Source: Calorimonas adulescens (lineage in GTDB: Bacteria; Bacillota; Thermoanaerobacteria; Thermoanaerobacterales; UBA4877). Taken from it: a stretch of 45,432 nucleotides of DNA. The notes beneath the pieces are model-generated. The model was not told where the DNA came from. It saw only the letters and a list, made by a program, of their open reading frames with translations, and searched no databases. This document shows, one piece after another, positions 1-45,432 of the stretch. Position 1 is the stretch's first letter, and each line of letters opens with the position of its first letter. The stretch covers positions 1 to 45,432 of the forward strand of contig NZ_VTPS01000022.1 in assembly GCF_008274215.1 (NCBI RefSeq), given 5' to 3'. Position numbers and translations under genes: made by a program.

Positions 1-145
1 TTTCCAGAACATATACAATTTCAGCGATAACTTCATTTGGGACAAATACTTCATTATTTTCTAATATTTGTGCAGCTTTTTCTGATAAAACTTCTGTATC
101 ATTTAAAAGGTACCTTAAAACAATATTAGCATCAACTATTTGCAT
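1..145 (-). CDS. PIN-domain toxin (VapC-like), partial
   Basis: The N-terminal 48 residues run off the window edge. They begin MQIVDANIVLRYLL, the usual start of PIN-domain ribonucleases, in which the first Asp (D5) is a metal ligand of the active site. A further acidic residue follows in NEVIAEIVYVLE, matching the second conserved acidic position. The start codon overlaps the 3' end of the upstream antitoxin gene by 14 bases, the normal arrangement in type II toxin-antitoxin pairs. PIN toxins cut specific RNAs, often tRNA. That activity is inferred from the family; the C-terminal half is outside the window. Confidence 0.7.
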   Translation of the reverse strand, partial: MQIVDANIVLRYLLNDTEVLSEKAAQILENNEVFVPNEVIAEIVYVLE

Positions 146-380
146 ATTTTTCCACCGCCGCATTTGCCCAGGCTTCGCTTTCTTTTTCTTGTAAATCTTT
201 ATTCTTATATTTTGCTAATGCTCCCCTTACACGCTTATTTTTCTGCTCTTTTAAATCTACATCTTCCATATTTTCGTATGGCAATATAATTACCTCCACT
301 TTTTTATTTCGCAGTTCTTCAGGAATATCTATTATATTAGCTAATACATCACTATTTGTAATTTTTCTGACAAATTTCAT
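132..380 (-). CDS. Antitoxin partner of the PIN-domain toxin
   Basis: This 82-residue protein lies directly upstream of, and overlapping, the PIN toxin start. The N-terminal half (MKFVRKITNSDVLANIIDIPEEL, split here as FVRKITNSDV and NIIDIPEELR) looks like a small DNA-binding or beta-strand antitoxin module followed by VEVIILPYEN. The C-terminal half is lysine- and glutamate-rich and probably disordered, as expected for a toxin-wrapping tail. The ATG at 380 is preferred over the adjacent GTG because AAGGGG lies 9 bases upstream of it. Antitoxin identity rests on gene order and size; no family was recognised with certainty. Confidence 0.6.
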   Translation of the reverse strand: MKFVRKITNSDVLANIIDIPEELRNKKVEVIILPYENMEDVDLKEQKNKRVRGALAKYKNKDLQEKESEAWANAAVEKYANS

Positions 381-425
381 CACTCATTACCCCTTCCACA
401 GTAAGTAAAACCTTTATTTAAATAT

Positions 426-434
426 ATTATATCA
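426..434 (-). promoter_or_regulatory. Extended -10 promoter for the toxin-antitoxin pair
   Basis: On the minus strand TGATATAAT forms an extended -10 (TGN-TATAAT) about 45 bases upstream of the antitoxin ATG. No good -35 hexamer is visible 17 bases further upstream. Confidence 0.4.
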
Positions 435-460
435 TGCAATCTAATAGTTTTATACTATAA

Positions 461-487
461 CACAGTGTGCCACTGGGGACGGTTCTT
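461..487. repeat. REP-like short palindromic sequence
   Basis: The segment reads CACAGTGTGCCACTGG followed by GGACGGTTCTT and contains the inverted repeat CAGTG-TGC-CACTG. Very similar sequences recur in clostridial genomes, often near REP-associated tyrosine transposases; that link is from memory. Only one copy was seen in this window. Confidence 0.4.
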
Positions 488-514
488 ATGGTTTTATACA
501 GAATAGAGGCAGCC

Positions 515-1024
515 CTATTTCAGGACTGCCTCTATTTCTTCCAGTGTCTTACCATCCATTATGCCGTCTATAACCCTATCAAGGGTATCCATATCAGCAG
601 ACTTTATCTTGTCATCTAAGCCCTTTGGTACTTTTCCGAACCTCTTTTTTATCATCTTGAGTACGGTGTCTATCTTGCCTTCCATTTTTCCTTCTTTTCT
701 ACCTTCTTTTCTACCCTCTTCTATTAATGATGCACCTATCCTGGTCATTCTTACCACCTCCTTCAATCGGTCTATATATTCATTTCTCACATATTTATCA
801 GCTAATCCAAGGACTGCAGCAATCACTATTGACTGCATATTTTCATCCTTTATCTTTTGGGATAATTCTAAGACCTTCCTTGCTGCCTCATCTTCATCCC
901 ACCTGTGTTTCATAAGAGGTAAAAATACAAGGTCCATTATGTCCTTATTATTAAGCTGTATACCATTTTCTATTTTATTCTTTATGGCCTCATATCTTTC
1001 ATTTTTCAGTGTTACAGGAGTCAG
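515..1024 (-). pseudogene. 5'-truncated Rpn-family nuclease/transposase remnant
   Basis: An open frame starts without a start codon at 1024, just after the stop codons that end the histidine kinase gene. It reads LTPVTLKNERYEAIKNKI..., then NNKDIMDLVFLPLMK, which is typical of the middle and C-terminal part of Rpn (YhgA-like, PD-(D/E)XK) recombination-promoting nucleases. The charged repeat EEGRKEGRKEGKMEGK is also typical of the family. The N-terminal catalytic domain, normally 150 or more residues, is missing, so no nuclease can be made. An internal ATG at 937 could start a 140-residue protein, but no purpose is evident. The fragment is probably what remained after a deletion or insertion next to the kinase gene. 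Confidence 0.7.
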
Positions 1025-1027
1025 TTA

Positions 1028-2365
1028 TTAGCTGCGGGGCAGTGTGAATGTGAAGGTGGTGCCTTTCCCTTCGGTGCTGTTTATGTCGTATTTACTTCTA
1101 TGGAGGGTGAGTATTTCCTTTACTATGGCCAGGCCAAGCCCCGTGCCTCCCTCACTGGCCTTATAGTACCTGTCAAATATGTGCTCTAAGTCCTTTTCCT
1201 TTATACCCCTGCCTGTATCGCTGATTTTGAATAGTGCTTCTTTATCCTGTATCTCTGATGTGATGCTTAAAAGTCCGCTGTCCTCCATGCTGCTGATTGC
1301 ATTTCCTATGATGTTTACAAGCACCCTTCTGATAAGTTCCCTGTCGGCGTATACATTCAGGTCGTCTATAGAAAACTCTACCTCCAGATTTCTTTCATAT
1401 ATCTCACCCTCGAAGGTGTCCAGTACGTCTGATATAAGCTCCTTCATATTAAAAACTGCCATACGGGGTTTTGTTACACCGGCCTGTATCTGGGAGAGAG
1501 CAAGGATGTCGTTTATCATATTACTCATCCTGTCTGCCTCCTTAGAAATGATGGCCAGATACTTATAAGACTTTTCTCTGTCTATATCCGTATCCCTTAT
1601 CATCTCGGCATAACCCTTTATGACCCCCAGCGGAGTCTTGAGGTCATGGGATATGTTGGCTATAAGGTTTTGCCTCAGTTTTTCTATCTCTGAGAGTCTC
1701 ATGGACATCTCATCCATGGTGCTGGCAAGGTCTCCTATTTCGTCCCTTGTCTCAGGCTTTATTTTTATGCCTGCATTACCTTCTGCTATCTCCTTGGCGG
1801 CCTTTTTCAGCTTTATGATAGGCCTGGTGATTCCGTTGGATAGTATAAGTGAGATAAGGGTGGCTATTATAATGGACGCTATAGCTATATATGTAAATTC
1901 CCTTTTAAAGAGGTCCACATTCTGTGAAATCTGGGTGACGGGTATGCTGAGTATCATGTTTGCCTGTATGCCGTTGTAAGTAAAAGGTAGGCTCATGGCC
2001 ATGTATTCTGTCCCAAAGTGCGGGTGTGTGTATCTGAAGGTCTTTGGGGTATTTCCTGAATAAGGTATGACATTCCTCATCATCATCCCCATCATGGTGG
2101 CAGTGGTGAAGATGACCCGGTTGTCCTTTGTGACGGCCGTAACCTCTGCACCGGATTCCTCAATGGCTGCAGATAACTTTGATGGGTCTGGTTCAGGGAC
2201 GCCAAGTATGTTGATTATCTCTTCACCGTAGTTTTTAAGCCTGCCAACCATAAACCGGGTGTATGTCCTCTCTATAAATACCACCTGTGTGAGCCAGAAT
2301 ATGGCGAGTACTGTGAGCACCACAGCCAGATAGCTTGCCAGTAATTTGTTTCTTATGCTCCTCAT
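1028..2365 (-). CDS. Two-component sensor histidine kinase
   Basis: A 445-residue membrane kinase. Transmembrane segments lie at about residues 10-30 and 158-178 and flank an extracytoplasmic sensor region of about 125 residues. A HAMP linker follows (about 178-232). The HisKA motif NISHDLKTPLG places the phospho-acceptor at H240. The ATPase part shows the N box (VNIIGNAIS), the G1 box (DTGRGI) and the G2 box (GTGLGLAIV). It follows its response regulator with a single intervening base, so the two are translated together. The signal is unknown. The extracytoplasmic part carries an unusual methionine run (MMGMMM), which could hint at metal or redox sensing, but this is speculation. Confidence 0.93.
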   Translation of the reverse strand: MRSIRNKLLASYLAVVLTVLAIFWLTQVVFIERTYTRFMVGRLKNYGEEIINILGVPEPDPSKLSAAIEESGAEVTAVTKDNRVIFTTATMMGMMMRNVIPYSGNTPKTFRYTHPHFGTEYMAMSLPFTYNGIQANMILSIPVTQISQNVDLFKREFTYIAIASIIIATLISLILSNGITRPIIKLKKAAKEIAEGNAGIKIKPETRDEIGDLASTMDEMSMRLSEIEKLRQNLIANISHDLKTPLGVIKGYAEMIRDTDIDREKSYKYLAIISKEADRMSNMINDILALSQIQAGVTKPRMAVFNMKELISDVLDTFEGEIYERNLEVEFSIDDLNVYADRELIRRVLVNIIGNAISSMEDSGLLSITSEIQDKEALFKISDTGRGIKEKDLEHIFDRYYKASEGGTGLGLAIVKEILTLHRSKYDINSTEGKGTTFTFTLPRS

Positions 2366-2366
2366 T

Positions 2367-3032
2367 TTATTCCTCCAGTTTATAGCCTATGCCCCATACC
2401 GTCTTTATGAGGCTTTTCTTATCGCCAAGCTTTTCCCTGAGCTGCTTTATATGGGTGTCCACTGTTCTTAAATCCCCATAAAAGTCGTATCCCCAGACTG
2501 CATTTAATATCTTCTCCCGAGAGAGGGCTTTTCCTCTGTTGACAGTCAGATATTTTAAAAGCTCAAATTCTTTTGGGGTAAGGTCCAAATGCCTCCCATC
2601 CACATAGGCTTCTCTGGATACCTCATCTATCTCAATCCCCTTAAACGTAAGGTTTCTATCAGTGGCTTCGGGGTACACCCTGCGGAGTATGGCCCGACAT
2701 CTGGCCACCAGTTCCTTAGGACTGAAGGGCTTTACTATGTAGTCGTCGGCACCCAGCTCGAAACCTAAAAGCCTGTCGTATTCCTCTCCTCTAGCTGTCA
2801 TCATCAGGACCGGGACGTCAGACCCTTCCCTTATCTCTTTCAATATGCTTTTACCGTCCATGTCGGGGAGCATTATGTCTAAGAGAACCATGGAGGGGTT
2901 TCCCTCGTTAAAGTAGGTTAATCCATCTTTCCCATTGGATGCTTTAATTGTCTCAAAACCTTCGTTTTTAAGGTATGTGTCCACGATATTCAGAAGGTTT
3001 TTATCGTCTTCGATTATAAGGATGGGACCCAT
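2367..3032 (-). CDS. OmpR/PhoB-family response regulator
   Basis: A 221-residue regulator with a receiver domain (acidic pocket E8/D9, phospho-acceptor D52 in LLDIMLPD, T79, K101 in IVKPF) and a C-terminal winged helix (about 128-220; LTPKEFELLKYL and RTVDTHIKQLREKL). It is the partner of the kinase immediately downstream, which it would use to switch transcription of unknown targets. The start is set by GAGGTG six to eleven bases upstream of the ATG. It is distinct from the WalR-like regulator at 30934. Confidence 0.93.
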   Translation of the reverse strand: MGPILIIEDDKNLLNIVDTYLKNEGFETIKASNGKDGLTYFNEGNPSMVLLDIMLPDMDGKSILKEIREGSDVPVLMMTARGEEYDRLLGFELGADDYIVKPFSPKELVARCRAILRRVYPEATDRNLTFKGIEIDEVSREAYVDGRHLDLTPKEFELLKYLTVNRGKALSREKILNAVWGYDFYGDLRTVDTHIKQLREKLGDKKSLIKTVWGIGYKLEE

Positions 3033-3049
3033 ACTATCACCTCAAGACT

Positions 3050-3058
3050 ATTATACCA
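3050..3058 (-). promoter_or_regulatory. Extended -10 promoter of the two-component operon
   Basis: The minus strand carries TGGTATAAT 18 bases upstream of the response regulator ATG. Transcription would start close to the ribosome binding site, leaving a very short leader. The region at -35 does not match the consensus. Confidence 0.4.
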
Positions 3059-3282
3059 TCAAAGGCAACGGTTCTATAGGGCCTCACAAAAATATCACAT
3101 TTAGTGGAAAAAGAAAGAGGGTTAAACAATGCAAAGGCTGTGATATAATAGGAAAAGGGAAAGGGTTTGACATAATGCAAAGCCCAATCAGGAGAAAAAT
3201 CTGGATGAGGCAGAGGTGATGTGGACATACACACATCATGGAATACTGGCTGTGCCAGGAAGCTGGTTGCCACAGAAATGAG

Positions 3283-3876
3283 TTAGCTACCCGTGGAGTG
3301 GTTTGATGTACCATAGAGGAGCTGACCTCTGGCAGGTTTCTGCTTTATGGATAGGAGTGTAATCCATATGGCAGAGCTTATCACCTTTGCCATATTCATG
3401 ACCATGGAAAGCCTTGTATTCTGGAGTACGCTAAACTCCATGAAGCCAGATACATTTACTACTCCTGTTATCCTTAAGTCGCCCACAGGGTCAAGGTTTT
3501 TGTTTACGCCGGCGCCAGGTTTCAGTGGGCCCTCATCGATGATTATTTTGCCTACATTGCTTACAGAGCCTAAAGATGCGTCGATTGCTATGACAAAAGG
3601 GTTATCCATGGTCTTGAATATCATTGAAGTGATTTCTTTTATGTTTTGGGCATGGACAGGATTTTCCAAGGTGCCGTATATCCTGCATTCCTTACATATG
3701 TGCGGGAACAGGGTAAGTTCATATCCTATCAGGGGTCCTAAGGAATCGCCGGTGGATCTGTCGGTGCCGATACATAGAAACACCAGGTCATTCAGGTTTT
3801 TGTCGGATATGTATCTGCTCAGAGCGTTCTTTAAAATGAGCTTAGCATAACGGTCTTTATAGTCTATTATTTCCAT
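3283..3876 (-). CDS. yyaC: Spore protease YyaC family protein (DUF1256)
   Basis: A 197-residue protein of the YyaC family, which is related to GPR spore proteases and is found in endospore formers. Recognisable family segments are FLCIGTDRSTGDSLGPLIG near residues 33-51, YGTLENPVHAQN, VIAIDASLG and GPLKPGAGVNKNLDPVGD. The ATG at 3876 is chosen because GGAGGG lies 6 bases upstream, although the frame is open further back. The C-terminus has a short, polar, non-conserved tail. Its presence supports a sporulating host. It diverges from the gene at 3940, leaving 63 bases between them. Confidence 0.88.
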   Translation of the reverse strand: MEIIDYKDRYAKLILKNALSRYISDKNLNDLVFLCIGTDRSTGDSLGPLIGYELTLFPHICKECRIYGTLENPVHAQNIKEITSMIFKTMDNPFVIAIDASLGSVSNVGKIIIDEGPLKPGAGVNKNLDPVGDLRITGVVNVSGFMEFSVLQNTRLSMVMNMAKVISSAIWITLLSIKQKPARGQLLYGTSNHSTGS

Positions 3877-3939
3877 CTGTATCCCTCCAATCAATAATTT
3901 TTGCTTAAACCTTATTTTATATTCATGGGGAGAAGGCAT

Positions 3940-4968
3940 ATGAAGCGTTTTTTTGTTTTGCTTATAGCGGTTATGGTTGCGTATTATATATTTTCCGGAA
4001 TGAGTACCGATAGCAGAGAGGTAATGGACCTCAAGGCCCAGATAACCTATGACTCGTATACAAATTTTGTTTCCGATGTTGATGGGTGGTGGGGATATAG
4101 AGAGGGCGAGGTGCTGCACTATACCGGTGAGGGGATAAATGACTTTAAAATAAAGGTAAATGCCTCAGAACCTGTATTGTCTGTGGGGGATATGCTGGCA
4201 GTTTATGAGGACGGTGGGGATACACTGTATGTATATGACATGTCTGGAAAAGAACTGTGGGAGTACAAGGCAGGGGGATCCATAGAGGACGTGATCCTCA
4301 AGCCTGGTGAAAATATTTTTATTCTATATTTAAAGGATAGGATCTTCTATATGATAGAGCTCAATAACGACGGCAAGAAGGTAAATGAGTGGATAGCGTC
4401 CAACGATTTTGTGATGGGCTGCGATTTGGGTGGCGGCACTATGTATGTGGCGTCGGCGAATACAGATGAGCTGGGCGGCAGGATAACCGCATACACCAAG
4501 AAGGGTGAGCTGATCTGGGCCCAAGAGCTTCCGGGACTTATACCATTTCAGGTTAAGGCCTTTGAGGAAGGGGTGTCTGTGATACTGGATAAAAAGGTTA
4601 TGTCATTATCTTCCAAGGGGAAGACGATGATGGAGAGAGATATGGCGGTGGACTATGGATGCATAGGCTATGATGGGTCAATCTACGGGGGCAGCAATGG
4701 AACATTGAATGGCCTGGCCGTGGACGGAAGGGAACTTTTCAGCATAAAGCTGCCGGGGATAGACGGGGTCTATCCTGACGATGAGGGAGTGGTTGTTTTG
4801 AGCGGGAGGTCAATCACTCAATATGACACAAGGGGTAAGGCTATCGCCTCTTATGAAGCCATGAGGGATATAGACTATCTGGTGCCTGTGAGCGGCAAAA
4901 AAAAGATACTGGCTGTGGGAAGGTCTGGTGCAGACCTGGTAGAGGTGCCTTTGGGGGTGCTTAAATGA
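3940..4968 (+). CDS. Membrane-anchored beta-propeller-like protein of unknown function
   Basis: A 342-residue protein with a single N-terminal membrane anchor (FFVLLIAVMVAYYIF, about residues 4-18) and an extracytoplasmic body made of repeats such as LYVYDMSGKELWEYKAGG and ITAYTKKGELIWAQELPG, like PQQ/WD40-type beta-propeller blades. No catalytic motif is visible. The ATG at 3940 follows GGGGAGAAGG and puts the hydrophobic segment at the very N-terminus, so it is preferred over an upstream start at 3901. The stop overlaps the start of the CvpA-family gene (ATGA), so the two are probably translationally coupled. A scaffold or sensor role at the cell surface is an inference. Confidence 0.75.
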   Translation: MKRFFVLLIAVMVAYYIFSGMSTDSREVMDLKAQITYDSYTNFVSDVDGWWGYREGEVLHYTGEGINDFKIKVNASEPVLSVGDMLAVYEDGGDTLYVYDMSGKELWEYKAGGSIEDVILKPGENIFILYLKDRIFYMIELNNDGKKVNEWIASNDFVMGCDLGGGTMYVASANTDELGGRITAYTKKGELIWAQELPGLIPFQVKAFEEGVSVILDKKVMSLSSKGKTMMERDMAVDYGCIGYDGSIYGGSNGTLNGLAVDGRELFSIKLPGIDGVYPDDEGVVVLSGRSITQYDTRGKAIASYEAMRDIDYLVPVSGKKKILAVGRSGADLVEVPLGVLK

Positions 4969-5522
4969 ATGCGGTGGACCTGGTTGTGGCTGTGATGATA
5001 TTTATACCTGGCATTATCGGGTTTTACAGGGGGCTTGTGCTTACGGTGTCAAGCCTTATAGGTTCTATAGCTAACTGGTATCTGGCATTTCGCCTGTATC
5101 CATATATACTCCATGAACTGTATACCTCAAAGTCCCTGGTTGACTTCATGGAAGGCCTGGCCAAGAATGCCCCGGCCCCTGACAGGGCAGCCTTCATAGC
5201 CATTAGTCTTATTAGCTTTATGCTTGCTTATCTATTGATTAATCTTGCCATAAAGATTATAATTTCTATAGTGAATAGCGTAGCCGGTTTACCAGTCTTA
5301 AGGGGCATAAACAAGCTGGGCGGTATGGCTGCAGGGTTGATAGAGGGATTTTTGTTGACCTGTTTTATATTTCTCATCATACAGATGGTGAGGGATATAC
5401 TCCCCGTATATGTTGTGTCCGCCATTGCGGATTCTACCCTGGGGAGCTGGTTTCTCAAGAATAATCTGTTTATGAATTTGATACCTGCAGAACTTTATAT
5501 GTGGAAGGAGATAGTGCCATGA
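4965..5522 (+). CDS. CvpA family membrane protein
   Basis: A 185-residue integral membrane protein with about four hydrophobic segments: residues 5-25, 30-45, 68-95 and 115-140. It opens MNAVDLVVAVMIFIPGIIGFYRG, shown in parts as VDLVVAVMIF and IIGFYRGL, the hallmark of CvpA (colicin V production protein) relatives. Members are associated with envelope stress resistance in other bacteria, but the molecular function is unsettled. It overlaps the preceding gene by four bases. Confidence 0.82.
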   Translation: MNAVDLVVAVMIFIPGIIGFYRGLVLTVSSLIGSIANWYLAFRLYPYILHELYTSKSLVDFMEGLAKNAPAPDRAAFIAISLISFMLAYLLINLAIKIIISIVNSVAGLPVLRGINKLGGMAAGLIEGFLLTCFIFLIIQMVRDILPVYVVSAIADSTLGSWFLKNNLFMNLIPAELYMWKEIVP

Positions 5523-5616
5523 ACAGGGAAATAGATGCAAGGGTTCCAGCCACACCCTGTGGTAATGGCAAATAAGGCTTCTTACACCTAAATTATGAAT
5601 TATAAGGGGTGATTCT

Positions 5617-5823
5617 ATGCCTGAGGTTTATAATGTTGGCGATGTGGTAAAGATGAAGAAGCAGCACCCCTGCGGTTCTGACGAATGGCAGGTAATCAGG
5701 GTTGGAATGGACTTTCGCATTGTATGTCAGGGGTGCGGCCATTCTGTGATGATACCGAGGAAAAAATTTGAGAAAAGTGTAAAAAAAGTGGTAAAAAGAG
5801 CAGTTGAAACGGATGCTCAGTAA
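5617..5823 (+). CDS. DUF951 family protein
   Basis: A 68-residue basic protein that matches the DUF951 pattern: YNVGDVVKMKKQHPCGSDEW, then VGMDFRIVCQGCGHSVMIPR. Conserved features are the HPCG motif and the CQGCG knuckle, suggesting a small nucleic-acid- or metal-binding fold. In Firmicutes it commonly sits directly upstream of rpsF, as here. Its function is unknown. The start follows AGGGGTG. The promoter for rpsF lies within and just after its last codons. Confidence 0.85.
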   Translation: MPEVYNVGDVVKMKKQHPCGSDEWQVIRVGMDFRIVCQGCGHSVMIPRKKFEKSVKKVVKRAVETDAQ

Positions 5824-5832
5824 TGCTATAAT
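5804..5832 (+). promoter_or_regulatory. Promoter of the rpsF-ssb-rpsR operon
   Basis: TTGAAA (5804-5809), a 17-base spacer, and TATAAT (5827-5832) preceded by TG (extended -10). This is one of the best promoter matches in the window. The -35 lies inside the end of the DUF951 gene. Confidence 0.7.
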
Positions 5833-5836
5833 AAAA

Positions 5837-5887
5837 CTCAGGCGTCCTTGCTCCGGCAACACCGGGGCCATAGTCCATGAGGAGGTG
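5837..5887 (+). promoter_or_regulatory. Structured rpsF leader, candidate S6:S18 autoregulatory motif
   Basis: The leader between promoter and rpsF can fold into an outer stem (CTCAGG at 5837-5842 with CC-A-TGAG at 5875-5881) closing on an inner hairpin (GCTCCGG 5850-5856, loop CAACA, CCGGGGC 5862-5868). The outer stem runs into the Shine-Dalgarno GGAGG. Leaders bound by the S6:S18 complex are known in many bacteria in front of rpsF. The position and CCGG-rich hairpin fit, but the consensus could not be checked. Confidence 0.55.
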
Positions 5888-5892
5888 AAAGT

Positions 5893-6177
5893 ATGAGAGC
5901 CTATGAAGCTATGTATATCATTGACCCTGATATTGATGAGGAAAACAGGCAGAAACTGATTGAGAGGTTTAAGGGCATTGTTGAGGGCAAGGGAGAGCTG
6001 GTGAAGCTCGATGAGTGGGGTAGGAGAAGGCTGGCCTATCCTATAAACAAGAAAAATGAGGGTTATTACGTGCTTATGAACTTCAACTCCGATGCCAATG
6101 CCCAGATAGAACTGGAAAGGGTCTTTAAGATAACTGACGGTGTAATGAGATATATGATTGTTAAAATGCATGAATAA
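5893..6177 (+). CDS. rpsF: 30S ribosomal protein S6
   Basis: A 94-residue protein of normal length for bacterial S6 ([45 protein letters not shown]). It binds S18 at the platform of the 30S subunit. It starts the rpsF-ssb-rpsR cluster, with GAGGAGGTG upstream of the ATG. Translation is probably controlled by the leader structure described separately. Confidence 0.97.
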
Positions 6178-6193
6178 ATAGGTGGTGTGAGAT

Positions 6194-6616
6194 TTGAACA
6201 AAGTAATCTTGATTGGAAGGTTGACAAAGGATCCTGAATTAAGGTTTACAGCGGGAAGCGGAGTGGCTGTGACCACATTTACCCTGGCTGTAGACAGAAA
6301 TTTCTCAAACCAGCAGGGGGAGAGGACAGCGGACTTTATACCTATCGTGGTATGGAGGAAGCTGGCCGAGGTATGTGCCAATAACCTGACCAAGGGCCAG
6401 CAGGTCGCAGTATCGGGGCGCATACAGACCAGGAGCTGGGATGGAAACGATGGGAAGAGAAGGTGGACCACCGAGGTTATTGCTGACGAGGTCAAGTTTT
6501 TAGGGAAACCATCATCTTCATCTGCAGGGACGCCATACGAGAGCAAGGAAGATGAAGGTGGAGACCTGTTTGAGGGGTTCATGCCCATTGACTCTGAAGA
6601 CGACCTTCCATTCTGA
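6194..6616 (+). CDS. ssb: Single-stranded DNA-binding protein
   Basis: A 140-residue SSB with an N-terminal OB fold ([51 protein letters not shown]) over about residues 1-107. A short acidic linker follows, ending DSEDDLPF, the conserved C-terminal tip that recruits replication and repair proteins. It is translated from TTG behind GGTGGTG. Its place between rpsF and rpsR is the standard Gram-positive order. Confidence 0.97.
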
Positions 6617-6633
6617 TAAAGGAGGGATGAAGA

Positions 6634-6882
6634 GTGGCTAATACTGCAAATCAGAACAGGAGGAAAAACCGCAAGGCCAGGAAAAAGGTATGTACCTTCT
6701 GCCAGGACAAGGTTGAGCTTATAGACTACAAGGATATCGGCAAGCTGAGAAAGTATATAACCGAGAGGGGGAAAATACTCCCCAGGAGGATAACAGGGAA
6801 TTGCGCAAAACATCAAAGACAGCTCACCGTTGCTATTAAGAGGGCAAGACAGGTGGCACTGCTGCCTTATACTACAGAATAA
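6634..6882 (+). CDS. rpsR: 30S ribosomal protein S18
   Basis: An 82-residue basic protein with the S18 core ([56 protein letters not shown]). Two cysteines in CTFC make this a C+ type S18 that may bind zinc. It starts with GTG behind GGAGGG. An intrinsic terminator follows immediately after the stop. Confidence 0.97.
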
Positions 6883-6885
6883 ATG

Positions 6886-6906
6886 GAGGGCTCTGCCCTC
6901 TTTTTT
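6886..6906 (+). terminator. Intrinsic terminator after rpsR
   Basis: Hairpin GAGGGC-TCT-GCCCTC followed by six T residues. It ends the ribosomal protein cluster, although read-through into the next gene, 20 bases on, is possible. Confidence 0.8.
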
Positions 6907-6925
6907 GATAAGGGAGGGGATACCG

Positions 6926-7234
6926 TTGCCAGATGACATAGCCAAGAACATAAAGATGATAGAGTTCTATAAGACAGAACTTTTATCCTCCCTTTCCTTT
7001 TTGTATGGTGCAATGTTTAAGGGGAAAAGCGATGACGATATAACCGATGCCCTGTCAGACATTGTTTTGACAGCGTATCTTCTAGGGAAAAGGTTGGGGA
7101 TGGACTATAGTGAGATAGATGCCCATGTGCTGGACAAGATACACCTGCAGATAATAGAGGGCCATGAGGCCGAGGTGTGGTATAAGGACCTGAGCAGCCT
7201 CAAGACGCATATAACAGGACGGGGGGAGTGGTAA
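6926..7234 (+). CDS. MazG-like family protein
   Basis: A 102-residue all-helical protein resembling the clostridial MazG-like family (DIAKNIKMIEFYKTELLSSL, ALSDIVLTAYLLGKRLGM, SEIDAHVLDKI). MazG proteins are nucleoside triphosphate pyrophosphohydrolases, but these small relatives lack the full EExxE...E metal site, and none is obvious here, so catalysis is uncertain. The TTG at 6926 is preferred because AGGGAGGGG lies 6 bases upstream; the frame is open further upstream into rpsR. It overlaps the next gene by 7 bases. Confidence 0.7.
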   Translation: MPDDIAKNIKMIEFYKTELLSSLSFLYGAMFKGKSDDDITDALSDIVLTAYLLGKRLGMDYSEIDAHVLDKIHLQIIEGHEAEVWYKDLSSLKTHITGRGEW

Positions 7235-8166
7235 AACCGTTGAAAACATCTAATATAATAGAATGGCTTCTGTATCTTTTTGCTGGCATGGCTGTGGTCT
7301 TTTTGAGCTATTACGTACCGCTTTTGCTCTTCTTTCTCATTTTCTTCAGCGTGCCATGTGCCGTACTTGGATACAGATATTCTGTAATTGAAGCCGTTTC
7401 GTTTTTAGCTGCCATGGTTGTATTCCTCCTGCTCACCGGCGATTTAGCGAGTTTGATGCCTGTGCTGCCATCGGGTCTGTGCGGTGTTGTCATGGGTCAC
7501 ATGATAAAGCAGAAGAAACCAGCGTCAGATGCGGTGAAGAATGGATTTGTTGCGGCCCTCCTCTCATTGATTGGTACCCTGTGGCTCAGCACCTCACTTT
7601 TCAGGGTAAACATCATCCAAGAATTTGTAAATTCCCTGCCAAAGATGGTAGACAGCAGCCTGGCCATGTATAAGTCTATAGGAATGGGGGAACAGGAACT
7701 CAATGTCATGAAGTCTGCTCTGAACCAAGTTGTGTACTTCATTGAGACGTCAATTCCCTTTGACATATTGATATATGCTGCATTATCGTCTATAGCGGGT
7801 TACCTCATTGTGGAGTTCGTATTGAGAAAGTCGGACATCAACAGGCTAAAGCCGTTTTCATTATGGAAACTACCGGGCAGCGTTACCACGGTGCTGGCAC
7901 TGGTATACCTTATAGAGGTTGCCTTCAGTTCAAACCATGTGATTTACCTTATAAGCTTTAATATGCTGCTGGCACTGGTTGCTGCTTTTACTGTGGAGGG
8001 ATATTCACTGCTGGTATATTTTATGAAGAGAAACGGCATAAGGGCGTGGCTTCAGGCGTTTGTAATAATACTCAGCTTGTTGATACCGGTCTCCAGTTTT
8101 CTTATCGCGGGTGCCGGGATACTGGATGCCGCCTTTGACTTTCGTCATATAAAGAAAAGAGGCTGA
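7228..8166 (+). CDS. YybS family (DUF2232) membrane protein
   Basis: A 312-residue polytopic protein with about eight hydrophobic segments, in the position and of the size of YybS/DUF2232 proteins, which precede gdpP and rplI in many Firmicutes. The family resembles the membrane subunits of ECF-type vitamin transporters, but its substrate is unknown. It starts with GTG behind GGGGGGAG and overlaps the MazG-like gene. gdpP starts four bases after its stop. Confidence 0.82.
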   Translation: MVKPLKTSNIIEWLLYLFAGMAVVFLSYYVPLLLFFLIFFSVPCAVLGYRYSVIEAVSFLAAMVVFLLLTGDLASLMPVLPSGLCGVVMGHMIKQKKPASDAVKNGFVAALLSLIGTLWLSTSLFRVNIIQEFVNSLPKMVDSSLAMYKSIGMGEQELNVMKSALNQVVYFIETSIPFDILIYAALSSIAGYLIVEFVLRKSDINRLKPFSLWKLPGSVTTVLALVYLIEVAFSSNHVIYLISFNMLLALVAAFTVEGYSLLVYFMKRNGIRAWLQAFVIILSLLIPVSSFLIAGAGILDAAFDFRHIKKRG

Positions 8167-8170
8167 TCCC

Positions 8171-10111
8171 ATGAAAAACAGGTTTTTAGGGTTTTTGAGG
8201 GCATTACTTAGATGGCAGTCGTTATTTACCCTTGTGGTACTGGGGGTACTCACGTATTTTAATGTAACTGTAGGGATTGTAGGCCTGGCCGTCTATTTAA
8301 CCCTTCTATTTGCCTTGTCACCGGTGAAACCCAAGGATAAACCACTCCTTAACATACCGGCAGTGGAGAATATTGCCCTTCCGAAAGAGACAGAGCATCA
8401 GAAGGCATTCATAGAGGTGCCTATGCCTGTGATGATCTTGAGAGGGGGCAAGACGGTATGGAAAAACGAGGAGACCATGAGCGTATTTGGCGATGATTAC
8501 AAAGAGGTACTCAACAAATATGACAGTGGCAAAAACAGCCTTATTGAACATAAAGGACGGTACTATCAGGTCAGTGAATCGACCAGAAACACCAGGAAGG
8601 GTACACAGACCATCCTGTACTTCAACGATGTGACGGAGCTGTATGAATACAAAGGCAGGTATGAATTTTCCAAACCTGTGATATGCCTTATCCAGGTTGA
8701 CAATTATGATGAGGTAATGAATTCTACTGAAGACATAAGAAGACCTGTTTTGGCAGCAGAGATAGACAAGAGGCTCAGCAGGTTCACAGCGGATATAAGG
8801 GGATGCTTGAGGAAGTACAGCAATGACAAGTATATACTTATTTTTGAAAACGGGTTTTTAAAACTTTTGGAGGAGAAGAAGTTTACTGTTTTAGACGATA
8901 TAAGGGATATAAATGAGGGGAACAAGATACCCGTGACCTTGAGCATGGGTATAGGGGCAGATGGTGAAAATCCGCAGGTGCTGTTGGAGTATGCATCTAA
9001 TGCTATGGACCTGGCCCTGGGGCGTGGGGGCGACCAGGCTGTGGTTAAAAGGAGCGAAAAGATCTTCTTTTATGGCGGCAAAACCCAGACAGTGGAGAAA
9101 AGGACTAGGGTGAAGGTAAGGGTAATATCCCATGCCCTGAGGGAACTCATACAGGAATCGTCCCGCGTGTTTATTATGGGGCATACCTACCCCGACTTTG
9201 ACTGTCTGGGGGCATCCATGGGCATGTACAGGGCAGGGAAGGAGCTTGACAAAGATACGAGGATAGTGTGGGAGAACAGCAACAGCTCCTTAAAAGAGCT
9301 GATGGAGAAGATAATGCAGGACGAGGAATACAGGGACGTCTTTACTGCAGGTGATGAGTGTCTGCAGCTTATTGACGAAAGGTCGCTCCTGATAGTGGTG
9401 GATGCAGGGAGGCCGGGATATCTTATGAGGCCGGAGCTTTTAGAGAAAACGCCAAGGATAGTTGTTATAGACCACCACAGAAAAACGAGGGACGCCATAG
9501 CCAATACAGTTCTCTCCTATATAGAGACATATGCATCCTCCACGTCAGAGATGGTGACAGAGATACTTCAGTACATTAAGGACAGGATAAACTTAAAACC
9601 TATAGAGGCTGTTGCACTGCTTACCGGTATAAATTTGGATACCAAGAACTTTACCTATAAGACTGGTGTCAGGACCTTTGATGCTGCGGCGTACCTCAGG
9701 CTCAAGGGTGCTGACACCATGGAGGTAAGGCAGTATTTCCAGGATGAGCTTGTGGATTTCACCAGGAAGGCGGAGATAATAAGGAAGGCAGAGATCTGGC
9801 CGCACCGCGTAGCTGTAGCCGTGTGCCCATCGGATGTAGAGAACAGAGTGATTTTAACTGCACAGGTGGCGGATGAACTTTTAAACATAAAGGGGGTGGA
9901 TGCCTCCTTTGTCCTCTGTGATACTGGAGAACAGATAATTATCAGCGGGCGCTCCTTAGGTGAGATCAATGTACAGGTTATACTGGAGGAGCTGGGCGGC
10001 GGCGGACATTACACCGAGGCTGGAGCCCAGGTGTACGGCAGGACTGTAGATGAGGTAAAAACTGAGCTAAAGAGGATAATAGAGGAGAAACTTGAGGAGG
10101 TGGAGGAATGA
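8171..10111 (+). CDS. gdpP: Cyclic-di-AMP phosphodiesterase GdpP
   Basis: A 646-residue membrane protein. Two transmembrane segments occupy about residues 12-52. A PAS-like domain follows (about 75-165; GdpP PAS domains can bind heme), then a degenerate GGDEF domain (about 170-300) and a DHH/DHHA1 phosphodiesterase (about 330-646). Visible catalytic features are GHTYPDFDCLGAS (usual GHxxxDxDxxGS), the acidic VVVDAG, the DHH motif VVIDHHRKT and the DHHA1 signature GGGGHYTEAGA. It would hydrolyse c-di-AMP to pApA and so influence potassium balance and wall stress. The stop overlaps the start of rplI by four bases. Confidence 0.95.
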   Translation: MKNRFLGFLRALLRWQSLFTLVVLGVLTYFNVTVGIVGLAVYLTLLFALSPVKPKDKPLLNIPAVENIALPKETEHQKAFIEVPMPVMILRGGKTVWKNEETMSVFGDDYKEVLNKYDSGKNSLIEHKGRYYQVSESTRNTRKGTQTILYFNDVTELYEYKGRYEFSKPVICLIQVDNYDEVMNSTEDIRRPVLAAEIDKRLSRFTADIRGCLRKYSNDKYILIFENGFLKLLEEKKFTVLDDIRDINEGNKIPVTLSMGIGADGENPQVLLEYASNAMDLALGRGGDQAVVKRSEKIFFYGGKTQTVEKRTRVKVRVISHALRELIQESSRVFIMGHTYPDFDCLGASMGMYRAGKELDKDTRIVWENSNSSLKELMEKIMQDEEYRDVFTAGDECLQLIDERSLLIVVDAGRPGYLMRPELLEKTPRIVVIDHHRKTRDAIANTVLSYIETYASSTSEMVTEILQYIKDRINLKPIEAVALLTGINLDTKNFTYKTGVRTFDAAAYLRLKGADTMEVRQYFQDELVDFTRKAEIIRKAEIWPHRVAVAVCPSDVENRVILTAQVADELLNIKGVDASFVLCDTGEQIIISGRSLGEINVQVILEELGGGGHYTEAGAQVYGRTVDEVKTELKRIIEEKLEEVEE

Positions 10112-10551
10112 AGGTTATACTTACTGAGGATGTAACCAATCTCGGCAAGAAAAACAATGTAGTAAATGTGTCTGATGGATATGCCAGAAATTTCCTTTTC
10201 CCAAGGAAGCTGGCTGTGGAAGCCAATGAAGCTAACATGGCCAGGCTTAAGAGAGTGAGGGATGAGGAGGAAAAGAGGATACAAAAGGAGAGGGATGAGG
10301 CTAAGGCACTGGCGGAAAGGCTGAATAAGCTGGAGGTAATTTTAAAGGTGAAGGCAGGTGAGAGCGGCAAGCTGTTTGGATCTGTTACATCCAAGGATAT
10401 TGCCGATGCCTTGAAAGAGCAGTATGGCATAGAACTGGATAAGAGGAAAATAGACCTTAAGGACGCTATAAAGACCACTGGAGTGTTTGAGATAAATGTG
10501 AAGTTATATCAGGAGATAGATGCCAGGCTTAAAATACGGGTAGAGGTATAG
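10108..10551 (+). CDS. rplI: 50S ribosomal protein L9
   Basis: A 147-residue L9 of normal length: N-terminal rRNA-binding domain (MKVILTEDVTNLGKKNNVVNVSDGYARNFLFPR in substance; visible as LGKKNNVVNVSDGYARNF), a long connecting helix rich in K and E, and the C-terminal domain (GKLFGSVTSKDIADAL). It is coupled to gdpP through ATGA and followed 11 bases later by dnaB. Confidence 0.97.
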   Translation: MKVILTEDVTNLGKKNNVVNVSDGYARNFLFPRKLAVEANEANMARLKRVRDEEEKRIQKERDEAKALAERLNKLEVILKVKAGESGKLFGSVTSKDIADALKEQYGIELDKRKIDLKDAIKTTGVFEINVKLYQEIDARLKIRVEV

Positions 10552-10562
10552 GGGGGAGGACT

Positions 10563-12461
10563 ATGGAGGCTATTGGTAGGGTACCTCCACACAGCATTGA
10601 GGCTGAGGTCTCTGTACTGGGTGCCATGATGCTGGACAAGGAGGCTGTGGTGGAAGCCTCCGAAATCATTACCAGGGACGACTTTTACAGGGACTCACAC
10701 AAGATATTGTTTGACGTTATGATGGAACTCTTTGAAAAAGGGGAGCCTGTAGACCTGGTTACAGTGATAGATGCCCTGAGGAGTAAAAACCTCTTGGAGG
10801 TGGTTGGCGGGCAGGACTATGTGTCTGAGCTTCCTATGGGTGTGGTAAGCACTACCACAGTGCCTTACTATGCAAAGATGATAAAGGACAAGGCCACACT
10901 CAGGAGGCTTATAGAGGCATCTGGCAGGGTTGTAGAACTGGGGTTTAACGGCGGCAGTGTGGACGAGGTGCTGGATGAGGCTGAAAGGTCTATATTCATG
11001 ATATCGGAGAGCAGGACGACATCCGGTTTTCTCTCGGTAAGGGATATACTGCCGGAGTCACTGGAGATGATTGACAGACTTCAGAAGAACAAGGGAAGCA
11101 TAAGCGGCGTGCCTTCTGGATATTCTGACCTGGATAACAAGACCTCCGGTTTTCAACCGTCTGACCTGGTGTTAATTGCGGCCAGGCCGTCCATGGGCAA
11201 GACTGCCTTTGCCTTGAATATTGCCCATAATGCTGCAATAAGGCATAAGAAGTCTGTGGCCATATTCAGCCTTGAGATGTCAAAGGAACAGCTTACTAAC
11301 AGGTTGATATGTTCCGAGGCTACCATAGACAGCCAGAAGCTGAGGATGGGTATGCTGGATGATGAGGACTGGCCAAAGCTGACCAGGGCGGTGGGGGTGC
11401 TCTCTCAGGCGCCCATATACATTGACGATACGCCCAACATTACCATTTCGGAAATGAGGGGTAAGCTCAGGAGGCTGAAGATGGAAAAAGGCCTCGATAT
11501 GGTGATTATAGACTACCTGCAGCTTATGCAGTCGGAAAAGAAGGCGGAAAGCAGGCAACAGGAGATATCAAACCTCACCAGGGCTTTAAAGGGCCTGGCC
11601 AGAGAGCTCAATGTCCCTATAATCACTCTTTCGCAGCTTTCCAGGGCTCCTGAGGCTCGTTCGGACCACAGGCCGATGCTGAGCGATCTGAGGGAGTGTG
11701 TAACGGGGGATACATTGGTTATGCTTGCTGATGGTACACGTGTTCCTGTAAAAGATTTAGTTGGTGCAAAGCCTGAGGTATTTTCGGTTGATCAGAGAGG
11801 CAGGATTATAAAGGCCAGAAGTGATATGGTATGGTACGTAGGAAAGCGCCCCGTTTTTGATGTTATACTTGCCAGTGGACGTCATATACGCGCTACCAGT
11901 AAGCACCATCTGCTCAGCGGTTCGGGATGGAAGCAGGTGTCTGAGCTGACTGTAGGAGACCGCATAGCATGTGCACGAAGGATACCGGAACCTCAAAATA
12001 CGGAGAGTTGGTCAGAATATCGGGTTGCGCTATTGGGACAACTCATAGGTGACGGGTCATCACACTACCGGTTTGCTCCATCGCGTGAATTGGTTGCTCA
12101 ATATGCGGAAATATTGAATGATGAACTGTTGAGAGATGCTGCAACAAATGATTTGTTCTGGGACCGGATAATTCAAATTTTACCTTGCGGCGAAGAGGAT
12201 GTATATGATCTGACAGTACCGGCTACTTCTTCATGGCTGGCTGACGGGATTGTAAGTCATAATTCAGGGGCCATTGAGCAGGACGCCGATGTGGTCATGT
12301 TTCTCTACAGAGAAGACTATTATGAACCGGAGACAGACAGGAAGAATATTACAGAGGTGATTATAGCGAAGCAGAGGAACGGTCCTACAGGCACTATAGA
12401 GCTTTACTGGCTGCCTCAGTATACCAGGTTTGTCGGCCTGGAGAAGGCGAGACAGGAGTGA
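10563..12461 (+). CDS. dnaB: Replicative DNA helicase DnaB with an intein
   Basis: A 632-codon gene. Removing a 189-residue intein leaves a 443-residue helicase, normal for DnaB. The N-terminal domain (about 1-105) is followed by the RecA-like motor: Walker A ARPSMGKTAFALN near residue 206-218, IFSLEMSKEQL, Walker B MVIIDYLQLM, and LSQLSRAPEAR. The intein interrupts the conserved SDLRE/SGAIEQDADVVMF segment, and the extein then continues to the normal end. DnaB forms the hexameric fork helicase, here probably loaded by the DnaI and DnaD proteins at 26.9-28.8 kb. The start follows GGGGGGAGG. The intein must splice out for function. Confidence 0.96.
   Translation: MEAIGRVPPHSIEAEVSVLGAMMLDKEAVVEASEIITRDDFYRDSHKILFDVMMELFEKGEPVDLVTVIDALRSKNLLEVVGGQDYVSELPMGVVSTTTVPYYAKMIKDKATLRRLIEASGRVVELGFNGGSVDEVLDEAERSIFMISESRTTSGFLSVRDILPESLEMIDRLQKNKGSISGVPSGYSDLDNKTSGFQPSDLVLIAARPSMGKTAFALNIAHNAAIRHKKSVAIFSLEMSKEQLTNRLICSEATIDSQKLRMGMLDDEDWPKLTRAVGVLSQAPIYIDDTPNITISEMRGKLRRLKMEKGLDMVIIDYLQLMQSEKKAESRQQEISNLTRALKGLARELNVPIITLSQLSRAPEARSDHRPMLSDLRECVTGDTLVMLADGTRVPVKDLVGAKPEVFSVDQRGRIIKARSDMVWYVGKRPVFDVILASGRHIRATSKHHLLSGSGWKQVSELTVGDRIACARRIPEPQNTESWSEYRVALLGQLIGDGSSHYRFAPSRELVAQYAEILNDELLRDAATNDLFWDRIIQILPCGEEDVYDLTVPATSSWLADGIVSHNSGAIEQDADVVMFLYREDYYEPETDRKNITEVIIAKQRNGPTGTIELYWLPQYTRFVGLEKARQE
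11697..12263 (+). mobile_element. Mini-intein in DnaB with a relic LAGLIDADG motif
   Basis: The element is 189 codons long, from Cys1 to Asn189, and lies between RE and SG of the helicase. Splicing motifs are complete: block A CVTGDTLV (C1), block B GRHIRATSKHHLL (T67, H70), block F DVYDLTVPATSSWLADG, block G IVSHN (H188, N189), and Ser as the +1 extein residue. Only a fragment of the homing endonuclease remains: ALLGQLIGDGSSH (112-123) resembles the first dodecapeptide, and only about 35 residues separate it from the block F region, where an intact LAGLIDADG domain would need well over 150. Arginine codons are mainly CGN, unlike the AGG/AGA host extein, suggesting acquisition from another lineage. 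Confidence 0.93.
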
Positions 12462-12466
12462 TGTAG

Positions 12467-13144
12467 ATGGTGGAAACAGCTATCATAAGAAAGATACCAG
12501 TATTTTCGATGCTAAACGAGGAGACGCTGGAGCAGATAGCATCAATTGTCGCAGAGAGGCTGTATAAAAAGAATATGATAATATTCTTCGAGGGTGAGCC
12601 TGGGGAGGCCGTCTATTTTGTGATTAAGGGTAAGGTGAAGATATATAAGACCAATGCTGACGGCAAGGAGCAGATAATCCACATAATGCAGAGCGGGGAT
12701 GTGTTTGCGGAGTCTGTGTTATTTACCGGCCTGGCCTATCCCGCCAGCGCCGAAGTCATAGAGGACTCCACCATAGGTGTACTGCGCTGCGATGACCTGG
12801 AAAACCTCATAAAAAAGAACGGCAACCTGGCGGTGGCGATAATCAATTTCATGGGAAGGAGACTTCAGTTTGTCAGCGGACAGATAAAAAATCTCGGCCT
12901 CAGGGATGCCATGGGCCGTGTGGTGGATGTGATCATAAACATGGCAGAGAGGGGCAGGGAGACACCGTCAGGGATAAGGGTAGAGTTCAGGATTCCCCGT
13001 CAGGAGTTTGCCAGCATGGCAGGTACTACCAGGGAGACTGCCACCAGGGCCTTGAGTGCACTGCAGAGGGAAGGCTCAATTTTACTGGATAAGGATATAC
13101 TATATATTAAGGACATGGAAAAATTAAAAAGGTGGTTGGATTAG
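12467..13144 (+). CDS. Crp/Fnr family transcriptional regulator
   Basis: A 225-residue regulator. The cyclic-nucleotide-binding-like beta roll covers about residues 8-125 (FFEGEPGEAVYFVIKGKVKI, GDVFAE), then a dimerisation helix, then a winged helix (about 165-225) with the recognition helix in RQEFASMAGTTRETATRALS. The four-cysteine iron-sulfur site of Fnr is absent, so oxygen sensing through a cluster is unlikely and the ligand is unknown. It follows dnaB by five bases and may be cotranscribed with it; it precedes a ferritin-like gene, a possible target. Confidence 0.92.
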   Translation: MVETAIIRKIPVFSMLNEETLEQIASIVAERLYKKNMIIFFEGEPGEAVYFVIKGKVKIYKTNADGKEQIIHIMQSGDVFAESVLFTGLAYPASAEVIEDSTIGVLRCDDLENLIKKNGNLAVAIINFMGRRLQFVSGQIKNLGLRDAMGRVVDVIINMAERGRETPSGIRVEFRIPRQEFASMAGTTRETATRALSALQREGSILLDKDILYIKDMEKLKRWLD

Positions 13145-13156
13145 TATCATTTTTAT

Positions 13157-13187
13157 CCCTTCCGAATAAATTATTATTAAGGAAGGG
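13157..13187 (+). promoter_or_regulatory. Hairpin with the Shine-Dalgarno in its 3' arm
   Basis: CCCTTCC (13157-13163) pairs with GGAAGGG (13181-13187) across a 17-base AT-rich loop. The 3' arm is the ribosome binding site of the ferritin-like gene. It could act as a weak terminator after the Crp/Fnr gene or as a translational switch. Confidence 0.45.
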
Positions 13188-13197
13188 GGTTTTATGT

Positions 13198-13710
13198 ATG
13201 GAGCAGTCGGAAATCAATAATATGTTTCTCAAGTGCGCTGCCAGGCTTCCATATCCTGCTGTAAGGGTGGAAAAGCCTAACTACAACTACGGGCTTATAT
13301 TGCTGGATGACCTCGCCTCGGCTGTAAGTGAGACCACTGCTATAATGCAGTACTTAAACCATCACTATACCATTGAAGACAGGAAAATAAGCGAACTGGA
13401 AGAGTGCATAGCCATGGTTGAGATGCACCACATGGAAATACTCAATGAGCTCATTAAAAAGCTTGGTGTGACACCTGTCTATGCCAGCTATGCCGGGAAC
13501 ACTGGGATATATTGGAATGCCTCATTCGTCTATTATGGATGCGGCGTAAGGGATAAGCTTCAAAAGGATATAGATGGTGAAAGGGCAGCTATAGCTCAGT
13601 ACAAGAAGCATATAGGATTAATAGATGATAAATATGTACAGGAAAACCTGGAAAGAATTATAAAGGATGAGGAGCACCACATAGAAATTCTTACAGGGGC
13701 CTTGAATTAG
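13198..13710 (+). CDS. Ferritin-like di-metal protein
   Basis: A 170-residue, mostly helical protein with the ferritin/rubrerythrin ligand pattern: E45 (SETTAIMQY), E75-x2-H78 (VEMHHMEIL), E128 (GERAAIAQY) and E158-x2-H161 (DEEHHIEIL). This would form a di-iron or di-manganese centre used for peroxide reduction or metal handling. No rubredoxin domain is present. The ATG at 13198 is chosen because GGAAGGGGG lies 10 bases upstream; the frame extends further but without a good site. Its closeness to the Crp/Fnr gene suggests a redox or oxidative stress role, which is inference. Confidence 0.85.
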   Translation: MEQSEINNMFLKCAARLPYPAVRVEKPNYNYGLILLDDLASAVSETTAIMQYLNHHYTIEDRKISELEECIAMVEMHHMEILNELIKKLGVTPVYASYAGNTGIYWNASFVYYGCGVRDKLQKDIDGERAAIAQYKKHIGLIDDKYVQENLERIIKDEEHHIEILTGALN

Positions 13711-13719
13711 GCTCTTTTG
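13696..13719 (+). terminator. Weak terminator after the ferritin-like gene
   Basis: GGGCCT pairs with AGGCTC (one G-U pair) across the stop codon and is followed by TTTT. The stem is short. Confidence 0.35.
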
Positions 13720-13760
13720 TTATAGACACAATTAAATTATTATTCAGAGGAATGGTGAAC

Positions 13761-14543
13761 ATGGACCCAAGGCCGATAGGCATATATGACTCTGGTGTAG
13801 GGGGCCTCACTGTACTAAAAGAATGTATGAGGGCTCTGCCTGATGAGGACTATATATACTTTGCAGATACGGGGAGGCTTCCCTACGGCGAAAAGAAGAG
13901 AGAAGAGATAATTGGCTTCAGCCATGATATAGTCTCGTTTTTAAAGGATAAGGGTGTAAAGGCGGTGGTGGTTGCCTGCAACACGTCGGCATCATGCATA
14001 AACCCTGTAGACTTTGATATACCCATGGTTGATGTCCTGTCTATGGGGGTAAAAAATGCTGTAAGGGTTACGAGAAACGGTAGGATTGGCGTGCTGGCTA
14101 CCAGTCTTACCGTTAAAAACCATACCTACAGGGACAGGATAAAGTCCTACGACAGCAGCATAGAGGTATACGAGGTAGCGGCACCGGAATTCGTCCCACT
14201 GGTGGAGGCAGGTATGGCGGACAGCAGCAAGGCTAAAGAAGTGGTGAAAAAATATGTATCCCGGTTTGAAGGTACGGGTATAGATACCCTTGTACTGGGG
14301 TGTACCCACTATCCCTTTTTGTTAAAGCATATTAAAGAAGAGATAGATGAAGGGGTATTCATAGTGGACCCGGCACAGTGGACGGCTCAGGGACTCATGG
14401 ATATCCTGCACGGTATGAATCTTTTGAGGGAAGACAAGGACTGTCATGTCACTTTTTATGCCAGCGGTCCGGAAAAGGGCCTGTCGGATATGGCAGAGGT
14501 GCTTTTTGGATATAAAATACATGTGGACATGCATAGCTGGTAA
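13761..14543 (+). CDS. murI: Glutamate racemase
   Basis: A 260-residue cofactor-independent racemase that makes D-glutamate for peptidoglycan. Signature segments are RPIGIYDSGVGGLTVL at the N-terminus, FADTGRLPYG, VVACNTSAS (catalytic C73) and VLGCTHYPF (second catalytic cysteine, in the LGCTHYP motif near residue 183). The ATG at 13761 is preferred over 13752 because GAGG then lies 10 bases upstream and the conserved N-terminus begins without an extra VNM. Confidence 0.96.
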   Translation: MDPRPIGIYDSGVGGLTVLKECMRALPDEDYIYFADTGRLPYGEKKREEIIGFSHDIVSFLKDKGVKAVVVACNTSASCINPVDFDIPMVDVLSMGVKNAVRVTRNGRIGVLATSLTVKNHTYRDRIKSYDSSIEVYEVAAPEFVPLVEAGMADSSKAKEVVKKYVSRFEGTGIDTLVLGCTHYPFLLKHIKEEIDEGVFIVDPAQWTAQGLMDILHGMNLLREDKDCHVTFYASGPEKGLSDMAEVLFGYKIHVDMHSW

Positions 14544-14651
14544 TCATCAATGGACGTTATTTCCATTGCTAATTAATTTTATATTATGGTCACAGTCCTT
14601 ATGGCAAATTTGCCGAAACTGGTATAAAATAGTGATAGGGGTGATTATAAG

Positions 14652-16460
14652 ATGAAGGGTTCTGTAGTATCCACATGGATTAATACTATGAAAAATCTTT
14701 TTGGCAATGAGATTGTGACAAAGACTATGCATGAACAGGGGTGGGACACAGATAAAATAATAGGGCCACTCGATGACATTGATGACGGTGCTACCAGCAA
14801 CCTGATTGCAGGGGTGGCAAAGAAGGTAGGAAAGACCCCTGAGGATCTATGGAGAGAAATAGGTAGGAACAACATAAGGACATTTCACAAGTGGTTTCCT
14901 TCTTACTTTGAAAGGAAAAGCCTCAAGGGCTTTTTGATGTTGATGGATGATGTTCACAGTCAGCTTACCAGGCTTGTAAAGGGGGCCAGACCTCCCCGCT
15001 TGTTTGCTAAGGAATTGGGTCATGACAGGATTGAGATCAGGTATGTCTCAAAAAGAGGGATGTATGACTATTTTCTTGGGCTTTTAGAGGGTGCAGCGGA
15101 GTTTTTTAATGAAAAACTGGACATAAAAGAGGTGGACAGGGGCACAGACCCTGACGGGAACAAATACATGGTTGTGGATATAAAGTTTTCTAAGATGGTA
15201 AACCAGAGGAAGAACTTTGCCATAAACAGGCTGCTCACCTTGGGTGTGTTTAAGAGTATACCTTTAAGGGCAGGGATTTATTCCGGTGTCATTACCTTGC
15301 TGACCGGCCTTTTCCTGGGTCTTCAGCTTACACAGTACATAGTGCTCGGCTGCATAGCTTTTGTAATTCCTTTTGTTGTCGTATTAATCTCCAACCAGCC
15401 GCTAAGCCTTTTAAAGAGTGAGCTGAAAAAAATCGAGAATCTTAACCTTGAGGAAGATACCACTGTGGTCACAGGGGACATATATGAAAAAATATTTGAT
15501 GACCTGAAAAATGCTAAGGAGAACTTGAGGAAAGAGATTGTCTTTATGCGTGGCGGCACAGATGACATGTATAACTTTGCTGATAACTTCTCCCGGGTGG
15601 CAGACGACATGAGGAGGGTCTCAGAGGAAATATCCAAAGCTGTGGAAGACGTGGCGCAAGGGGCAGTCTCCCAGGCGGAAGATACCAGCAAGGCTGTGGA
15701 CCTGCTGGATGAGAATATAACAAGCCTCAAGGATGTGACAAATAGACAACAGTCCAGCAAGGAGAGACTCGACAGTTCCATGAGTGATATAAACACCGCC
15801 TCTGACGATGTGGTAGGTGTGAATACTATGCTTGGCCAGATAAAAGACCGTTTTTCAGATATAAACCGTGAATCAGAAGAACTGGCGCGCAGGGCTCTGG
15901 ATATCATGGAGATAGTAAACACAGTGGAGTCCATAGCAGACCAGACGAACCTGCTGTCCCTCAACGCTGCCATAGAAGCTGCCAGGGCAGGAGAGGCAGG
16001 AAGGGGATTTGCTGTAGTGGCTGACGAGATAAGAAAACTGGCGGAGGACTCAAAAACAGCGGTGGGCACTATAAACCAAAACCTGGATGAGTTTGCTGGA
16101 AACGTAAGAAAAATGGCATCAGAGTTTGAGGAAGAGTTTAAGAGTATGGAGGAGAGCACCAGGATTCTGGACAGGGTATCAGGAAGCGTCAAAAAATCAG
16201 TTTCTGAAGTAAAAAGGGTGACCGATGAAATATCTGCCCTGACCGATGAACTTTCTAAAACCACCGAGAGGCTCTCCATGGTATTTGAAAACGTCCAATC
16301 TCTGGCAGCCATAGCAGAGGAAAACTCTGCCACCTCAGAGGAGATGAGTGCCAGCGTTACCGAATATTCATCCAAGATTGCAGAGCTTACCCAAAACATC
16401 GATGAACTCAAAAGCTTTGCAGAGTACTTTAAGGCTGAGCTGAAAAAATACCAGATGTAG
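14652..16460 (+). CDS. H-NOX-domain methyl-accepting chemotaxis protein (predicted O2/NO sensor)
   Basis: A 602-residue receptor with an N-terminal cytoplasmic H-NOX (HNOB) heme domain (1-182), two closely spaced transmembrane helices (about 207-224 and 228-247, with almost no external loop), and a C-terminal signalling domain with the conserved hairpin [20 protein letters not shown] near residue 434. Heme-site residues align without gaps to the H-NOX of Caldanaerobacter tengcongensis: H102 (proximal ligand, in DDVHSQL), Y131/S133/R135 (YVSKR) and P115. The distal pocket W9, N74 and Y140 is also kept, and in that protein Y140 stabilises bound O2. It probably steers aero- or NO-taxis. No clear HAMP domain is seen. 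RBS is GGGGTG. Confidence 0.96.
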
Positions 16461-16474
16461 GGGGGATACATAAT

Positions 16475-17419
16475 ATGGATATATTTGCCGGCATTGACCT
16501 TGGGGGAACCAATATAGAGGTGGCACTGGTGGACTCCGACGGCAGGGTGTTATCTCATAAGACTCATGCCACAGAGTCAGTCCTGGGCTATGAAAGGGTA
16601 ATAGAGAATATTAAAGATACATTAAATGAAATAAAAGGCGATAACCAGTTGAGGGCAATAGGTCTCTGCTCGCCGGGCCTGTTGGATGTAGAAAAAGGTG
16701 TATGTCTTTTTGCTGGTAACTTAGGCTTTAGAGATGTAGAGCTTAAAAGACCCCTTGAGGATGCCTTCGGCGTGCCCACATTTATTGAGAACGATGTGAA
16801 TGCTGCAGCTCTTGGGGAATGGCGTTTTGGTACGGGCAGGGGCACAGAAAACTTTATACTTGTCATGGTTGGTACCGGTGTGGGTGCGGGGGTCGTATGC
16901 GACGGACACCTGCTTCATGGTAAGTCCAACGCTACAGCGGAGATAGGCCACACGATTGTGGAAAAGGACGGGCTTTTCTGCAACTGTGGAGGCAGGGGAT
17001 GTCTGGAGATGTATGCCTCAGCCACCGGGATAGTGAGGATGATGAGGCAGTATATAAATAAGGGCCATTATACCTCGGTTGTTGATGAGGTACAGGGTAA
17101 TATGGACAGGATAACAGCAGCCATAGTTGCTAAAAAAGCAACAGAGGGCGACAGTCTATCGAAACATGTTATTAACCGTGCGGCCGAATACCTAGGGGTT
17201 GCCCTTGTAAACTATGTGAATACATTTAACCCTGAGGTGGTTGCCATAGGTGGAGGGGTGGCCAGGGCAGGAGATGTGTTGTTAAAGCCCGTTGAGGAGT
17301 TTATAAAGAAGAGGTCTATGGAGGTCCAGGCCAGGGATGTTAAAATAGTGCAGTCCACCCTCGGGGAGGATGCAGGTACAGTTGGGGCTGCAGCCGTGGC
17401 CATGGATAAGGTTAAATAG
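16475..17419 (+). CDS. ROK family sugar kinase (probable glucokinase)
   Basis: A 314-residue ROK protein: phosphate-binding GIDLGGTNIEVALVD at the N-terminus, catalytic Asp in ENDVNAAALGEW, GTGVGAGVV, GHTIV and the zinc signature CNCGGRGCLE. It most likely phosphorylates glucose or a related hexose; the substrate cannot be fixed by reading. It starts 14 bases after the chemoreceptor stop behind GGGGGGA and ends at a bidirectional terminator. Confidence 0.9.
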   Translation: MDIFAGIDLGGTNIEVALVDSDGRVLSHKTHATESVLGYERVIENIKDTLNEIKGDNQLRAIGLCSPGLLDVEKGVCLFAGNLGFRDVELKRPLEDAFGVPTFIENDVNAAALGEWRFGTGRGTENFILVMVGTGVGAGVVCDGHLLHGKSNATAEIGHTIVEKDGLFCNCGGRGCLEMYASATGIVRMMRQYINKGHYTSVVDEVQGNMDRITAAIVAKKATEGDSLSKHVINRAAEYLGVALVNYVNTFNPEVVAIGGGVARAGDVLLKPVEEFIKKRSMEVQARDVKIVQSTLGEDAGTVGAAAVAMDKVK

Positions 17420-17449
17420 CGAAAAGCTTAGAGGCTTTTCGCTATTTTT
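17418..17449. terminator. Bidirectional terminator between the ROK kinase and psuG
   Basis: AGCGAAAAGC (17418-17427) pairs with GCTTTTCGCT (17434-17443), loop TTAGAG, then ATTTTTG. The left arm begins at the ROK stop codon and the psuG stop lies in the loop. Confidence 0.85.
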
Positions 17450-18330
17450 GCTCCCAGTCTTGCATTGTTCTTTACAAGGGCCATATTGGTTTCAAGGCTC
17501 TCGCCTTTGGTAAGCTCTGCTACCCTGGTTAACAGGAATGGAGTTACCTCTTTGCCCTTAATCATCTTCTGTTCGGCATCTTTCAATGCCTTCCTTATAG
17601 CTTCCCTTATCAAGGCCTCATCTGCTTCGTACTCTTCAGGTACAGGGTTTCCTACGAGTATACCGCCATTCAGGTTTAAGGCTCTCTTTGTCTTTATGAA
17701 TGAAGCAATTTCTTCAGGTGTATCCAGTCTGTATGGAGCCTTAAATCCGCTGCTCCTTGTATAAAATGCAGGGAACTCTTCCTGACCGAAGGCTATGACA
17801 GGTACGCCCATAGTCTCAAGGTATTCAAGTGTCTTTCCTATATCCAGTATGGCCTTCGCACCGGCCGAGACCACAGTGACATTGGTCCTGGCAAGTTCCG
17901 TAAGGTCAGCAGATATGTCAAAGGACTGCTCAGCTCCATAGTGCACGCCGCCTATGCCGCCGGTCACAAATACCTCTATGCCGGCCATTGACGCCAGTAT
18001 CATGGTGCTGGCAACGGTTGTAGCTCCGTTTAATCTCCTGGAGACTGCATATGGGATGTCCCTCCTGCTGCATTTTAAAACACCTTTTGATTTGCCGAGA
18101 AGCTCAATCTCATCCCGTGTAAGCCCTACCTTCAGTATGCCGTTTATTATGGCGCAGGTGGCCGGTACAGCACCATTTTCTCTTATTATATCCTCTACCT
18201 TAATGGCTGTCTCTATATTATCAGGATAGGGCATACCATGAGAAATGATTGTGGACTCTAAGGCTACCACCGGTCTTTTATCCTTTAATGCCTCTCTTAC
18301 CTCTTCATTTATTGATAAAAACTTGCTCAC
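17428..18330 (-). CDS. psuG: Pseudouridine-5'-phosphate glycosidase
   Basis: A 300-residue enzyme of the PsuG/indigoidine-A family, which splits pseudouridine 5'-phosphate into uracil and ribose 5-phosphate. Characteristic stretches are PVVALESTIISHGMPYP, GAVPATCAIINGILKVGL, RRDIPYAVSRRLNGATTVAS, FVTGGIGGVHYGAE and NGGILVGNPVPEEYE. It starts with GTG behind AGGAGG. The partner kinase gene lies upstream on the same strand, 142 bases away, giving a complete pathway for salvaging pseudouridine from RNA breakdown. Confidence 0.94.
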   Translation of the reverse strand: MSKFLSINEEVREALKDKRPVVALESTIISHGMPYPDNIETAIKVEDIIRENGAVPATCAIINGILKVGLTRDEIELLGKSKGVLKCSRRDIPYAVSRRLNGATTVASTMILASMAGIEVFVTGGIGGVHYGAEQSFDISADLTELARTNVTVVSAGAKAILDIGKTLEYLETMGVPVIAFGQEEFPAFYTRSSGFKAPYRLDTPEEIASFIKTKRALNLNGGILVGNPVPEEYEADEALIREAIRKALKDAEQKMIKGKEVTPFLLTRVAELTKGESLETNMALVKNNARLGAKIAKSL

Positions 18331-18472
18331 TCTATTTGCCTCCTTTATTTAAGCGCATTTTTTATAAACTTATATTGCTCTAATCGGTCTATTATTTAAT
18401 GAGAGTACCGATAACATTCTGACTGCCGGGTTTTTATGGCGTACCTGGCAGTTGTTGCGTGGAAAACAAAGG

Positions 18473-19567
18473 CTAATTGCCGGCAGCCATAATCTTTTCG
18501 ATGTATACCGGACTTAGCATGGGCGAGACGGTAAGGCTGCTGGATACGGTTACCGCAGCACAGGCCAGGCCGTATCTTACAGACTTTTTGATGTCATACC
18601 CGTTGTATATGCCATAGACTATACCTGCGAAGAGGGCATCACCTGCCCCTGTGGTGTCCACAACATTGGTGGCTATGCTGTTAATGAATCCGCCCATACC
18701 GTCATAATAGAGATATACCCCTTTCTGTCCCAGGGTTATCACCACCACAGATACCCCTTGGCTGGCGATTGACACAGCCGCTTTTTCTACATCTTTATCA
18801 CTTTTTATATCCATCATGGCCAGGACCTCTGCCTCCTCCTTGTTGGGCGTTATCATATAGACCCCATCTAAATGACCTTTCAATAGTGCAGCTTTTGGTA
18901 CGGAAACAGGTTCTATACAGAAAGGGGTATATAGGGCTGCTGCCTGGGACTTGAGATAAACTATGGTATCTATAGGTATATTGGTGTCAGCGACAATTAC
19001 CGAGGCGCTCTCAAGGGCCTTTTGCCTTGTCCTTACAAATTCCGGAGTCATCTCCTTGAATATCTCCATATCTGAAAGTGCGAGCACCATATTGCCGTCC
19101 GGCCCATCAATGGCCATGTAGGTACCTGAGGACCTGTGGGATATGCTGTCACAGCCGGATATATCTATACCAGCCTTTTCTGCTTCCTTGAGCAGCATGT
19201 CACCATACATATCGTCACCTACAAGGGTAATGAGTCTCGTCTTTATTCCCAACCTGGCCAGGTTTTCAGCTATATTTCTGCCGACGCCACCGGGGGAAAA
19301 AGTAATTTTACCTGGATTTGAGGTCATGGGTATCACCTCGGAGAAGGATACGCCCTTGATGTCGAAGTTGGCACCGCCAACCACCACTACAGACGGTTCC
19401 TCATTTACTATATAGCCCCTCTTCAGTACCCCCTTCTTCATGAGACTGGATATGTGGCTTGCCACTGCCGAACGGCTGATACCAAGTGATGAGGCTATCT
19501 CACCCTGCCCTGCAATGGGGTTTTTAATGATCTCTTCCAGCACCCGCCTCTCTGCATCTGTTATCAT
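18473..19567 (-). CDS. Winged-helix / PfkB carbohydrate kinase fusion, likely pseudouridine kinase
   Basis: A 364-residue protein. Residues 1-55 form a winged helix (LGISRSAVASHISSLMKKGV). Residues 58-364 form a PfkB kinase with VVVGGANFDIKG near the start, FSPGGVGRNIAENLARLG, and the anion-hole/catalytic signature DTTGAGDALFAG. With psuG next to it, the natural substrate is probably pseudouridine. The N-terminal domain suggests the enzyme either regulates its own operon or senses substrate while bound to DNA; such HTH-PfkB fusions are known. Other nucleosides or sugars remain possible. Confidence 0.85.
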   Translation of the reverse strand: MITDAERRVLEEIIKNPIAGQGEIASSLGISRSAVASHISSLMKKGVLKRGYIVNEEPSVVVVGGANFDIKGVSFSEVIPMTSNPGKITFSPGGVGRNIAENLARLGIKTRLITLVGDDMYGDMLLKEAEKAGIDISGCDSISHRSSGTYMAIDGPDGNMVLALSDMEIFKEMTPEFVRTRQKALESASVIVADTNIPIDTIVYLKSQAAALYTPFCIEPVSVPKAALLKGHLDGVYMITPNKEEAEVLAMMDIKSDKDVEKAAVSIASQGVSVVVITLGQKGVYLYYDGMGGFINSIATNVVDTTGAGDALFAGIVYGIYNGYDIKKSVRYGLACAAVTVSSSLTVSPMLSPVYIEKIMAAGN

Positions 19568-19643
19568 GTTATCACCAACTTTTGTTTATTATTCGTCTTT
19601 AGTCTATTATATCACTGGATTAGAGATAGTACAAGGCAGTTTT

Positions 19644-19692
19644 AGATATAAATTGAGGGGAGTGCATCATGCACTCCCCTCAATTTATATCT
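19644..19692. terminator. Perfect 23-bp palindrome, terminator of the SLH-protein gene
   Basis: Two 23-base arms (19644-19666 and 19670-19692) match perfectly around a TCA loop. The inner GC-rich stem is GAGGGGAGTGCA/TGCACTCCCCTC, and it is followed in both directions by AATTTATAT. The right arm includes the last codons and stop of the SLH-protein gene. Confidence 0.8.
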
Positions 19693-21640
19693 CTACAAAT
19701 ACAAACTCTACAGGCAGGTAAGTGGACGCCGGGGGTATCCACCTGATGGTCATCTCTTCCCCTGCGGCTATCTCATCAATATACACACCCTGTGTAAATG
19801 GCCTTATAGGGTTCTTGGGGGCCATGAACCTGCCGCTCTTGCTTGTCCATATGGGGCCCTGATAGCTTCCTCCCTGCGCCAGAAGCACAATCCTCATGTT
19901 TCTCTCAGCCTTTACATGTATCTCGTACTCCAGCCCGTAATTTCCATTTAACTTTGCATCTTTATGCAGCATCTCGTCTTTTCCAGTAAGTGTAGGGTCC
20001 AGCGTACCATCAGCCAGGATAAGGGCCTGCATCCTATCCACATTTATATTAATAATCCTTTTTGTGCCGGTAAAGGTGCCCCTGTCATGGATATCGGGCT
20101 CGAGGCATGGCAGATCGTCTATCTTTTCCTCCGGGTCATTTATACCGCTGTACTTTTCTCCAAGTGCCACAAAATATACCTCCACTTCACCATCGGTTTC
20201 TATATCATATACCCCGTGGATGAGATTGTTGTATGTTACGGGCGTGTAGTAGTGGGTGGGTGAGAGGAGCTTGACCTCGCCCGGTTTTAAATTTATGGAT
20301 ACATTCAGGTTTTCGCTGTCTAAAAGCCCGTATGTAACCTCTGCGCCTATCTGGAGCCATCTCCATGACTCGTATCCCATCTCTGTGCCTCCAAGGTTGG
20401 CCCTTTTTATCCTGACGGTTACATCATCCTTACCAGTATTTTTTACAAAGACACCATACCTCAAGTTGTCAGGGAAGACCTCATTGTATAAAATCTGGTT
20501 GACGCAGTAATAATATAGCCTTGCTTTTCCATTCACCGAGGCTTTGTACTGTATTCCAGGTTCCTTTATGTACTCGGGTGAGTCAGAAAATATAAGGGTA
20601 TCCTGGTTGTCAATGGGGTTTACCTTAAGCTGGGGTATGCGGTTACCCACAAGACCTGTGGTGTCTATGACGTCACCTGGCCTGGCGTTTAATATCTGCA
20701 TCTTTATATTCTGACTGTAGCCGAATGCCTCTTCGTAGGACTTCTCTCTGTCGTTCATGGAGGGTATATACACTGTAGGACTTTCTCCCGAATACATATT
20801 GTTTGCATCAACAGCCTTCACAAAGTATTGGGGGCCGGCGTCGATATCGGGCGTCTCATCTACATATACGGTTTCTGCAGTGAAATTCAATAACTCCTCT
20901 TTGCCGTCTACAACCCGGTAAACAGCGTATTTTTTGGCACCGGGTGACGGAGTCCATTTTAAACTGACCCTGTTTGCGTCTATGCCTGTAATATACAGGT
21001 TTTCTGGCGGGGTTGGGCCGTTTTCAGGGTGATAAAACCGATAAAACAGGGTAGCGGCCTCGGCCCGTGTGAGGGTGTCCTGTGGACGAAAGCTGCCGTC
21101 TGGGTATCCGCCAGCAATCCCCAGCGCCTTGGCTGCATTGATAAAACCTCTTGCCCAAGGAGATATCTTTTTATCGTCAGTGTATCCTGTATTTTTATCG
21201 TTACCATCCTGCACCAGGGCTGATGCTGATGTGGTGGCTACGATAGCTGTTATGGCTTGCTCGCGGGTCAAAGGCTTATCTGGACCAAAGGTATATTCAG
21301 TCAAGCCGGTCATATAACCGGCTGCTACCACAGAATCTATGCCTGACTTTCCCCAGTAGTCAGCAGGGACGTCCCTAAAGGATGCAGGTTTTTCCGGGAT
21401 ATCAAGCCTGTAGACCCTGGCCATGATGTTGGCAAACTCTCCTCTTGTCACCTTGTCGTCGGGGCCAAACATTCCGTTTCCGCGTCCCCCCAGTATGCCC
21501 CTGTTGGTAAGGTCTGTAATGGCCTCTCTGGCCCATGAATTTTCAATGTCGGTGTATGGATATGAATTCTGGGCAAAGGCAAGAGCTGTGTTTGAAAAGA
21601 CTAATAGTATGGCTATAGCTATAATAAATTTTCTTTTCAT
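19685..21640 (-). CDS. S-layer homology domain surface protein with FN3-like domain
   Basis: A 651-residue exported protein. The signal peptide (about 1-23) ends ALAFAQ. Three SLH repeats follow (about 26-205; YTDIENSWAREAITDLTNRGI, FRDVPADYWGKSGIDSV, KKISPWARGFINAAKALGI, with TRGEFANIMAR, TREQAITAIV and TRAEAATLFYRF). They anchor the protein to pyruvylated wall polymer. A fibronectin-III-like domain covers about 211-295 (NRVSLKWTPSPGAKKYAVYR). The remaining 350 residues are beta-rich and not recognised. Upstream lies a tandem WalR/PhoB-type box at a fixed distance from a TATAAT, so the gene is probably controlled by the regulator at 30934. Confidence 0.9.
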   Translation of the reverse strand: MKRKFIIAIAILLVFSNTALAFAQNSYPYTDIENSWAREAITDLTNRGILGGRGNGMFGPDDKVTRGEFANIMARVYRLDIPEKPASFRDVPADYWGKSGIDSVVAAGYMTGLTEYTFGPDKPLTREQAITAIVATTSASALVQDGNDKNTGYTDDKKISPWARGFINAAKALGIAGGYPDGSFRPQDTLTRAEAATLFYRFYHPENGPTPPENLYITGIDANRVSLKWTPSPGAKKYAVYRVVDGKEELLNFTAETVYVDETPDIDAGPQYFVKAVDANNMYSGESPTVYIPSMNDREKSYEEAFGYSQNIKMQILNARPGDVIDTTGLVGNRIPQLKVNPIDNQDTLIFSDSPEYIKEPGIQYKASVNGKARLYYYCVNQILYNEVFPDNLRYGVFVKNTGKDDVTVRIKRANLGGTEMGYESWRWLQIGAEVTYGLLDSENLNVSINLKPGEVKLLSPTHYYTPVTYNNLIHGVYDIETDGEVEVYFVALGEKYSGINDPEEKIDDLPCLEPDIHDRGTFTGTKRIININVDRMQALILADGTLDPTLTGKDEMLHKDAKLNGNYGLEYEIHVKAERNMRIVLLAQGGSYQGPIWTSKSGRFMAPKNPIRPFTQGVYIDEIAAGEEMTIRWIPPASTYLPVEFVFVEI

Positions 21641-21663
21641 ATCATACCTCCTTGTCTCACTGG

Positions 21664-21707
21664 ATTATATCATTTTAATGTTACAGAAATATTACAGTTT
21701 AACTACA
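21664..21707 (-). promoter_or_regulatory. Promoter with tandem WalR/PhoB-type boxes, upstream of the SLH gene
   Basis: Reading the minus strand: TGTAGT (21707-21702), five bases, TGTAAT (21696-21691), five bases, TGTAAC (21685-21680), ten bases, then TATAAT (21669-21664). The last two hexamers match the published WalR consensus TGTWAH-N5-TGTWAH exactly. A further TGTAAT lies at 21727-21722, out of the 11-base register. Confidence 0.7.
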
Positions 21708-21851
21708 GATTGGTTAAAACTATTACAGGTGGTGCATCATAATGGTTGGCAGCTATATCAACTTCATCAGACTGGCATCAACGAGAGGCGCTTATATACC
21801 AGAATTGACGAACTTTTTATGCTAAATATCTAAAAATATTCGGATTAGCTA

Positions 21852-21880
21852 TTGATTTATCCATTCTGTTCTGGTAATAT
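21852..21880 (+). promoter_or_regulatory. Promoter of the FAD oxidoreductase-purA unit
   Basis: TTGATT (21852-21857), 17-base spacer, TAATAT (21875-21880) preceded by TGG. The ATG lies 39 bases downstream behind GAGGAGGG. Confidence 0.6.
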
Positions 21881-21918
21881 ACTCAAGGGGCATAACCCTA
21901 CCATGAGGAGGGATAGAT

Positions 21919-23295
21919 ATGGAATATGATGTGATTATTGTTGGTGCCGGACCGGCAGGCATTTTTGCTTCTTATGAGCTTATGGAAAAGAGGCCTGGCC
22001 TCAAGGTGCTGCTACTTGAAAAAGGTCGAAACATAGAGGGCAGAAACTGTCCGATGGGAAGGGGTACAAGCTGCAGCGACTGCAACCCATGTTCCATCAC
22101 CAGCGGTTTTGGCGGGGCAGGGGCCTTTAGTGACGGCAAGCTGACCCTTACCTCTGAGTTTGGTGGGGTGCTGGACGAATATATAGGGAAAAATGAGGTT
22201 GTAAACCTGATAAGGTACATTGACGATGTATACGTAAGGTTTGGTGCAATCACGGAGGTGCATGGCAGGGACGGGGAAAAGATAAAAGAACTCAGCAAAA
22301 AGGCTGCTGCCGCAGACCTTAAGTTTATACCTGCAGAAATAAAACACCTGGGAACAGAAAAGTGCTATGAGATATTGAAAAATATGCAGGCTTACCTGAA
22401 GGACAGGGTGGAACTTAAGACCAGTTGTTGTGTAAATAATATAATTGTAAAGGATGGTAGGGTAACCGGCGTTTCCACAGACAGGGGTGACTTTTACGGA
22501 AGGTTTGTAATGGTTGCGCCAGGAAGAAACGGGGCAGGCTGGTTCAGAGACCAGTGTGAAAAACTCGGGCTTACCACGCGCAACAATGCAGTGGATATAG
22601 GAGTCAGGGTAGAGGTGCCAGCAGAGATAATGGAGGACATCACCGATGCCGTATATGAGTCAAAACTCGTATACTATACCAAATCTTTTGATGACAGAGT
22701 GAGGACCTTTTGTATGAATCCATACGGTGAGGTGGTGGAGGAGAATGTGGACGGGCTAAAGACGGTAAATGGCCATAGCTATAGGGATAAGAAGACTTCG
22801 AATACCAACTTTGCTTTGCTTGTCTCAAAGGAGTTTACCGAACCCTTTCATGAGCCCATTGACTATGGCAAGTATATTGCAAGGCTTGCCAATATGCTGG
22901 GCGAGGGTGTTATAGTGCAGCGGCTGGGGGATCTTTTGGACGGGAGGAGGTCTACACCGGAAAGGATAAAGAGGGGACTCTTAGAACCTACCCTCAAGGC
23001 GGCAGTCCCGGGGGATTTGAGTCTTGTGCTTCCATACAGGCATCTTACTGATATAATTGAGATGCTTCAGGCTTTGGACAAGATAGCCCCGGGGATTTAC
23101 TCCAAACATACGCTGCTCTATGGGGTCGAGGTGAAGTTTTATTCTTCAAGGGTGAACCTTACAGAAGGCTTGGAAACTGAGATAGAAAATCTTTATGCAG
23201 CGGGAGATGGGGCAGGTGTAAGCCGTGGCCTGGCCCAGGCGTCGGCCTCGGGGGTACTGGTTGCAAGGCAAATACTGGAAAGGATGGTGGGATAA
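21919..23295 (+). CDS. FAD-dependent oxidoreductase (COG2509 type)
   Basis: A 458-residue flavoprotein. The dinucleotide-binding motif VIIVGAGPAGIFASYEL opens the protein, and a cysteine cluster (C44, C52, C55, C58 in NCPMGRGTSCSDCNPC) precedes GFGGAGAFSDGKL. The C-terminal LYAAGDGAGVSRGLAQASASG completes the FAD site. This matches the poorly characterised group of FAD-dependent dehydrogenases often found beside purA in clostridia. Its substrate is unknown; the cysteine cluster could be redox-active or bind metal. purA begins at the base after its stop. Confidence 0.85.
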   Translation: MEYDVIIVGAGPAGIFASYELMEKRPGLKVLLLEKGRNIEGRNCPMGRGTSCSDCNPCSITSGFGGAGAFSDGKLTLTSEFGGVLDEYIGKNEVVNLIRYIDDVYVRFGAITEVHGRDGEKIKELSKKAAAADLKFIPAEIKHLGTEKCYEILKNMQAYLKDRVELKTSCCVNNIIVKDGRVTGVSTDRGDFYGRFVMVAPGRNGAGWFRDQCEKLGLTTRNNAVDIGVRVEVPAEIMEDITDAVYESKLVYYTKSFDDRVRTFCMNPYGEVVEENVDGLKTVNGHSYRDKKTSNTNFALLVSKEFTEPFHEPIDYGKYIARLANMLGEGVIVQRLGDLLDGRRSTPERIKRGLLEPTLKAAVPGDLSLVLPYRHLTDIIEMLQALDKIAPGIYSKHTLLYGVEVKFYSSRVNLTEGLETEIENLYAAGDGAGVSRGLAQASASGVLVARQILERMVG

Positions 23296-24564
<1,269 letters not shown>

Positions 24565-24576
24565 CCAGATGAATGA

Positions 24577-24642
24577 GGATACTATGATTAAAGAAACGGG
24601 GAGCGCAAGCTCCCCGTTTCTTTAATCATAGTATCCTTTTTT
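24577..24642. terminator. Perfect 28-bp palindrome, bidirectional terminator between purA and lgt
   Basis: Two 28-base arms (24577-24604 and 24609-24636) pair perfectly around a GCAA tetraloop, with a core of AAACGGGGAGC/GCTCCCCGTTT. TTTTTT follows on the plus strand. The right arm contains the last four codons and stop of lgt. Confidence 0.88.
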
Positions 24643-25380
24643 ACACCTTACCATGAAGTAATAGAACAGAATAAGCAGTGGCACGGTTACCCACTGGGTC
24701 AGAGTTAGAAACCCGAACCCCCAGGTTTCATTTATGTATTTTACAATAAATAACGGGTTTTCTCTCACTGTCTCCTCAAAGATACCCCTCAGGAGCTGAT
24801 AATAAAAAAGGAAAGACCAGAACTGGTACCCGTTAGGAGGGTCCTTCTCCTGTACGTAGAAATATCTGATCAGAAGTATGAGGCCGATAGCTGAGCCCAC
24901 AAGTTGTGCAGGCCATCTGCCGAAAGAGAAGGCTGTCATCCTACCAAGGACCTCACCGTTAAATATATTTCCTATCCTGACCAGTATATTTCCTATGGAT
25001 AACCCCGGCACCACCAGGTCTGCCAGCATGAAGAGGTTGAGGTTTTTGCGCCTTGTATACCACCAGCCTGCAAGGAAACCGCCCAGAAGGCCGCCGTGCC
25101 AGGCCAGGCCGCCCTCGTAAATCTTGAGCACCTGTATGGGGTCGTTTATAAACCAGCCCGGATAGTTGGCGAGGACAAACATGAGCCTTGCGCCAATGAC
25201 GCCGAATATAACCACAAGTAATACTATATTGTAAAGGTCGTCCTCATCTACACCTCTCTTTTTTCCCTCCCGGAAGAAATATATCATCCCAAGGAGTATG
25301 GATAACGCCATGAAGATTCCATACCAGCGCACCTGTATAGGGCCTACGCTGAAGGCTATAGGGTTTAAGTTTAAATACAT
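24622..25380 (-). CDS. lgt: Prolipoprotein diacylglyceryl transferase
   Basis: A 252-residue polytopic membrane enzyme that transfers diacylglycerol from phosphatidylglycerol to the lipobox cysteine of prolipoproteins. Visible signatures: AFSVGPIQVRWYG, GARLMFVLANYP, GGLAWHGGLLGGFLAG and NILVRIGNIFNGEVLGR, the family signature with its essential Arg and Asn. The ATG at 25380 follows GGAAGGAG by 7 bases and starts just before the conserved N-terminus, so the upstream alternative at 25413 is rejected. Confidence 0.95.
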   Translation of the reverse strand: MYLNLNPIAFSVGPIQVRWYGIFMALSILLGMIYFFREGKKRGVDEDDLYNIVLLVVIFGVIGARLMFVLANYPGWFINDPIQVLKIYEGGLAWHGGLLGGFLAGWWYTRRKNLNLFMLADLVVPGLSIGNILVRIGNIFNGEVLGRMTAFSFGRWPAQLVGSAIGLILLIRYFYVQEKDPPNGYQFWSFLFYYQLLRGIFEETVRENPLFIVKYINETWGFGFLTLTQWVTVPLLILFYYFMVRCKKGYYD

Positions 25381-25411
25381 ATGGTTTCTCCTTCCTATGT
25401 AGTCTATACCC

Positions 25412-25439
25412 ATTATACTACAATTTATATTGCCAACAA
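25412..25439 (-). promoter_or_regulatory. Promoter of lgt
   Basis: Minus strand TTGTTG (25439-25434), 16-base spacer, TATAAT (25417-25412), 32 bases from the ATG. Confidence 0.5.
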
Positions 25440-25502
25440 AGGGTTCTAATATTCATTGTGCCTAATAGTAATATAATAGATAAGAAAGGGGGTCTGGATA
25501 TA

Positions 25503-26975
25503 TTGAAGAAATACATAAACTATATACTGGTTGCCGTTTTACTGCTGATGGTGGTGGGAGTGTATGTCTATCTTGCGGCAGAGAACGACACAACCTATAT
25601 AATAGACGCTCAGCTTGATGGACAGGTAATGGCCCTTACCGGTAGGGAAACGGTAAATTATATAAATAAAGAGGATGTGCCGTTAAAAGAGATATACTTC
25701 CATGTATATCCGAATGCTTTCAGGGACGAGACTACAGCACCGTTTCCTGCGGAGGAAATGGGCCAGGCCTATCCCGATGGCTTTTCACCGGGCTATATGG
25801 ATATATTGAGTGTGAGGGTAGGGGATGAGGATGTTCGATTCAGTGTTGAAGACACGGTGATGAAGGTGACACTTCCCCATGAGTTATACCCGGGGAGAAA
25901 AATTGACATAAGGATTAACTTTGTGGTGAAACTGCCGCCCAGTGATGGCAGGTTTGGCTATGGAAGGTATACAGTCAGGCTGGCGAACTGGTATCCTATT
26001 GTGAGTGTATATGACAGTGATGGATGGAACTTAGACCCTTACTATGCCATAGGAGACCCATTCTACAGCGATGTGTCCGACTATACGGTTAGGTTTGTAG
26101 CCCCGGCTGGATACACCATAGCCTCAACGGGGACAGCAAGGTACGAACAGAGTCAAGGCAGCGGCTTGTGGATTATAAAGGCATCAGATGTCAGGGATAT
26201 GGCCATAGTCCTATCAGACAAGTTCAAGGTAAAAAGCGGAGAGTATAAGGGCACAAGGGTAAACTCCTATTATCTTGGAGATGACGATATAGGCGAGAGG
26301 TCATTAAGATATGCTGTTGACGCCATAAAATATTTCAGCGAAACTTTTGGCAGGTATCCCTACAGGGAGTATGATGTAGTGGCAGCGGACTTCTATATAG
26401 GTGGGATGGAGTATCCACAGCTTGTGGTGATAGATAGGATGCTTTACAATAAGAGGAATATATTCACATTGGAAGAGGTGATTGCCCATGAGACAGCTCA
26501 TCAATGGTGGTACGGAGTGGTCGGCAACGACGAGGTGGATGAGCCCTGGCTTGATGAAGCCCTGACGGAGTTTTCCACTGTCATGTACTTTGAAAACTAT
26601 TATGGGAATGAGGTGGCAGAGAGGTTCTGGAGGGCATACGATACTATTGTTAAAAAATATGATAACAGCCACAGGAGCGTAACAGACTCCATAGAAAAGT
26701 TCAAAGATGAAAGTGAATATGGAGCTATTGTATATGAAAAGGGCGCCATTGGGCTTAAGAATATAAGAGACCAGCTTGGAGAGAAGGTATTTGTCAAGGG
26801 GCTGAAGGAGTACTACAGGAAGTATAAATTTAAAAACGCCACTACACAGGACCTTATAGAGTCTCTGAATAGGGCGTCAGGAAAGGACATAAGCAGTTAT
26901 TTTAAGGAGGAGGTAGGTATATTATATGACCTTAACCTTTTTGAGCCTGATGTCCTCGCCATAAAAGGCATATAG
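25503..26975 (+). CDS. Membrane-anchored M1 family metallopeptidase
   Basis: A 490-residue peptidase with an N-terminal membrane anchor (about residues 6-24) and an external catalytic body. The exopeptidase motif appears as IGGMEYP (usual GAMEN) and the zinc site as HETAHQWWYG (H329, E330, H333) with the third ligand E352 in WLDEALTEF, 18 residues on. It lacks the long C-terminal domains of classical aminopeptidase N, as do related clostridial forms. TTG at 25503 is preferred: GGGGG lies 10 bases upstream and the start puts the anchor at the N-terminus. Its 3' end overlaps the convergent dnaI gene by 54 bases. Confidence 0.9.
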   Translation: MKKYINYILVAVLLLMVVGVYVYLAAENDTTYIIDAQLDGQVMALTGRETVNYINKEDVPLKEIYFHVYPNAFRDETTAPFPAEEMGQAYPDGFSPGYMDILSVRVGDEDVRFSVEDTVMKVTLPHELYPGRKIDIRINFVVKLPPSDGRFGYGRYTVRLANWYPIVSVYDSDGWNLDPYYAIGDPFYSDVSDYTVRFVAPAGYTIASTGTARYEQSQGSGLWIIKASDVRDMAIVLSDKFKVKSGEYKGTRVNSYYLGDDDIGERSLRYAVDAIKYFSETFGRYPYREYDVVAADFYIGGMEYPQLVVIDRMLYNKRNIFTLEEVIAHETAHQWWYGVVGNDEVDEPWLDEALTEFSTVMYFENYYGNEVAERFWRAYDTIVKKYDNSHRSVTDSIEKFKDESEYGAIVYEKGAIGLKNIRDQLGEKVFVKGLKEYYRKYKFKNATTQDLIESLNRASGKDISSYFKEEVGILYDLNLFEPDVLAIKGI

Positions 26976-27893
26976 CCTAAAGTTGCCAAAAATTCTTGAA
27001 CATATTCTTTCGGGGTATGTATTTACGACTTCCTCTAAATTAAAGTTGGTCGATATAAGCATTTTTTTTTCAGAAAGAAGCCTGCTGTTGATAATGTTGA
27101 ATATGACCTGTTCGCTGTAAGCAGTAGCGGGTTCCGTGCCTAGGTCATCCATTATGAGCAGGTCGCAGCCGTTGATGAGCTCGGCCTCTTCACTTGCCTC
27201 TCCGAAGGCGGCTTTTCTAAGCATTTCCACTAAGTTGGGTACTGTCTGATAGATTACGGTATAGCCCCTCTCTATCAGGTCTTTTGCTATACAGTGTGAC
27301 AGGAAGGTCTTCCCCAAGCCGGAATTGCCGTAAAAGAAGAGACTTTCTTTGACATTGCTGAAATTGTTTACAAACCTTATACAGTCAAGATAGATGTTTT
27401 CCATGTTTTTCCTTGGGGACTTTGGATAGTCTCCAAATGGAAGGTCAGAATAAAGGCTAAGGTCAAAGTTTTCAAAGTTCTCGTATTGCAGGATGTTTCT
27501 GAGGTGTGAGAGGTCATAGAGGTTCTCGATAAGTGCCTGTTTGAGACAGTGACACATTGTGCCGTTTACATAACCTGTGTCCTGGCAGTCTTTGCACTCA
27601 TACTGGACAGTAAGATAGTCCTGGGGCAGTCCGTGGGTTTTCATGATGGTGTACTTTTCTTTTTTCAGGCTTTCAAGCCTTTTTTTGAGCTCGTCCAGTA
27701 TGAGGTCGCATTTTTCCGGTAAGCGGAAGGCCTCATTTATCTTTTCTATACCTATGGACGATATCTCTTCGTCGATCTCCCGTATGCGTGGAATTTTTTT
27801 GTATACCTGCTCTCTTCTTAAAAGATAATCTTTAAATGCAGTGTCTCTTTTTTTTTGGTATTCTGTAAGAATCTTGTTGAGCGGACTATTCAC
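26922..27893 (-). CDS. dnaI: Primosomal helicase loader DnaI/DnaC-type ATPase
   Basis: A 323-residue AAA+ protein. The N-terminal helical region (1-95) is followed by a probable zinc site (C100, C103, C114, C116 in YECKDCQDTGYVNGTMCHC) and the ATPase: Walker A FFYGNSGLGKTFLSH (189-196), Walker B LLIMDDLGTEP, sensor I ISTNFNLEEV, and the arginine-containing RICSRIFG. The C-terminus FYGEDIRLKK is typical. It loads DnaB onto DNA. It overlaps the upstream dnaD by 8 bases and its end overlaps the M1 peptidase gene on the other strand. Confidence 0.92.
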   Translation of the reverse strand: MNSPLNKILTEYQKKRDTAFKDYLLRREQVYKKIPRIREIDEEISSIGIEKINEAFRLPEKCDLILDELKKRLESLKKEKYTIMKTHGLPQDYLTVQYECKDCQDTGYVNGTMCHCLKQALIENLYDLSHLRNILQYENFENFDLSLYSDLPFGDYPKSPRKNMENIYLDCIRFVNNFSNVKESLFFYGNSGLGKTFLSHCIAKDLIERGYTVIYQTVPNLVEMLRKAAFGEASEEAELINGCDLLIMDDLGTEPATAYSEQVIFNIINSRLLSEKKMLISTNFNLEEVVNTYPERICSRIFGNFRLYAFYGEDIRLKKVKVI

Positions 27894-28818
27894 CGGAGCT
27901 GCTCCTTTCTAAAAGCCGTTTTTCCAGCTCTTTTATATCATAGCTCCTCTGATTGTAACTGTTAAAGTAATGTTTTGGCGCAACATAGCCGGTTGTCTTC
28001 TTGGGCTTTGAGGAAATGTTCTGGTTTTTGTTGGTCAGAACCTTGTTTATATAATTAAAGTTTGGTTTGTTTATATTCATTATGCAGATATTACAGGCTT
28101 CAAGTATATCATCATCGCTGACGTTAAGTTCATCCAACCACCTGTTTATCATGTTTTTATGTGCCTCTGCTATTTCTTCTGAATTGAGGCCAAGAGTCTG
28201 GTATACCTTTTTATATATATTCCAGCGTTTTTCTTCATTTTTCAGATGTTTTTCCACGTCGAAGCCATTTCTGATACCTGCGTCAAACCAGCCCTGTGCT
28301 ACTCTTGCCATGTAATTAATATTGACCTTCTTCTTTTGCAGGCAATATTCCACAAGGAGCACCAGGACCTCCATGGAAAAGTGGTATTTATCCAGCCATT
28401 CTAAAAATGTCTCCATCTCCCTGGGAGAGAGAGGGCGCCCTAACTGGTTTTCTATGTAGCTGAACATTGCTTCCAGTTCTGATTCTGCATAGACATTTTC
28501 ATCTTTTGGTGTATAATTTATTGATTCCGGGGAAACATAGATAATGCTGCTGATATTTCCTCCATTGGATTTATATTGTATTAATCCCTGGGATGCCCAG
28601 TAGTCTAAAGCCATCTTTAGGGATTCTGTATCCATATTAAGCATTTTGGCCATATCTGATGGGTCCGTCTTAATGCCTTGATACAAAAGGTAAAGGCCAA
28701 GTATGTATACCTTGATATAATCTCCGGGTGAATCTGCCAGATACCTGGTTATAAAGGAATTGGAAATGGGTGTGCTGCCTATACCACTGTCATCAAAACA
28801 AAACTCCAACATGTTCAT
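27886..28818 (-). CDS. dnaD: DnaD-domain primosomal protein
   Basis: A 310-residue protein with an N-terminal winged-helix-like region (about 20-90; SDMAKMLNMDTESLKMALDYW) and two DnaB_2/DnaD domains (about 115-180, ESELEAMFSYIENQLGRPLS; and about 200-260). The second ends with the tract INKPNFNYINKVLTN, a version of the YxxxI motif used for single-stranded DNA binding. It acts with DnaI in primosome assembly. It overlaps dnaI by 8 bases, so the two are cotranslated. dnaD is assigned by domain; DnaB-type (Bacillus) naming is also possible. Confidence 0.88.
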   Translation of the reverse strand: MNMLEFCFDDSGIGSTPISNSFITRYLADSPGDYIKVYILGLYLLYQGIKTDPSDMAKMLNMDTESLKMALDYWASQGLIQYKSNGGNISSIIYVSPESINYTPKDENVYAESELEAMFSYIENQLGRPLSPREMETFLEWLDKYHFSMEVLVLLVEYCLQKKKVNINYMARVAQGWFDAGIRNGFDVEKHLKNEEKRWNIYKKVYQTLGLNSEEIAEAHKNMINRWLDELNVSDDDILEACNICIMNINKPNFNYINKVLTNKNQNISSKPKKTTGYVAPKHYFNSYNQRSYDIKELEKRLLERSSSGE

Positions 28819-28831
28819 CCCCCTCTAAAAT

Positions 28832-28840
28832 ATTATACCA
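28832..28840 (-). promoter_or_regulatory. Extended -10 promoter of dnaD-dnaI
   Basis: Minus strand TGGTATAAT, 14 bases upstream of the ATG, with a poor -35 region (AGTCCA). Confidence 0.45.
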
Positions 28841-28973
28841 TAGAGTTTCGCTCCTGGACTAATATATTTTTATATATTTATAAATGATATTGAGTAGATA
28901 TCTTACGATATGATATTTAAGAAAAGTTTGTAATTTTATTATAACAATAAGTAAAAAATTTTTTGAAGAGGTC

Positions 28974-29002
28974 TTTCCACAGCTTCCATATTATATTATA
29001 AT
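28974..29002 (+). promoter_or_regulatory. Promoter of the M23 peptidase gene
   Basis: TTTCCA (28974-28979), 17-base spacer, TATAAT (28997-29002), 42 bases from the ATG. The -35 is imperfect. Confidence 0.45.
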
Positions 29003-29043
29003 TAGAAGTTGTGAGTTGTAAAACGGAAGAAAGGAGTTGTGGT

Positions 29044-30375
29044 ATGGGGACATGGGATAAGGTTATGAGTAAGATGCTGAAGGATAAAAGACTGCCACCG
29101 ATAATTTTAGCCCTGTTTGCCTTTCTGATGTTTTTGGGCTATTTTTCCGGCTTTGCATATGCAGTCGTTGTGGATGGAGAAACGATTGGATATGTAAAGC
29201 AGGAGACGCAGGCCGAAAAGGCTATTGCTGAGGCAAAGAAGTACATAAAGTCTAAATATGGTCTGGAGGTTTCAACCTCCAACGAGGTGGAGTTTAAAAG
29301 GGCCAGGCCTAAGGCAGATGAGATACTGGGACAGGAAGAGCTAAAGAGGGCATTCCTGAAGAGTTTAGACTTCAAGGTTGCCGCTGCGGTCATATACGTA
29401 GATGGGAAGAAAATTGCTGTGGTAGAGAGCAGGTCTGCAGCAGAAAAGTTATTAGATGATATTAAGTCACAGCTCTCTGGCGGGGCTGGTAACGCCTATT
29501 TTAAGGAAAAAGTTGAGATAAAGGACGCGGATGTTAATGTGGGTGAGATATCCTCTGAGAGTGCTGCTGCGTCTATGCTTCTTAAAAGTGACCAGATGAC
29601 AACATATATCGTAAAACAGGGTGACACACTCTGGGATATTGCATCGGCTAATAACACCACGGTTGATAGGCTTATGGCTTTAAACCCCGATGTAAAAGAA
29701 AAGGCCATGCAGCCGGGTGATACCATAATCCTGGACAAACCCAAGCCTGCTGTTACAGTAGTTACCAAAGAGGTGGCTGAATATGAGATGCCTATCCCCT
29801 TTGATGTAGAAAATGTGGAGGACAATTCGTTACCGATAAGAGTGACCAGGGTTAAACAGCAGGGAGTAGAAGGTAAAAAACAGGTAAAGGCAGAGATAGT
29901 TAAGGAAAATGGCGTGGAAGTTGCAAGGAATATCCTGGAAGAGAAGATAATTTCACAGCCCGTAAAGAAAATAGTAAGGGTTGGCACGAACAGGACGCTG
30001 GCGTCAGGGGTTTTCTCCTATCCGGTGGCTGGTGTCCTTACATCCAGGTTTGGCCAGAGGTGGGGCCGTGAGCATACAGGTGTGGACCTTGCGGTACCAA
30101 TTGGGACAAAGGTTAAGGCCTCTGATGGCGGTAAGGTGATATTTACTGGACGCTCTGGCGGCTATGGTCTCCTGGTCAAGATAGACCATGGTAACGGATA
30201 TGTCACCTACTATGGCCACCTGAGCAAGATACTTGTAAAGGATGGCGACAGGGTTGCCAAAGGGGATGTGATAGCCCTGTCTGGCAATACCGGAAACACC
30301 ACGGGGCCACACCTCCACTTTGAGGTAAGGAAGAACGGGGTCCCTCAAAATCCACTGACATATTTGAATAAGTGA
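29044..30375 (+). CDS. LysM-G5-M23 peptidoglycan endopeptidase
   Basis: A 443-residue membrane-anchored wall enzyme. The transmembrane segment spans about residues 17-40, a variable region runs to 185, then LysM (about 190-235; TYIVKQGDTLWDIASANN), a G5 domain (about 240-320) and an M23 peptidase (about 330-440) with HTGVDLAV and HLHFEVR zinc-site motifs. It would cut peptide cross-links of peptidoglycan. The ATG at 29044 lies 7 bases after AAGGAG. It stands shortly upstream of the wal locus, whose homologs control this kind of enzyme elsewhere, though no convincing WalR box precedes it here. Confidence 0.93.
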   Translation: MGTWDKVMSKMLKDKRLPPIILALFAFLMFLGYFSGFAYAVVVDGETIGYVKQETQAEKAIAEAKKYIKSKYGLEVSTSNEVEFKRARPKADEILGQEELKRAFLKSLDFKVAAAVIYVDGKKIAVVESRSAAEKLLDDIKSQLSGGAGNAYFKEKVEIKDADVNVGEISSESAAASMLLKSDQMTTYIVKQGDTLWDIASANNTTVDRLMALNPDVKEKAMQPGDTIILDKPKPAVTVVTKEVAEYEMPIPFDVENVEDNSLPIRVTRVKQQGVEGKKQVKAEIVKENGVEVARNILEEKIISQPVKKIVRVGTNRTLASGVFSYPVAGVLTSRFGQRWGREHTGVDLAVPIGTKVKASDGGKVIFTGRSGGYGLLVKIDHGNGYVTYYGHLSKILVKDGDRVAKGDVIALSGNTGNTTGPHLHFEVRKNGVPQNPLTYLNK

Positions 30376-30437
30376 TTTTGCCTTGAGACCTTGTATACGA
30401 TGATAATGACATAAACTGGATTATACTTCTATTAGAC

Positions 30438-30485
30438 AAAGCCCCCGAATGTCTATATAATTGAAATGTAGATAAGGGGGCTTTT
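30438..30485 (+). promoter_or_regulatory. Hairpin that can mask the Shine-Dalgarno of the next gene
   Basis: AAAGCCCCC (30438-30446) pairs with GGGGGCTTT (30476-30484). The 3' arm holds the GGGGG that would serve the ATG at 30489. It may terminate transcription from the M23 gene (TTTT follows) or gate translation. Confidence 0.5.
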
Positions 30486-30488
30486 CTC

Positions 30489-30887
30489 ATGAAAAGACTT
30501 TCTTCCGCTTTGCTTTTAGTGATAGCGCTATTTTTTACGTTTGAGCTTACACACCTCATTGTAGACGATATTGCAAAGGGAAATTATCCTGTGTGTTTTA
30601 CGGAGGGCGTGGCCCTGTTAGAGGAATACAGAATAAATGGATTTATGTGGGGAGATAGCCTGGATGGTGATGACCATCCGTATAAAGTGGAAGAACTTAC
30701 CAGTTCATTTAACTACCTGGATGCGGAAAAGGCATACAGGCGTTCTTTTGAGATAGTGAAAGGCATATCTGATGAAAAAGGTTTTACCGCTGTTTTGGAT
30801 GTTATAAAATATTTAGGCGAGGGGAAGAGCTTTCCATCGGCGATTGATGCGATAGAGCTGGAAATAAATTATCTTGACAGCTTTTAG
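30489..30887 (+). pseudogene. Internal-deletion derivative of a peptidase-MA-like metallopeptidase
   Basis: The 132-residue frame begins like a signal peptide (MKRLSSALLLVIALFFTF) and runs straight into FELTHLIVDDIAKGN, then CFTEGVALLEEY. This looks like the zinc motif HExTH...TEG of peptidase-MA/gluzincin proteins, but the first histidine is Phe and the region of 100 or more residues that should lie before the motif is absent. The C-terminal part (KAYRRSFEIVKGISDEKGF, YLGEGKSF) looks intact. The protein could still be made and exported but would lack a complete metal site. The alternative is an unrelated small secreted protein. Family assignment is from pattern memory, not a search. Confidence 0.6.
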
Positions 30888-30933
30888 CAGGAATTGAGCT
30901 TTTTATGTAGAATTATATAGCGGGGTGATATAT

Positions 30934-31620
30934 ATGGAGTCGAAGATACTGGTAGTGGATGATGAAAAGCCGATAGTTGACATACTCAAGTATAACCTCG
31001 AAAAGGATGGCTACAAGGTCCTTATAGCCTATGATGGCGAAGAGGCTATCAGGATTGCCACATCGGAAGAACCGGACCTTATTTTACTGGATATAATGCT
31101 GCCGAAGATAGACGGTTTTTCTGTATGCAAGACATTGAGGCAAAAATTAAACACCCCCATATTGATGGTGACTGCTAAAGAGGAAGAGGTTGACAAGGTG
31201 CTGGGTTTAGAGCTCGGGGCCGATGATTATATTGTAAAGCCGTTTAGCATGAGGGAGCTTGCTGCCAGGATTAAGGCCAATTTAAGAAGAGTACAGATGA
31301 GTGAGGATGCAGACGGCAAGTCAATAACATATGGGGATTTGGTGATAGATTTAGACAAGTATGTGGTCAGAAAAAAAGGCAAGCAGATTGATCTCACCTC
31401 CAGAGAGTTTGAGCTACTTAAATTTCTGGCTATTAACAAGGGTCAGGTCTTTTCAAGAGATACGCTTTTAGAAAAGGTATGGGGTTATGAATACTATGGT
31501 GATATGAGGACTGTAGACGTCACCATAAGGAGGCTGAGAGAGAAGATAGAAGAAGACCCGGGCAGTCCTCGGTACATATGTACTAAGAGAGGTGTTGGTT
31601 ATTACTTCGGTGAAGAGTAA
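30934..31620 (+). CDS. walR: WalR-type (YycF) response regulator
   Basis: A 228-residue OmpR/PhoB regulator: acidic pocket D9/D10, phospho-acceptor D53 ([11 protein letters not shown]), T80, K102 (IVKPFS), and a winged helix at about 130-228 ([35 protein letters not shown]). Gene context (walK, yycH, yycI, walJ, htrA, rlmH) identifies it as WalR rather than PhoP, though PhoP/PhoB naming would also fit by sequence. It would control wall metabolism. The ATG at 30934 follows GGGGTG. It overlaps the kinase gene by 14 bases. Confidence 0.88.
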
Positions 31621-33361
31621 GGGGTATTTAAGTATTCAATGGAAAATTGTTACCATTTACATACTCCTCATACTGGTGGCAATGGAGATAGCCGGTTATT
31701 ATATCCTCAGGTCTTTCGACGATTATGAGAAGGATAAACTGCTTGCGCAGTTGCAGTCGCAGGCTGCCAATCTATCATGGACATTTAAGGATAACCTCTC
31801 AAACGCTGATATAAATGATGTCAAGGATATATATATCTATCAGGGTTCTGACCTCAAGAGCATATACATACTTGACCGAGATGGGAGGGTAATTACAGGC
31901 ACCGATAATAGTGTTACCCGACTGCTTACCCCTGCAGTGATGGCAGCCTTTAAGGGTTCTGCCACCAAGGAGGATGGCGAGGATGCTGCTACCGGAGAGG
32001 GACTCTTGAGCCTTGCGTGGCCGATAAAAAATTCCGACGGGATAGTGGAGGGTGCTGTCTATCTTACGGCCTCAACAAGAAGTATTAATTCCACCTTAAA
32101 TGACGTAAGGGTTATCCTCTTGGGTGCTACTGCCGTTGCCATGGGTATTACGGCAGCCCTTGGTTTTTTGCTGTCTAAGACTATAGCTGACCCTGTGAAA
32201 GAGGTTACAGACAAGGCAGAGAGTATAGCTGCCGGTAATTTTAACGAGAGGGTCAATGTAAGGTCCAATGATGAGATAGGCAAACTGGGAGAAATGTTCA
32301 ATTACATGAGCGACCGTATAGTGGATATGTTGGATGAGATAGCAAGGGATAAGAGCAGGGACGAGGCCATTTTAAAGTATATGAGCGACGGTGTTGTGGC
32401 CATAAAGCGGGATGGTACAATATTGGTGGCCAATATTGCCGCCAGGCAGTTCTTGGGGAGAGATATATTTGAGGGGGATAATTTCTTTGATATTGTAGAT
32501 GAGTACAACGGCCAGGCTGTGGCCGATGCCTTTGAGGACGCAGGTGCACATGAGGTTACGTTGAATACCGGCAGGTTTATCTTAAACATACACACAGCAG
32601 CCTTCAAGAATGAAAAAGGAGAGACTGAGGGGTTTGTCGTGGTTATGCACGATATAACTGAGCAGCAGAAGTTGGATAATATGCGGAAGGAATTTGTCGC
32701 CAATGTATCCCACGAGCTCAAGACCCCTATTACCACCATCAAGAGCTATGCAGAGACTTTGTTAGATGGGGCATTGGAAGACAAAGAGGTCTCCGTTAAG
32801 TTCCTTGATGTGATTAATAAAGAAGTAGACAGGATGGACAGGCTTGTGAGGGACCTCTTGCAGCTTTCCAGGATAGATGATAACCGGGAGAAGTGGTTTT
32901 TTGAGGATACTGACATAACTGAGCTTGTGAAGGGCAGCGTAGAGAAGATAAAGGTGTTGGCTGAAGAAAAAGAGCAGGAAATTATGATAGACTTTAGGGA
33001 TAGGGTTCATGCCATGGTTGACAGGGACAGGATGGACCAGGTACTTTTAAATGTATTTAGCAATGCCATTAAATATACTCCTGAGGGTGGCCGCATTGAT
33101 GTAAGGGTGTATGAGGATGGAGAGTGGGCTGTAATATTGGTAAAGGACAACGGGGTTGGCATACCAGAGGAGGATATTCCCCATCTGTTTGAGAGGTTTT
33201 ACCGTGTAGATAAGGCTAGGTCAAGGGAGATGGGTGGTACCGGCCTTGGGCTTTCTATAGCCAAAGAGATTGTGGATGCCCATAAGGGTAGGATAATAAT
33301 AGAAAGTGAGATAAATGTGGGTACGGAGGTTAAGATTTACCTTCCTTCCATAACTATGTAA
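31607..33361 (+). CDS. walK: WalK-type (YycG) sensor histidine kinase
   Basis: A 584-residue kinase with the full WalK layout: TM1 (about 13-32), an extracytoplasmic sensor region (about 35-162), TM2 (about 166-188), HAMP (about 189-243), PAS (about 250-350), HisKA with H368 in [11 protein letters not shown], and HATPase (N box [12 protein letters not shown]1 KDNGVGIP, G2 [10 protein letters not shown]). GTG at 31607 is chosen because it precedes the conserved SIQWKIV start; TTG at 31592 is an alternative. It pairs with WalR and is expected to be modulated by the YycH/YycI proteins encoded downstream. Confidence 0.92.
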
Positions 33362-33367
33362 TCATAA

Positions 33368-33411
33368 TGTAAAGCAACTGTAACATGGCTGTAACATATT
33401 ATATATATAAT
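33368..33411 (+). promoter_or_regulatory. Promoter with three tandem WalR/PhoB-type boxes, upstream of the 33447 gene
   Basis: TGTAAA (33368-33373), five bases, TGTAAC (33379-33384), five bases, TGTAAC (33390-33395), ten bases, TATAAT (33406-33411). Each adjacent pair matches TGTWAH-N5-TGTWAH. There is no separate -35 hexamer, as expected for a promoter activated through the boxes. Confidence 0.75.
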
Positions 33412-33446
33412 ATAAGAAAAGCTGTATAGGAGAGAGGGATAATGGT

Positions 33447-33851
33447 ATGAGAAGGATAACAGCTTTATTGATTGCAGTACTATTGCTTATGGCATCCTCT
33501 CCTGCCTTTGCTGATGGAACGGAAATACAGCTCCTGCATTTAAATTCCACTTTGCCTGCGACTACTGACCAGGCTGTATATACCATATCAGGCAAGGTGG
33601 ATGAAGGGACCTCCGTAGAGGTAAAGCTTAACAACGCAGATTTATATAAACCCGACATTGGCCCTTTTGGTATGTTCTACCAGTCAGTTAACCTCAAGAT
33701 GGGTAAGAATTCTATCGATATTACAGCCAGAAAGGGCGGTCTCGTTCAGGTCATCAAATGTCTTATAACCAGGAAGGACAACAATGAGCCTGTCAAAAAA
33801 CTTGAACTGAGTCCTGAGTTAAAGGAGGCCATCAGCATCAGCTTTAAATAA
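33447..33851 (+). CDS. Small secreted protein with an Ig-like fold, wal-associated
   Basis: A 134-residue protein with a clear signal peptide (about 1-23, cut after ...SSPAFA). The mature part has the pattern of a bacterial Ig-like domain (VYTISGKVDEGTSVEVKLNN, FGMFYQSVNLKMGKNSIDIT), followed by a short C-terminal tail. It lies between walK and yycH, behind its own promoter with three WalR-type boxes, so it is probably a target and perhaps an accessory of the wal system. I do not recognise a named family. The ATG follows AGGAGAGAGGG. Confidence 0.75.
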   Translation: MRRITALLIAVLLLMASSPAFADGTEIQLLHLNSTLPATTDQAVYTISGKVDEGTSVEVKLNNADLYKPDIGPFGMFYQSVNLKMGKNSIDITARKGGLVQVIKCLITRKDNNEPVKKLELSPELKEAISISFK

Positions 33852-33883
33852 GTTTTGCGCCGGGGATTGTGAGGATGATATTG

Positions 33884-35143
33884 ATGTCAGAGAGAGCCAG
33901 GACCACACTGCTTGTTTTTTTAGTAGTATTGAGTATTATACTGAGCTTTTTTATGTGGTATGGCATGACCTGGCCATATGTATCATCCCCAACTGGCAAC
34001 GTCCAGGAAATCTCCCCGGCTATTTTATTGAACATTTTAAAGCCTGAAAAAATTATTATAAATTTCGGTGGGACGACCCATACCACCATGCTGGAAAACA
34101 ACAGTTTTGATGCCTCATGGAGGGAATTTCAGAACATTGTCTTTTCTGACAGCGGCAATCCAACAACTGTTACAGAGACTGAATTTATGAATGCCATGAG
34201 TTACAGGTCTATAATGTATATGTTTGCGTTTCCAATACCTTTATCCTATTTTAATGATGCCTATGGCAAGGAAATAAATATCCCAGTTGATACCGTAAAG
34301 GATGTCATTATCTTAGCAGGAAACAGCCCTTCATTTTACATATATGATGGCTTTGATAAATACATCAGGATGAACATGGGCTATAAAAACAATGGAATAG
34401 AGACCATCATTTCTGTAAAGGAGGACAATGCTCCCCTGTATTCTACTGCTGGCGACCTTGGGTTTACTGACAAGATGCATTATGATGTTCTTATGCCTTT
34501 GGATATAAGCAAAATAGACATACCCGTGATTGGTGTGAGGAAACCTGACAACATTGAGATGAATACACTTGTTTCTAAGTTTTTTGACAGTGGAAGCATG
34601 GTGAGGAGGATTAATGAGGTTTCTGGCGATACAGTGTTTACCGATGGGGAAAGGGGGCTTAAGATATATACTGACGGGCGGCTGGAGTATACGTACAGCG
34701 CGACGTCTTCTGCCCGTTTAGATGATGTTACATCAATAAAGATAGCCACTGAATTCCTTTCAAGATATATCACAAATATGAACAATGTAAGTCTGGGGGG
34801 TATTGTTGAGGGAAAAGATGGTTATACCATAAATTATAACTTGAGGTATAATGGGCTGCCTGTATATAGCAGACAGTATGGATACCCCTTTATCGTTGAG
34901 GTAAAAGGTAAAGAGGTTGTTTCGTTTAAAACTGCCGGACTGGATTTTATGCCTCTTGGTTCTTCTACAAGGATATTTGTGGGTGCACTGGATGCCATGG
35001 ACGCTTCATTAGCAAAGGGCATAGAATACTGGGAGTCACTTGATATGTGCTATGTTGTGGATATGGGGAAGGTAAGAGCAGCATGGAGGGCATCCGACGG
35101 TGAACATACAGTATATGTCGACATGGAAAATGATAATATGTGA
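33884..35143 (+). CDS. yycH: YycH-like regulator of the WalRK system
   Basis: A 419-residue protein with one N-terminal membrane helix (about 6-27) and a large extracytoplasmic part. Size, topology, position after walRK and the following yycI fit YycH, which interacts with WalK in the membrane. Motifs are weakly conserved in this family; YGMTWPYVSSP after the anchor and the ending VRAAWRASDGEHTVYVDME are suggestive. ATG at 33884 is preferred, with GAGG 9 bases upstream; further starts lie at 33869 and 33875. Confidence 0.78.
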   Translation: MSERARTTLLVFLVVLSIILSFFMWYGMTWPYVSSPTGNVQEISPAILLNILKPEKIIINFGGTTHTTMLENNSFDASWREFQNIVFSDSGNPTTVTETEFMNAMSYRSIMYMFAFPIPLSYFNDAYGKEINIPVDTVKDVIILAGNSPSFYIYDGFDKYIRMNMGYKNNGIETIISVKEDNAPLYSTAGDLGFTDKMHYDVLMPLDISKIDIPVIGVRKPDNIEMNTLVSKFFDSGSMVRRINEVSGDTVFTDGERGLKIYTDGRLEYTYSATSSARLDDVTSIKIATEFLSRYITNMNNVSLGGIVEGKDGYTINYNLRYNGLPVYSRQYGYPFIVEVKGKEVVSFKTAGLDFMPLGSSTRIFVGALDAMDASLAKGIEYWESLDMCYVVDMGKVRAAWRASDGEHTVYVDMENDNM

Positions 35144-35152
35144 GGTATGGCT

Positions 35153-35962
35153 ATGGACTGGCTGAGAGCAAAAAATATCCTTATAGTCACATTTATTGTA
35201 ATTGATGTCATGCTGCTTGTCAGTGTATTCATGAACTATGGTGTGATTGAGCCATTAAAGGAAAAGCAAGAGGCAGAGGATGCATTGAATATATTGAAAA
35301 GTGCAGGAGTTCAGATTGAGACGGAGGTACCTCAGAAGACGCCGGCCATGGCTCTCTTAAGGGTGGAGCTTTACGATTATAATTCTAAAAACTTGATAAA
35401 TAGGATACTGTCTGGTGGTTATTCGGAAGAAATATCAGGGGATGAACATGTATATAAGACTCTTACAGAGGTGCTTACTGTAGCACCGAATGGAGATCTT
35501 TATTATAAGAGTATGGTCCCCTTGATCTTTAACGTCAGTATTGAGGAAGGGCTTCTAAACTTTTTAACCAGTAAAGGCCTGGCCGAGCCTGGTATGTATA
35601 TAGATAGTGTGGAGAAACAGGGTGATACATATATTGTAAAGATTACCCATCAGGTTGATGGATATTTTCTTGATATAAGCTATATGCAGGCTAAGATAGG
35701 ACCCCACAACATTGAAATAGTAAAGCACTGGTTAAAACCGGTTGGATATCTGCAGCAGAGGAAGAGAGTAGTACCTGCATATAAGGCGCTCCTCAGTTTT
35801 ATGAGCGGTGTACAGGCCCCAACAACAGTAAAGGATGTAAAGCTTGGGTACTATTTCAGGTGGGACGAGGCAGCATCCGGTGAGGCCGTCCCGGTATGGC
35901 GTATATCTACTGATGGGGATGTCTATTATTTTAATGCTTATACAGGAAAACCAGAAAGATGA
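35153..35962 (+). CDS. yycI: YycI-like regulator of the WalRK system
   Basis: A 269-residue protein with an N-terminal membrane anchor starting MDWLRAKNILIVTFIVIDVMLL in substance (seen as MDWLRAKNIL), which is the typical YycI opening, and an extracytoplasmic domain ending PVWRISTDGDVYYFNAYTG. Together with YycH it is expected to adjust WalK activity. The ATG at 35153 lies 7 bases after GAGG; the in-frame ATG at 35147 is too close to that site. An intrinsic terminator follows. Confidence 0.82.
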   Translation: MDWLRAKNILIVTFIVIDVMLLVSVFMNYGVIEPLKEKQEAEDALNILKSAGVQIETEVPQKTPAMALLRVELYDYNSKNLINRILSGGYSEEISGDEHVYKTLTEVLTVAPNGDLYYKSMVPLIFNVSIEEGLLNFLTSKGLAEPGMYIDSVEKQGDTYIVKITHQVDGYFLDISYMQAKIGPHNIEIVKHWLKPVGYLQQRKRVVPAYKALLSFMSGVQAPTTVKDVKLGYYFRWDEAASGEAVPVWRISTDGDVYYFNAYTGKPER

Positions 35963-35982
35963 AAATAATCACGTTTGATCTT

Positions 35983-36018
35983 ACCAGCCATATTATATAT
36001 TATTATGGCTGGTTTTTT
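35983..36018 (+). terminator. Intrinsic terminator after yycI
   Basis: ACCAGCCATA pairs with TATGGCTGGT across an AT-rich loop, followed by a run of T residues to 36018. Confidence 0.85.
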
Positions 36019-36262
36019 GATATAAATTTTATCTGACGACAGGGGTTTAGTGTTTGTATGTCAATAAGATTACAGCACCTGATACCGTTTTGTATTTTCC
36101 TGTAGCTACGCCCGTATCTTTACTGTGCATCCACTATTTTAGTATCGTGCTTGTATAGGTCACCTATATTTGTCGTAAATTTGGGAGCATAATAGCCTTT
36201 TAAGGAGCACTCTGGGTATACTATCTTACATCTGTTTAGTTTTGTGATAGAAGAAATTTACC

Positions 36263-36291
36263 TTGAAAATATGAGGATTTTGGATTAAAGT
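36263..36291 (+). promoter_or_regulatory. Candidate murA promoter
   Basis: TTGAAA (36263-36268), 17-base spacer, TAAAGT (36286-36291). The -10 is only a partial match. Confidence 0.4.
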
Positions 36292-36330
36292 AGTATATGG
36301 ATTCAGTATATGCGGGGGAGGAAATATAAG

Positions 36331-37584
36331 TTGGAGAAATTCGTGATAGATGGTGGAGTGCCCCTTATAGGCGAAGTCAGAATAAGCGGTGCTAAAAATG
36401 CAGCAGTGGCAGTTATACCAGCGGCTATAATGGCTGATGGCATATGCGTTATTAATAACCTTCCCAGGATAAAAGACGTACAGAACTGGGCAAATATATT
36501 GAAGAGCATGGGGATTCATGTGGAGTTTGAAGAAAATGAGATGCGTATAGACGGGAGGACGGCCAGGCCGGTAGAGCCCCCCATAGAACTGGTGCAACAG
36601 ATGAGGGCTTCCTATTATTTAGTAGGTGCTATGCTGGGCAGGTTTAAGAAAGCAGTTGTTGGCATGCCTGGTGGATGCAGCATAGGTGTAAGACCAATAG
36701 ACCAGCACATAAAAGGCTTTGAAGCCCTTGGAGCAAAGATCAATATAGAACATGGAGTAATAATGGCAGAGGCAGAGAGGCTTGTAGGTACCAATATATT
36801 TCTGGATGTGGTTTCAGTAGGAGCAACTATAAATATTATGTTAGCAGCTTCTATGGCTGAAGGTGTTACGATGATTGAAAATGCGGCTAAAGAGCCTCAT
36901 GTCGTGGATGTTGCCAACTTTCTTAACGCCATGGGTGCTGATATAAAAGGCGCAGGAACTGATAACATCAGGATTAGAGGAGTAAAAAAACTTTCGGGAT
37001 GTTACCATACGATAATACCTGACCAGATTGAAGCTGGTACATTCATGATAGCTGCTGCAGCGACAGGTGGAGACATTACCATTACCAATGTTATCCCTAC
37101 GCACCTTGACTCAATCATAGCTAAACTGGAGGAGACGGGTACTCTAATAATACCGTCAGAGGATAGCATAAGGGTGATAGGTAAAAGACCCCTAAAAAGC
37201 ACAGACATAAGGACTCAGCCATATCCAGGTTTTCCCACAGACCTTCAACAACCTATGGCTGTACTGCTCTCGGTAGTTGATGGGACCAGTATGATTACAG
37301 AAAATGTATGGGATAACCGCTTTAAATATATAGATGAGCTTAAAAAAATGGGATTAAAAGCGAAAGTAGAGGGACGTTCCGCTATCATTGAAGGAGTAAA
37401 AAACCTTACTGGGGCAAAAGTGTCAGCTACAGACTTGAGAGCAGGGGCAGCCATGGTACTTGCTGGATTAGTGGCCCACGGCCAAACTGAGGTCATCGAT
37501 ATTGAGCATATTGACAGGGGTTACGAATTTCTTGAAGAAAAGCTGAAAAATCTTGGAGCAAAGATAAAGAGGGTGAAGGAATAA
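36331..37584 (+). CDS. murA: UDP-N-acetylglucosamine 1-carboxyvinyltransferase
   Basis: A 417-residue enolpyruvyl transferase that makes the first committed peptidoglycan precursor. Visible features are [20 protein letters not shown], the catalytic loop [20 protein letters not shown] with the active-site Cys, [14 protein letters not shown], and [15 protein letters not shown] near the C-terminus. Because the catalytic Cys is present, fosfomycin sensitivity is expected. TTG at 36331 is chosen, with GGGGGAGG 9 bases upstream; an in-frame ATG at 36310 lies before that site. Confidence 0.96.
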
Positions 37585-37688
37585 AATAGACCTATTTTTT
37601 ATTGAACAATAGGTGCAGATTAAGCCAAGTATTATAGAGACACATTCTATAATTGAACAGAAGATGAAATAATTTTTAATGCCCTGTA

Positions 37689-37745
37689 AAGTCGTCGATG
37701 TCCCATGCTATAAAAACATTGGGAGATTGACGACTTGTTTTGTCT
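37689..37745 (+). terminator. Terminator-like hairpin after murA
   Basis: AAGTCGTC (37689-37696) pairs with GACGACTT (37729-37736), with an inner TCCCA/TGGGA stem; GTTTTGTC follows. A shorter hairpin (ACCTATT/AATAGGT) lies at 37589-37613. The rest of the gap to walJ shows nothing recognisable. Confidence 0.6.
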
Positions 37746-37846
37746 CTTGAAGTGTGCAGGCTTTAGACTATTTGCTGTCAGCAAAGCAAAAGATTATACT
37801 TGTTTTTAAAGGTTATATGGCTGCTATTCCTCATTTTTGCATGCTG

Positions 37847-37855
37847 TGATATAAT
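37847..37855 (+). promoter_or_regulatory. Extended -10 promoter of walJ-htrA-rlmH
   Basis: TGATATAAT, 23 bases upstream of the chosen ATG; the -35 region is poor. Confidence 0.45.
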
Positions 37856-37878
37856 ATCTGCAGGAGAGGGGAATGCAG

Positions 37879-38676
37879 ATGACGTTAAAGTTCTGTTCGC
37901 TGTCCAGCGGCAGTAGTGGTAATTCTACATACATAAGTTCTGGCTCAACGAGTATACTGGTCGACGCAGGTTTTTCAGCCACAAGGATTATAGACAGCAT
38001 AAAATACATAGGATGTGATCCATCAAAACTTGACGCCATCCTGGTTACCCATGAGCATGATGATCATATCAGGGGGATAAAGGTCCTTGCAAAGAGATAT
38101 AGTATACCGATTTTAGGGACAGAAGGCACATTAAACTCTATAAGGGATAGATTTAAAGATATCCCTGAGACACTCATAAAACCTATCACTAAGGAGGAAT
38201 TCACACTTGGAGATTTAAATGTTTGTCCTATCCCCATATCCCATGATGCGGCAGATCCTGTGGGATATAGTTTTAGGTCTAAAGGTAAAAAAATATCAAT
38301 AGTTACCGATCTTGGATATATAAGTTCTGGCGTTGTTAATGGCATTAAGGACTCTGACCTTTTGCTTATCGAGTCCAACCACGATGTTGAGATGCTTAAA
38401 AATGGAAGTTATCCTGCATACCTGAAAAAGAGGATTTTGAGTTCGAGGGGGCACCTTTCTAATACTGTGGCAGCAGGGCTTATTTCATTTCTTATAGCTT
38501 CAAAACAGGTTGGCATTATATATCTGGGTCATTTGAGCCAGAATAATAATAAACCTGAGCTGGCTTTAAATACTGTGTTAAATGCACTTAAGGAACGCAA
38601 TGGGGTGAAGTATAACAAAAAAGACATAAGATTGACATTCAGAAATGGTATAAGTGAGCTTGTGGAATTTGATTGA
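37879..38676 (+). CDS. walJ: WalJ (YycJ) metallo-beta-lactamase-fold hydrolase
   Basis: A 265-residue metallo-beta-lactamase-fold protein. The metal motif is VTHEHDDHIRG (HxHxDH), with further ligands in ISHDAADPVGY and DLGY, and the N-terminus is FCSLSSGSSGNSTYI. WalJ relatives are predicted phosphoesterases or exonucleases connected with DNA repair and cell division, and typically sit in the wal cluster. ATG at 37879 gives AGGGG seven bases upstream; 37873 is nearly as good. Its end overlaps the upstream codons of htrA. Confidence 0.9.
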   Translation: MTLKFCSLSSGSSGNSTYISSGSTSILVDAGFSATRIIDSIKYIGCDPSKLDAILVTHEHDDHIRGIKVLAKRYSIPILGTEGTLNSIRDRFKDIPETLIKPITKEEFTLGDLNVCPIPISHDAADPVGYSFRSKGKKISIVTDLGYISSGVVNGIKDSDLLLIESNHDVEMLKNGSYPAYLKKRILSSRGHLSNTVAAGLISFLIASKQVGIIYLGHLSQNNNKPELALNTVLNALKERNGVKYNKKDIRLTFRNGISELVEFD

Positions 38677-38690
38677 GAGGTGTTTTTGCT

Positions 38691-39899
38691 ATGTATGAGG
38701 ATCATTATTTTAAAGATGAAGATGGCAATGAATACAGGTATTTTACTCCATCACCTAAGAGGCGTGGTGGAAACGGTGGAGGAGGCTGGTTTTCCTATGT
38801 TGTTGTTGCTGTGATATCTGCTGTGATAACCAGTCTGGTAATGGCATATATAGCCCCAACGTATCTTTATGGCAAGATTATACCAATGCCGGAGGCTCCG
38901 TCAAATCCTCAGTATCAGCCAATTCCCCAAATTGTAATACCAAAAGATGAAAAGCCGACAGTGGTTACAGCGGTGGCTCAGAAAGCCTCTCCGACTGTGG
39001 TGGGAATAACTACGGTAGAGATAGGTACAGACTTTTTCTTCAGGCCGGTGCAACAGCAAGGCGTAGGTTCTGGGTTTATTGTAGACCCCAACGGTTATAT
39101 ACTTACAAATAACCATGTGGCCAATCAGAAATCAAGGGAAATAACGGTATATCTTGCTGATGGGAGGAGCATGTCCGGCAGAACACTTTGGAGTGACCCT
39201 TCACTTGATATGTCTATTATAAAAATAAACGCTACAAATCTACCTGTGGCAGAGATGGGCAATTCTGACGAACTGGTTGTAGGAGAGACAGCGGTAGCTA
39301 TAGGCAATCCCTTGGGGCTAAGGTTTCAGAGAACTGTGACCTCCGGCATAATCAGTGCTTTAAACAGAACGCTGCAGACAGAGGATGGGGAGATATTAGA
39401 AGACCTTATTCAGACCGATGCCTCAATAAATCCTGGTAATTCGGGAGGGCCGTTATTAAATGCTGAGGGCAAAGTAGTGGGCATCAATACTGCCAAGGTT
39501 ACAACGGCAGAGGGCCTTGGCTTTGCTATACCGATTAATATAGCAAAACCTATATTAAATAAGATAATAAATACGGGTAAATTTGTACCTGCATATATGG
39601 GCGTTGTGGCTTATGATAAAGAGATAGCAGGGTATTATAGCGATGAGGTTGAGCTTCAGGATGGTGTTTATATAGAGGATGTGGATGCTGATGGACCCGC
39701 AGCGAAGGCTGGAATAAAAAGCGGTTATATTATAACCGAGATAAATGGTCAAAAAGTACGTAACATGCTTAGGTTTAAAACCATACTCTATGGGTTTGAA
39801 CCGGGTGATACAGTGAAGGTTACATGTGTTACGCAGGACAATAAGGAAAAAATAGTGGATGTTACCTTGAGTTCTTATCCATCTAATACGGAGCAATAG
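38691..39899 (+). CDS. htrA: HtrA/DegP-like membrane-anchored serine protease
   Basis: A 402-residue protease: a cytoplasmic N-terminus, one membrane helix (about 29-52), a trypsin-like domain with the triad visible in TNNHVAN (His), DPSLDMSIIKI (Asp) and NPGNSGGPLL (Ser), and a PDZ domain (about 300-395; GVYIEDVDADGPAAKAGIKSG). It degrades misfolded proteins outside the membrane. ATG at 38691 is used because GAGAGG lies 10 bases upstream; TTG at 38673 is an unlikely alternative. The position after walJ is the standard order. Confidence 0.95.
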   Translation: MYEDHYFKDEDGNEYRYFTPSPKRRGGNGGGGWFSYVVVAVISAVITSLVMAYIAPTYLYGKIIPMPEAPSNPQYQPIPQIVIPKDEKPTVVTAVAQKASPTVVGITTVEIGTDFFFRPVQQQGVGSGFIVDPNGYILTNNHVANQKSREITVYLADGRSMSGRTLWSDPSLDMSIIKINATNLPVAEMGNSDELVVGETAVAIGNPLGLRFQRTVTSGIISALNRTLQTEDGEILEDLIQTDASINPGNSGGPLLNAEGKVVGINTAKVTTAEGLGFAIPINIAKPILNKIINTGKFVPAYMGVVAYDKEIAGYYSDEVELQDGVYIEDVDADGPAAKAGIKSGYIITEINGQKVRNMLRFKTILYGFEPGDTVKVTCVTQDNKEKIVDVTLSSYPSNTEQ

Positions 39900-39904
39900 T
39901 AGTG

Positions 39905-40384
39905 ATGAATATAAATGTCATCTGTGTTGGGAAACTGAAAGAAAAATATTGGCGCGAGGCTGAGAGTGAATATTTAAAGAGGCTCAAGAGGTTTACTAAA
40001 GTAAACATCATAGAGATAGCTGAGGAGGATATAAAATCTACTATCTCTGACAGGGAGATAAGGAAGCTATTATTAATAGAGGGAGAAAGGATACTCTCAA
40101 AAATAAGAAGAGACCCCTATGTGGTCTCTCTTGCTGTCAATGGAAAAACCTTTACTTCCGTAGGATTTGCTGGCTTTCTTAAAGACATGGCTGTTTACGG
40201 GAATAGAGATGTTGTCTTTATTATAGGTTCCAGTTACGGCCTGGCCGACACAGTCATTTCAAAGTCAGATATGCTTTTGTCATTTGGAGATTTTACATAT
40301 CCTCACCAGCTTATAAGGATTATGCTCTTAGAACAAATATACAGGGCCTACAAAATAAATTCTGGAGAGGTTTATCATAAATGA
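39905..40384 (+). CDS. rlmH: 23S rRNA (pseudouridine1915-N3)-methyltransferase
   Basis: A 159-residue SPOUT methyltransferase, the exact usual length for RlmH. Family segments: INVICVGKLKEKYW, DVVFIIGSSYGLAD, SFGDFTYPHQLIRIMLLEQIYRAYKI. It methylates pseudouridine 1915 in helix 69 of 23S rRNA. It ends the walJ-htrA-rlmH unit before a hairpin. Confidence 0.97.
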   Translation: MNINVICVGKLKEKYWREAESEYLKRLKRFTKVNIIEIAEEDIKSTISDREIRKLLLIEGERILSKIRRDPYVVSLAVNGKTFTSVGFAGFLKDMAVYGNRDVVFIIGSSYGLADTVISKSDMLLSFGDFTYPHQLIRIMLLEQIYRAYKINSGEVYHK

Positions 40385-40396
40385 AATATATTTAAG

Positions 40397-40419
40397 CGGG
40401 ATACCCCAAAGGTGTCCCG
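40397..40419 (+). terminator. Hairpin after rlmH
   Basis: CGGGATACC (40397-40405) pairs with GGTGTCCCG (40411-40419, one G-U pair) around CCAAA. No T run follows, so it may terminate weakly or only stabilise the transcript end. Confidence 0.45.
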
Positions 40420-40445
40420 TAAGCTGTTAATAGAGGTGCTTAAAC

Positions 40446-41527
40446 TTGGACATTAGTGTTAAATTATCAAAAGAGTTTAATATAAAGCTAAGTCAGGTCT
40501 TAGAGACTATAAAGCTGATAGATGCAGGCAATACCATACCGTTTATTGCACGATACAGAAAAGAAGCTACAGGCGGCATGTCTGATGAGATCTTGAGAGA
40601 GCTTTTTGATAGGCTTATGTACCTTAGGAGTCTTGAGTCAAGAAAGGAAGAGGTAATAAGACTCATCGCTGAACAAGGTAAGCTGACAGAGGAATTAAGG
40701 CGTGAGATATCCGAAGCAGAGATACTGCAGAGGGTAGAAGACCTCTATAGGCCATTTAAGCCCAAGCGCAGGACAAGAGCAACTATAGCAGAAGAAAAGG
40801 GTTTAAAACCCCTTGCAGAGATGATATTAAACCAGGAAACAATAAGTGAGACGATAGAAGAATTGGCCAGGCCATATGTGAACCCTGAACTGGGCGTTAA
40901 TTCTGTGAAGGATGCGCTGGACGGTGCCAGAGACATTATAGCTGAAATTATATCAGACAATGCAGAGTACAGGGAAAGGATTAGAAATCTCTATTTCAAG
41001 AAGGGCATAATAGAGAGCAAAGCTGTAGCTCCTGATGAGAGGTCAGCATACGAGATGTATTACGATTTCAGGGAACCGGTGGATAAGATTGCAAACCATC
41101 GTATTTTGGCCATAAACAGGGGAGAAAGGGAAAAGAAACTTAAGGTTGGTATATTGAGCCCGGATGAAGAGATTATTGTATACCTAAAAAAACAGGTCAT
41201 ATTAGATGAAAGAGCTGCTACAGCCAGACTGCTCGAGGATGCTATAGAAGACGCCTATAAGCGATTAATCGCCCCATCTATAGAACGGGAGGTGAGAAAT
41301 GTACTCACTGAACGCGCACAGAAAGAAGCTGTAAAAGTCTTTGCAAAAAACACAAATGTTTAAATACGGCCACGCCGTCGCTCCTTCGTTATGTGTCTGG
41401 GATAACCCCAACTATTGCAACAAATATTGTAAAGTATAGAGATATGAACGGCAAATTTAAGAACAGGCAGGAATTGAAAAAAGTCAGCAGACTGGGAGAA
41501 AAGGTATTTGAGCGCTACACATCTTAA
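40446..41527 (+). pseudogene. tex: tex pseudogene: central deletion and lost S1 domain
   Basis: The first 302 codons read as an ordinary Tex N-terminus ([54 protein letters not shown]), then stop at 41361. From 41360 a different frame continues the family sequence as [20 protein letters not shown] and [23 protein letters not shown], which is the helix-hairpin-helix part, and stops at 41525. About 190 residues between them, the YqgF/RNase H-like domain, are missing, as is everything after the helix-hairpin-helix including the RNA-binding S1 domain. Tex normally has about 720 residues. A 305-residue fragment could be made but should not work as Tex. Confidence 0.85.
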
Positions 41528-41788
41528 TTATACGACAGGGGATGTCCTTGTCCCGCTAACGCCTGTTATTCTGTCGACAAGTCTATTAGGTGTAAGAAGT
41601 TTTACGGATTAATTTGGGAATCTACAGAAAGGATTGCGGCGGATGGTCTATGGGTCAATGAATAGAGCCCTGGACAATGCCTACGTCCCAGGGCCTCATT
41701 AGCTTAACCGAAGGATATTAACATCTTCGTCAGTCCTAGCAAACCACCGGATGCGGAACCACCAATACTGTTCCCGTTTCTCCCGTTA
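41528..41788. other. Junction region between the tex remnant and the acquired cassette
   Basis: Some 260 bases without a recognised gene. A weak inverted repeat (CGACAG...CTGTCG, 41534-41576) lies close to the tex break. A hairpin at 41667-41694 (GCCCTGGAC with GTCCCAGGGC, one bulge) could terminate the minus-strand methyltransferase gene. No transposase fragment was identified. Confidence 0.5.
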
Positions 41789-43168
41789 CTATTTTTTATA
41801 ACGCGGAATTGTTTCCACATTCCTATCTTCATTGCGTATCAGATCAATATACGGGAAGCGGGCAACTTTGACGCGAATTTCCTTCTGCGGAGTACCCGGG
41901 GTACCCCAGATCAATGTAAGTTCTTTTCCTACCTGCGCATATTTAGGGTCAATAAATCCCAGAGAAATCATCCTGTTGTAATAATAGCTGCATATACGGC
42001 CTGTGCTGATTCCGACCTGCTTACCGTCTGCCACGACCTTGTCCGCCCGATAAATGTACCCATATTCAGGCCATCCGATCACATTTTCTTGATAGAACAT
42101 ATCAAGCGGCTCTGCATCGATTCTTTCACAAGGTTCTACTTCTTTGCCCTGGAACTGAGTAGCATAGACTGCTGCAATATCCGCTGCGTTCCACTCCAGG
42201 GTAACCACGGTTCTCGGGGGATTCTGGGCGATTTTTTCCAGGGCCTTCCTGCCAGGAAATTCATGATTGAATTTTATGAGGAAGCCCCAGCCGACATCGT
42301 AAGGGGTCACAAAACGGACATCAAGGTCGTTCCCAACGCTTCCGAGTAGCCGGCGGTTTATATTATAAATAGCTTCAGGACGGTCTTTCAGGTATGCAGA
42401 CAGCCCTCCATCGACCGCATACCGCCCCTCATCTGATTCAAACCAGGGCAGCGGATAATGAACATGAATATTGGGGAATCCACCTTCAGTATGGTTCATG
42501 CAATAGGTATGGAAGCCGAGCTTTTTCGCACCAAACGACTTGCCTGCCTCCCAAATCCTCTGATAGACCTCGTCAAAATCTTCAATAGGGCCATGAACTT
42601 CATATGCCAGATTTCCGGACATGCCAAGCCTCAGCACCCGCATATCCTTGTTGCCGATTTTTGTCATGCGGTGGGTAGCAAATTTAATATCGTGTAGATC
42701 GCATTCGCAGGCCTTCTCCAGAATTTCCAGTGATTTTTCCCCTGCGATCTGGATAAAGTATTCTCTTCCGGTGATGTCTTCGCCTTCTACGTCCATACCG
42801 CTTGTTTTAACGAGATAATCAATGGGAGGATTCAACCAGTAGGTGCGGAAGGTATTCTCTGCAATTTTGATCACTACGCCGTCTGTCATGATTTGCCCTT
42901 TTTCATTGCAAATGACGGCATGCCGGATTCCCTTGTTACTCAGATTGGTGAAATCGTTAACACAGATGGAGTTTAAGAATTTCACCGCATCCGGACCTTT
43001 TACATCGTAAACAGGGGACATCATCAGGCTGAGCCCGATCCAGGCGCTTGTTTTTGAAGCCAGAATCTCATCTTTGTATCCCGTGTATTCATAGGGAAGA
43101 AGAACCCCCGGTCCCAAGGGAAATAAAAGAGTAGCACCCTCGTACGCCGGGCTGTTTGGTGAATACAT
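41789..43168 (-). CDS. GcvT/LigM-like aminomethyltransferase family protein
   Basis: A 459-residue member of the tetrahydrofolate-dependent GcvT superfamily: SAWIGLSLMMSPVYDVKGPDA opens the folate-binding region, then FLNSICVNDF, DGVVIKIAENTFRTYW, AYEVHGPIEDFDEVY and FPGRKALEKIA. Length and layout are closer to the O-demethylases LigM/DesA or to DmdA than to glycine-cleavage GcvT, and no gcvH or gcvP is near. Transfer of a methyl group from a methoxylated aromatic or N-/S-methyl compound to tetrahydrofolate is the best guess; the substrate is unknown. ATG at 43168 lies 8 bases after AAGGAG. Codon use is GC-richer than in the rest of the window. Confidence 0.78.
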   Translation of the reverse strand: MYSPNSPAYEGATLLFPLGPGVLLPYEYTGYKDEILASKTSAWIGLSLMMSPVYDVKGPDAVKFLNSICVNDFTNLSNKGIRHAVICNEKGQIMTDGVVIKIAENTFRTYWLNPPIDYLVKTSGMDVEGEDITGREYFIQIAGEKSLEILEKACECDLHDIKFATHRMTKIGNKDMRVLRLGMSGNLAYEVHGPIEDFDEVYQRIWEAGKSFGAKKLGFHTYCMNHTEGGFPNIHVHYPLPWFESDEGRYAVDGGLSAYLKDRPEAIYNINRRLLGSVGNDLDVRFVTPYDVGWGFLIKFNHEFPGRKALEKIAQNPPRTVVTLEWNAADIAAVYATQFQGKEVEPCERIDAEPLDMFYQENVIGWPEYGYIYRADKVVADGKQVGISTGRICSYYYNRMISLGFIDPKYAQVGKELTLIWGTPGTPQKEIRVKVARFPYIDLIRNEDRNVETIPRYKK

Positions 43169-43589
43169 AGTACCATCTCCTTTTTCACATAAAATAAGCT
43201 CTCTAAAAAACAACTTCCCGATTTCTTCTATAGAGTTAATAAAGTTTGCAGATTATCCCTTGATAACCTGATTATGTCCGGCACTGCCACCCGGTTATAG
43301 CAACCCGGCCATCCGGTTCACGCTATACTTCCGCCCATCTGCGTCGGCAATCGTTTACACTTTGTTCCCCGCCGAAAAAACCCGGGCGGATCCGACCACC
43401 CCCCTCCTTTCCTTCCGGTCAGGCCGCATCCAGTTTGTCCTCCGGTCTTCTGTCAATATCATAACACCACCCGTGGTCCCAGTTCATCATCGGTATGACC
43501 AGAAATTGAGCTCGTTTTTTCGTCATTTTTGCACAAGGTATGGTATAATCAATGGAGGAATATACGAAACGTGGAGGAGAAAAGAGATA
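43169..43589. other. Divergent control region between the methyltransferase and PucR-type genes
   Basis: About 420 bases, very GC-rich at 43280-43440 compared with other gaps. It contains the short repeated motif ACCCGG/ACCCGG/ATCCGG around 43290-43320, a possible operator, and the promoter of the PucR-type gene near its right end. An open frame enters from the PucR gene to 43362 but lacks a supported start. Confidence 0.5.
43541..43549 (+). promoter_or_regulatory. Extended -10 promoter of the PucR-type regulator
   Basis: TGGTATAAT, 41 bases upstream of the ATG; no clear -35 hexamer. Confidence 0.45.
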
Positions 43590-45131
43590 ATGAACCTTAA
43601 TATGCATATCATCCTGGATGAGTTGAAGCCCTTCAACCCCAGGGCAAAACTCGATGAATCCATAGAACTCTATCTAAAACAGGCGAGAATCATGAAAGGA
43701 GTTTCCCAGCTTCTGTCCAGGGACTATGTTTATGTAACGGAAGCAGGAAATCTGAAAGACGGGACGAGCGAGTTCCCGGCAAGAGACGCCAACATTGTCT
43801 GCGTTGGCCCCCTGGACGGCAAACGGTTCGACGAGTTACCCTGCAATCTTATCAATATAGACGCCGCCCTCGATCTCCCGGAGGTCTTCAACATCCTGCA
43901 GGACATCTTCGAGAAATATGCCGCCTGGAACCGGCAGATGATCGAGGCCGTAATAAAAGACGAACCACTGCAAAAAATATTCGAAATCGGTGCCTCCGCT
44001 CTGGAAAACCCCATCGCCCTGTTCGATGCATCCCTCGCCCTGATCATGACGGCGGGGAAGCTGCCGGAGAACTACCAGGGTACCATCTGGGAGGAGGTAA
44101 TACGGTATGGGTATTCCCCTGTGGAAAACCTGCCCTTTCAAGAGCGGAAAAGGATCAGCGAATTGATCCGCACCAAGAATGAACCGTTTTTTTATAAAAG
44201 CGACCCCTCGGACAGGTATACTCAGATGATAGCCGGTCTCAGCATTGACGGAAAACACTTTGGGACCTTTGGCCTCATCGACATAGACAAGCCCTTCACC
44301 CTTGGTCAGCTATCACTTGTCTATCACCTGAAAAACGTGATGGAGCTGGCAATCTCCAAAAACCGGGAGATTACAGACATAACAGAAGAATCCTGTTATT
44401 TCATCGAGAGGTTGATCAACGGTTTCGAAGTGGAAAAGAAGGTGGTTGAGTACCACTTAAAAAAGAGAAAATGGAGCATCGAAGACAGTTTTTACATCCT
44501 CAATTTCTCATCCCCAGAAGAGAGCCTGGACGAGAAATTGTTTAAGACTTACATGTACAGGATTAAAAAGCTGACAGAAAGAGCCGTTATCTTTACCTAC
44601 GAAAATTCAATCATAGCCGTCCTCCGGGAAAGGGACTACTCTCTCGATGATCCAGCCTTTTTACAGGAGCTCGACGACCTGCTTTCTCGCATTGGCATCA
44701 AATGCGGGATCAGCCTGAAGTTTTACAACTTTATGAGCATAAAATACCCTTACATCCAAAGCAAAATAGCCATAATGGAAGGGGTCAAAAAAGATCCCCA
44801 CAAGCTGAGATATTACTTCCGGGATTATTACATAGACCATATCATGAACTCCCTGGACAACTCGACCAGCCTGAAGAGCCTGTGCCATCCTCAAGTACTA
44901 AAGTTGAAGGAATACGACAAAATAAACAACACCGAATACGTCCGGTGTTTGTTTACCTACCTTCAGAATGGCCTAAATATCTCACAAACCGCCAGGAAAC
45001 TTTTCATCCATAGAAACACCCTAATCTATAGACTCAATCGAATAACTGAGATCATGGAGATGGATCTCCGCCGCGAAGAGGAGCTCTTTCATCTCCTCTT
45101 CTCCTGTTTAATAGCGGAATACCTTTTCTAG
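43590..45131 (+). CDS. PucR/CdaR-type transcriptional regulator
   Basis: A 513-residue regulator. The N-terminal part (1-110) resembles the PucR N-terminal domain, the middle (about 120-400) a GAF/GGDEF-like sensory region, and the C-terminal 60 residues the PucR helix-turn-helix (LFTYLQNGLNISQTARKLFIHRNTLIYRLNRI, seen in parts as NISQTARKLFIHRNTLIYRL). Relatives govern purine, sugar-acid or amino-acid catabolism. It diverges from the methyltransferase gene and most likely controls it. The ATG at 43590 lies 11 bases after GGAGGA. CGG/CGC/GAC-rich codon use sets it apart from the genes upstream of 41 kb. Confidence 0.82.
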   Translation: MNLNMHIILDELKPFNPRAKLDESIELYLKQARIMKGVSQLLSRDYVYVTEAGNLKDGTSEFPARDANIVCVGPLDGKRFDELPCNLINIDAALDLPEVFNILQDIFEKYAAWNRQMIEAVIKDEPLQKIFEIGASALENPIALFDASLALIMTAGKLPENYQGTIWEEVIRYGYSPVENLPFQERKRISELIRTKNEPFFYKSDPSDRYTQMIAGLSIDGKHFGTFGLIDIDKPFTLGQLSLVYHLKNVMELAISKNREITDITEESCYFIERLINGFEVEKKVVEYHLKKRKWSIEDSFYILNFSSPEESLDEKLFKTYMYRIKKLTERAVIFTYENSIIAVLRERDYSLDDPAFLQELDDLLSRIGIKCGISLKFYNFMSIKYPYIQSKIAIMEGVKKDPHKLRYYFRDYYIDHIMNSLDNSTSLKSLCHPQVLKLKEYDKINNTEYVRCLFTYLQNGLNISQTARKLFIHRNTLIYRLNRITEIMEMDLRREEELFHLLFSCLIAEYLF

Positions 45132-45156
45132 AAGGGGCTGTCAAGCGTCAGTGACT

Positions 45157-45204
45157 TTGTCAGGTGAAATCCACCAGTGATACAGAAAGATTTCACCCTG
45201 ACAA
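45157..45204. repeat. Inverted repeat between the PucR-type gene and the rrn promoter
   Basis: TTGTCAGGTGAAATC (45157-45171) is the reverse complement of GATTTCACCCTGACAA (45189-45204) apart from one bulged base. No T run follows. It may end the PucR transcript or serve as a binding site upstream of the rRNA promoter. Confidence 0.5.
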
Positions 45205-45239
45205 TATCACAGACGGATAACAAATAAGGAAAAAGGGGC

Positions 45240-45268
45240 TTGACATGAGGCATAAGACGTGCTAATAT
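45240..45268 (+). promoter_or_regulatory. rRNA operon promoter
   Basis: TTGACA (45240-45245), 17-base spacer, TAATAT (45263-45268). It is the strongest match to consensus in the window and lies 63 bases before the 16S gene. Confidence 0.8.
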
Positions 45269-45330
45269 ATAAAAGTCGCACGATGGCAAATAAATAGAGC
45301 GGAACGCCAAGATAGAAGTAAGGAGCAAAT

Positions 45331-45432
<102 letters not shown>

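Follow-up and report, generated by a model that had tools for sequence, protein, structure and literature searches.

A membrane chemoreceptor of Calorimonas adulescens with a haem-based H-NOX sensor that very probably binds O2 besides NO

Described H-NOX chemoreceptors and the layout of the new receptor

The H-NOX domain of Tar4 (Cs, Ct or Tt H-NOX-MCP) from Caldanaerobacter subterraneus subsp. tengcongensis is known from crystal structures (PDB 1U55, 1XBN). In this sensor O2 accepts a hydrogen bond from Y140, which is backed by W9 and N74, and the bound ligand raises the distortion of the haem (PMC9814294). H-NOX proteins of strict anaerobes are generally described as membrane-bound, fused to a methyl-accepting chemotaxis protein (MCP), binding O2 via a distal Tyr and probably serving O2 chemotaxis (PMC8738867, PMC12329717); the physiological role has not yet been demonstrated even for the type protein (PMC9814294). 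The H-NOX of Clostridium botulinum (Cb SONO) is also fused to an MCP, carries the distal Tyr and binds O2 (PMC7356049, PMC9814294). The targets of NO-specific stand-alone H-NOX proteins, in turn, are histidine kinases or c-di-GMP enzymes (PMC12329717).

The window analyzed here, a stretch of 45,432 nucleotides from Calorimonas adulescens, carries an ORF with an ATG start that encodes a receptor of 602 aa, in which an H-NOX domain is followed by a transmembrane hairpin and then by an MCP signalling domain (Table 1). Pfam HNOB was matched at 143 bits (cut-off 25.5) and MCPsignal at 116 bits, while hydropathy places two hydrophobic segments at residues ~206-223 and ~228-246 with only a few residues between them, in agreement with the earlier note, which had described a cytoplasmic H-NOX joined to two membrane helices with almost no loop. 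All full-length relatives share the hairpin and a length of 596-608 aa, as well as a conserved motif ahead of the hairpin resembling L-S-x-G-[FI]-[IFL]-[KR]-S. After the hairpin, P250, D276 and G301 are invariant in the family alignment, the first two as in HAMP domains. Judged by sequence, this connector looks HAMP-like; Pfam HAMP was not among the families listed for the receptor or for 19 family members at E up to 1.

Aer-type aerotaxis receptors have a similar layout, with a cytoplasmic sensor, a membrane hairpin devoid of an external domain and an MCP domain, and a PDB chain named 'Aerotaxis receptor' matched residues 197-558 of our protein. Aer, however, senses redox via an FAD-PAS domain, whereas the receptor has a haem H-NOX, i.e. 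a different sensor family.

Upstream of the receptor gene, no consensus match to a sigma-D type promoter was found in the window, and the sigma-70-like sites considered were weak and unconvincing. A conserved gene neighbourhood was also rejected: the gene shares its context with G001, the nearest relative, and otherwise contexts are common only within small clades. Elsewhere in the window, a dnaB helicase gene at 10563-12461 (+) contains a mini-intein inserted in frame (residues 386-567, Pfam Intein_splicing); L074, from the nearest relative, has a syntenic dnaB of 443 aa without this insert. The gene at 19685-21640 (-) encodes three S-layer homology repeats followed by an uncharacterised C-terminal part.

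Table 1. Coordinates of the receptor gene and its features in the window
Feature	Position	Strand	Basis
H-NOX methyl-accepting chemotaxis receptor (whole ORF)	14652..16460	+	ORF and Pfam
Probable ribosome-binding site AGGGGTGA, ~6 nt upstream of ATG	14637..14644	+	read from sequence
N-terminal H-NOX domain with spacer, residues 1-190	14652..15221	+	Pfam HNOB 2-159; PDB; AlphaFold; Foldseek
W9 codon, distal hydrogen-bond triad	14676..14678	+	alignment and family invariance
N74 codon, distal hydrogen-bond triad	14871..14873	+	alignment and family invariance
H102 codon, proximal haem ligand	14955..14957	+	alignment and family invariance
P115 codon, haem-distorting proline	14994..14996	+	alignment and family invariance
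Y131-x-S133-x-R135 codons, haem propionate motif	15042..15056	+	alignment and family invariance
Y140 codon, distal O2 hydrogen-bond donor	15069..15071	+	alignment and family invariance
Transmembrane hairpin, residues ~206-246, few-residue loop	15267..15389	+	hydropathy; kept across H-NOX-MCP family
Post-membrane connector, residues 250-303, invariant P250/D276/G301, HAMP-like look	15399..15560	+	family alignment
MCP signalling hairpin, Pfam match residues 402-537, tip ~424-465	15855..16262	+	Pfam and family comparison

Haem pocket, fold and distribution in the phylum

A phmmer search of the PDB retrieved the C. tengcongensis H-NOX (1xbn/1u4h) with an E-value of ~2e-63 and an alignment that stays gapless until residue ~163, with 51% identity over residues 1-163. 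The collinear numbering proposed in the earlier note is therefore exact over this range, and W9, N74, F78, H102, P115, Y131, S133, R135, Y140 and L144 can be read directly under the same numbers in both proteins. The distal triad, the proximal His, Pro115 and the YxSxR motif are thus identical to those of Tar4, while the receptor differs by Val for Ile at position 5 and by Phe118/Glu121 for Ile/Pro. AlphaFold2 was used to model residues 1-190 from an alignment of 33 sequences (pLDDT 90.7), and the model best matched the Cs/Tt H-NOX structures (18 chains, TM ~0.9), with TM 0.90-0.92 and an rmsd of 1.9 A for 6cww. Nostoc and Shewanella H-NOX structures gave TM ~0.8 (~0.82 for the NO-specific Nostoc protein). 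Since the alignment is gapless and the model superposes on crystal structures at TM 0.9, we conclude that W9, N74, Y140, H102, P115 and Y131/S133/R135 are true equivalents of the C. tengcongensis residues. The assignment of the sensor as H-NOX is consequently backed by Pfam, the PDB match, the residues and the fold alike, and Y140, W9 and N74 lie where they had been predicted to lie.

The distribution of the domain was surveyed by searching for PF07700 in 40 relatives and 398 genomes sampled from the phylum. Each of the 35 intact H-NOX proteins fused to an MCP, the receptor included, carries W9, N74, Y140, F78, H102, P115, Y131, S133 and R135, and this invariance across the whole H-NOX-MCP family indicates that the residue match with C. 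tengcongensis is not due to chance. Position 5 is Val in most members, as in the receptor. Two of the genomes encode an H-NOX 97% identical to that of Cs, within homologues that match the receptor in length (602 aa), hairpin and MCP layout; over the full length, identity between the Cs-like protein and the receptor is ~43% or less. Stand-alone NO-specific H-NOX proteins (Shewanella, Vibrio, Nostoc and nine loci of the phylum) share the fold and the proximal His with the receptor but, unlike it, have neither the MCP fusion nor the triad. At the nine loci, Leu, Ile or Phe is found at position 9, Trp or Phe at 74 and Ile, Leu or Phe at 140; in L037 a stop close to the N-terminus makes position 9 unreadable, and the membership of L067 is doubtful. 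The triad thus sorts perfectly with MCP fusion, a rule also given in reviews (PMC8738867, PMC12329717), and the receptor, with a Tyr in its distal pocket, falls outside the NO-specific stand-alone class. The distal Tyr/Trp/Asn highlighted in the earlier note is therefore not unusual: the triad is what defines an already known subfamily, and the receptor is a further member of the already described O2-binding H-NOX-MCP family.

Comparison with the homologue of G001 yielded dN values of 0.11 and 0.06 for the two halves of the H-NOX domain and 0.05 for the signalling tip, the highest value (0.23) being that of the membrane/linker part; dS was saturated. The low dN in both halves shows that the sensor is under strong constraint. 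Frameshifts or stops break the H-NOX-MCP copies in four genomes (G001, G018, G036 and G227; broken loci L002:4000-5805, which is that of G001, L018, L014 and L066). In G001, whose assembly is metagenomic, one T is missing from a homopolymer run, and this break may be an assembly error.

Probable ligand and proposed route to the flagella

The C. adulescens genome (2.6 Mb, 98.7% complete) encodes a single H-NOX, that of the receptor, and eight MCP genes. Profile searches detected one CheA and two CheW; a premature TAG suspected in CheA was dismissed, the gene being an intact ORF of 660 aa. As named from their translations, CheB, CheC, CheD and FliA adjoin CheA, and CheY lies with an extended stretch of flagellar genes. 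CheR and two flagellins are also present, while cytochrome bd was sought in this genome and found to be absent. The coupling to the flagellar system of an anaerobe-like organism, as anticipated in the earlier note, is therefore well matched by the gene content. The signalling tip of the receptor matches the tips of two other MCPs of the genome, so that a shared array with the sole CheA is the simplest reading. In the window, two genes upstream of the receptor (12467-13710, +), a Crp/Fnr-family regulator precedes a ferritin-like protein that weakly resembles Mn-catalase/rubrerythrin, an arrangement conserved in L074 and possibly an oxidative-stress pair.

Taken as a whole, the protein is a membrane chemoreceptor whose haem sensor very probably binds O2 besides NO. 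An O2-binding H-NOX chemoreceptor signalling via CheA to the flagella is the best explanation, with a probability of about 0.8, of the observed sequence, fold, residue equivalence, family-wide invariance and complete chemotaxis set. From these we infer haem loading, the O2 complex, signalling and the direction of the response as follows. The cytoplasmic N-terminal domain would hold a b-type haem on H102, with W9 and N74 holding Y140 and Y140 hydrogen-bonding O2. The ferrous domain would form a stable 6-coordinate O2 complex and could also bind NO and CO. Ligand binding would change the haem distortion and rotate the subdomains, and the signal would then pass through the transmembrane hairpin and the HAMP-like connector to the MCP hairpin, and from there via the single CheA to the flagella. 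Attraction and flight cannot be told apart from the sequence; O2 avoidance by a strict anaerobe would be the most plausible purpose.

The strength of O2 binding is a separate matter. According to PMC7356049 (citing Wu 2015), the KD(O2) is 44 nM (4.4e-8 M) for Cs and 53 uM (5.3e-5 M) for C. botulinum, a ~1000-fold weaker binding by a protein with the same closest distal residues, which belongs to the same domain class as our receptor. It follows that O2 affinity cannot be inferred from the distal triad and that the receptor could bind O2 weakly. The earlier note had argued for O2 from the C. tengcongensis relative; with the triad shared, O2 binding is likely, but its affinity cannot be transferred from that protein. 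The same comparison lends some weight to the possibility that the receptor in practice senses NO, with O2 weakly bound, or the oxy form oxidising fast, and NO held far tighter. The first description of the C. botulinum homologue was, going by its title (Nioche 2004, cited in PMC9814294), that of a femtomolar NO sensor, and NO-type stand-alone H-NOX proteins occur in the same phylum. We nevertheless regard this as rather unlikely, given that the triad, needless for an NO-only role, is retained in all 35 intact MCP-fused proteins and missing from the stand-alone ones, and that the Cs H-NOX was reported, again according to a title (Hespen 2016, cited in PMC8738867), to signal selectively with O2.

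Haem supply in carrier genomes

The search for haem routes covered ferrochelatase, HemE and NirJ2/AhbD. Ferrochelatase (PF00762) was detected in none of the 31 genomes carrying the receptor, including C. adulescens, as opposed to 8 of 14 control genomes, and HemE (TIGR01464) reached the cut-off in no carrier but in six controls. Twelve of the 31 carriers have a gene scoring 316-381 bits with AhbD (TIGR04545), under the model cut-off of 500, each accompanied by a second gene at 206-268 bits. The G116 pair and the AhbC-type gene of G042 scored highest with NirJ2 (493.6 bits) and NirJ1 (549 and 691 bits), and in both genomes AhbA and AhbB, above cut-off, adjoin the NirJ-type genes. The NirJ/Ahb operon starts 0.25 kb from the receptor gene in G116 and 4.6 kb from it in G257, of the same family; in G042, AhbC/A/B lie 3.5 kb away, while the AhbD-type gene is on another contig. 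AhbA/AhbB and NirJ1/NirJ2-type genes were located beside H-NOX-MCP genes elsewhere in the phylum, at L086:9623-11740 (NirJ1/AhbC type only), L087:8005-11679 and L088:14792-18177. Two independent adjacencies among 12 genomes of ~2.5 Mb each are more than random placement would give, although they were noticed after the fact.

The NirJ2/AhbD pair is missing from the other 19 of the 31 carriers, including C. adulescens and the two genomes with a 97% identical Cs-like H-NOX. A radical-SAM match in C. adulescens was ruled out as AhbD, being an ACGX-system enzyme (622 bits); this radical SAM/SPASM protein (L082:7965-8999, contig C10) belongs to a putative peptide-modifying system. In a tree of 19 receptors, the haem-route label falls in a few clusters and not in one clade. 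Going by profile-search absence, the known routes searched would thus leave 19 carriers without haem while the pocket is intact, its haem-contacting residues being invariant in the family alignment despite the missing routes. Native haem loading in C. adulescens is therefore not assured, since its genome lacks ferrochelatase, HemE and NirJ/AhbD-type genes.

We tentatively suggest, as a possibility that we hold to be doubtful, that most carriers run the receptor on scavenged haem, or on another tetrapyrrole from the sirohaem/cobalamin branch, and that elsewhere the adjacent sirohaem-to-haem operon supplies the haem. It is also conceivable, and in our opinion quite improbable, that the organism makes no haem, so that the receptor is largely apo in its native host and works only with scavenged haem, or is on its way out. 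The absence of all three routes from C. adulescens and 18 other carriers and the four broken copies would fit such a state, but the invariant haem contacts and the low dN of the H-NOX domain argue against it, and the frameshift of G001 may, as mentioned, be an error. Should the scavenging proposal be true, O2 taxis in such carriers would be conditional on haem from neighbours.

To our knowledge, the biochemistry on H-NOX sensors relies on protein produced in E. coli, a host that supplies the haem. We thus believe that the haem-supply gap matters more than one added case of the family, and that a simple, testable question is which cofactor these sensors carry natively when the genome has no recognised haem synthesis. 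Finally, the invariance of the triad means that the source of the 1000-fold spread in O2 affinity should be looked for outside it.

Follow-up and report, generated by a model that had tools for sequence, protein, structure and literature searches.

The wal locus and the array within it

The window, meaning the whole stretch of 45,432 nucleotides of Calorimonas adulescens that was analysed (contig NZ_VTPS01000022.1), carries the genes of WalRK, an essential and widely conserved signalling system of Gram-positive bacteria and a drug target. The genes were identified by Pfam and NCBIfam, and all lie on the forward strand:

30934..31620, +, walR (yycF), response regulator; above the cut-off of NCBIfam NF040534 (resp_reg_YycF), with the recognition helix of the solved WalR/YycF structures
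31592..33361, +, walK (yycG), sensor kinase with Cache, HAMP, PAS, HisKA and HATPase domains; best NCBIfam model HK_WalK, below its cut-off
33447..33851, +, small secreted protein of 134 aa with a signal peptide, an Ig-like domain and a C-terminal helix; first gene behind the promoter described below
33869..35143, +, yycH (walH); Pfam PF07435, E 6.5e-13, 48.9 bits (cut-off 27)
35147..35962, +, yycI (walI); Pfam PF09648, E 8.6e-15, 55.4 bits (cut-off 29.7)

Both yycH and yycI thus score above the Pfam gathering score and lie downstream of walK. The secreted protein is given no family name by Pfam or NCBIfam. Its Ig-like core is predicted with pLDDT >90; an assignment as glucodextranase domain B was rejected, as PF09136 reaches 20.7 bits, below the cut-off of 27, leaving a generic Ig-like fold. 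A Foldseek search against solved structures likewise returned only generic Ig-like domain matches, so no function was drawn from the fold. Its constant genomic place suggests instead that the protein is likely a component of the WalK-YycHI system.

Upstream, walR is preceded by a 132-aa reading frame (30489-30887) that has no NCBIfam match, and this frame by a near-consensus promoter, TAGACA-17-TATAAT, at 30433-30461, which is the probable source of basal wal transcription. The window ends with the start of a 16S rRNA gene (45331-45432, Rfam RF00177), the contig breaking at an rRNA operon.

The 85-bp gap between walK and the gene of the secreted protein is occupied by an array of four boxes and a -10 element:

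33357..33362, +, box 1, TGTAAT; holds the walK stop codon TAA (33359-33361)
33368..33373, +, box 2, TGTAAA; mostly YTTAAH in the relatives
33379..33384, +, box 3, TGTAAC
33390..33395, +, box 4, TGTAAC; followed by A at 33396 (seventh-position A)
33406..33411, +, -10 element TATAAT, 10 bases 3' of box 4, with no -35 hexamer

The four TGTWAH boxes follow one another with a period of exactly 11 bp, then come N10 and TATAAT. The original prediction had described only three boxes, those at 33368, 33379 and 33390; these and their exact 11-bp steps are present, but the fourth, upstream box at 33357 had been missed. Its other particulars hold: ten bases separate the last box from TATAAT, and the boxes fit the WalR consensus, with three overlapping exact matches to the direct repeat TGTWAH-N5-TGTWAH at 33357, 33368 and 33379. 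A -35 element is indeed missing, as the best hexamer 16-18 bp upstream of TATAAT matches TTGACA at one position out of six, and across 15 homologous promoters the mean match is 1.67/6, compared with 2.60/6 in random AT-rich sequence. No terminator-like site was found between walK and the gene of the secreted protein.

Specificity and conservation of the array

Sites were scored, out of 30, against a template consisting of four boxes, N10 and TATAAT. The wal-locus site is a perfect match (30/30), compared with a maximum of 24 in 60 first-order Markov (dinucleotide) simulations of the whole window on both strands, and none of 20,000 simulations of local AT-rich sequence reached 26. Only three window sites exceed the simulation maximum: this one (33357, +), an overlapping shift of it, and a site on the opposite strand (21718, -) that is taken up below. 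The template found no box upstream of walR in the window. Throughout the 2.59-Mb genome, six sites match the full template with at most three mismatches, four of them with at most one, and the reversed control gives none in either case.

Shorter patterns were less informative. The two-box consensus alone is weak evidence, with 36 exact pairs in the genome versus 27 for the reversed control, and was dropped as a genome-wide argument; two boxes with N10 and TATAAT at three mismatches were also dropped, being swamped by chance (287 versus 238). The exact form of the latter pattern occurs 59 times in 37 related genomes versus twice for the control.

In four families of the class, the array sits in the interval that follows walK and precedes the secreted gene, and its spacing does not vary. 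In ten representatives of these families the box columns are conserved at 0.93 and the spacers at 0.60; in more distant families the four boxes and N10 are kept and the -10 element is weaker (e.g., TAAACT). Since a scan with YycH found no relative, the species scan was carried out with the DNA pattern itself, exactly and without gene information, on 84,980 species genomes. It returned at least 119 stretches, of which 80 were listed as loci, against a chance expectation of fewer than 0.1 hits for the whole collection; the pattern was derived from wal-locus sites and so favours their variants over other WalR sites. The matches listed include Thermoanaerobacterium, Thermoanaerobacter, Alkaliphilus, Tepidibacter, Caloranaerobacter, Acetivibrio, Lutispora, Fusibacter and Acetoanaerobium. 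The promoter element is thus conserved over much of the Clostridia.

In 72 of the 80 loci listed, the array precedes a unit made of the secreted protein, yycH and yycI, and mostly overlaps or abuts the end of walK, which in 68 of these 72 falls no more than 69 bases upstream or 16 bases downstream of the first base of box 1; the walK stop lies inside box 1, as in the host, in 30 of 69 homologous loci. One of the 72 has an extra gene in between, another is located at the edge of a contig and is followed by yycHI, and two (L300, an Anaerovorax odorimutans MAG, and L308, a Peptostreptococcaceae MAG) carry the unit away from walRK with the promoter kept. An iterated profile search placed the first downstream gene in one secreted family in all 69 readable listed loci and in none of the 571 other frames there; the first round accepted 47 of the 69, shared signal peptides add to the scores, and the iteration took in weak initial scorers. 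The original prediction had named the small secreted protein and yycHI as the targets, which stands, with the refinement that, of these targets, the secreted protein comes first and is the most constant.

The genomes that depart from this arrangement indicate to which genes the promoter belongs. Neither the secreted gene nor the internal boxes are present in G046, G054, G055 and G057, whose walK and yycH are directly adjacent or overlap. The same is true of G041, in which walK and yycH overlap and a four-box promoter with N10 and TATAAT lies before walR instead (L183, 480-745); this placement suggests that the whole wal operon may be autoregulated there. An unrelated gene separates walK from the array in G077, where the array keeps its place next to the secreted gene, while G011 has lost yycHI and kept the secreted gene with its promoter. 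These cases, together with L300 and L308, tie the promoter to the secreted-yycHI unit. In G011, a 13-kb stretch also lies between walK and the secreted gene (L148, L149; C1 1936993, 1950072), and the promoter, about 80 bp, is duplicated on both its sides.

The probable regulator and its co-targets

The site at 21718 is a second complete promoter within the window:

21664..21718, -, four boxes, N10 and TATAAT; template 28/30, conserved in the same-family genome G001
19685..21640, -, gene of an SLH-domain (S-layer-type) protein behind this promoter; Pfam PF00395, E 5.7e-40

The targets of the host sites with at most one mismatch are the secreted-protein/yycHI unit, two SLH genes and one Amidase_3 gene. 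One such site lies 5' of a gene with SLH and PrcB_C domains (contig C2), and another 5' of the Amidase_3 gene (contig C11), an N-acetylmuramoyl-L-alanine amidase that also has AMIN and copper-amine-oxidase-N domains; all four sites are kept in G001. In other families of the class, the template stands before Amidase_3 genes, a membrane acyltransferase, NAGPA phosphodiester glycosidases and an SLH polysaccharide deacetylase, and one Amidase_3 gene elsewhere in the class has, with reading frames assigned by inspection, the same downstream neighbours as the C11 gene. The co-targets of the host are a gene set of the WalR kind: those under positive control of WalR in C. difficile include S-layer proteins and the amidases cwp16 and cwp17 (PMC9210968). 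Judged from the DNA, the host sites mark a WalR-like cell-envelope regulon.

Some other sites were noticed along the way. Upstream of the gene of a 947-aa SLH protein (L094 5200-5260, G000 C6), three boxes stand in reverse orientation together with -35-like and -10-like hexamers; these boxes could serve PhoP, or WalR acting differently. Thermoanaerobacter-like genomes and G029 have four-box or two-box sites with N10 and TATAAT (L140, L141, L142, L150, L152, L233) near the end of a P-type ATPase gene, with a hairpin-like sequence (e.g., GAGCAGGATTTCTCCTGCTC) about 20-60 nt past them, and are candidates for a short WalR-driven RNA or for a mobile-element remnant. In uncultured gut Clostridia (L269, L286, L297, L298, L306, L313, L319, L338), the exact promoter pattern precedes, away from the wal locus, the gene of a protein of about 360 aa with a HECIH motif, metalloprotease-like; the one member checked has no Pfam family.

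As for the protein that reads the boxes, the regulator encoded at 30934 has the recognition helix of S. aureus WalR (2zxj) and, with one I/V exchange, of B. subtilis YycF (2d1v), and the helix RTVDVT[IV]RRLREK recurs, apart from this exchange, in every wal locus examined. Furthermore, all 72 homologous promoters have an A directly past box 4, at a position that the search pattern left free; S. mutans VicR prefers TGTWAHA, with an extra A past the hexamer (PMC4168254), so this base is an independent hint of WalR. The array combines the direct repeat, a specificity above chance, an encoded WalR with the conserved helix and envelope co-targets, which are the features of a WalR regulon, and on such sequence evidence it is almost certainly read by WalR.

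The genome encodes eight OmpR-family DNA-binding domains, and the boxes might in principle be read by another member. The nearest candidate is PhoP, whose half-sites resemble those of WalR, so that cross-binding between the two OmpR-family regulators is possible, and which belongs to a full phoPR-pst locus in the genome; on contig C9 a response regulator, a kinase, pstS, pstC, pstA, pstB and phoU were recognised by inspection. The secreted protein and yycHI would then be part of the Pho regulon, alone or shared with WalR. We consider this quite unlikely: the pst genes have TTWACA-N5-TTWACA on the coding strand, the orientation opposite to that of the wal-locus boxes, as seen before pstS and pstC (L095 2300-2470 and 3560-3650, G000 C9), and the four-box + N10 template picks up none of them. 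The wal-locus array lacks such coding-strand repeats, its co-targets are envelope rather than phosphate genes, and the recognition helix of the Pho regulator, RTVDVHIRHLRRK, is unlike that of WalR. Binding by the regulator encoded at 2367, or by any other of the eight, is highly improbable, as the helix of the 2367 regulator, RTVDTHIKQLREK, also differs from WalR and the promoter is conserved in all families along with the adjoining walR, a linkage known for no other regulator.

Even if WalR is the reader, it might bind to silence an otherwise constitutive promoter, in the way that it represses some targets, such as iseA in B. subtilis (PMC7299342). This seems unlikely at a promoter that lacks the -35 element needed for constitutive activity and whose boxes stop upstream of the -10, covering neither it nor the start site; the same geometry is also found at genes for amidases and S-layer-type proteins, both of them classes under WalR activation in other bacteria. 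That the array is a chance similarity, the genes being simply read through from walRK, agrees with the AT-richness of the gap and with the lack of a terminator between walK and the secreted-yycHI unit. Its probability is nevertheless negligible, given that simulated sequence never approached 30/30 and that the same array recurs at the same place, with invariant spacing, across Clostridia. Thus, the array is very probably a WalR-dependent promoter, class II-like with PhoB-like geometry, that lies inside the wal locus and would drive the secreted protein, YycH and YycI.

A candidate feedback loop and known systems

In the mechanism proposed here, two dimers of WalR~P would occupy the four half-sites, spaced by 11 bp and lying on the same face of the helix, with a strong dimer site at boxes 3 and 4 and a second one at boxes 1 and 2. 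WalR~P would substitute for the absent -35 and bring RNA polymerase to the TATAAT that lies 10 bp further downstream, with production of the secreted Ig-like protein, YycH and YycI. As walR and walK have no boxes and would be read from the upstream promoter, the output of WalR would feed back on the modulators of WalK and not on the levels of WalR and WalK: the modulators would be made in proportion to WalR output, with walRK itself not self-regulated. The lack of a terminator-like site in the interval means that yycHI probably also receive basal read-through. Moreover, since the same switch is found at S-layer-domain and amidase genes, the dose of the WalK modulators may track the envelope-remodelling programme.

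That YycH and YycI interact with WalK and modulate it is known from B. subtilis and S. aureus only. YycHI inhibit WalK in B. subtilis and stimulate it in S. aureus (PMC10746227), and by analogy the loop would be negative in the first case and positive in the second. The original claim that WalR activates the genes for the modulators of its own kinase is supported, as regards control by WalR, by the boxes, the recognition helix, the envelope co-targets and the conserved place; WalR binding, activation, the loop's sign and the part played by the secreted protein are matters of inference. A broader reading, held tentatively and with a confidence just short of even, is that WalRK of the Clostridia is a self-regulating module, in which WalR drives YycHI and a third WalK-associated factor, the secreted Ig-like protein, acting as an envelope sensor or as a secreted ligand of WalK/YycHI, and that the loop-less walRKHI of the Bacilli is a derived or alternative state.

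A conserved secreted protein emerges as a new and likely component of the WalRK system, and the template offers a high-specificity DNA signature for WalR regulons in anaerobes that have no mapped ones. No description of WalR control of yycHI in Clostridia, of the wal-locus promoter or of the secreted family was found in the open-access papers that were searched, and the locus appears to use a binding site of familiar type in a circuit that they do not report for WalRK.

The geometry itself has a familiar counterpart. In E. coli, activator-dependent promoters of the PhoB type have tandem 11-bp TGT half-sites located 10 bp upstream of the -10 element, in place of the -35. The wal-locus promoter is alike in geometry and different in regulator and regulon, and the pst boxes of the host are oppositely oriented to its WalR-type boxes; accordingly, the "Pho-type" label of the original prediction is apt for the geometry only.

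The closest relatives of the boxes are the sites of WalR (YycF/VicR) in B. subtilis, S. aureus and S. mutans (TGTWAH-N5-TGTWAH), which share the half-site, the 11-bp period, the direct-repeat orientation, the seventh-position A, the adjoining WalR with the same recognition helix and the cell-wall co-targets. Unlike these, the array described here doubles the number of half-sites from two to four, keeps a constant N10 between the last of them and the -10 element, and has its target inside the wal locus. The gene content and order, walR-walK-yycH-yycI, are those of walRKHI of S. aureus and of the wal operon of B. subtilis, where yycHI are co-transcribed with walRK, whereas here the unit is split off by the inserted secreted gene and the WalR-type promoter. 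In S. aureus, walRKHI is one operon with no WalR site in its promoter and no autoregulation, and walK and walH overlap (PMC4801191), which leaves no room for an internal promoter; a review table marks S. aureus WalRK as "auto" with no detail given (PMC8774646).

The wal operon of C. difficile (walA-walR-walK-truA2) is also reported as not autoregulated (PMC9210968). It resembles the host system in that WalR acts on S-layer proteins and amidases and that the locus has an extra exported accessory protein (PMC9210968), and differs from it in having no yycHI in the operon. Against such published statements that wal operons are not autoregulated, kinase modulators placed under WalR would constitute a directly testable feedback loop. 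A precedent for this logic, i.e., a WalR-driven modulator of WalK, is the negative feedback loop of WalKR and SpdC in S. aureus: the gene of SpdC is activated by WalR, and its product, a membrane protein, in turn acts on WalK (PMC5854430). SpdC, which has an Abi domain, is unrelated to the targets here, namely YycH, YycI and the secreted Ig-like protein encoded beside walK.
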